From positions 1 through 31,038 of the IMG/VR virus record IMGVR_UViG_3300012936_002749: DNA of 31,038 nucleotides; one strand, written 5' to 3'. A program made the position numbers and the translations under genes. Origin of the DNA: a virus. Shown here piece after piece: positions 1 through 31,038 of this stretch; the stretch's first letter is position 1, and the number at the start of each line of letters is the position of its first letter. Below the pieces are notes generated by a model, which was not told where the DNA came from, did no database searches, and saw only the letters and a list, made by a program, of their open reading frames with translations.

Positions 1-528
1 ACTAATGTTGTAAATAGGTGCTTTCCAGTTTGCTATTTTCATATGTGCAACCATTTCTTCATTACTTGCTAATACGCCTGTAACAAACTCATTGCACATT
101 TCTTCATACAAACTCATCCACTTACCCATACCCCAAACGTGTACAAAGTCATCTGGATCTACTGCTTGAGCTAAACAACGTATCCAAACTTGCGGGCGTT
201 GTTCTGCTGGAATCTGATCCATAATGTAAGGCAACGATTCCATACCAGGCTGAAACATATCTTCAAAGAATACAACATCTTCGCCTGTTACTTCACCGTT
301 ACGCATCATTTGCACTAAGTTCATCATTTGCGACATTGCAAAGTAAGAACGGCCGTGTGCATCTAACACTTGGCCTACCTGGATTGCTTTTGTATTATCA
401 ATAGTTGTACCAGGCACACTTACCCAGTCAATGTTTCGGCGTTGAAATGCACGCCTACTCCATTCTTCTAACTGTAAAGTATACCTGCCTTCATAGGGCT
501 CTAATCCCATGTAAAACAGTTTACGCAT
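1..528 (-). CDS. Glycosyltransferase-like phage protein, C-terminus beyond window
   Basis: An open frame of 176 codons runs off the left edge, so the 3' end is missing. It begins MRKLFYMGLEPYEGRY and continues without a stop, with charged and aromatic segments such as VVFFEDMFQPGMESL and VHVWGMGKWMSLYEEM. Starting with a short hydrophobic strand followed by a Tyr/Glu-rich loop, then an FFEDMF-type acidic segment, resembles phage glycosyltransferase-like proteins that I recall from marine T4-like phages; this is recall, not a motif proof. The ATG overlaps the stop of the upstream gene (TAATG), so it is translationally coupled and is the distal visible gene of the clamp/DpdA operon. A sugar transferase would fit with the sugar-nucleotide genes at 4.9-7 kb. 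The reading frame is secure, the function is not. Confidence 0.6.
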   Translation of the reverse strand, partial: MRKLFYMGLEPYEGRYTLQLEEWSRRAFQRRNIDWVSVPGTTIDNTKAIQVGQVLDAHGRSYFAMSQMMNLVQMMRNGEVTGEDVVFFEDMFQPGMESLPYIMDQIPAEQRPQVWIRCLAQAVDPDDFVHVWGMGKWMSLYEEMCNEFVTGVLASNEEMVAHMKIANWKAPIYNIS

Positions 529-716
529 TAGCGTCTTCCTTTGTTGCGAGCTTTTGCTCTAAGCCAGTTTTTATATTTCTGGAAAGCCTGCCATGGTCGA
601 CGGTCGTTCCTATATAAATCGGCCTCGTTAAATGGATGACCTTCAGTCCTACAAAAGTCGTGGAACTCATCTAGGTCATTAAAAATTTTATTTACTACCG
701 GATTTTTGATAGTCAT
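528..716 (-). CDS. Small hypothetical protein, 62 aa
   Basis: This is a basic, soluble-looking 62-residue protein with no membrane segment. It has an acidic/aromatic middle (FNDLDEFHDFCRTEGHPF) and a very basic C-terminus (WLRAKARNKGRR). The start is ATG with AGG-containing sequence just upstream. Its stop shares a base with the ATG of the glycosyltransferase-like gene, so the two are coupled. The basic tail would suit nucleic-acid or protein binding, but I do not recognise the family. Confidence 0.6.
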   Translation of the reverse strand: MTIKNPVVNKIFNDLDEFHDFCRTEGHPFNEADLYRNDRRPWQAFQKYKNWLRAKARNKGRR

Positions 717-734
717 TTACCTGTATTCCTTTTC

Positions 735-1190
735 TTATGGGTAAACAATTTGACAGCCGTTTTCGCCATCTTCGGCGACATCAATAACAACAAACCGGCC
801 TGGATATTTGTTGTTGATCTCTGTGTACAAATCATCTGCAATCATTTCACATGACTTATGATTTAGTTCTATAACCTTATCATCATAAAGACTTTCTAAC
901 CAACGTTTAAACTGAATAAACTCAATGTCTCTATCATTATGTGTAACTTGTATTTGTACCTTGAAATGAAAAATGTGTCTATGTGCAACACCTAAAAAAC
1001 TTACATCGTCCCAGCCACCTGTTGCTAGTGCTGGATCGTCTTTTGCCGCTGGATATAAATGAATACCTTCTTTACGAAATGTTACCCAAATACTGCGTTT
1101 AGCATTTTCTAATCTATGTGTTAGACTCATTTTAGCATCTTCCTCTCTCATTCGACGTTTCATGTAAGCATAATAACGTTCTTGTTCCAT
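735..1190 (-). CDS. Possible QueD/PTPS-like T-fold protein
   Basis: This 151-residue protein has a layout like 6-carboxytetrahydropterin synthase (QueD): an HxH within a beta strand (AHRHIFHFKVQIQV), then an EF-x2-FKRWLESL segment where QueD has its DF-x2-LK helix, then LNHKSCEMIADDLYTEI where QueD has its Thr-Ala-Glu-Asn-like helix, and a final strand FVVIDVAEDGENGCQI. The canonical catalytic Cys-His-Asp set is not clearly complete, so it may be divergent or inactive. QueD makes the preQ0 precursor used by DpdA-type enzymes, and a DpdA-like gene lies 0.9 kb upstream in the same operon, which supports the reading. The ORF is secure. The assignment is tentative. Confidence 0.5.
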   Translation of the reverse strand: MEQERYYAYMKRRMREEDAKMSLTHRLENAKRSIWVTFRKEGIHLYPAAKDDPALATGGWDDVSFLGVAHRHIFHFKVQIQVTHNDRDIEFIQFKRWLESLYDDKVIELNHKSCEMIADDLYTEINNKYPGRFVVIDVAEDGENGCQIVYP

Positions 1191-1194
1191 TTTG

Positions 1195-1722
1195 TCAACT
1201 TATTATTGTATCTGTAGTGTATTTAGACCAATCTGTAAAGACAGCCTTCTCTTTTAAATCATGCATTCTATGTACCCATACACCTGGATTAGTTGCATCA
1301 AAATCTTTGTCGTCAATCTTAAGACATGCATTGTATCCTAGTTGACTTATGTATGGCATTTTAACACTTATCATTGGTATAAAACGATTGTGTTCGGTGG
1401 CGCCACTTTCAAGTAAGCCTTCTATTTGCGAAACATCTATATCTAATGTTACCCAATATCCTTCACTTAACAAAGGAAGTATCATATCTTCCCAAGGCTT
1501 CCATTCTGTTAATGTGTTACTTGTAACATCAAAACTCATATTGGCACCGCAGTATATATGTTTACAACCATGCTTATCTGCTATACCCATTATTTCTTCT
1601 AAGTCTTTTACTCCGACTACAAATAATGTTTTTTTACCAAACTGGGGAGTATGTTCAACTTCAGTACCGATAAAATATTGAGCATCCTCAATATCGGTTC
1701 CTTGATCATATATTCTTTTCAT
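1195..1722 (-). CDS. Conserved-looking phage protein of unknown function, 175 aa
   Basis: A soluble 175-residue protein with alternating strands and helices: a TLFVVGVKDLEEIMGIADKH stretch, then HIYCGANMSFD, a GYWVTLDIDVSQIEGLLESG stretch, and ISVKMPYI. The alternating beta/alpha pattern would fit a barrel or Rossmann-like fold. I looked for the CxxxCxxC of QueE radical SAM enzymes and it is absent. The start is ATG with a weak AGG upstream. It sits between the possible QueD-like gene and the small coiled-coil genes in the DpdA operon, so a role in nucleobase modification is possible but only from context. Confidence 0.6.
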   Translation of the reverse strand: MKRIYDQGTDIEDAQYFIGTEVEHTPQFGKKTLFVVGVKDLEEIMGIADKHGCKHIYCGANMSFDVTSNTLTEWKPWEDMILPLLSEGYWVTLDIDVSQIEGLLESGATEHNRFIPMISVKMPYISQLGYNACLKIDDKDFDATNPGVWVHRMHDLKEKAVFTDWSKYTTDTIIS

Positions 1723-1891
1723 TTGTTTTTACCTGATATATTTCATTCCATACGTTCCAACGTTTTTTTATATATTCGTTGAGTTGTTCTTTATTATAGT
1801 TGTTTTTCTTCATATTGTCAATGATTTTATCAAGGTCTTCAAGTGCCATTTCTAAATTTAGCAGTTGGATTTCTTTAGGCCCCATGTCCAT
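1706..1891 (-). CDS. Small acidic helical protein, 61 aa
   Basis: Predicted mostly helical, with heptad-like spacing in LLNLEMALEDLDKIIDNMKK and a lysine-rich end. It has an AGGAG Shine-Dalgarno about 8 bases before the ATG, located inside the end of the upstream 75-aa gene; the two frames overlap by 17 bases. The 3' end overlaps the 175-aa gene by 17 bases. Together with its upstream neighbour this is a pair of small coiled-coil genes. No family was recognised. Confidence 0.6.
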   Translation of the reverse strand: MDMGPKEIQLLNLEMALEDLDKIIDNMKKNNYNKEQLNEYIKKRWNVWNEIYQVKTNEKNI

Positions 1892-2102
1892 TTGTGTATG
1901 CTCCTAGGGATTGAAGTTTTCGTTTTACTCTATATATTTCGTCTTTAACCCAAAGTTTTTCAGTTTTTAATCTTCTAACTTCTTCTGTTATATTCATGTT
2001 TTGGAATCTTTTTTCTATATCTTGGTCTAAGTTTCGATGTTTTGCAACTAATTGCTCTAAATGTGCCTTAAGTTTATCAGTTTCATTTTCGTAGTTGCTC
2101 AT
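1875..2102 (-). CDS. Small coiled-coil protein, 75 aa
   Basis: Highly charged and helical throughout (DKLKAHLEQLVAKHRNLDQD, then a similar RLKTEKLWVKDEIYRVKRKL stretch), as expected of a coiled coil. A strong Shine-Dalgarno (AAGGAGAG) lies before the ATG, which immediately follows the stop of the DpdA-like gene. It is therefore co-translated with that gene. Function unknown. It could be an oligomerisation partner in the operon, but nothing in the sequence proves that. Confidence 0.6.
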   Translation of the reverse strand: MSNYENETDKLKAHLEQLVAKHRNLDQDIEKRFQNMNITEEVRRLKTEKLWVKDEIYRVKRKLQSLGAYTNGHGA

Positions 2103-3560
2103 CTAACTCTCCTTGAATAGTTCACCAAACTTAGTACTAGCATTAACTGTTTTTTTGCCTACGTTTAATCTTGTACCAATAACTTGCATCCAAAACTTTG
2201 TGTATTTGTCAATCATGTCTAAACTTTTTTGTCTATCTTGTAAACTAAAGATTTCATCAACAACTTGTTTAAACTCTATACGTTCAAAGCGTTCGTCAAT
2301 CAACATATAAGGATATTCTCCTGTGTCATAACGTTCGTTAGCTCGTTGTGTACTTTCGATGTGCATCCATACATTATGACCCATTTGTAATGCATAGCTA
2401 AATGAGTCCCAACTTGTTTTACCTTCTTTGCCGATTTTATTCAAATCGCCTGGTTTGTAATAGCAAATATCACTTACTTTACATTCCTTACTAATAGGAG
2501 AGTCTTCAAATGCTTCTAATATATTATCGTTTACTACTGCATCACTGTATAGTCTATTATCAGTAGAATACTTTTTATCATCTGCACTCGGAGACATCAT
2601 ATAACTCCACTTGCCTCTATCATCAATACGTATTGTGTGATATACTTGTCCATTTGCAGTCGCTAAAAAAGGCGATGCACAATCATATGTAATCATAAAG
2701 TATGGATTGTGATACTTACGCACTGCACGTTGAATGTCTGTAAGCAATACAGCCCATTCTAGTTTACTAGTGCCTAAGAAGTGCATTACGTCATGCACAC
2801 CTGGTTCAAGTAGTCCGTCATGTATTTGATGTACAAGCCTCCTTAGAATCAAGTGTACATCGCACATGTTTTGTCCTCCCATAGCCCAGCCGTTAAAGTG
2901 TGTACTAGGATATTTAGCAGGATCACAATAATGTTTAAACTCTTCATACCAGTTATCAGCATCAGCATGATTACTACCTTGTAGAACATTTAAAACTTTA
3001 AAGTTACCACGTCTATTTGCCATATAGTATTTTGCATTGATATGAGTTGCGTCAACTGCGTCTTGATAGCTATGAATATTTGCCGCTTTTGCCGCTTTAG
3101 GATCTTGGAATGTCCATGTTGGAATATCTAACATCATTCCATAGTCCATATATTCTTCCATCCAGTTTACTACAAGTTCACGTTTTTTGAGTGCTTTTGG
3201 ACAGTTTGGATCAGTCCAATCGCCCTCCCACAAGCCTTTAGCAATCTGGAATCCACCTGAGTCACCAAGCAACCAACTATTTTCTCTATCACGGTTGCGA
3301 CACATATCTTCTTTTTCTACATGCTTATTAATATCTAAATCAGCATGACCTGCACTGTATAATGCCCATTTATAATGAAACTTACCTTTGTCAGGGTTTA
3401 GAAAGTTTAGACCTTCTACTTCACCTAATCCAGGAGGAACTCTATTATAATCTACGTATTCACCAAAACGTTGTTTGCCTATAAAAGTTGCATAAAAGCC
3501 ACTTATACTTGGTAAAAATACTGCATAGTCATTTTGCGTTTCAGTTAAGTTTACTTTCAT
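2103..3560 (-). CDS. DpdA-like 7-deazaguanine transglycosylase (TGT superfamily)
   Basis: The product (485 aa) carries hallmark TGT motifs: GDSGGFQIAKG with Asp100 (the DSGGFQ loop), a GWAMGGQ loop at about 224-231 where bacterial Tgt has its GGLAVGE loop, and YDCASP with Asp293 in the position of the FDCVMPTR catalytic nucleophile. A later Cys-x6-Cys (KECKVSDICYY) and His may stand in for the zinc site, but the usual CxCxxC is absent. In the family, TGT swaps guanine in tRNA. DpdA paralogues swap guanine in DNA for preQ0 or derivatives, protecting phage DNA from restriction. Long size and phage context favour DpdA over tRNA Tgt. I chose the ATG at 3560 because it forms an ATGA overlap with the upstream stop and has GGAAG eight bases before it; an in-frame ATG at 3575 has no Shine-Dalgarno. 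Confidence 0.82.
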   Translation of the reverse strand: MKVNLTETQNDYAVFLPSISGFYATFIGKQRFGEYVDYNRVPPGLGEVEGLNFLNPDKGKFHYKWALYSAGHADLDINKHVEKEDMCRNRDRENSWLLGDSGGFQIAKGLWEGDWTDPNCPKALKKRELVVNWMEEYMDYGMMLDIPTWTFQDPKAAKAANIHSYQDAVDATHINAKYYMANRRGNFKVLNVLQGSNHADADNWYEEFKHYCDPAKYPSTHFNGWAMGGQNMCDVHLILRRLVHQIHDGLLEPGVHDVMHFLGTSKLEWAVLLTDIQRAVRKYHNPYFMITYDCASPFLATANGQVYHTIRIDDRGKWSYMMSPSADDKKYSTDNRLYSDAVVNDNILEAFEDSPISKECKVSDICYYKPGDLNKIGKEGKTSWDSFSYALQMGHNVWMHIESTQRANERYDTGEYPYMLIDERFERIEFKQVVDEIFSLQDRQKSLDMIDKYTKFWMQVIGTRLNVGKKTVNASTKFGELFKES

Positions 3561-3769
3561 TGAAACTTCTTCCATGTTTCATGCAACACATAAAACCAAA
3601 CACCGTTGATTAAAGGTTCTACTATTGCATCTATTGTAGCAAGTTCTAAACTTGCTCCTGTTATAACCATAACACATACAATAGCTATTAGCATATGTCC
3701 GATTGTGTATACAATGGCTAGTGTAATACTACTTCCACCTAGTATCCATGCAACTAAATCATTTAGCAT
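3557..3769 (-). CDS. DUF2061-type small membrane protein
   Basis: A 70-residue protein with two hydrophobic segments (about 5-40) and the C-terminal pattern EPLINGVWFYVLHETWKKF. That pattern resembles DUF2061 (predicted membrane protein), where an E-x-xxN-x-xxY-x-HE-x-xW motif recurs. It overlaps the PsiE-like gene upstream by 11 bases and ends in an ATGA overlap with the DpdA-like gene. Inner-membrane location is expected. The biochemical role of DUF2061 is unknown to me. Two consecutive small membrane-protein genes between the clamp and dpdA is an unusual arrangement. Confidence 0.7.
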   Translation of the reverse strand: MLNDLVAWILGGSSITLAIVYTIGHMLIAIVCVMVITGASLELATIDAIVEPLINGVWFYVLHETWKKFQ

Positions 3770-4169
3770 CTCTTATAGCTTTCTTTTCTAAACTCAGTTT
3801 TTCTTTAGCACTCATTAAATATGCCGCACCCGCTAACACAGCAATAGCACCTGCTTCGGCTACTAATGTTAAAGGTTCACCGTCTTTGCTATGCAGAATA
3901 ATTAATCTACATAATGCTGTCATAGCAATAATAATCGGAAGTGTAACTGGTATTCTATTGCTTATAAAATAGGCACCTACCATGCCTACAATCTCTGTGT
4001 AAATGAACAACAAAAATAAATCAGCAAGTTCGATTGTACGAGCAATCCACATATCATAAACATCACAACCTGCGGCTAATACTGTTAATCCACCTATAGT
4101 TGCTAACATACCTTTTTCTGTTAAGGTTGTTGTCCAATGTAAACGTGCGTTTATTTTCTTCTCCGCCAT
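3759..4169 (-). CDS. psiE: PsiE-like phosphate-starvation-inducible membrane protein
   Basis: This 136-residue protein has about four membrane segments. Its core (LFLLFIYTEIVGMVGAYF followed by NRIPVTLPIIIAMTALCRLI and ILHSKD) closely matches the PsiE family pattern of a membrane helix ending in a basic residue, then RIPV, an I-x-I-TAL-R helix and a I-L-x-SK motif. PsiE genes in bacteria belong to the phosphate-starvation response; the molecular function is not established. I placed the start at the ATG at 4169, one base after the clamp stop. The frame is open further upstream, but that extension would overlap the clamp gene. The genome also carries phoH, another gene often grouped with Pho. 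Confidence 0.75.
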   Translation of the reverse strand: MAEKKINARLHWTTTLTEKGMLATIGGLTVLAAGCDVYDMWIARTIELADLFLLFIYTEIVGMVGAYFISNRIPVTLPIIIAMTALCRLIILHSKDGEPLTLVAEAGAIAVLAGAAYLMSAKEKLSLEKKAIRDAK

Positions 4170-4170
4170 T

Positions 4171-4899
4171 TTACTTTTGTTGTGCCGGAAGAATGTAATC
4201 ATACTTTGCCATACCACTATCTACACTAATCATCATAGCACCTTGATCAGTAATACTCATTTTTTTGTCGCCGTCTAAGTTTAAAATAGCAATAGTTTGT
4301 GCAACTGGCCACGCCCATGTATGTGTTAATGTGCCTTCGATATCATGTGCAAAAGTAAATGAACCTGCGTGTGTTGCTTCGTCACCAAAGTAAAAGTTTA
4401 ACATATTGTTTTCTGTTTTTACTTGAAACACAGTTTCTTCTGCATGAGCACCAGACATAAGTTTCATACGTGCAATACTAGCCATACTTGGCTGAAGTTC
4501 TACGTCCCAACCTTTACCTTGAAATGTAACGCTTTTTAGTTTTTCTTCAATGATTGCTTTATTCATAAAGCGATAATCATTTTCAAAGTCACCTGTTTTG
4601 TTTTCAAAGTGAATATGAGTTGGCATAACTTCTCCGTTGCGTTCTTCTTGTACAACTTCGATTTTTGCATTTTCTTTATATTCTGGATTTTTCAAGTGAT
4701 AACTTAACTTGCCTAAATCTGGCATACCAAATATACCTGTAAACTCTCCTACTGGAGAATGTGTTGTGGCGCTCATAATAACACTTCGATCATCTGCCAT
4801 ACTTTCGATCTTAGTATCTGCTTCTGCATTTACTTTTAGTGTTGTAATAAAGCCAAGCGAATGTGTATGGCTTACTATATCTTGTAGAATATCTTGCAT
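4171..4899 (-). CDS. DNA polymerase sliding clamp (T4 gp45-like)
   Basis: At 242 aa it is near T4 gp45 size (228 aa). It contains the GEFTGIFGMPDLGKLSYHL stretch typical of the gp45 N-terminal domain and ends YDYILPAQQK, a typical C-terminal clamp strand. The trimeric ring tethers the gp43 polymerase and, in T4, activates late transcription with gp33/gp55. A strong Shine-Dalgarno (AGGAGA) precedes the ATG, and a consensus sigma70-type promoter lies 20-48 bases upstream. It is the first gene of a leftward operon continuing into psiE, DUF2061 and the DpdA-like gene. The clamp loader is not in this window. Confidence 0.82.
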   Translation of the reverse strand: MQDILQDIVSHTHSLGFITTLKVNAEADTKIESMADDRSVIMSATTHSPVGEFTGIFGMPDLGKLSYHLKNPEYKENAKIEVVQEERNGEVMPTHIHFENKTGDFENDYRFMNKAIIEEKLKSVTFQGKGWDVELQPSMASIARMKLMSGAHAEETVFQVKTENNMLNFYFGDEATHAGSFTFAHDIEGTLTHTWAWPVAQTIAILNLDGDKKMSITDQGAMMISVDSGMAKYDYILPAQQK

Positions 4900-4918
4900 A
4901 TTTGTCTCCTATTGTACC

Positions 4919-4947
4919 ATTATAATGCCTAAGTGCGGTTTTGTCAA
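4919..4947 (-). promoter_or_regulatory. Consensus sigma70-type promoter for the clamp/dpdA operon
   Basis: On the minus strand, TTGACA (4942-4947), exactly 17 bases, then TATAAT (4919-4924) is a perfect match to the bacterial housekeeping promoter. The ATG of the clamp follows about 20 bases later. The -35 box lies over the last codons of the dehydrogenase gene. The match predicts transcription by unmodified host RNA polymerase early in infection. Confidence 0.85.
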
Positions 4948-5693
4948 TATCTTTTTAACGTACTGTTATAATCCATTGCGGCTTGCAATGTATTTAGATT
5001 AATATTTTTTTCTTTTGCCATTTTTGTTAAGGCTTTTGTATCTTTTGGAAAACACATACCACCCCAACCTCTAAATCCTTCATCAGGATAAACTAATGTG
5101 TGACTTTCTCCTATACGATGATCAGAAGCTACTCCTGCTCTAGCATCATCAAAGCTAATGTTATATTTTTCACAAAAGTCATACATCTCATTAAAGAAAC
5201 TAAGTTTTGTTGCTAGGAAAGCATTTCTAAAATATTTTATTACAATCGCTTCTTCAGGTGGTACAATATATTGTTTTACTTTTGGCCATTGTACTGCATA
5301 TTGATCACGCCAGTAATCAGTATCACCACTTAATATAACAGAAGAAATATTTTTAACATCATTCATATAGTTTGCGGCTCGCAAAAATTCTGGACTAAAA
5401 CATAGTTTATGATTAGGAAACTTATCTTTTAGTTCTTTCCAGCCTTGTAAACTTATTGTGCTTTTGATCATTATTGGAGTAGTTTCTGCACACTGTTGTA
5501 CTACATCAATGACTGCTGACATATCACAACTATTGTCATCTGCTTCTGGAGTTGATACGCAGACTATAACTGCATTTGCATTTGTAAAATCTGCGTATTT
5601 GTTTTTTGGAGGATCGTGGATTATAATATCACGCCAGTCTTTAAAAAGAAGTTCATAGGCTTTTCCTACAAATCCATATCCTGCTATAATCAT
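4944..5693 (-). CDS. Short UDP-glucose/GDP-mannose dehydrogenase
   Basis: The enzyme family oxidises a nucleotide sugar C6 alcohol to a uronic acid using two NAD+. Visible motifs are the NAD-binding GYGFVGKA (5-12), CVSTP (45-49), KSTI (77-80), SPEFLR (100-105, Glu102), the helix VIKYFRNAFLATKLSFFNEM with Lys153 and Asn157, and GGMCFPKD with catalytic Cys214. The protein stops at 249 residues, shortly after the dimerisation helix. Typical members are about 400-450 residues, so the C-terminal nucleotide-sugar-binding domain is missing. It begins with an ATGA overlap with the phosphomannomutase gene, which hints that a mannose-derived nucleotide could be the substrate. Activity without the C-terminal domain is uncertain. 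Confidence 0.8.
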   Translation of the reverse strand: MIIAGYGFVGKAYELLFKDWRDIIIHDPPKNKYADFTNANAVIVCVSTPEADDNSCDMSAVIDVVQQCAETTPIMIKSTISLQGWKELKDKFPNHKLCFSPEFLRAANYMNDVKNISSVILSGDTDYWRDQYAVQWPKVKQYIVPPEEAIVIKYFRNAFLATKLSFFNEMYDFCEKYNISFDDARAGVASDHRIGESHTLVYPDEGFRGWGGMCFPKDTKALTKMAKEKNINLNTLQAAMDYNSTLKRY

Positions 5694-6400
5694 GCGGCCA
5701 ACTTGCTTTCTTGGAAATATTGTAATGTTTCAAATGTGTGTCTCCAATCACGCACTTGATGTGTTTTTCTTATAAGTTTTGCTAATGGTTCATCATTGCC
5801 GCCTGGTAGTGTTTTATCACCAAAGAAATATAAGTTATCTTCAGTCTTAAAATCAGATAGTATTTGTGATTTATCCCAACCTACAGGATATATATCTATG
5901 CCTGTATCGCCACCTATTTTTGCCATTATTGTATCACCAAACATCATATTAAACTGTAATGCAATGCTTTCACGTTCACGATTATTTGTATCGTGTTCTA
6001 CATACATTTTTCTTTCACCTATTGTTGCATTACGTCCTACAACACTAAAGTTTACAGCACCTGGCCGTTCCTCAATATGATTACCTGTGCGTAAAGGAAA
6101 AGAACTTACCTCTAACCAACTTTGTAAAAGTGTTCTACATTCATTTGGTAACTTCCAGTTTTTACTTCTTATGTTTTTTCCATATGACCAAACATCATTA
6201 CCCGAACAGTTATATACTGCTTTTACTCTTTCAACAATATCTTCACCTAGTTGTTCAACTGTTTTAGCATAATCGCTACCAGTAACTAGATAAACGTCAT
6301 TGTATTTTATAAAATCAAGAAAATATTTTTCAAACGTAGAATCTATTCTTGATCTACTAGGAGTAAGTGTTCCGTCTACATCAAATATAAACTTATTCAC
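5690..6400 (-). CDS. PMM2-type phosphomannomutase (HAD superfamily)
   Basis: The N-terminus FDVDGTLTPSRSRID carries the HAD nucleophile Asp7 and acid/base Asp9. Further signatures of the eukaryotic-type phosphomannomutase (PMM1/PMM2) family are RPGAVNFSVVGRNA, IGGDTGIDIYPVGWDKSQIL and YFFGDKTLPGGNDEPL, which line up with the human PMM2 signature for cap-domain sugar binding and Mg2+ binding. It interconverts mannose-6-P and mannose-1-P. Length (236 aa) is close to the family's 246. The start is GTG, backed by a strong GGAGG four to eight bases upstream, and the last codons overlap the dehydrogenase start. Bacteria normally use the unrelated ManB/AlgC type, so this is an unusual form. Confidence 0.85.
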   Translation of the reverse strand: MNKFIFDVDGTLTPSRSRIDSTFEKYFLDFIKYNDVYLVTGSDYAKTVEQLGEDIVERVKAVYNCSGNDVWSYGKNIRSKNWKLPNECRTLLQSWLEVSSFPLRTGNHIEERPGAVNFSVVGRNATIGERKMYVEHDTNNRERESIALQFNMMFGDTIMAKIGGDTGIDIYPVGWDKSQILSDFKTEDNLYFFGDKTLPGGNDEPLAKLIRKTHQVRDWRHTFETLQYFQESKLAA

Positions 6401-6635
6401 AAAAGTTCCTCCAAAATTTACAGTTTGCTAACTTAGCACCTTCTGTAGGAACAGTGCATACACGTTCATGTCTTGCATTTTCCCAACAGTCACCTGTTAC
6501 GCCACGCATTTGTGCAAACTTTGCGAAGCCATTATCTATACTCAAAATAATGATACCTGGCAAAACCAGCATAAACAATACAATATTAATAAAAGCTATA
6601 CCAAAGCCTTCATTATGATATGGTTGATTACTCAT
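6393..6635 (-). CDS. Small single-pass membrane protein with cysteines, 80 aa
   Basis: One hydrophobic helix at about 12-33 (FGIAFINIVLFMLVLPGIII), then a soluble tail with four cysteines (DCWENARHERVCT, CKFWRNFCE). The cysteines could form disulfides if the tail is periplasmic. It lies between the cytidylyltransferase (overlap 8 bases) and phosphomannomutase (overlap 8 bases) genes, so it is probably part of the same sugar-related group. No family was recognised. Confidence 0.6.
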   Translation of the reverse strand: MSNQPYHNEGFGIAFINIVLFMLVLPGIIILSIDNGFAKFAQMRGVTGDCWENARHERVCTVPTEGAKLANCKFWRNFCE

Positions 6636-7038
6636 TTATACATACCCTTTTTCTAAGATCACTAGTACTAAACCTGTGATCACGTTTGTTAAAATATAAG
6701 TCTATTTCACGTTTACGACAAATGTCTTTACCCGTAAAATCTTTGTCTCTGTACTCTTCTCCTAGTATTCTAACATTTATATGATACATTGTCAAGATAT
6801 CTTCTAAATCTTTTTCGGTGCCATACGGAATAATTTCATCAACATACTTTACACCTTTAAGTTGTGTATAACGCTCTACAATGGTTTGCACTGGAGCATT
6901 TTTTTCTTCTCTATCTACACTTGGATCCATTTGTAAAGCACATATTAGATAATCGCATTGCTCTTTTGCTTCACGTAACATTTGTACGTGTCCTGCATGT
7001 AATAGATCAAATGTTGAACAAGTAAATCCTACTCTCAA
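6628..7038 (-). CDS. Glycerol-3-phosphate cytidylyltransferase-like nucleotidyltransferase
   Basis: The 136-residue sequence has the cytidylyltransferase signatures HAGH (14-17, the HxGH motif), a late RFSTSDLRKR segment equivalent to R-x-x-STS/T, and the LGEEYRDKDFTGK loop. The family activates a small phosphorylated alcohol (glycerol-3-P, or ethanolamine-P) or a sugar with CTP; size matches TagD-type proteins. The start codon is TTG (7036-7038), supported by GAGGTGG about five bases upstream and a short overlap with the CHCC gene stop. With the phosphomannomutase and dehydrogenase it forms a set for making activated sugars or polyols, possibly for a phage glycan or DNA/virion glycosylation. 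The exact substrate cannot be decided from sequence. Confidence 0.78.
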   Translation of the reverse strand: MRVGFTCSTFDLLHAGHVQMLREAKEQCDYLICALQMDPSVDREEKNAPVQTIVERYTQLKGVKYVDEIIPYGTEKDLEDILTMYHINVRILGEEYRDKDFTGKDICRKREIDLYFNKRDHRFSTSDLRKRVCINE

Positions 7039-7331
7039 AAGTCCACCTCTCTTCCTTTATGTTCCCAAGTTCCATATCTTGTTGGCTCTGGCCCTGTTGG
7101 TCCGCCGTGTTCTACTTCTTGTTTTTGCGCCTTATTATTGAATTGATCTGGATCAATGATTGGTTCTGGTTCTTTTAATCTAAATATTATATCACAATAT
7201 CCACAAACTGCTTCTCCACCTTCTGGTATTGTGTAATATACTAATGGATGATCAAAGTTTTCGCCTGAACATTTTACTCTTGGAGTTTCGGAATAAATTA
7301 TAACTTTTTTATATCCTTCTACTCTTTCCAC
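7035..7331 (-). CDS. CHCC zinc-finger protein (NDUFS6-like)
   Basis: A 98-residue protein whose N-terminal half contains Cys21, His28, Cys43 and Cys46 (VKCSGENFDHPLVYY then AVCGYC), spaced C-x6-H-x14-C-x2-C. That is the zf-CHCC fold seen in the mitochondrial complex I subunit NDUFS6 and small alphaproteobacterial homologues. The C-terminal half is polar with Pro/Glu and looks disordered. I favour a GTG start at 7331, one base after the polymerase stop, with GGGG just upstream. A TTG at 7346 is also in frame but has no Shine-Dalgarno. A host-derived origin is plausible; the function in the phage is unknown. Confidence 0.7.
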   Translation of the reverse strand: MERVEGYKKVIIYSETPRVKCSGENFDHPLVYYTIPEGGEAVCGYCDIIFRLKEPEPIIDPDQFNNKAQKQEVEHGGPTGPEPTRYGTWEHKGREVDF

Positions 7332-7332
7332 A

Positions 7333-9996
7333 TTAACCCCATTCAAATAAGTTGTTAAACGTTGTTTTTTGTTTTGTACTTTCTAAATCATATTTCAACA
7401 CACCAATCAAGTTGTCTAGTTTGTTGTCAATAATAACTTCTTCCATTGCATCACCGTCAAATGGCAGTTCTTTAAACCAATCTGGTATACGTAGTTCATC
7501 TGTTGGATACGCAACACTTGTATAGCCTAACGGATTCTGTTTTAGTTTACACACAATAACTTTCATACCGTCTACAATCTCTTGCGAATACTTGTCACCA
7601 TTCATACGTTTCAATGTATTCCAGTTAATACTTGCTCTTACGTGTCCGGGCATGTTTGCTTTGCCTTGCTTTTCTTCAAGACGTTGATAATGTCCAATCT
7701 TGTTTGCACGTTTAGGTGAACCTTTTTCAAATCCTGGACGTTCTTTAAACTCACGCCTAAATGCACTAATGCTTTCTAATAGCTCTTGTTCAGGTTTCAA
7801 CTGTAATACCATATCAAGTAAAGTTTTCAAAAAGTCTTGCATGAATACAGGAGTATCAGAACGTTTCAAGTCCAAGCCCATTGCTTTTACTTTACCTAGT
7901 TTCCCATCAGTATCTGTTCTAAAGCCTTCCAAATCATATACATTAACTGCATAACGTTTTTTTGTAATGTATAAGCCTGTGTCTGCAACAACTTCTCTAG
8001 CCGCCGCAATAACATCGCTACGTTGCTTAGGACAATGAAATGCATCCATCATAAATGCAGGAAATGTTGTATTTGCTTGTTCACATATTTGATCATATAG
8101 GGTAATAACATTATCTTTACCCCAAGGTATAGCACCTGCATCTATCTCAGGTTTGAGTATAGGATACGCACTAAAATAGACACTATCAGTGTCACCATAA
8201 ATAATTCCTCTGCCGACATGATCATATTCTCCTGTGATTATTTTGTTCACTTCGGCACTCATGTGCTTTGCAATCTGTCTACCAGTTAGTGTTGTACTTT
8301 GTCCAATACGTTTATCAAAGAATCTACAACCTGGATTAAGAATAGCACCATACAAACTGTTTAAGTTAATCTTTTTAACAAGCTGTCTTTTATCCCAAAA
8401 AACAATCTCAGCTTCGTTTTCTGCATCTTTTGCTTTCTTTAACATTTTTTGTAGATCTTTACGTTCTGCATACCAACGCTTTAGTAAGCCCGGAACAACA
8501 CCTTCTATCTCCCAAGTAAATATAGTTCCATTTGCACTTAACATCCATGGTTGATTACTATCAAAAATAAGTTTGTATATTTCTGCACCACTTAGTACAT
8601 GACTAGTACCATCTTCTAAATCTAATGTTAAACTAACATCTTTACGTTGCTCCATTACTGCTTCATATTCTAAACTACCAAACTTACCTTCCCAAGCGGC
8701 CGCAAATGACTTCTTTTCTAATGTTGTAGCATTGTGCAACATTTCGTCTGTCATGTCAGGACGTAACTGTCCTATAATAGTTTCTGGAGCCATATTCATT
8801 GCACGAATCACACTTGGATATAGACTGTTTAAGTCCATTGATCCTATCCATTCATGCACACCTTTTTTAGGATACGCAACATAAGCACCTGCCGCGGCTG
8901 TACCACCTTCGTGTTCTTTTCTATTAGGCGATTGCATGCCACGTCTATGTGCTTCATTAATAATAGCTTGTTCTGTAACTGCAACTGCACCCATTGTTGT
9001 TTGCAGTAGCACAGTATTGTCATGTGCGATTTCATTTGCAAGATCAATAAAACGTAGTTTCTTATCTAGTTTATCAAGTAATGCAACGTCTTGTCTATTG
9101 TATTCAATAAACTTTTTAAAGTCGTTGTTGTAAAGTTGATCAAGTGTACCTTCATACACAGTCTTATTTTCACCAACTTCCATTTCACCAATAGCATCTA
9201 GTCTGTATGTGTGGCGTTCTTCATATGTATACTTACGATACAGTTCAAGATAATCCATATGCACACGACCAATAGTATCAAACGTTTCAGCAGTTTTGCC
9301 ATACTTTTCAAACTCTCTGCGTTTGGGCAACTGCTTCCATAAACAAAAGCGTCTTGTGTCATCTTTGCTTAACACACGTGAAACACGATTTACAGTATAC
9401 GGAATATCATAACCTTCACTGTTCCAACCACTGATAATATCTGCATCTTCTATAATATCAAGAAATGCTTGTAGCATATCGCCTTCTTTTTCATACAAAT
9501 ATGTGTTATCAAAATCTGCACATTCTTCTTTTGCCTGTTCCATAGTTAGTGTCTTAGGTGGCAATGCAAAAGTTACAAGTGCATCAAGCCATTGTAAATG
9601 CACAGTAATAGCAGTAATGGGCATAAAAGGATCACTAGGATCAGCAAAACCACGCTCTGGATCAAAGTCTGTCTCAATGTCAAAAAATGCAACATTTAGT
9701 TTAGGAGCATCTTGATTAAGATAATGTTCACTCAAGCATTGAAATATTGGATTTACATCACTTTCAAACATTTTCTTGCCTTTGTTTATAGCAAGTTCTT
9801 TGCGAAAGTCTTTTGTATTTTTGCATACAATACGTGTTAACGGATCGCCAAATATACTTTTGTACTTGCCTTTTGCATCTTCATAATAAAATGTATATTT
9901 TGCTTGGTATTCTTGATAATGCCTTTTGCCATCTTTACGTTCAACGGCACGTATTATGTCTTGATCACGATCAAAAAATGCATCTACATATGGCAT
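7333..9996 (-). CDS. Family B DNA polymerase (T4 gp43-like)
   Basis: The 887-residue length matches T4 gp43 (898). The 3'-5' exonuclease begins with FFDIETD (Asp106, Glu108). Later blocks include GWNSEGYDIPY (ExoII), a Tyr-x3-Asp exonuclease motif near RQDVALLDKL, MDLNSLYPSVIRAMNM (motif A), KKINLNSLYGAI (motif B) and YGDTDSVYFS (motif C with both catalytic aspartates). All catalytic motifs appear intact. It ends at 7333 and begins at an ATG that overlaps the dsbA-like stop (TAATG). The clamp is encoded 2.4 kb away. This is the replicative polymerase. Confidence 0.96.
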   Translation of the reverse strand: MPYVDAFFDRDQDIIRAVERKDGKRHYQEYQAKYTFYYEDAKGKYKSIFGDPLTRIVCKNTKDFRKELAINKGKKMFESDVNPIFQCLSEHYLNQDAPKLNVAFFDIETDFDPERGFADPSDPFMPITAITVHLQWLDALVTFALPPKTLTMEQAKEECADFDNTYLYEKEGDMLQAFLDIIEDADIISGWNSEGYDIPYTVNRVSRVLSKDDTRRFCLWKQLPKRREFEKYGKTAETFDTIGRVHMDYLELYRKYTYEERHTYRLDAIGEMEVGENKTVYEGTLDQLYNNDFKKFIEYNRQDVALLDKLDKKLRFIDLANEIAHDNTVLLQTTMGAVAVTEQAIINEAHRRGMQSPNRKEHEGGTAAAGAYVAYPKKGVHEWIGSMDLNSLYPSVIRAMNMAPETIIGQLRPDMTDEMLHNATTLEKKSFAAAWEGKFGSLEYEAVMEQRKDVSLTLDLEDGTSHVLSGAEIYKLIFDSNQPWMLSANGTIFTWEIEGVVPGLLKRWYAERKDLQKMLKKAKDAENEAEIVFWDKRQLVKKINLNSLYGAILNPGCRFFDKRIGQSTTLTGRQIAKHMSAEVNKIITGEYDHVGRGIIYGDTDSVYFSAYPILKPEIDAGAIPWGKDNVITLYDQICEQANTTFPAFMMDAFHCPKQRSDVIAAAREVVADTGLYITKKRYAVNVYDLEGFRTDTDGKLGKVKAMGLDLKRSDTPVFMQDFLKTLLDMVLQLKPEQELLESISAFRREFKERPGFEKGSPKRANKIGHYQRLEEKQGKANMPGHVRASINWNTLKRMNGDKYSQEIVDGMKVIVCKLKQNPLGYTSVAYPTDELRIPDWFKELPFDGDAMEEVIIDNKLDNLIGVLKYDLESTKQKTTFNNLFEWG

Positions 9997-10262
9997 TAAA
10001 CGTCCTTGTCATATCCTGTTGTTGCAACAATAGTTTCTAAATCTTCAAACTCATCATGTACACGGCTCCAGTCACGTTTTTGTGCTACTCTGATTGCTTT
10101 GTTTATCAGTGCAGGCTTTACATTTAGCTCTTCAGCTACTGCTTTTATAGTTTCTTTTAAACTACCTTGTAGATCCTCGATTTCTTGTAAGACAGTCACA
10201 CCTTCTTTTACTAGACGTTCTAGTTTGGCCTTTTCTTCTTGGCCATACACTCTATCGCTCAT
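9996..10262 (-). CDS. dsbA: DsbA-like double-stranded DNA-binding protein
   Basis: An 88-residue helical protein with a stretch EIEDLQGSLKETIKAVAEEL followed by NVKPALINKAIRVA and an aromatic/charged tail. Length and layout fit T4 DsbA (89 aa), a small dsDNA-binding protein linked in T4 to late promoters; this is from recall. It sits upstream of the polymerase and its stop overlaps the polymerase start (TAATG). The Shine-Dalgarno is AAAGGAG, and a sigma70-type promoter is directly upstream, so it is probably an early or middle gene. A pairing helix-turn-helix (ELNVKPALINKAIRVA) is credible. Confidence 0.6.
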   Translation of the reverse strand: MSDRVYGQEEKAKLERLVKEGVTVLQEIEDLQGSLKETIKAVAEELNVKPALINKAIRVAQKRDWSRVHDEFEDLETIVATTGYDKDV

Positions 10263-10288
10263 GCAATACTCCTTTAATGATTATTCTT

Positions 10289-10317
10289 AGTATACTATAT
10301 TTCCGACTCTTCGTCAA
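10289..10317 (-). promoter_or_regulatory. Sigma70-type promoter for dsbA/polymerase operon
   Basis: Minus-strand TTGACG (10312-10317), 17-base spacer, TATACT (10289-10294), followed by the dsbA-like ATG about 27 bases later. Each hexamer differs from consensus by one base. It overlaps the end of the upstream 214-aa gene. Together with the clamp promoter it suggests replication genes are driven by host polymerase from near-consensus sites. Confidence 0.78.
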
Positions 10318-10939
10318 GTGTTTTATACTGCCATTCTTCTGTATGTCCTACACTCCATTTAGGTTCAGTTTCTACTTTATAGTTTTGTGAACATACTTTG
10401 AAATCTGGCATAAGTAACTTTTCTGGTATTAAGCTACTGTCACGCCAAATAACTCTATTGTTTGGTTGTGCCGCATATTGTCCATTGTCTAGTTTGATAA
10501 TATTAAATGATTTATGCTCTGGATCATGTTCGCTAAAATTAGTATCAAGATAAGAAATGTCACGATGTGCATTATCGATTGTAAAACAGTATTCTCCAGG
10601 ATGCATTTTTCTATCTTTGCCAAAATATTCACAACGAGACAAAAGTGGTTTATGTACAACTGTAATATCATAATCAAAACAATCCCATAGTTGTAATACA
10701 TCAAGCGGTAATAATTCACCGTGATCAGTTTTCCAAACAAATGCTGATATCGGTAACTTATCATATAGTGCTCCGTATTCTGTCAACAAGGTCTCAAAAT
10801 ACAATGCTTTTCCTTCTACACTTTTTACTGATACCCATACTCCAGGCGTAAACTCGCCTTGACCACGTTCGTGATCATATAAAAACTCTTTTCTTACGTA
10901 AACTGATTCTAATGGTAAACTATGTACTAAAAACGCCAT
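10295..10939 (-). CDS. Phage protein of unknown function, 214 aa
   Basis: A soluble protein with many aromatic residues and strands (VSVKSVEGKALYFETLL, DITVVHKPLLSRCEYFGKD, YCFTIDNAHRDISYLDTNFS). There is no signal or membrane segment. The ATG at 10939 with AAGGA six bases upstream is preferred over a GTG one codon earlier, which would sit too close to the Shine-Dalgarno. It overlaps the 150-aa gene by 20 bases. The beta-rich pattern could suit a virion or binding protein. I do not recognise the family. Confidence 0.6.
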   Translation of the reverse strand: MAFLVHSLPLESVYVRKEFLYDHERGQGEFTPGVWVSVKSVEGKALYFETLLTEYGALYDKLPISAFVWKTDHGELLPLDVLQLWDCFDYDITVVHKPLLSRCEYFGKDRKMHPGEYCFTIDNAHRDISYLDTNFSEHDPEHKSFNIIKLDNGQYAAQPNNRVIWRDSSLIPEKLLMPDFKVCSQNYKVETEPKWSVGHTEEWQYKTLDEESEI

Positions 10940-11372
10940 CACTATTCCTTTCTATAATCTCATATCCTTTTATCTCCTGTTTATACTTATCAGGATCTCC
11001 TAATATAAAATATTTAAAGCCAAGTGCTTTATAATATGCACATTCGCTTCTTATTGATTTATATCCTAGTTTTAGACTAGGATCTTTATAATCCCATGCA
11101 AACTGGTCTGCTATTACAGTTTGTTTGCTAGGAAATCTATAAGTTAAACTCCATGCAACAAGATTACCATTATTAAAGTATCCTAGTACATCGGAGTTAT
11201 ACTTTGCCTCATGATTCCATTCTTCTTCAAACACAGGATGCGGATTTTCTATTTCATTATGGTCTATATATTTTTTATATATTGCTTCGCATCTAGGAAA
11301 ATCTTCTACACCTAACAATGTAAAATCTATTTGTTTGTAGTTTGTTTTAGTGAGATCTATTCTACATATCAT
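10920..11372 (-). CDS. GNAT-like small protein, possible acyltransferase
   Basis: 150 residues with the pattern of a GNAT-type fold: N-terminal FPRCEAIYKKYIDHNEI, then two strands YFNNGNLVAWSLTYRF and TVIADQFAWDY, then a helix IRSECAYYKALGFKYFILGD resembling the long GNAT helix, and a C-terminal strand. I do not see a clean R/Q-x-x-G-x-G/A acetyl-CoA loop, so activity is uncertain. The ATG overlaps the end of the 167-aa gene by 11 bases. It could be a member of the phage N-acyltransferase group. Confidence 0.5.
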   Translation of the reverse strand: MICRIDLTKTNYKQIDFTLLGVEDFPRCEAIYKKYIDHNEIENPHPVFEEEWNHEAKYNSDVLGYFNNGNLVAWSLTYRFPSKQTVIADQFAWDYKDPSLKLGYKSIRSECAYYKALGFKYFILGDPDKYKQEIKGYEIIERNSDGVFST

Positions 11373-11865
11373 TTACAACTTCACTATAATAGTCTTTCGT
11401 CCAGTATTTATAGTAGTCTTTTTTGCGTAAAATAGATCTGGCTCGTTCTAGTTTTTCTTTTTCTTGTAATAAAACTAAAACATAGTCACCATGATTAACA
11501 CTTACATCTAAAACTTTTTCTTCAGCATCTGGATGATCCTCTAATGCTATGTAACCACGTTTTTCTAAAAAACGTTCCATACTATCTTCGACACTATTGC
11601 TTAAATCATCACTAGAGATGTTTTGTTTATCACAACCAAGTACAACTACTTCTTTTCCTTTTGGCCAATGATAACTAAAGTTTTCCAGCTCACAACTTAT
11701 GTAAGCAGACATAGTTAAACTATCTATTGGATAAAGAAAATGATAAACAATTTTATCATCTAACATTGCTTGTTTAGCAAACGGACATGGAGGTAAGTTA
11801 TTAAATGCTGGATTCTGTTTATCTAAAAAGTTTGTTATCCAGTCTTTTACAGACTTTTCAAACAT
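11362..11865 (-). CDS. Unknown protein with CPFAK motif (DUF1415-like region), 167 aa
   Basis: The N-terminal segment WITNFLDKQNPAFNNLPPC, then CPFAK, resembles the start of DUF1415 (a region with a conserved Leu-Cys-Pro-Phe-Ala motif). The rest is helical and charged, ending in a highly basic segment (ERARSILRKKDYYKYWTKDY). No catalytic motif is visible. It starts at an ATG sharing a base with the stop of the 875-aa gene (TAATG), so it is translationally coupled to a likely virion protein. Confidence 0.5.
   Translation of the reverse strand: MFEKSVKDWITNFLDKQNPAFNNLPPCPFAKQAMLDDKIVYHFLYPIDSLTMSAYISCELENFSYHWPKGKEVVVLGCDKQNISSDDLSNSVEDSMERFLEKRGYIALEDHPDAEEKVLDVSVNHGDYVLVLLQEKEKLERARSILRKKDYYKYWTKDYYSEVVNDM
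11405..11412 (-). promoter_or_regulatory. Possible intragenic T4-type late promoter (TATAAATA)
   Basis: On the minus strand the octamer TATAAATA, the T4 late consensus, is followed by C and lies 32 bases before the ATG at 11372. It is inside the 167-aa gene, where it encodes part of a YKY peptide, so it could be chance. Distance to the start is longer than at the four intergenic late sites here. Confidence 0.3.
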
Positions 11866-14492
11866 TAGCTAAACCATTGTTGACTATTATTAGTTTTCCA
11901 TTCTGCAAAGCCATCGTTATACCATTTTTCATCTATAACTTTGCCAAGTTCTCCGTAGTGGTCAACTATTTCTAATAGTATTGCTTGTTGTTCGTCATCT
12001 AATGATGGAGCTGTTATTACTACTTGATGTAAGAATGTCAATATATCTTCTAGTTGTGATATTTCTGTAAGATTACGTCCGGTTGAAAATGATTTTACAT
12101 CCTTTAAATTTTCAACAGACGGATCATCTAAAACAGCTGATAGTCTATCTTGTAATACACTTGGTAAATTTAATCTAGCTAGTTCTACATCGCTACGTCT
12201 ACCTATTTTAGCTTTAAGTTCTTCTACGTAAGACCCTTCATTCCAAATAGCAACTTGTTCACCGTCTATATCGTTGATTAAATCTTCACCAAAACCTTGC
12301 TCACGATATCTTTCGTTAACATTTAAATAATCTTCTCTATTTCGTATTAGTCCTACTAACACTGCCATTGCTTCGTCGTTAGTACCTAATCCGAAAAATG
12401 CCCATTGATCGGTTTGACTTTCTTTAAATAGTTTTGCTGTATACATTGGTGCGGCTATAGCTATACCAAATGCTTCTATAACTGCCGCCATGCTTTCTGG
12501 CACTTCATTATTATTACCAAGGATAAATTCCATAAGCTCATCTGAGTCTTTAATAGCTAAAACATCTATAGCATGTGCTTTTGTCTCACGAACCATGCCT
12601 CTATATATTCTTTTGTATTGAGACGAGTCTGTTGCTTTTGCAAGTTCGCTTAGGGCGTAATCTCTTGTCTTATCGTTTAACAATTGGTTTACAATATCTT
12701 TATCTTCGTCACTGAGTTCCACATCATCTGAACTTTTACTAAAGCCTGTTTTTCCTTGACTTTCTTCTTCATAAGCAACATCAAAGTGTACATTAGCCGC
12801 TCCGGGATTATCTTCAGTGCCATCACCTATTAGCCATTTTCTATCATCCATTATTTCGTTGTATATAAATGACATAGTATATGTTGTATCAAAGTTATTT
12901 GCTATCTGTATACCAACTTCATTTTGCAAACCTAGTAAACGTTCAGGCCCTAAAATACGAGCAACATCACTTTCGTCGAACGGAGTTTGATTTGTATAAA
13001 ATGCTACCATTTCAGGTAACTGATCATTTAACACAGTCACAACCATTTCGCCAGCTGTTTGCATATTTTCCGGAGTTATTTCTGCGTTGATGTCTGGTAT
13101 ATTACCACCAGTATTTGTAATGGCTGTTTTAAGAACATCGTCTATTAATAATACATCAGTGATTTCTCCTGTTCCTAATTTTACAACAGGATTGTTATCT
13201 TCTTTACTTAGTTTATATTTTTCGCCGTTAAACTCTACTTCTAACTCTTGTGTATCACCAAACTGTATAGCACCTAACAGTTGGCGTGGGTTTATACGTC
13301 TTATACGCATAAGGTGTCTAACCACATGAGATGCGTATTCAGTTTCGTCTAGTTCTTCATTTAATCTAACACTTAAATCATCTGTAAACTTTGCGTTGTA
13401 AGCATCTTCAACCATGTCCCAATCGCCTACAGTTTGTAGTTGAGACATAAGTGTTGCTACTGCCGCAACATCGTTATCTATTGATCTTCCGCCTGGAATA
13501 AAAGCAACCCAATTGTTTTCCAGTGCCTCATTCATAGCAGTAATCCATCGAACCTTATCTATTTCTTTGAATGTTGCTTCTATGTCTATTTTCGCAGGAT
13601 TAATTTTATCCTTTTTTGCTACGTTTTCTGCATTACGGTATTTTTCTAAAAGTCCGTTAGCCATTTCTTTAAAAAATACATATAGTTTTTGTGCTTGGTT
13701 TTTTGTGTTTCCACCGCCTGATGTTCGCATAAAAAAAGGCATTTCTTTTCCATTTGCTAATACTGCGTTTCTTGGTGGGCCATCGTTAAAACCTTCTCCT
13801 ATGTTTCTTACAATACCCTGTACCCAAACTTGGTCATTCCACATGTCTGGAAACTGGTCTTGGCGTGTGTATAGTTCTGACCATAATCTACTAATTTCAG
13901 CTGATGTTTGATTATAATCCATGCCTTTTTGAACACATATTTCGTACATCATAATATACCAACCCGACGGGGTAATCGCATTTAGCAGGTCTACCATGTT
14001 TCTTACTTCTTTTACTGGAGTATCTATAACAGTATTCACATCAAAGGTCATGCCATGACCTGGGCCTTCTTTAGTTCTAGCCGTTACTCTGTCTTGAACG
14101 ATTTCTAGTAGTCCATCCATTTGACCACCTTTGGACAAATTTGCTTGAAGCATTTCTAAATCTCTTTTTTCAAGCTCACCAGTTTGTGTGTTTAGTCTAT
14201 TATCACCTAACTGGTAGTTTATACTTTGTTTCCATGTTTTTATAGCATTATCTAGTGCTTGATCCCATGTACCGTTTACGGGGCCGCCCCAAGCCTTGCC
14301 TGCTGTTTGATATGGAAAAGAACTTGTTCCTTTTATTACACCAGTCACAAGTGTGTGCCTTGCTAAATTTTGTTTAATAGCTACAACAGTACTTCCGTCA
14401 GGAAGACCTGGATCATTCATTGCTAGTGTAGCTCCACCTGATGTATTAAAAGCATCAAGTAGATTTTCTACGATTACGTCCTTGAGTTTCAT
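11865..14492 (-). CDS. Large protein, probably virion-associated, 875 aa
   Basis: A very acidic, soluble protein with no membrane helices. It begins MKLKDVIVENLLDAF, a pattern like T4-type capsid-targeting starts. Residues about 65-95 (GGPVNGTWDQALDNAIKTW) look like a weak peptidoglycan-binding fold, similar in spacing to the copies in the 832-aa protein and endolysin. The remaining ~780 residues are helical and acidic and match nothing I recognise. It follows the 221-aa gene directly (TAAATG) in a block downstream of a late promoter. A structural or internal head role fits size, position and promoter, but no enzyme motif is visible. Confidence 0.6.
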   Translation of the reverse strand: MKLKDVIVENLLDAFNTSGGATLAMNDPGLPDGSTVVAIKQNLARHTLVTGVIKGTSSFPYQTAGKAWGGPVNGTWDQALDNAIKTWKQSINYQLGDNRLNTQTGELEKRDLEMLQANLSKGGQMDGLLEIVQDRVTARTKEGPGHGMTFDVNTVIDTPVKEVRNMVDLLNAITPSGWYIMMYEICVQKGMDYNQTSAEISRLWSELYTRQDQFPDMWNDQVWVQGIVRNIGEGFNDGPPRNAVLANGKEMPFFMRTSGGGNTKNQAQKLYVFFKEMANGLLEKYRNAENVAKKDKINPAKIDIEATFKEIDKVRWITAMNEALENNWVAFIPGGRSIDNDVAAVATLMSQLQTVGDWDMVEDAYNAKFTDDLSVRLNEELDETEYASHVVRHLMRIRRINPRQLLGAIQFGDTQELEVEFNGEKYKLSKEDNNPVVKLGTGEITDVLLIDDVLKTAITNTGGNIPDINAEITPENMQTAGEMVVTVLNDQLPEMVAFYTNQTPFDESDVARILGPERLLGLQNEVGIQIANNFDTTYTMSFIYNEIMDDRKWLIGDGTEDNPGAANVHFDVAYEEESQGKTGFSKSSDDVELSDEDKDIVNQLLNDKTRDYALSELAKATDSSQYKRIYRGMVRETKAHAIDVLAIKDSDELMEFILGNNNEVPESMAAVIEAFGIAIAAPMYTAKLFKESQTDQWAFFGLGTNDEAMAVLVGLIRNREDYLNVNERYREQGFGEDLINDIDGEQVAIWNEGSYVEELKAKIGRRSDVELARLNLPSVLQDRLSAVLDDPSVENLKDVKSFSTGRNLTEISQLEDILTFLHQVVITAPSLDDEQQAILLEIVDHYGELGKVIDEKWYNDGFAEWKTNNSQQWFS

Positions 14493-15158
14493 TTAGGTTC
14501 TCATTTTTTTATTCAAAGCATCGTATAAACGATTTTTTATACTGCTTGTATCTAGGCTGGCTGTCTGTGTTGATTTCTTTTTCTTTGCCATGTTTGTTGC
14601 AATAGCATACACAGCACCTTCAGGATCCATACCTTTGTCTTTTGCCCAACTAGCTATTGACTTTTTAGCTTTAGGTTTGTCCATTATTTTGTCTGCTGTC
14701 TTGTCTCTTTTTTTGACTTCGCCTTTGGTAAGTTCACGTTCGCTTAACATAGCTTCAAGTGCTTCGATCCTACGCTCTAATGCACTAATACGATCATCAT
14801 CTTCGTACTGTATGCTGTCGCCAACTAGTTTATCTTTTAATGGATGATCTTGTTCGCCTGTTGTACTAGGAGTGCTTGTTTTTGGCATAGGATCTTTGCC
14901 TTTTGCCTGTCCTGCACTACCTGTTTTTTGCTGGCCTTCACTAACACCAGCAAGTGCCGCAAAATCGCTTACACTGTAGTTACGATCCATTTGTAATGAA
15001 CCCTCTGGCACTTTTGCACTTTCTGTAATATAGTCAACTTTTTTTACTTCAGATGATGGAGCATTACCACCTGCTTGTGCTCTAAGTTTGGCTAAATCTT
15101 CTGCTGGATCTGTAGGATCCATAGCAAACAGTTTGTGTTGTAGTGCATTATAGTCCAT
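14493..15158 (-). CDS. Coiled-coil, lysine-rich phage protein, 221 aa
   Basis: The N-terminal half is Ala/Gly/Pro/Ser-rich and likely disordered. A classic coiled coil follows at about 125-145 (RISALERRIEALEAMLSERE). The C-terminus is basic (SIASWAKDKGMDPEGAVYAI, then NMAKKKKS) with a helix ending KNRLYDALNKKMRT. Proteins of this kind in T4-like phages are often scaffold or DNA-associated head proteins, though that is analogy. The ATG shares a base with the stop of the 188-aa gene. The downstream 875-aa gene begins directly after. Confidence 0.55.
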   Translation of the reverse strand: MDYNALQHKLFAMDPTDPAEDLAKLRAQAGGNAPSSEVKKVDYITESAKVPEGSLQMDRNYSVSDFAALAGVSEGQQKTGSAGQAKGKDPMPKTSTPSTTGEQDHPLKDKLVGDSIQYEDDDRISALERRIEALEAMLSERELTKGEVKKRDKTADKIMDKPKAKKSIASWAKDKGMDPEGAVYAIATNMAKKKKSTQTASLDTSSIKNRLYDALNKKMRT

Positions 15159-15724
15159 TACTTTTTCTTCTTTTTCTTGACTTTAACACATTTGTCTACA
15201 GTCTTGCCGCCTTTTTTCTGTGAACCAGCATAACGATAGCCTTTCCAACAAGCCTTTCCGTCTCTGCCTTTTTTCTTTTCTTCTTCTAGATCCCATGCTT
15301 CTAGTTCAGACTCATTAAGTCCTAGTGTACGCCAGCTTGGATTTCCGCAGTCTGGGCATAATTTTGATTCAGTAATTTCTGCCATTCTCATTGCTAAACT
15401 TCCCTTATATGATTTAATCTCGCCATCACTTAATTGACGTTTACGTTGTTTTGGTTTTGCATCTTCTGCTACCTCAACACTTTCAAACTTTGCATCATAA
15501 TCCATAGCGTGGTAAACACTGCTAATGTAATCTGCGGCTTTAGTTATTTTTGATTGTTGCCATCCTTCAATACCTTCTGCTTCACTTACGCTTTTTAGCA
15601 TTTCGTGTAACTTAATAGAGTATTTGGCTAGCTTATATAACTCACTACGTGCCATCTGCACCTCGTGATCACGTTCAGCACGGTCGGCTAGATCTGCTAA
15701 ACCTTCATTAATTTTTTCTGTCAT
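15158..15724 (-). CDS. Basic late protein with CxxC and KGYRYAG-type motif, 188 aa
   Basis: A helical N-terminal part (to about 110) is followed by LCPDCGNPSW (CxxC), then an acidic helix, and the segment ACWKGYRYAGSQKKGGKTVD ending in KCVKVKKKKKK. The Cys-Trp-Lys-Gly-Tyr ... Gly-Lys-Thr-Val ... Cys-Val tail is one I recall from several marine T4-like phage proteins; this is recall. The very basic C-terminus suggests DNA packing or head-core interaction. A GGAG nine bases before the ATG and a late promoter octamer 22 bases upstream make this the first gene of a late block. Confidence 0.6.
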   Translation of the reverse strand: MTEKINEGLADLADRAERDHEVQMARSELYKLAKYSIKLHEMLKSVSEAEGIEGWQQSKITKAADYISSVYHAMDYDAKFESVEVAEDAKPKQRKRQLSDGEIKSYKGSLAMRMAEITESKLCPDCGNPSWRTLGLNESELEAWDLEEEKKKGRDGKACWKGYRYAGSQKKGGKTVDKCVKVKKKKKK

Positions 15725-15746
15725 TATAATGCTCCAATAGTATATA

Positions 15747-15754
15747 CTATTTAT
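15747..15754 (-). promoter_or_regulatory. T4-type late promoter octamer
   Basis: Minus-strand ATAAATAG, preceded by AG, lies 22 bases before the ATG at 15724 and over the stop codon of the upstream 62-aa gene. The position matches three other sites in this window (20-23 bases from the ATG), which supports function. Confidence 0.65.
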
Positions 15755-15935
15755 CTTTAGAGCGTTGCCTGTTCTTCTTCTTAGAGTTTCCGCCTAGTAA
15801 ACTAGCATCACTGTCTAATGCATTTTTGGCTGTTCCATCACTATTTTTTTGTTGTCTAGAAATCATACCGCCAACTGGAGTTGCTACTGTTGCAACTGCT
15901 GATGCAGTGGTTTCACACAATTCTCTAATCTTCAT
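15747..15935 (-). CDS. Small protein with capsid-targeting-like N-terminus, 62 aa
   Basis: It starts MKIRELCETTASAVATV, a short amphipathic MK-x3-L-x-E pattern like the capsid-targeting leader of T4 internal proteins, which the prohead protease cuts after Glu. The C-terminus is Ser/Asn/Lys-rich and basic (GGNSKKKNRQRSKDK), suitable for packing against DNA. The gene overlaps the 59-aa gene by 11 bases upstream. A small, basic, cleaved internal head protein is a good hypothesis, not proven. Confidence 0.55.
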   Translation of the reverse strand: MKIRELCETTASAVATVATPVGGMISRQQKNSDGTAKNALDSDASLLGGNSKKKNRQRSKDK

Positions 15936-16104
15936 AACCTATCTCCCGTTTTTTGGCCCATACTTCCCAATATTCCATTCGTTCATTAGTACTTAGCCGT
16001 TTTTCCTCATGTTCTTTGCATTTTTTAATATAATGCTTCATTTCGTGTTTTCGCCACTCTATACTATATCCATCAGGGTATAGCTCCGCTATTGTTTTGC
16101 CCAC
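15925..16104 (-). CDS. Small GTG-started protein, 59 aa
   Basis: Read directly from the minus strand: a GTG at 16102-16104 preceded by GGAGGG nine bases upstream, an in-frame TAA two codons before it, and 59 residues to a TAG that overlaps the next ATG. The protein is charged and helical (LYPDGYSIEWRKHEMKHYIK, then a KKCKEHEEKRLSTNERMEYW stretch). The in-frame upstream stop, strong Shine-Dalgarno, and 11-base overlap with the downstream gene are typical of a real gene here. It fills the only gap in this block. Function unknown. Confidence 0.72.
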   Translation of the reverse strand: MGKTIAELYPDGYSIEWRKHEMKHYIKKCKEHEEKRLSTNERMEYWEVWAKKREIGYED

Positions 16105-16130
16105 TTTTTATTTCCCTCCACAAGTTCATA

Positions 16131-16610
16131 TTATGTCCAAGGTCTGCCTGTGACAAGCCCACCTGAGTTTGGATTGTCTACCAGTGTATTAGTATCGTTA
16201 TTACCTGCGGTGTACATTGTAGGCAAGTCTGTTTTAGTTTTTGTATTATTTGCTCTGTAATATGTTGCACCGGTATCTGCGGCCGCAAGTCCTTTGCGTT
16301 TGCTTACAGCAATTCTTAGTTTTTCTTCTTGTCTTTGTCTTTTGTAACCGTTTGATCCTGAGTATCTAGGTATGCAATAAACTCTATCACCGTCAACCAA
16401 ACCTGCGGCTGTTAGTGTGTCACTTCCATGATCTGTTTGATTTATAGTTTTATCTTTTTGTGCTATTATTTCTGCATACATAGCAGTTATTATCTCTTGG
16501 CCTTCTACAGCCTGTGCTAATGCAGTCAAACCATTCATAGTTGTTGATCCCATTGTAACTGTTAAATCAAATTCTACTCCAGTTAATCCTTTACATCTAA
16601 TAGTTGCCAT
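16131..16610 (-). CDS. Protein with ubiquitin-like (beta-grasp) N-terminus, 159 aa
   Basis: Residues 1-85 resemble ubiquitin in layout: ATIRCKGLTGVEFDLTV fits a first beta hairpin (ubiquitin has a K-x-LTG-x4-L-x-V pattern), then a helix (about 24-40), a strand AEIIAQKDKT, and SDTLTAAGLVDGDRVYCIPR (61-97 region) where ubiquitin has its TL-x3-I-x3-S-x-L-x-LV-x-R strand. The segment ends PRYSGSNG where ubiquitin ends RLRGG. A lysine-rich then Asn/Gly-rich tail of about 60 residues follows (NNDTNTLVDNPNSGGLVT), so no free Gly-Gly end. The ATG overlaps the stop of the HAD gene by one base. It lies among likely virion genes. The fold assignment is by eye only. Confidence 0.5.
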   Translation of the reverse strand: MATIRCKGLTGVEFDLTVTMGSTTMNGLTALAQAVEGQEIITAMYAEIIAQKDKTINQTDHGSDTLTAAGLVDGDRVYCIPRYSGSNGYKRQRQEEKLRIAVSKRKGLAAADTGATYYRANNTKTKTDLPTMYTAGNNDTNTLVDNPNSGGLVTGRPWT

Positions 16611-17464
16611 TACGCTACCCTCATTTCTGTATCTATTGCTTGTTTGATTGCACTTGCTGTTCTTTCAAACTTGTGGTCTTTATACTTAAAACCAATTCCT
16701 CCGGCATTTTCCCAGGCATTAATGTTAACACCATAATCGTCAATTAATATATTAGATGTTCCGTCATCGTTTTTAGCAAACTTTTGTTTGTTGTGTGTAA
16801 TAAAAACATCTTTTGGTGGAAAAAATGATAGATTCTTTTTTATCCATTCACGCTTATGTGGTTCTGATCTTGGATCATCAGCAAGCGGAGAACTACAAAT
16901 ATAATATTCGCCTTTGACTTTTTGTATTAGACTCAATAATTGTTTTGCTTGAGGCAACAATGGAAGTTTTAACCAAAACTCGTCGGTGTCTCTTATTTTT
17001 TGTAATGCATCTTTTATATCATGTTCTTTATCTATTTTAGTAAAATGATCTACTTGCATTAGTTTTGCCCATTCGCCAAAGAAATCTGCAAGCACACCAT
17101 CCATATCAACATATATTTTTGTATTAGGTGATAAATCTCCAAGTGCTTCACGTAAATCAACAGCCATCATTTCTTGCATAATACTGCTAACTTTAGGCTG
17201 TTTAATCTCAAAAGAATGTCCACCTTCTAATAATGCTTGTTCGTATGCTGTAAACTTTTGTTTTTCTGCAAGCCCTAAATTAAACAGTACATTAGTACTG
17301 TTGCCTTTAACTTTTTTTGATAATGTAGGTGGACGCCCGTCCTTGTCTACTTTGAAACCAAACTTAGCCGCTTCAATGCTAGTTTGATTAACGCCAACAT
17401 CTGGAGTAGTATTAACACCTTTTACAATACGTCCTACACCTTCATCTAAATGTTCAATCTTCAA
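16610..17464 (-). CDS. HAD phosphatase (deoxyribonucleotidase-like) with extra N-terminal domain
   Basis: Residues 116-280 form a HAD phosphatase: IYVDMDGVLADFFGEW (Asp120 nucleophile, Asp122), an ICSSPLADDPRSEPHKREWI stretch (Ser of motif II), and NILIDDYGVNINAW (motif IV acids). The closest group I recognise is the 5'(3')-deoxyribonucleotidase/NT5C type. Residues 1-110 are extra: MKIEHLDEGVGRIVK, then a VDKDGRPPTL and FNLGL segment of unknown role, with a capsid-targeting-like start. The start is TTG, backed by a strong GGGGAG eight bases before it. A nucleotidase fused to a possible virion-targeting leader could act in the head or on the nucleotide pool; both are inference. Confidence 0.75.
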   Translation of the reverse strand: MKIEHLDEGVGRIVKGVNTTPDVGVNQTSIEAAKFGFKVDKDGRPPTLSKKVKGNSTNVLFNLGLAEKQKFTAYEQALLEGGHSFEIKQPKVSSIMQEMMAVDLREALGDLSPNTKIYVDMDGVLADFFGEWAKLMQVDHFTKIDKEHDIKDALQKIRDTDEFWLKLPLLPQAKQLLSLIQKVKGEYYICSSPLADDPRSEPHKREWIKKNLSFFPPKDVFITHNKQKFAKNDDGTSNILIDDYGVNINAWENAGGIGFKYKDHKFERTASAIKQAIDTEMRVA

Positions 17465-17660
17465 CTGGTTTCTCCCCTGTTAGATGTGGTTGACTAAACC
17501 AAAGTTTAAACCATTCTTTTGTGCCAGGTTGTATTTTTTTCTTACGCTGTATTTGTGCTTTTTCAGTGCCTGTTATGCTTATATTTTCTGGCACATAAGG
17601 AGTGAATCCTGTAAACTTGTTACGTATACCTGCAAGGTGCTGTAACTCTGCGATATCCAT
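17454..17660 (-). CDS. Small hypothetical late protein, 68 aa
   Basis: A 68-residue protein starting MDIAELQHLAGIRNKF, with a basic middle (EKAQIQRKKKIQPGTKEWFK) and two tryptophans. The ATG overlaps the stop of the 164-aa gene, and it overlaps the TTG-started HAD gene by 11 bases. The short amphipathic start followed by disorder is like its neighbours in this block. Not recognised. Confidence 0.55.
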   Translation of the reverse strand: MDIAELQHLAGIRNKFTGFTPYVPENISITGTEKAQIQRKKKIQPGTKEWFKLWFSQPHLTGEKPVED

Positions 17661-18154
17661 TATGCCGCCGCTTTGTCTGCCTTTTGAATCCCAATATAAC
17701 GATTCAAATATTGTTGATGCACTTCACTGCCTACCATTGCTTCTGCCGCTTTTGGATCAACATTGTATTTTTCTAACCAAGTTTTAGCTTGTGGATCTCC
17801 TGTAAACCAACGTCTTAACATATGCATGATACCTTCATTCAAATCTGCCATTTCGTCAGCAATGATTTCAGCTACAAGTGCTTTCATATCACCATCACCT
17901 AACAGTTCATCTTTTGTATTTTCTATGTTAAACTTTTTGCAATATTCTATCAATCCAGTTTCACACATTTTTTCTAACATTGATGTGTCTTTTTTATTTT
18001 CTCTATATTTTTCTACAGCTGGAAAAAAGTTTTTTCTATAAAACATAGGATCGTTACGCATGAATATAAGTAAATCACTCGGCACATCATAATCCGGTTT
18101 AGGAACTATTTCTTGTGGAATATCCATATCGTTAAATTCATTTATTTTTACCAT
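17660..18154 (-). CDS. Helical late protein of unknown function, 164 aa
   Basis: Predicted all-helical and soluble. It begins MVKINEFNDMDIPQEIVP and carries acidic helices (MKALVAEIIADEMADLNEGI), with the tail LNRYIGIQKADKAAA. No membrane helix or catalytic motif is visible. It overlaps the 832-aa gene by seven bases and is coupled to the next gene. Part of a late block; perhaps a virion or head component, from context only. Confidence 0.55.
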   Translation of the reverse strand: MVKINEFNDMDIPQEIVPKPDYDVPSDLLIFMRNDPMFYRKNFFPAVEKYRENKKDTSMLEKMCETGLIEYCKKFNIENTKDELLGDGDMKALVAEIIADEMADLNEGIMHMLRRWFTGDPQAKTWLEKYNVDPKAAEAMVGSEVHQQYLNRYIGIQKADKAAA

Positions 18155-20646
18155 TTTCTACAACTCCAATATCTTGCCTTATGTCTTGGACCTGGGTTAT
18201 CGCAGTTATGTCTTGCACGAAAACTTCTGCGTCTTTCTGGGTTAGACTTTTTGATTTTAGCACCTTTTTGACCAAAGTTAACTTTTACTACATTGCCTTT
18301 TGGATTCTTTACGTATACTTTGAACTTTTTAACATCACCTGCCATAGGCTTACCAAGTTTAACTTTACGTCCTTGGTATTCTGCTTCGTCAACCATTTCG
18401 TCTTCGTTGAACCATAGAACACCGTATGCTTCAAAAAACTCGTTATCATCATGGAAAGTAACTTCTTGCATTTTACTTTCTTTAATAAATGTACGTTGCT
18501 TTAATGAACCATCTTTGTTGTGTGTTTTTCCATATTTTTGTTCCCACTCGGCACGTTCTTTAAAGTTAAATGTTCCTTTAGGTCGTGCAGTTACACTTTC
18601 TGTTTGTCCCATACGTATTTTCCTTAACTCATCTTGTATTATTTTGTCTGCTTCGCCCACATCAAAGTCTGACATAAATCCTTGATCTTGTGCCGCTCTC
18701 ATCATTGCCTCAAAATATTGATCTTCGGTTGCTTGTGCCGCAAACCTTGCAGGTATTACGGAATCATATTTGTCTTTTACATATTGTCTTAACGCTTGCT
18801 CAGGTCCAGCTTCTACTTTATTAATAACAGCTTGTGCATCTGCAACTGCTGTTTTTACTGCTGGATTTGATAGTTCTGCAGGTGTTAAGTTACCTACTAT
18901 TTCTTTTGCAAGTTCTGCTTGTTCTGCAGGAGTTCCTACATTTGGTAAGTTGGCTACACCTGCTTGTGCAATAGTGGCAATTTTATCAGTGTCATTTTCT
19001 TGTCTAGCACTATTGATAGCATCGTTGGTAGTTTTTATAACGTCTGCAGGTGTGCTTGCACCTGAAAAATCTACAACTGATTGTGGTTCACCAGGTGTTC
19101 CTAACTGAGGTGCTGTAGTATTTACATTAACAGGCTCTTCTGCACTTCCGCCTTGAAAACCAGAAGTGCCACCGCTGGTATCATTTTGTCCTAGTCCTGC
19201 TTGAGCATTTGCACCAGCATCTGTGTCTACATTAGGAGGTGTTGGATTAGTTGTGTCAACATTAGGTGCTGTTCCACCTCCTTGTGGTGCAGATAATGTT
19301 GGTGCTGTTGTATTTTCAGGCTCACCAGCTATTGCAGTTCCTCTTGGTGTTGTTGTATCATTACCACCGCCAATACGTTTTTGTGCATAAAACTCTATCG
19401 CGGCATCTCTTTCAGCTTTAGAAGCATTAGGATTTTGCATAATACTATTAGCTTGTTGATCCGTAGTAACTGTTACTGCTCCTGAATCTGTTGCTGGTGC
19501 AACATCTGTATTAGTACCTGTAGTAGGTTGTTCAGGAGCTGTTGTGTTTACATTAGGCTGTTGTCCTTGTATTGTTCCTTGCGGAAACATTTTTTGAAGT
19601 TGTTCTTGACTACCGTATGTTCTAACAACTACTCCGTTTTCTGTGTTATCCACATAAGGTTTTTTTCTATCTATATTAAAGTTGCCTCGCTTACCGTTAG
19701 GCATTATCATAAATTCTTTTTCTGGTTTTGCGGCTGGTGCTTGTTTCTGTGTTGGTAACGGTTGATCACCACCCGGGCCTGATGGTAGTTCACCACCTTT
19801 TAATGGATCACCTAAAGGAGCTCCTCCGGGTTCAGTTGCTGGTGTTTGTGCTTTTGCTTTTGGTAATGCTTGATCACCACCTGGTCCAGTTGGTAGTTCT
19901 TTGCCCTTTAGTGGATCACCTAACGGAGCCCCGCCTGGTTCAGTTACTGGTGCCTGTGCAGGTTGTTTTGTTGTAGGCAGTGGTTGATCGCCACCTGGTC
20001 CTGTTGGCGGTGGAGCCATTGTGTTAGTTGGTGTTCCGTCTGGTCTTGCTTTAGGTCTAGGGCTTGTTGCAGGTGCCCCTTGTTTTGCCCTTTGCTGTGT
20101 AGGTGTTAGTGGAACTTCCTGTGGATTATATGGTGCATCTCTATTTGCTACACCAGCGGCTTGTGAATTTGCTATTGATGCTCTAGTTTGTGGACCTACA
20201 ATACCATCAACTTGTAAACCTTGATTTGTTTGAAAGTTACGTACAGCCTGTTCAGTTTTTGGTCCAAAAATGCCGTCTTGTTCTGCTGGTGGCATGCCTA
20301 GTTGTTGCTGTAATGCTTTAACTTCAGGACCTCTGCTACCTTGCCGTAAAAGGTTTTCATTTAGTTGTTGCTCACTTAGGTTAAATTCAATATCAAAGTT
20401 TGAATAACCTTTATCAAATAATTTATGTGCTATTCTTTTTGCAACTATTTTTTGTTGTTTTTCGGATAAACTTTTCTTTATCGGTATTGATAATACTTGT
20501 TTATTGCTTTCGCTTTCAAACATTTCATATTCAAAAGAATCTTCCATTAATCCTATATTTGCTGTTGATAAAACGCTGTCGACAATAATGTCTCTATTCT
20601 CATTGATGCCTTTATTATCAATAACAATATTAATAAAATTTTTCAT
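18148..20646 (-). CDS. Large multi-domain late protein with peptidoglycan-binding domain and Gly/Pro repeats, 832 aa
   Basis: Four parts can be seen. Residues 1-95 are a helical N-terminus (MKNFINIVIDNKGINENRD). About 100-160 is a PG_binding_1-type domain (RQGSRGPEVKALQQQLG, then DGIFGPKTEQAVRNFQ and VDGIVGPQTRASI), closely like the one in the endolysin. About 195-310 is Pro/Gly-rich with repeats around GPGGDQ-x-LP and EPGGAPLGDPLKG. The long middle is Gln/Asn/Thr-rich and disordered, and the C-terminus is basic with paired cysteines (CDNPGPRHKARYWSCRKW), a tail I recall from other marine T4-like phage proteins. It is the first gene after a late promoter, with AAGGAT before the ATG. A cell-wall-contacting virion or core protein is likely; no enzyme motif is visible. 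Confidence 0.7.
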   Translation of the reverse strand: MKNFINIVIDNKGINENRDIIVDSVLSTANIGLMEDSFEYEMFESESNKQVLSIPIKKSLSEKQQKIVAKRIAHKLFDKGYSNFDIEFNLSEQQLNENLLRQGSRGPEVKALQQQLGMPPAEQDGIFGPKTEQAVRNFQTNQGLQVDGIVGPQTRASIANSQAAGVANRDAPYNPQEVPLTPTQQRAKQGAPATSPRPKARPDGTPTNTMAPPPTGPGGDQPLPTTKQPAQAPVTEPGGAPLGDPLKGKELPTGPGGDQALPKAKAQTPATEPGGAPLGDPLKGGELPSGPGGDQPLPTQKQAPAAKPEKEFMIMPNGKRGNFNIDRKKPYVDNTENGVVVRTYGSQEQLQKMFPQGTIQGQQPNVNTTAPEQPTTGTNTDVAPATDSGAVTVTTDQQANSIMQNPNASKAERDAAIEFYAQKRIGGGNDTTTPRGTAIAGEPENTTAPTLSAPQGGGTAPNVDTTNPTPPNVDTDAGANAQAGLGQNDTSGGTSGFQGGSAEEPVNVNTTAPQLGTPGEPQSVVDFSGASTPADVIKTTNDAINSARQENDTDKIATIAQAGVANLPNVGTPAEQAELAKEIVGNLTPAELSNPAVKTAVADAQAVINKVEAGPEQALRQYVKDKYDSVIPARFAAQATEDQYFEAMMRAAQDQGFMSDFDVGEADKIIQDELRKIRMGQTESVTARPKGTFNFKERAEWEQKYGKTHNKDGSLKQRTFIKESKMQEVTFHDDNEFFEAYGVLWFNEDEMVDEAEYQGRKVKLGKPMAGDVKKFKVYVKNPKGNVVKVNFGQKGAKIKKSNPERRRSFRARHNCDNPGPRHKARYWSCRKW
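19763..20010 (-). repeat. In-frame Gly/Pro repeat, about 2.3 units, 108-114 bases each
   Basis: Three copies of a block beginning with a GGDQ-x-LP-encoding segment (at about 19763, 19871 and 19985 in plus coordinates) are separated by 108 and 114 bases, that is 36 and 38 codons. Two full units also share EPGGAPLGDPLKG. The copies have diverged at synonymous positions, so the duplication is old and the peptide is under selection. It lies inside the 832-aa gene and likely forms a flexible linker. Confidence 0.85.
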
Positions 20647-20669
20647 GCTGAAATCCTTATACTCTATGT

Positions 20670-20677
20670 GTATTTAT
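20670..20677 (-). promoter_or_regulatory. T4-type late promoter octamer
   Basis: Minus-strand ATAAATAC, preceded by AG, 23 bases before the ATG at 20646. It fits exactly in the short gap between the 226-aa gene stop (20678) and the 832-aa gene start, and matches the other late sites of this window in sequence and spacing. Confidence 0.75.
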
Positions 20678-21358
20678 CTATTCAGCAAAAACATACTTAT
20701 CAATTCGTTGAATGTTATCGCCAACCAGCATCTGTGCTATCATTAATGTTTTTTGATCACGCACATAAAAGTATAAACCTTTTACATAATGACCAGAAGC
20801 ACAGTAATCTTTTGCTTTGTCGCCCATTTTTGCTAACTTAGGATTTGCAGTAATCCATTTAGATAAAGTAGGACTGCCTGTTTTATTACCTAATGTTACC
20901 ATATACTCGTACTTAGGCTTCTTTTTGCTCAATATTACATTTTGATCAGCTGTTAGTATAGTAATATTTTCTGGATTAGGTTCCCAAAACTCTACATAAC
21001 TATGTCGTAATTTATTTGCTAGTTTTACAAGCATTTTGCGATTATTACTGTATATTATTAGATTACCCATTTCGCAACGTATTTTATAATCCGTAGCTTT
21101 TTTTAAATCTCTGTATATAGTAATAGCGTCCCAGAAATCTGTTGTTTGAATCTTATCAAATGGTCCATAACGTTGCGGAAGCATTATTTCTTTAGATCTA
21201 GGATTAGAATGTGTGTTTATTATATCTAACTTTTTTTGTGCGTATTGTAACCCGCCGTGTTGAAACTCTGTTCTAAATATATAAGCAAGTTGATTTCGTA
21301 TCGAAAGTTTGTATAGGTATGTATTATAGTGTAATTTTCTTGTTTCAAACAGTTTCAT
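20678..21358 (-). CDS. Basic protein of unknown function, 226 aa
   Basis: A soluble basic protein: [39 protein letters not shown], and a final YVFAE. There is a pattern of helix-strand-helix with lysine-rich loops, compatible with RNA or DNA binding, but I found no named motif. It begins 14 bases within the end of the Clp gene, so it is translated with it. A role linked to proteolysis or regulation is possible only by position. Confidence 0.55.
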   Translation of the reverse strand: MKLFETRKLHYNTYLYKLSIRNQLAYIFRTEFQHGGLQYAQKKLDIINTHSNPRSKEIMLPQRYGPFDKIQTTDFWDAITIYRDLKKATDYKIRCEMGNLIIYSNNRKMLVKLANKLRHSYVEFWEPNPENITILTADQNVILSKKKPKYEYMVTLGNKTGSPTLSKWITANPKLAKMGDKAKDYCASGHYVKGLYFYVRDQKTLMIAQMLVGDNIQRIDKYVFAE

Positions 21359-23588
21359 GTTCTACTTCAATAACATCAATACAAATCTCATCTCTATAAT
21401 CGATTACAATACTACCTCCATCTTTTAGATTACCAAACAACATTTTTTTACTTAAAGGACGTTTAATTTTGCTATCAATAACACGTTGCAAAGGCCTAGC
21501 ACCCATTTTAGGATCAAACCCTTCATCTACAAGATAGTCTAAAGCCTCGTCTGTAATAGTTACAGCGATATCTTTCTTTTTTACTTGCTCTTTTAGTTCA
21601 ACTAAAAACTTACCAACTATTTTTAACATAACTTCTTTACTTAGTTTGCCAAAAGTAATAACACCATCTAGTCTATTTCTAAACTCTGGAGTAAAAAACT
21701 TTTTAAGAGTTGTATCTTCATAGTCTCTTTCCATTGATTCGCCAAAACCTATTTGATTCTTTTCAGCTTCTTGTGCGCCTAGGTTAGTAGTTAGTATGAG
21801 TGTGCAGTTACGAGCATCAGCTTCTTTACCATTGCTTCCTGTGATAGTACCATTGTCCATTATTTGTAATAAGATACTAGATACATCAGGGTGTGCTTTC
21901 TCTATTTCATCTAACAACAAAACACAGTTAGGATTTTCTTGTAATCTATCTATAAGCAATCCGCCTGCATTATCTTCATATCCAACATATCCTGGAGGTG
22001 ATCCTATAAGTTTACTAATACTGTGTTTTTCTTGATATTCACTCATATCAAATCTAACAAGTTTTACACCCATTTGTACACTTAACTGTTTTGCAAGTTC
22101 AGTTTTACCAACACCTGTAGGACCCATAAAAACAAATGATCCAATAGGTTTGTTTTCACTTTTTAGGCCTGCTTGTGCTACTAAGATTTTATCTACAATA
22201 TCTTCAATAGCGTTATCCTGTCCATACACTTGTGCTTTTAAGTTATCCTCTAGATGTGCTAAATTTTCACTCTCACGTTCCTTAACTTGCTCTTCTGGTA
22301 ACTTAATCATTTTAGCAAGTTCATATTGAATGCTTTCTTTATCAACAAGTTTGTTTTCAGTTATGTCACGCACTTTAAATCTAGCACATGCAACATCTAT
22401 CAAATCAATAGCTTTGTCAGGCAGTTTTTTGTCTGTTTGATATTTGATACTTAAATCAACTGCGGCATCTATAGCTTCTTCAGTAATTTTTACGCTGTGA
22501 AACTCTTCGTAATATTTTGTAACACCTAACAATATTTCCCTTGTTGTTTCTCTATCCGGTTCGTCAATGTTTACTCTTTGGAACCTACGCATTAATGCAC
22601 GATCTTTTTCAAAAAACTTTCTGTATTCTTCCCAAGTTGTACTTGCTACAACACTTATGTTTCCTTTTGCTAATGCTGGTTTCAACAAGTTTGCTAAGTC
22701 GTTGCTATTACCACTGCCGCCTGCACCAGCACCACTAATCATATGTGCTTCGTCAATAAACATAATAGTTTGACCTTTATTTTTTAATCCAGATAAAACA
22801 AGTTTAAATCTTTCTTCAAAGTCTCCCCTATACTTACTGCCAGCTAACATTGCTCCAATATCTAAACTAAACACTGTGTATTCTGTTAAGAACTTTGGTA
22901 CGTTACCATTAACGATTTGATAAGCAAGTCCTTCAGCAATCGCAGTTTTACCTACACCTGGATCACCAACCATAAGGACATTGCTTTTTGTGCGTCTTCC
23001 TAATGCTAATGCAACTTGTTCTATTTCATCATCTCTACCAATCACTGGATCGATTTTGTTTAATGCTACTTGTTGATTTAAGTCAACTGCAAAATCTCTT
23101 AGTGCTTTATTTGCAATACCTTTATTAGCGGCTTCGTCAACATCTTGGAAAAACTCGCTTTCGTTGCTCATGTATTCTTGAAACTTATCTTTTTTAATAC
23201 CTACTTTTTGTGTAATAAAAAATGCCCAACTTTTCTTTTCAGTAAGAATACTAATAAACACGTCTGGTATAGTTATATCATTTCTACCTTGAAATAAAAC
23301 TTGTGTAAAAGCTCTATTTAATACACGCTCTACAGCTGATGTTTTTTTAGGCTTAAACTTTTTTTCTTCTATTTTTATATTTTCTAAATGTGTTTTTAGA
23401 TAATTTTCAAGTTCTTTTTTCATAAACTCTACATCAACACCATAACCATTTATCATTGTGCCAAACGTATCTTCACATAGCATGGCAAAAAGTAAATGCT
23501 CAAGTGTAATGTATTCATGTTGTAATTTTTTAGCATCGCTAACAGCTTTGTCAAATACTGCTTTTAACTCTTTGCTAGGTTCAACCAT
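21345..23588 (-). CDS. ClpA-type AAA+ unfoldase
   Basis: 747 residues, close to E. coli ClpA (758) and without the ClpB middle domain. An N-domain (about 1-145) precedes D1 with Walker A GDPGVGKT (208-215) and Walker B FIDEAH (277-282), and D2 with Walker A GPTGVGKT (489-496) and Walker B LLLDE (557-561). The D2 loop NQIGFGES holds IGF at 613-615, the tripeptide by which ClpA/ClpX dock on ClpP; ClpB lacks it. No clpP gene is in the window, so the enzyme may team with host ClpP to redirect proteolysis. It overlaps the deformylase gene (8 bases) and the 226-aa gene (14 bases). All ATPase motifs look intact. Confidence 0.92.
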
Positions 23589-24111
23589 TAACTTTATTCC
23601 TTTTTTCTGCTTTTAGTCTTTTCTTTTCAGCCATTTCAAGTTTTAATTTGCTTACTCTATCTATAAACTGAATACCATACAAATGATCATATTCATGTAA
23701 AAATATTCTAGCGTCTATTGCATCAAACTTTGCTTCTATATGTATAACATCTTTTCTGTTATCTGTCAAGGTATCAAACTCAACCATACAACTTATAGGA
23801 CGTCTTATACTTAACATTAAACCTGGATGGCTAAGACAACCTTCCTTGTCTGATTCGATTTCTTCACTCAAACCTTTGATAATAGGATTCATAACTATAA
23901 CAGGGTCGCCATGCTGTTTATTGAGTAATGCTCTCATAACAAATATTTGATAAGGAAATCCTACTTGGTTTGCACTTAATCCTAAACCATCATGCTTCAT
24001 CATTAGATCAATCATGTCTAATGCTATAGGAGCAGGATGCATCATATTAAAATCAAAACGTTCTAGTTTTGTTTCTAATCTTCCGTCAGGTGCTAATACT
24101 AGTTCCATCAT
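23581..24111 (-). CDS. def: Peptide deformylase
   Basis: 176 residues with all three family motifs: GLGLSANQVG (42-51), EGCLS (90-94, metal ligand Cys92), and HEYDH (139-143, two His ligands and the catalytic Glu140). It removes formyl from nascent peptides using Fe2+ or a similar metal. Phage deformylases are known from marine myoviruses and are thought to help process proteins such as short-lived photosystem components in cyanophages. Here the partner is unclear, but it sits in an overlapping chain with DnaJ (upstream, 26-base overlap) and ClpA (downstream), a protein-quality set. The N-terminus is shorter than some bacterial PDFs. Two adjacent ATG codons could start it. Confidence 0.93.
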   Translation of the reverse strand: MMELVLAPDGRLETKLERFDFNMMHPAPIALDMIDLMMKHDGLGLSANQVGFPYQIFVMRALLNKQHGDPVIVMNPIIKGLSEEIESDKEGCLSHPGLMLSIRRPISCMVEFDTLTDNRKDVIHIEAKFDAIDARIFLHEYDHLYGIQFIDRVSKLKLEMAEKKRLKAEKRNKVNG

Positions 24112-24880
24112 TTAATTTTCTTACCTCTTTTAACATTTCAAAATCGTGTATATCCGGTGTAATACCTTTGACTTCTAAATACATATTGCCTGTTCGGGCT
24201 GTATTCATGTCTGGTAATCCGTGTCCGCTAATACTTAATATTGTGCCTGGATTTGTTCCCTTTGGAATCTTGACGTTTACGTTTCTGCCTAATAAATCTG
24301 TAACAATTACTTCTGTGCCTAAAATTAGTTCTAATACATTTATAGCACATTTTGTCCTAATATGCGACCTATCTCTTACAAAAACTGGATCATTTTCTAC
24401 AGTAACTTTTACATGTAAATCGCCTCTTTGAAGATGTTGTATACTATCATCTCCTAATCCTCTATATTGTATTACACTATTATTTTCAACACCAGCTGGT
24501 ATTTTAATAGTTGCAACTTCTTCTCGTCCTGTTCCTAACCTATATTTGCCTATAATATCTTTGCCTGTCATAACTTCTTTAAGTTTGACTCTAACATTCA
24601 ATAATATATTGTTGTTTTTAACTTGCCTTGGCTGTCTAAAAAACTGACCAAATATATCATTCATATTGCCAGTGTTAAAGTTCATCTGGGGCTGTGGATT
24701 ATCATACTGTTTTCTTTTAGCAGGATCTTTTAAAGTTTCGTATGCTTCGTTGATTTGCTGGAAAGTTTTCTGATCGCCACCGTGATCTGGATGATGTTTC
24801 ATCGCCAGTTTTTTGTAAGCACGTTTAAGCTCATCTGGCGATGCACTTTTTGCCACACCTAAAGTATTGTAATAGTTCAT
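24086..24880 (-). CDS. DnaJ-type cochaperone (CbpA-like, no zinc domain)
   Basis: The first 65 residues form a J domain with the HPD motif (30-32, MKHHPDHGG) that stimulates DnaK. A short Gly/Phe/Asn part (about 75-90) and two C-terminal beta domains (KNNNILLNVRVKLKEVMTG to TARTGNMYLEV) follow. The CxxCxGxG zinc repeats of classical DnaJ are absent, so this is a CbpA-like or type II Hsp40. It probably acts with host DnaK. No good Shine-Dalgarno is visible upstream. It precedes deformylase and ClpA in the same chain, which looks like a virion-maturation or host-protein-control module. Confidence 0.9.
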   Translation of the reverse strand: MNYYNTLGVAKSASPDELKRAYKKLAMKHHPDHGGDQKTFQQINEAYETLKDPAKRKQYDNPQPQMNFNTGNMNDIFGQFFRQPRQVKNNNILLNVRVKLKEVMTGKDIIGKYRLGTGREEVATIKIPAGVENNSVIQYRGLGDDSIQHLQRGDLHVKVTVENDPVFVRDRSHIRTKCAINVLELILGTEVIVTDLLGRNVNVKIPKGTNPGTILSISGHGLPDMNTARTGNMYLEVKGITPDIHDFEMLKEVRKLNDGTSIST

Positions 24881-24903
24881 ACTATTACTTATTTTTTAGT
24901 GTA

Positions 24904-25275
24904 TTATTTTTTGCTAGTTCCGGCGTAAAGTCCAAACCATGCCGCACCTGCACCAACAACAACAGATATTAAACCTGACTGTTCTAGTGTTGGGTCTGGT
25001 AACTCCATATACCAAATAACACATTTGTACAACAAGTAGATGTATGTTGAAATAAAGATACGTGGAAAGATTCTCCAAGCATCTACAGCCTTGGCCAAAT
25101 GTATTATTTTAACATAAGGATTTGGTCCTAAGTCTTTTACGCTTGTATCTACTTCTAAATCTAGTTTAACTTTTTTTGTTGCGCCTGTGCTACTTGCTGG
25201 CACTACAACTTCAGCATCTGGTTTAGATTCTACTGCTGGTGAAGCATCTAAGTCTTCAAGTTTTTTTCTTGGCAT
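24904..25275 (-). CDS. Holin candidate, two membrane segments, 123 aa
   Basis: The first 55 residues are polar and Ala/Pro/Ser-rich, then two hydrophobic helices follow: FISTYIYLLYKCVIWYM (about 73-90) and SGLISVVVGAGAAWFGLYAG (about 100-119), ending in a short basic tail. The final LPDPTLEQSG then GAGAAWFG region resembles phage holins annotated in marine T4-like phages, which I know from recall. A strong GGAGG precedes the ATG at 25275; an in-frame ATG further upstream (25308) lacks support. It overlaps the 98-aa gene by 20 bases. It sits on the same strand as the spanins and endolysin and could set lysis timing. Confidence 0.6.
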   Translation of the reverse strand: MPRKKLEDLDASPAVESKPDAEVVVPASSTGATKKVKLDLEVDTSVKDLGPNPYVKIIHLAKAVDAWRIFPRIFISTYIYLLYKCVIWYMELPDPTLEQSGLISVVVGAGAAWFGLYAGTSKK

Positions 25276-25552
25276 TTTTACCCTCCAATTTTTGCAATCT
25301 GCCCTCAAGTTCGTCTATCTTTTTAGTTACGTGTGGATACTTTTTACGCCATGCGTCTTTTGGCTGTTCTAGCCAAGTCAATCCCCAACGTTCTACAAGA
25401 TAGTCTATCGCTCTGTCTACTTGGGCATAACCCCATAAACCGATACGTGTTGTGCTTATGTATGCTACAAATATAGCACCAAATACACTACCAGCAAGCG
25501 CCGTGTAAATCCACAAGCGATCACTAGCCATTCTTTCAATCATTTCCCACAT
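25256..25552 (-). CDS. Small membrane protein of the lysis region, 98 aa
   Basis: One hydrophobic segment near the N-terminus (LWIYTALAGSVFGAIFVAYI, about 13-32) is followed by a charged, helical, Lys-rich C-terminus (KKIDELEGRLQKLEGKNAKK). A good GAGGG precedes the ATG, and a late promoter octamer lies 20 bases upstream. It is the first gene of the block leading to the holin candidate, DnaJ, deformylase and ClpA. Being next to the lysis genes suggests an antiholin or a lysis regulator, or a second holin; nothing decides between them. Confidence 0.6.
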   Translation of the reverse strand: MWEMIERMASDRLWIYTALAGSVFGAIFVAYISTTRIGLWGYAQVDRAIDYLVERWGLTWLEQPKDAWRKKYPHVTKKIDELEGRLQKLEGKNAKKKT

Positions 25553-25572
25553 AAAGCCCTCTTAATATATGT

Positions 25573-25580
25573 GTATTTAT
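25573..25580 (-). promoter_or_regulatory. T4-type late promoter octamer
   Basis: Minus-strand ATAAATAC 20 bases before the ATG at 25552, in the gap after the o-spanin stop. The flanks (GA before, ACATAT after) also resemble the site upstream of 20646. Confidence 0.75.
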
Positions 25581-25969
25581 TCCTCTACAACAACTGCGCC
25601 GTCTAGTGCTTCTTCAGCGGCGGTATAATAACCTTCATATGCCGCTATAATAGCTTGCTGTTGCTGTACTAAAGCTCTAATGTCACTAAAGTTTAGTCCA
25701 AGGTTGCCATAGCCTTCACCTGTAAGTGCGTAAAGAGCAAACGCTTTACCTTCACTGTTAAGTTTTTTTATGACTTCATCTACATTATCTTCGTTTAAAA
25801 CAATCCATTCTACATTACGCATGTTAAGTTCATCTACAGGAGGTAACTCTAATGTAGGTTTTTCTACTGGACTAGTAGATATATCAATCTGCTGTGGTTT
25901 GGTTGAGCAGGCCGCGAGACTTATAAGTATCGTAAAGCCAAGGACACTCTTTATTAAAAGCGATGCCAT
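25577..25969 (-). CDS. Outer-membrane spanin lipoprotein (Rz1-like)
   Basis: The ORF at 25969 reads MASLLIKSVLGFTILISLAA followed by CSTK, a signal peptide ending in a lipobox LAAC with Cys21. A lipid-anchored outer-membrane protein of 130 aa follows, with a helical, Gln-rich C-terminus. The 5' part overlaps the i-spanin gene by 86 bases in a different frame, the classic nested Rz/Rz1 arrangement. AAGGA about ten bases upstream supports this ATG; an ATG at 25993 is an alternative. It would bind the i-spanin across the periplasm and fuse the membranes at lysis. It is longer than lambda Rz1 (60 aa). Confidence 0.75.
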   Translation of the reverse strand: MASLLIKSVLGFTILISLAACSTKPQQIDISTSPVEKPTLELPPVDELNMRNVEWIVLNEDNVDEVIKKLNSEGKAFALYALTGEGYGNLGLNFSDIRALVQQQQAIIAAYEGYYTAAEEALDGAVVVEE

Positions 25970-26372
25970 TTTCAGCGTTCCTTTCTTTGTCATTAAGTTC
26001 TGCCCCCGATAGAAGTTCAAAACATCTACCTGCATTTACTGTACCCCTATTCACAGCACGTTCAATACTTTCTGCATTTGCAATAGCGGCCGCAGTCAAA
26101 TCTATTTCTTGTAGCTTATCTGCAAGTCTTTGATTTTGTCTGCGTATAGCAGTGTATTGTTCATTAAGTGTAGCAAGTTCGCTAGACGCTTTTTCGTAGT
26201 CTTTTTCTAGCGAACTTATAGTTTGTTCATTTAGTTCTACTGCGGTGTTAAGTTTAGCATTGTTTTCTTGTAGGATAGCCAAGCGTTGTTGTGTATCATT
26301 GTAATACCAATAGCCTATGCCACCAGCACCCAACAATAATAAAAACATTACTATTGCTAACTTAGCACCCAT
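25884..26372 (-). CDS. Inner-membrane spanin (Rz-like)
   Basis: An N-terminal transmembrane anchor (IVMFLLLLGAGGIGYWYY, about 6-24) is followed by a long coiled coil (QQRLAILQENNAKLNTAVEL to QRLADKLQEI) and a periplasmic C-terminus with two cysteines (RCFELL, ECPWLY). This is the usual i-spanin layout. The start is ATG with TAGG-type Shine-Dalgarno. It lies six bases after the endolysin stop. The o-spanin gene is nested in its 3' end in another frame. Together they complete disruption of the outer membrane. Confidence 0.8.
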   Translation of the reverse strand: MGAKLAIVMFLLLLGAGGIGYWYYNDTQQRLAILQENNAKLNTAVELNEQTISSLEKDYEKASSELATLNEQYTAIRRQNQRLADKLQEIDLTAAAIANAESIERAVNRGTVNAGRCFELLSGAELNDKERNAENGIAFNKECPWLYDTYKSRGLLNQTTAD

Positions 26373-26377
26373 CTTAC

Positions 26378-27226
26378 CTATCCTAGTAGCTTTTTTATTG
26401 TTTTAGGACCAACAATACCATCAGCAACTAGACCGTTTGCACTTTGCCATTTTTTAACAGTACGTGCAGTACCTGGACCAAATATACCATCAGCAGGTGA
26501 AATATCAAGTTTCTCTTGTACTTCTGCTACTAATGGACCACGTGATCCTTGTCTAATAGTTTGATTGTAGTCTACTTCAGGTTCTTCATAATCCCCACCA
26601 AGTACATCTAAAGCATGTACATAATGTTTTTTACGATCCTCTAAACCAATAGTGCCTCCATTAATACGTTTTGTCATACCAACAATATCCATATTATCAC
26701 AATATTTGTTTATATTGTTTGTATCCCAAAACCAACAAGCTGAGTCTAATGCACCTTTCTTTGTTCGTACATAATCTACTGCTTCTTCCGGCGACATGTC
26801 CATTTCATCTGCAAACTTTGTATAGTTGTAACGCCCAGTAAGTTGTAGTATTCCACCACCTCTAAATCGCCAACCATCTCCACTGTTAGTATCGCCATTG
26901 TCCATGCGGTTTGCATAAATTACGTTAGCAATCTTTTCCGGTTGTCTGTGGTATTCGTTTGCATCTCGGCCTGCTCTTCTAAAGTATTTTGGAAATATAG
27001 TATTGAGTGCTTTTGCACTATAGTTTAAGTTTTCACTCATTACTCTAAATCCACCCGATTCATGCCCGCACTGTGCAATAAATCCAGCAACACGCTCTGC
27101 TGTATCAACTTCCCATAATGGAAGTATTTCTAGCATTGCATTATACCAGTCTCTCCAATCATCTCTATGTATAAGCTCTTCAGCCATCCATGGTTCAAAA
27201 TCGAATTTAAAATGTTCTTTACCCAT
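26378..27226 (-). CDS. GH19-type endolysin with peptidoglycan-binding domain
   Basis: The first 215 residues form a glycoside hydrolase 19 (chitinase-like lysozyme) domain: IAQCGHESGG with the proposed catalytic Glu56, FRGGGILQLTGRYNY, and a downstream YV-x-TKKGALDSACWFW stretch. A linker leads to a PG_binding_1 domain (about 226-282; RQGSRGPLVAEVQEKL, DGIFGPGTARTVKKW, VADGIVGPKTIKKLL). It cleaves the glycan strands of host cell wall. There is no signal peptide, so export needs a holin. A strong AAAGGAA precedes the ATG, which overlaps the newly found 57-aa ORF by eight bases. The binding domain is a near relative of that in the 832-aa protein. Confidence 0.88.
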   Translation of the reverse strand: MGKEHFKFDFEPWMAEELIHRDDWRDWYNAMLEILPLWEVDTAERVAGFIAQCGHESGGFRVMSENLNYSAKALNTIFPKYFRRAGRDANEYHRQPEKIANVIYANRMDNGDTNSGDGWRFRGGGILQLTGRYNYTKFADEMDMSPEEAVDYVRTKKGALDSACWFWDTNNINKYCDNMDIVGMTKRINGGTIGLEDRKKHYVHALDVLGGDYEEPEVDYNQTIRQGSRGPLVAEVQEKLDISPADGIFGPGTARTVKKWQSANGLVADGIVGPKTIKKLLG

Positions 27227-27392
27227 TTGAGTTTTCCTTTATTTTAGGGGTGCAGGCTTCACATCTGCAAGATTCACATAATTTTATTATTGTATTTGGT
27301 GAAGCATAGTTAGGTACACCACAATGTCCAGGGTGTCCGCAGTTTTTACAATATGTTCCGTTATAGTCTTTCGACCACGAGTGTATATCCAT
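27219..27392 (-). CDS. Cys-rich zinc-finger-like micro-protein, 57 aa
   Basis: Read directly on the minus strand: ATG at 27390-27392, then MDIHSWSKDYNGTYCKNCGH and a tail to SNG. It carries seven cysteines in two groups: Cys15-x2-Cys18 with His20, His23 and Cys24, then Cys39-x2-Cys42-x-Cys44-x2-Cys47. This is a zinc-ribbon or double-zinc pattern. It overlaps the end of the 238-aa gene by 32 bases and the endolysin start by 8 bases. The Cys spacing and filling of the only gap argue for coding. A TGGAAAA segment lies before the ATG. It may bind nucleic acid or act as a regulator; function unknown. Confidence 0.7.
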   Translation of the reverse strand: MDIHSWSKDYNGTYCKNCGHPGHCGVPNYASPNTIIKLCESCRCEACTPKIKENSNG

Positions 27393-28077
27393 TGTTTTCC
27401 AGTGTTAACGTTTTATTACCAAACTTAGTAATGTTATAGTCTCCAAGGTATTTAGTTAGAAACATGATCTCAGGATAGTCATTCATGTTAATTTTTTCAG
27501 TAAGTTTTTTATTCATAGTTAACGTATCACTAAAATCTTTTACTTCAAATCCAATAGGATCTGCATATGGTTTTTTAACTATAAGTGTATCTCCAAACAT
27601 TTCACTGTTTTCAAAGAAACTGTTTGAGAAGAAATCCTTGAAATGATCCATTCTAGTTTCAGTAACAGTTTGTTCATATGCTGACGATGTTGCTGGAATC
27701 ATTTCGCTTAGATTTATGTCATTTGCTTCGTAGCTAGAAAAACTTTTGTGGTAACGGAATCTAAAGTTATCTATTTCACCAAGTTTACCTACACCATCTA
27801 ATAATGTACCAATGTTACCAGGAACATCATTATTTCTTTCCATTTCAACAAAAACTTTGTATACACCTTTTTCAACTTCTCCCGGTGTATGATCTGCATC
27901 TAGAACAAAACCATAACCCTTTTCAATAAAGTCTACTAAATCTGTAGCGGCCTGTTCTTCATTAACTGTAAAACTAACAACAACAACTTCACCGTCTGTT
28001 CCCATTTTACTTTGATATGTATCAACTTCAAATACAGGCTTAATCATATCGTGTAGATCGTTAGCTCTTAGACCCAT
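27361..28077 (-). CDS. Conserved-looking phage protein, 238 aa
   Basis: A soluble acidic alpha/beta protein that starts MGLRANDLHDMIKPVFEVD with strands VVVVSFTVNEEQ and VYKVFVEMERNN, a helix FKDFFSNSFF, and C-terminal strands ending TLVVERL. I recall similar proteins in T4-like marine phages lying near phoH, without a known function. The ATG shares a base with the stop of the 195-aa gene. It is in a late-promoter operon, upstream of lysis genes. Confidence 0.6.
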   Translation of the reverse strand: MGLRANDLHDMIKPVFEVDTYQSKMGTDGEVVVVSFTVNEEQAATDLVDFIEKGYGFVLDADHTPGEVEKGVYKVFVEMERNNDVPGNIGTLLDGVGKLGEIDNFRFRYHKSFSSYEANDINLSEMIPATSSAYEQTVTETRMDHFKDFFSNSFFENSEMFGDTLIVKKPYADPIGFEVKDFSDTLTMNKKLTEKINMNDYPEIMFLTKYLGDYNITKFGNKTLTLENNGYTLVVERL

Positions 28078-28664
28078 TATACTGCTCCTGGTGCTGGCGC
28101 CGCTGGTGCCGCTCCACCCGCTCCGCCTGCTGGTGGTGCCGCCGGTGCGGCTGGTGTTGCCGGAGGCATTGGCATACCGCCTACTGCTGGTGGTGGTGCC
28201 GCCATTTCTCCGCCTTCTTTTTCTGGTAGTTCTATCTCTTCTATTGATCCACCATAAATGCTAATAATAAGTTTTTTAGGCATTTCTATATGCACTAACC
28301 AAATAGGCACTCTATCAAGTTTGCCTTTTTTTGTACCTGGTCTAATATCAGCTGGCTTTCTAATTTTTCTTGCTTTGATAACACTTGATTTTTGATATTT
28401 AATTTTACAATCATAATCTAATAATCTTTTACCACCTTCTGGATCAGGCATATCTTTTCTAGGCCACATAAAAGAGCATTTTACCCAATGTCTATCAACT
28501 TCTGGACCTGCGGCTAACTCGCCATCTTCCCAGTTATCGTAAACATATAATCCAAGTTCGTCAAGTACTCTTTCAAAGTCTTTTAATATTGAAAACGCTC
28601 TATCGTTTTCATATATTGAAGATAAATTTTCTATAACATCTAAAGTGTCTAATATATTAGGCAT
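28077..28664 (-). CDS. Late phage protein with Ala/Pro/Gly-rich tail, 195 aa
   Basis: The first 150 residues are a soluble domain (helical start DTLDVIENLSSIYENDRAFS, strands such as IWLVHIEMPKKLIISIYGGS). The last 45 residues are low complexity, nearly only Ala, Pro, Gly and Met (APPPAVGGMPMPPATPAAP). A GAGGAT Shine-Dalgarno precedes the ATG, and a late octamer lies 22 bases upstream, so it heads the late operon that leads into the lysis genes. The tail has visibly higher GC than the surroundings because of its composition. A structural role is plausible. Confidence 0.6.
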   Translation of the reverse strand: MPNILDTLDVIENLSSIYENDRAFSILKDFERVLDELGLYVYDNWEDGELAAGPEVDRHWVKCSFMWPRKDMPDPEGGKRLLDYDCKIKYQKSSVIKARKIRKPADIRPGTKKGKLDRVPIWLVHIEMPKKLIISIYGGSIEEIELPEKEGGEMAAPPPAVGGMPMPPATPAAPAAPPAGGAGGAAPAAPAPGAV

Positions 28665-28686
28665 GTGTATCCTCGCATCATTATAT

Positions 28687-28694
28687 GTATTTAT
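28687..28694 (-). promoter_or_regulatory. T4-type late promoter octamer
   Basis: Minus-strand ATAAATAC, preceded by GG, 22 bases before the ATG at 28664. It drives the leftward late operon beginning with the 195-aa gene and lies in the divergent gap before phoH. Confidence 0.75.
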
Positions 28695-28763
28695 CCATAT
28701 AGGAAAGAGTTCAAAAATAATTCACTACGTATATTAGTAACGGTAAAAATGGTTAAATACCAT

Positions 28764-28804
28764 GCAGGGAAGGATTTTCCTGTTAAGGAAAATATAAGAC
28801 CCTG
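28764..28804 (+). promoter_or_regulatory. Hairpin in the phoH leader
   Basis: An 8-bp perfect inverted repeat (ATTTTCCT, loop GTTA, AGGAAAAT at 28774-28793) sits inside an outer match CAGGG/CCCTG (28765-28769 and 28800-28804). The structure ends 22 bases before the phoH ATG and just 5' of its strong GGAGG. It is not followed by a T tract, so it does not look like a terminator. It may shape translation of phoH or stabilise the mRNA end. No convincing promoter hexamers were identified for phoH in this gap. Confidence 0.55.
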
Positions 28805-28826
28805 TTTCAGCTCATAGGAGGACTAA

Positions 28827-29552
28827 ATGGGTAAAGCTAAAGCCAAAAGGCAAGCACATATTAAATCGGCTACAAACGTAGTAAAACTAAACAACTTCCT
28901 TCCAAAAAAACAACGCAACGTTGACATACTTCCAAGAAATAGAAATCAAGAAGAATACATACTAGAACTACTAAGTGAGGATAAAGATATTGTATTTGGC
29001 ATTGGACCTGCTGGTACGGGTAAAACACTACTAGCATGCCAAGCGGCAGTGAAAGCATTTCTGGAAGGTGAAGTAGACCGTATTATAGTAACAAGACCGG
29101 CAGTTAGTGCAGATGAAGATATTGGATTTCTTCCTGGTACATTAGAAGAAAAAATGGCACCGTGGACAAGACCTATATTTGATGTATTACGAGAATATTT
29201 TTATTCAGGCGAAATAGAAGGTATGATAAAAGAAGGTGTAATTGAGATTTCTCCACTTGCTTATATGCGTGGAAGAACGTTTAAAGATGCATATATTATT
29301 GCAGACGAAATGCAAAATGCAACACCAAATCAAATGAAGATGCTACTAACACGTATTGGTCGTGGATCTAAAATGGTTGTTACAGGAGATTTAGCCCAAG
29401 CTGATAGACTTAAAGATAATGGTTTGATAGATTTTACAAATCATTTACGTAGAGGAGAATCTACAAGGATAAGCACTGTAAGATTTAACAAAGGTGATAT
29501 AGAAAGACATGAAGCAGTAAAAGAAGTATTGCAAATATACGGAGACGTTTAG
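28827..29552 (+). CDS. phoH: PhoH-family P-loop ATPase
   Basis: 241 residues with Walker A GIGPAGTGKT (GPAGTGKT at 60-67), VTRPAVSADEDIGFLPG, Walker B YIIADEMQNATPNQMKMLL and a final VTGD-x-AQ-type segment, all typical of the PhoH family. In bacteria phoH is induced by phosphate starvation, and it is widespread in marine phages; its role remains unclear but is linked to RNA or nucleotide metabolism. The first 30 residues are lysine-rich. A strong ATAGGAGG precedes the ATG. It is the only plus-strand gene, and its stop touches the stop of the opposing gene with no bases between, so no room exists for a dedicated terminator. Confidence 0.92.
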   Translation: MGKAKAKRQAHIKSATNVVKLNNFLPKKQRNVDILPRNRNQEEYILELLSEDKDIVFGIGPAGTGKTLLACQAAVKAFLEGEVDRIIVTRPAVSADEDIGFLPGTLEEKMAPWTRPIFDVLREYFYSGEIEGMIKEGVIEISPLAYMRGRTFKDAYIIADEMQNATPNQMKMLLTRIGRGSKMVVTGDLAQADRLKDNGLIDFTNHLRRGESTRISTVRFNKGDIERHEAVKEVLQIYGDV

Positions 29553-29849
29553 TTACTCCATCATCATATGTCGCCACTGTTTAACTCTTGACGGATAACG
29601 AGGCTTCCATTCGCCTTCTAAATCCTTAGTGTTATCTTCGGCCCGTAGTAAATAAAGCACATATTCTTTGTCTGAATATGTTAAAGTCCATGACTGTGCT
29701 TTTACAGGAGGTCTACCCATTGCATCATAAAAAATTTCTGCAACGTGATATGGTTTAAGCCATATATATTTTTTGCTAAAACTGCTTTTTACAGGCCACC
29801 ATGCAAACTTTTCAGTCCATTTTGTATGTGTTTCAATCGCTTGTGGCAT
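29553..29849 (-). CDS. Small protein of unknown function, 98 aa
   Basis: Start chosen at 29849 (MPQAIETHTKWTEKFAWWPV) because the longer frame upstream would run 137 bases into thyX. The protein is aromatic and basic, with VPVKAQSW-like and YVLYLLRAEDNTK strands and RYPSRVKQWRHMMME at the end. No domain was recognised. It lies 19 bases after the thyX stop and converges directly on phoH. Real coding status is moderately supported by composition and placement. Confidence 0.55.
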   Translation of the reverse strand: MPQAIETHTKWTEKFAWWPVKSSFSKKYIWLKPYHVAEIFYDAMGRPPVKAQSWTLTYSDKEYVLYLLRAEDNTKDLEGEWKPRYPSRVKQWRHMMME

Positions 29850-29868
29850 TGATACTAACTTATGTAAC

Positions 29869-30549
29869 CTAAAGTATTGTGTCTGCGAGAGGAAATATCT
29901 CTGCGATGACTTTAGCACACTCGATAGCGATCTCCATGTGTTCTTTTTGTGTTCCATTTGCACTCCGTAATTCAATATAATGCACCCAACTACGTATTGT
30001 ACCATTCATATACAAACGTGTTTTAGTAAGTCCTTCTGGTAATACTTTGCGAGCTACTTCTTTTGCTATACCGTTTGCAATAGCCCAATCGTATGCTTTT
30101 CCTGCCGTATAACAAACATCTTGTTGTAACTCTTCCCATCTAGAAATAAGTTGAGCCATTCCTTCTTGACCTACATCAATATCAATGCTATTCTGTCTGT
30201 TTTTATTATCCTGTAAACGTGCTTCACTTGTTACAAATACTTCGCCCATTTCTCCTGGTTCAGCGTAACGCTGTGAAAACTCTTGAAAAGCAAAACTTCT
30301 ATGTCTAACAATCTGATGTGCAATATCTCTTGTTGTTTCTATTTCTAAAACTGCATTAACCATTTCAAGTGGCGACCAATGTGCATGTTTAATTAAATAT
30401 TTTATTAAACGTTCACTGGTCTCTTTGTTTATTTGTGCGGCAGGATTACTAACTTTGGCACAAAATGCAATAAGCTCTTGAAGATCTGTTAATCCTTCAG
30501 CTTCAAAATCTTTTGTTGCTTTACTATAGCTTACTAAGCGAACGGCCAT
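29869..30549 (-). CDS. thyX: Flavin-dependent thymidylate synthase ThyX
   Basis: The 226-residue protein contains the ThyX signature RHR-x7-S (Arg82, His83, Arg84, Ser92: RHRSFAFQEFSQRY). It makes dTMP from dUMP using FAD, NADPH and methylene-tetrahydrofolate. The preceding KHAHWSPLEMV and downstream helices fit the family. A strong AGGAGA lies before the ATG. It overlaps the 63-aa coiled-coil gene by 16 bases. ThyX is common in marine phages and can support high thymidine demand in an AT-rich genome. The phage nucleotide supply otherwise lies outside the window except for the HAD nucleotidase-like gene. Confidence 0.95.
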   Translation of the reverse strand: MAVRLVSYSKATKDFEAEGLTDLQELIAFCAKVSNPAAQINKETSERLIKYLIKHAHWSPLEMVNAVLEIETTRDIAHQIVRHRSFAFQEFSQRYAEPGEMGEVFVTSEARLQDNKNRQNSIDIDVGQEGMAQLISRWEELQQDVCYTAGKAYDWAIANGIAKEVARKVLPEGLTKTRLYMNGTIRSWVHYIELRSANGTQKEHMEIAIECAKVIAEIFPLADTIL

Positions 30550-30725
30550 TCTGCTAATTCTCCTTTTAAATTTGATAGTCTTTGACTAAGGAACGATATT
30601 GTTGTATGAATATGTCCTGTATCGTGAGGTTGCAATAAACTCTTGTAATATTCTATTTCTTCCTCTAATACATTTATTCTTACTAAATCATTTATTAGTT
30701 TTTTGTTTTCTAGCTTGTTCTTCAT
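30534..30725 (-). CDS. Small coiled-coil protein, 63 aa
   Basis: Helical and charged (LINDLVRINVLEEEIEYYKS, ISFLSQRLSNLKGELAEW), with a coiled-coil-like pattern. It overlaps the downstream thyX gene by 16 bases and the upstream membrane gene by 38 bases. The only in-frame start is the ATG at 30725, with a weak AAAAAAG upstream. It could be a regulator or a partner of ThyX, but nothing proves this. Confidence 0.5.
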   Translation of the reverse strand: MKNKLENKKLINDLVRINVLEEEIEYYKSLLQPHDTGHIHTTISFLSQRLSNLKGELAEWPFA

Positions 30726-30918
30726 CTTTTTTAATATTCATTAGTTTTGACATATAGTCGGTTGCTGTCGTTGTAAACCATCCTGGTGCTAATCCATGTA
30801 TAATCATTACTGGAAATAAAAGCAAGAAAGTAAATCCAATCTTCCAAGCTCTAATCAAGTGTGGTATAGGTCCTAAATCTACTTCTTCTAAATGTGCTTT
30901 ACATTTTTTACTAAACAT
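30688..30918 (-). CDS. Small membrane protein (DUF6356-like), 76 aa
   Basis: The start at 30918 is preferred because AAGGAG lies four bases or so upstream; an in-frame extension exists but has no Shine-Dalgarno. The protein has one hydrophobic helix (FTFLLLFPVMIIHGLAPGWF) followed by a charged lysine-rich tail. The motif I-x-H-G-L-x-P-G-x-F is like that of DUF6356, a family annotated as capsule-biosynthesis-like; function unknown. It overlaps the 38-aa ORF by eight bases. Confidence 0.6.
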   Translation of the reverse strand: MFSKKCKAHLEEVDLGPIPHLIRAWKIGFTFLLLFPVMIIHGLAPGWFTTTATDYMSKLMNIKKDEEQARKQKTNK

Positions 30919-31027
30919 CTTGTCTCCTTTTTGCAGTGTAAAATCCTGCAACAAAACTACCGCCAACAACAGCAGTCATAAGCACTCCGTGCCAAATATA
31001 AAATTCTAACATTAAAATTGTTTCCAT
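30911..31027 (-). CDS. Small membrane protein, 38 aa
   Basis: Read by eye: ATG at 31025-31027 with GGAG seven bases upstream, then METILMLEFYIWHGVLMTAV and a short tail to a TAG overlapping the next start (TGTTTAG). A hydrophobic helix with glycine pairs (VLMTAVVGGSFVAGFYTA) and a basic tail (KRRQDV) suggests a single-pass inner-membrane peptide. Overlap with the downstream ORF and a proper Shine-Dalgarno support it. No family was recognised. Confidence 0.6.
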   Translation of the reverse strand: METILMLEFYIWHGVLMTAVVGGSFVAGFYTAKRRQDV

Positions 31028-31038
31028 TACTAATCTCC

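Follow-up and report, generated by a model that had tools for sequence, protein, structure and literature searches.

A divergent DpdA-like transglycosylase and a linked GT4-like glycosyltransferase in phages: a candidate system for sugar-decorated 7-deazaguanine DNA

It has been reported that Vibrio phage nt-1 carries a DpdA2 system with QueC and an amidotransferase for bases of the preQ0/G+ type, that nt-1 DNA contains deazaguanines, and that systems of this type protect phage DNA (Hutinet et al. 2019; PMC6884629). Similarly, a deazaguanine system was noted in PA5oct by Iyer et al. 2021 (PMC7824862). For the PA5oct-type system, no glycosyltransferase or sugar step is mentioned in the literature searched. 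To our knowledge, every known derivative in phage 7-deazaguanine DNA has a small group at C7, and we know of no report of a sugar-bearing 7-deazaguanine DNA base. For Cellulophaga phage phiST, a 7-deazaguanine system with DpdL was reportedly described by Cui et al. in 2023, with decarboxylation of 7-carboxy-7-deazaguanine as the predicted reaction.

The locus compared here with these systems lies on a stretch of 31,038 nt (the window), the whole IMG/VR record being a linear fragment of 31,038 bp. The fragment is from a marine bacteriophage. It carries the upstream half of an operon and with it most of a conserved cassette, whose TGT-like, 175-aa and 151-aa ORFs are all on the minus strand. The features are as follows:

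1–528, minus strand: GT4-like glycosyltransferase, N-terminal 176 aa only, truncated at the contig end (L007, ACP17 and PDB profile matches)
528–716, minus strand: 62-aa ORF between the DpdL-like and glycosyltransferase genes, recurring there in relatives
735–1190, minus strand: putative QueD-derived, DpdL-like T-fold protein, 151 aa (homology and conserved residues)
1195–1722, minus strand: 175-aa protein (p175), candidate enzyme or DpdA partner (confident AF2 model)
1706–1891, minus strand: 61-aa ORF, found repeatedly in the DpdA–p175 interval of close relatives
1875–2102, minus strand: 75-aa DUF465-like protein (PF04325, E 4.5e-8, above cut-off)
2103–3575, minus strand: 490-aa candidate DNA-guanine transglycosylase of a divergent DpdA type (fold, motifs, profile match)
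4171–4899, minus strand: sliding clamp, the upstream cassette anchor (32% identity to the annotated Phosso clamp, E 8e-40)
4944–5693, minus strand: short UDP-glucose/GDP-mannose dehydrogenase, candidate sugar-nucleotide supply (PF00984, E 2.5e-24)
5690–6400, minus strand: eukaryote-type phosphomannomutase (HAD-IIB), candidate sugar-phosphate supply (PF03332, E 4.4e-29)
6628–7038, minus strand: cytidylyl/adenylyltransferase-like protein, candidate sugar-nucleotide supply (PF01467, E 2.6e-14)
7333–9996, minus strand: Family B DNA polymerase, upstream context (tblastn; Phosso is the nearest annotated phage, 50% identity over 99%)

The dpdA-like gene lies directly downstream of the clamp gene, with two small membrane-protein ORFs intervening; the clamp is linked to the cassette in 68/68 loci, as expected from the operon with the clamp first proposed for this locus, and the polymerase in 58/58. 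DpdA and p175 co-occur on one strand in 68/68 distinct virus contigs with enough flank, p175 just downstream in each, and their pairing is therefore not due to chance. In close relatives, the DUF465-like ORF recurs on the downstream side of DpdA. A PADLOC run reported no system.

Relatives of the TGT-like protein begin at the second Met of its ORF (485 aa in L007), which makes position 3560 a sensible start. Its motifs DSGGFQ, MxLD, LQGS, GWAMGG, HFLG and YDCASP align with E. coli Tgt, as do D105, D150, Q199-G200 and D298, which are invariant in the homolog alignment. The two catalytic aspartates, D105 and D298, are invariant in 40 diverse homologs, and the CxCxxC zinc motif occurs in 0/40, where one Cys and an HN motif persist; the original prediction of a TGT-like ORF with both aspartates and without CxCxxC thus holds for the family. 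The AF2 model (pLDDT 89) was compared with the PDB by Foldseek, and ranks 1–9 were all TGT or arcTGT (best E 2.5e-6, prob 1.00). A structural placement with tRNA Tgt had been named as evidence against a DNA enzyme; in this respect the best matches are indeed Tgt and arcTGT, but the protein is far from tRNA Tgt by sequence and no DpdA was among the 50 PDB matches listed, so the comparison is not decisive. PF01702, the Pfam TGT family, does not match the protein and is absent from 24/24 phage records, while it was found in 14/14 control genomes. By hhalign, a profile of the window family merged with PA5oct, Phosso, 2.275.O and GR7B matched the DpdA2-type profile of ACP17, X1 and ZZ01 (E 1.7e-8); at low profile diversity, the window-family profile alone was uninformative against both X1 and 9g DpdA1, with no detectable match to the latter. 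The best bridge to the window family is ACP17, whose DpdA shares 36% identity with nt-1 DpdA2 over 59%. Judged from these comparisons, the protein is a divergent, DpdA-like transglycosylase of the DNA type, as had been proposed, with a subfamily number not assignable from them, and guanine exchange in DNA by this candidate DpdA is a well-supported prediction.

The 151-aa protein is 52% identical to PA5oct gp166 and 28% identical (E 1e-10) to an ORF within the queD-queE-folE cluster of phiST, which we take to be the published DpdL. H44, H70, H72, S113-C114-E115 and E140 are invariant in 36 sequences and are shared by the phiST relative. The three histidines are the zinc ligands of QueD, and hhalign relates the protein to phage QueD (88%, E 3e-6), which upholds the QueD-like partner suggested earlier; there is no match to PF01242 (PTPS), and the family has no counterpart to the catalytic Cys and Asp-His columns of QueD, with the invariant SCE instead. 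By these residues the protein is derived from QueD, with a new active site, and its proposed substrate is 7-carboxy-7-deazaguanine, which would place its step downstream of QueE, not upstream. For the third cassette protein, p175, the AF2 model (pLDDT 89) has no PDB match (best E 0.05) and no recognisable fold. It is known only from the metagenomic family, the PA5oct group and ACP17, and is absent from X1, BUCT-ZZ01 and Phosso. A shortened QueE was considered for p175 and rejected, since neither fold nor sequence favours it (the best viral QueE-like match has E 0.14) and a separate QueE is present.

No folE, queE, queD or queC was found in the window by tblastn, in agreement with the first reading for folE, queE and queC, but this is little informative because the record is only a 31,038-bp linear fragment. 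The nearest long relatives are collinear beyond the contig end and have folE and queE just past it, some also queD. Among relative loci, FolE is linked in 28/32 and QueE in 16/25, neither being in the window, and FolE is present in 23/24 records; a phosphoribosyltransferase is encoded within the same cassette of relatives. Full-length QueC was found in none of the relatives examined except Vibrio 2.275.O, and weak matches in five records (16–25 bits, short, partial) are judged likely to be other ATP-pyrophosphatases. Since relatives have folE and queE but no full-length queC, the evidence points to a modified base derived from 7-carboxy-7-deazaguanine and not from imported preQ0. Import of preQ0 from the host, as originally suggested, was thus rejected, a YhhQ-type transporter being present in only 2/37 loci; the expectation of 7-deazaguanine in DNA as the likely product is supported by the DpdA features and the linked folE and queE.

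The original prediction made no mention of the glycosyltransferase at the contig edge or of the sugar-nucleotide genes. The edge fragment shares 98% identity with the N-terminal part of its complete L007 counterpart (387 aa) and matches ACP17 gp124 (blastp E 2e-9). Its profile has a GT4-type enzyme as best PDB match (E 0.0018), all PDB matches with E < 0.5 are glycosyltransferases or sugar synthases, and matches to Pfam Glycos_transf_1 are weak (E 1e-3 to 2.5e-4) and do not reach the curated threshold. When the glycosyltransferase was the sole query, 77/77 distinct virus contigs had 7-deazaguanine genes (75 with DpdL, 72 with DpdA, 75 with a GalE-like gene, 0/77 with queC), and in the reverse direction 43/43 DpdA/p175 loci with enough flank had the glycosyltransferase. 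In 50,697 annotated phage genomes, it was matched only in phages that also have DpdA. Its gene is flanked by dpdL on one side and by the base-synthesis genes on the other, and the enzyme accompanies DpdA proteins of two subfamilies, namely the divergent one (PA5oct, Phosso, window family) and the DpdA2 type (ACP17, X1, BUCT-ZZ01). PhiXhv/Ep032 phages have a weak homolog (24%), distant from dpdA and near amino-sugar genes, and a scan of IMG/VR for the PA5oct-type glycosyltransferase by single-sequence patterns gave no match. DpdL occurs without it in phiST, RHph_I1_18, Bakedbeans, Ahp1 and D479, and the base pathway can therefore do without it. The short dehydrogenase (NDP-sugDHase model E 2.7e-40, below the model cut-off) is linked in 45/68 loci, the phosphomannomutase in 40/67 and the cytidylyl/adenylyltransferase-like gene in 41/66. 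From its sequence and linkage, the GT4-like enzyme may glycosylate deazaguanine in DNA. A hydroxymethyl-pyrimidine was rejected as sugar acceptor: the thymidylate-synthase-family gene is absent from 12/17 records, and ACP17, X1 and BUCT-ZZ01 have none, hence no known hydroxymethylase, which makes such an acceptor unlikely there.

Like the nt-1 DpdA2 systems, the present one combines a TGT-fold enzyme lacking a Pfam TGT match with folE, queD and queE (here in relatives). Unlike nt-1, no full-length QueC is seen and a QueD-derived DpdL-like protein stands in place of that branch, a glycosyltransferase is added, and the window DpdA is detectable as a relative by profile comparison only. The phiST cluster is similar in its DpdL-like homolog and in having no QueC, but it is without the glycosyltransferase, p175 or the window DpdA subfamily. 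The Pseudomonas jumbo phages PA5oct, Paride and MIJ3 have the same DpdA subfamily (34%), p175 (50%), adjacent glycosyltransferase and DpdL-like genes, FolE, two QueD and QueE, and no QueC, although their cassette genes are dispersed over three loci. Cultured Pseudomonas, Acidovorax and Synechococcus phages have the same gene set. In principle the system also resembles that of T4-like phages (glucosyl-hmC, arabinosyl-hC), in which a base is first modified and a phage glycosyltransferase, drawing on sugar nucleotides, then acts on it, except that the acceptor would be a deazapurine from base exchange and not a hydroxylated cytosine.

The cassette is best read as a complete system for 7-deazaguanine modification of DNA that includes the addition of a sugar. 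FolE, QueD (of phage or host) and QueE would convert GTP to 7-carboxy-7-deazaguanine, which without QueC would not proceed to preQ0; the DpdL-like protein would process the carboxy base, most likely by decarboxylation to 7-deazaguanine. The clamp-adjacent DpdA would then exchange it for guanine in phage DNA through D105 and D298, and the released guanine may be salvaged by the phosphoribosyltransferase of relatives. Finally, the dedicated GT4-like glycosyltransferase would attach a sugar supplied by GalE-like, UDP-sugar dehydrogenase and phosphomannomutase-like enzymes, and this sugar would protect the phage genome against restriction and perhaps also against defence glycosylases that excise modified guanine. 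We observed the gene content, the folds, the residue conservation and the linkage, and from them we infer every chemical step, the sugar step and its attachment point being the most inferential parts. As a whole, replacement of guanine by 7-deazaguanine with probable subsequent sugar attachment is considered reasonably likely. Against the last step, if DpdL yields unsubstituted 7-deazaguanine, this base has no obvious hydroxyl or amino arm, and a sugar would have to be joined as a C- or N2-glycoside or with the help of a p175 step. In addition, linkage of the sugar-nucleotide genes is confined to some of the loci, p175 is missing from three phages, and the window has only the N-terminal part of the glycosyltransferase.

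It is scarcely credible that the genes are decaying or serve folate or pterin metabolism: FolE and QueD do occur in pterin pathways, but the catalytic residues are invariant over the 40 divergent DpdA sequences and synteny is conserved over 70+ distinct contigs. Sugar-bearing queuosines exist in tRNA, and together with the tRNA and archaeosine TGTs as best fold matches this would fit a tRNA modification pathway acting on phage or host tRNA; the missing Pfam TGT match, the lost zinc motif, the gene position beside the replicative clamp, shared with phage 9g, which modifies its DNA, and the profile homology to DpdA2 of the type found in nt-1, a phage with deazaguanines in its DNA, make it very improbable.

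A more serious contender, though still the less likely one, is that DpdA inserts a plain 7-deazaguanine (such as dDG or dCDG) and the glycosyltransferase acts elsewhere, for instance on a host surface polysaccharide or another base. Polysaccharides are the usual GT4 substrates, several DpdL phages lack the enzyme, and the expected dDG base is without an obvious sugar acceptor; its complete linkage in both directions, one of them with the glycosyltransferase as an independent query, its confinement to DpdA-bearing phages, its gene position and its pairing with two DpdA subfamilies argue for a role in the pathway. TGT base pockets favour small C7 groups, which speaks against the addition of sugar to the free base or nucleotide before DpdA inserts the finished hypermodified base. 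Although DpdA2-type enzymes seem to accept more than one base (PMC6884629) and gene order does not fix the order of steps, T4 DNA glucosyltransferases work post-replication (PMC13216743), and this order is considered improbable.

Returning to the preferred reading, that base exchange is followed by glycosylation, a widespread lineage of aquatic T4-related phages, together with cultured relatives such as PA5oct, Paride and ACP17, would have sugar-decorated 7-deazaguanine DNA, formed on a base derived from carboxy-7-deazaguanine, perhaps with a C-glycosidic bond or by way of a handle that p175 provides; the chances of this specific form are evenly balanced. If true, the DpdA-tied glycosyltransferase would extend the set of natural DNA bases to deazapurines bearing a sugar, and phages would have two unrelated ways of coating their DNA with sugar, this one and the parallel route through glucosyl-hydroxymethylcytosine. 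Defence glycosylases that remove modified guanines are mentioned in PMC13216743, and such a base would explain how these phages may escape both restriction enzymes and guanine-removing defence glycosylases.

The virus record is linear, 31,038 bp long and fully covered by the window, with a G+C content of 36%. On the minus strand, genes for DNA polymerase, nucleotidyltransferase, phosphomannomutase-like protein, UDP-sugar dehydrogenase, sliding clamp and two small membrane proteins are followed by a TGT-like ORF, a DUF465-like ORF, a 61-aa ORF, the 175-aa p175, a 151-aa ORF, a 62-aa ORF and an edge-cut ORF. The sugar-nucleotide type run lies immediately upstream of the clamp, its short UDP-sugar dehydrogenase being without the usual C-terminal domain, and for the PsiE-family gene linkage holds in just 3 of 74 relatives.

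Features of the window
1–528, minus: start of a GT4-like glycosyltransferase ORF, truncated at position 1, where the contig stops
2103–3575, minus: TGT-like ORF (predicted divergent DpdA)
3759–4217, minus: membrane protein of the PsiE family, encoded between dpdA and the clamp gene (Pfam E 2.2e-18)
4944–7038, minus: sugar-nucleotide run (cytidylyltransferase-like, eukaryote-type phosphomannomutase, short UDP-sugar dehydrogenase)

The TGT-like ORF is unmatched by any Pfam, PHROG, NCBIfam or PADLOC model. In a Foldseek search of the PDB with its AlphaFold2 model (pLDDT 89), built from 40 diverse virus homologs, every hit at ranks 1–9 was a tRNA or an archaeosine transglycosylase (lowest E 2.5e-6). 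Both motifs of the original prediction, DSGGFQ and YDCASP, are found in this ORF, and its proposed end at 3560 is the second Met, the start site in relatives; alignment with E. coli Tgt shows these motifs kept together with LQGS, GWAMGG, HFLG and the base-contact Asp in MMLD, while D105 and D298 are invariant among the 40 homologs. The missing CxCxxC was likewise confirmed, being absent in 40/40 homologs, with one cysteine and an HN motif as zinc-site remnants in window-type enzymes; it is also absent from the DpdA2-type proteins of phages ACP17, X1 and BUCT-ZZ01, so its loss is no argument against DpdA. A joint profile with the PA5oct, Phosso, Vibrio 2.275.O and GR7B phage enzymes matches those of ACP17, X1 and BUCT-ZZ01 (E 1.7e-8), and the ACP17 transglycosylase shares 36% identity with the DpdA2 from Vibrio phage nt-1, a phage with deazaguanines in its DNA (PMC6884629). 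The predicted fold, the kept motifs and the profile link to the DpdA2 type argue for a divergent DpdA, to which no subfamily number is given, and this enzyme very probably inserts a 7-deazaguanine into DNA. In Vibrio phage 2.275.O (L166:9917–17000), the same subfamily occurs with QueF, a YhhQ-type transporter, full QueC and FolE; the base inserted by this subfamily therefore probably varies from phage to phage.

The 151-aa protein shares 52% identity with PA5oct gp166. Its identity to a short ORF of Cellulophaga phage phiST, located in that phage's queD-queE-folE cluster, is 28%. Its earlier description as a degenerate QueD-like T-fold protein holds, since hhalign matches the family to phage QueD over the C-terminal half (88%, E 3e-6), and 36 such sequences retain the three zinc histidines of QueD (H44, H70, H72), have lost both the catalytic cysteine and the Asp-His pair of that enzyme, and have a new S-C-E motif in common. 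True QueD genes are present in addition to it in PA5oct, ACP17, phiST and others, which rules it out as the pathway's QueD. Reportedly, Cui et al. in 2023 described unsubstituted 7-deazaguanine in phiST DNA and a predicted decarboxylase, DpdL; from sequence, we take the family to be DpdL-like, with decarboxylation as its putative activity.

The virus contig L007 (136,876 bp) runs parallel in gene order to window 1–10274, with 73–82% nucleotide identity, and carries, past the window edge, a full glycosyltransferase (98% identical to ORF 1–528 over its first 176 residues), a GalE-like epimerase, a xanthine/guanine-type phosphoribosyltransferase, FolE and a QueE (15835–16728), in which a long insertion shifts the third radical-SAM cysteine (C31, C35 and C85-DTYA, that is, CX3C, ~49 residues, then CDTYA). 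Among 74 distinct contigs, each gene being scored only where the flank suffices, same-strand linkage was found for DpdA (68/68), DpdL-like (54/54), glycosyltransferase (43/43), GalE-like (32/39), FolE (28/32), QueE (16/25), phosphoribosyltransferase (24/37) and UDP-sugar dehydrogenase (45/68). Larger records contain FolE in 23/24 and QueD in 14/21, and full-length QueC in none except Vibrio 2.275.O; five other records give short, weak PP-loop matches to QueC, and the X1 match is below the cut-off. The phosphoribosyltransferase recurs within the cassette of relatives (L007:14042–14566, L013:19114–19632, L167:10093–10554) and could serve to recover the guanine that base exchange sets free. In a PA5oct record (L177:8450–9725), FolE and one QueD are marked as mass-spectrometry-detected.

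The glycosyltransferase family gives weak but consistent matches to GT4-type enzymes. Used as sole query, it retrieved 80 virus loci, 77 of them distinct, and 7-deazaguanine genes lie within the fetched stretch in 77/77 (DpdL 75, DpdA 72, FolE 64; GalE-like 75, by a model also able to match other sugar epimerases), with QueC in 0/77 of these stretches. A tblastn search of 50,697 phage records with two divergent members matched only the PA5oct group, Phosso, ACP17, X1 and BUCT-ZZ01, plus PhiXhv/Ep032, where the match is weak and its locus a separate one; all of these phages also have a DpdA. BUCT-ZZ01 has a 70%-identical glycosyltransferase adjoining its DpdA2-type enzyme, and the same gene is therefore joined to two DpdA subfamilies. 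These three results, the 77/77 loci, the confinement to DpdA phages and the two DpdA subfamilies, tie the glycosyltransferase to deazaguanine. In Xanthomonas phage PhiXhv-12 (L175:6735–9969), the distant homolog belongs to a cluster of amino-sugar genes that is not near dpdA.

The p175 gene follows DpdA in the window lineage and is also present in PA5oct and ACP17; it was not found in Phosso, X1 or BUCT-ZZ01. Its predicted structure (pLDDT 89) has no match in the PDB (best E 0.05), and in BFVD only the ACP17 homolog matches. It may act as a partner of DpdA or prepare the sugar acceptor. In PA5oct (L003:3227–4995), p175 adjoins alcohol-dehydrogenase-like and oxidoreductase-like genes, a possible hint to its chemistry.

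Phage deazaguanine DNA and DpdA variants are already known, as is DpdL. A deazaguanine system in PA5oct was noted by Iyer et al. 2021 (PMC7824862). The abstracts and passages covered here contain no report of glycosylated deazaguanine or of a DpdA link of this GT4-like glycosyltransferase, and priority is not established.

The base is likely derived from 7-carboxy-7-deazaguanine, without preQ0, and on balance a sugar would be attached to it. The sugar acceptor is the main weakness of this mechanism, because unsubstituted 7-deazaguanine offers only C7 or N2; the sugar might be joined through a carbon-glycosyl or N2-glycosyl route, or DpdL or p175 might catalyze a reaction other than simple decarboxylation. 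A hydroxymethyl-pyrimidine acceptor is unlikely in ACP17, X1 and BUCT-ZZ01, since none of the three has a thymidylate-synthase-family gene. In Synechococcus phage BUCT-ZZ01 (L167:12010–16167), the DpdA2-type and DpdL-like genes are flanked by two different GT4-like glycosyltransferases, and with such a pair a disaccharide would be possible.
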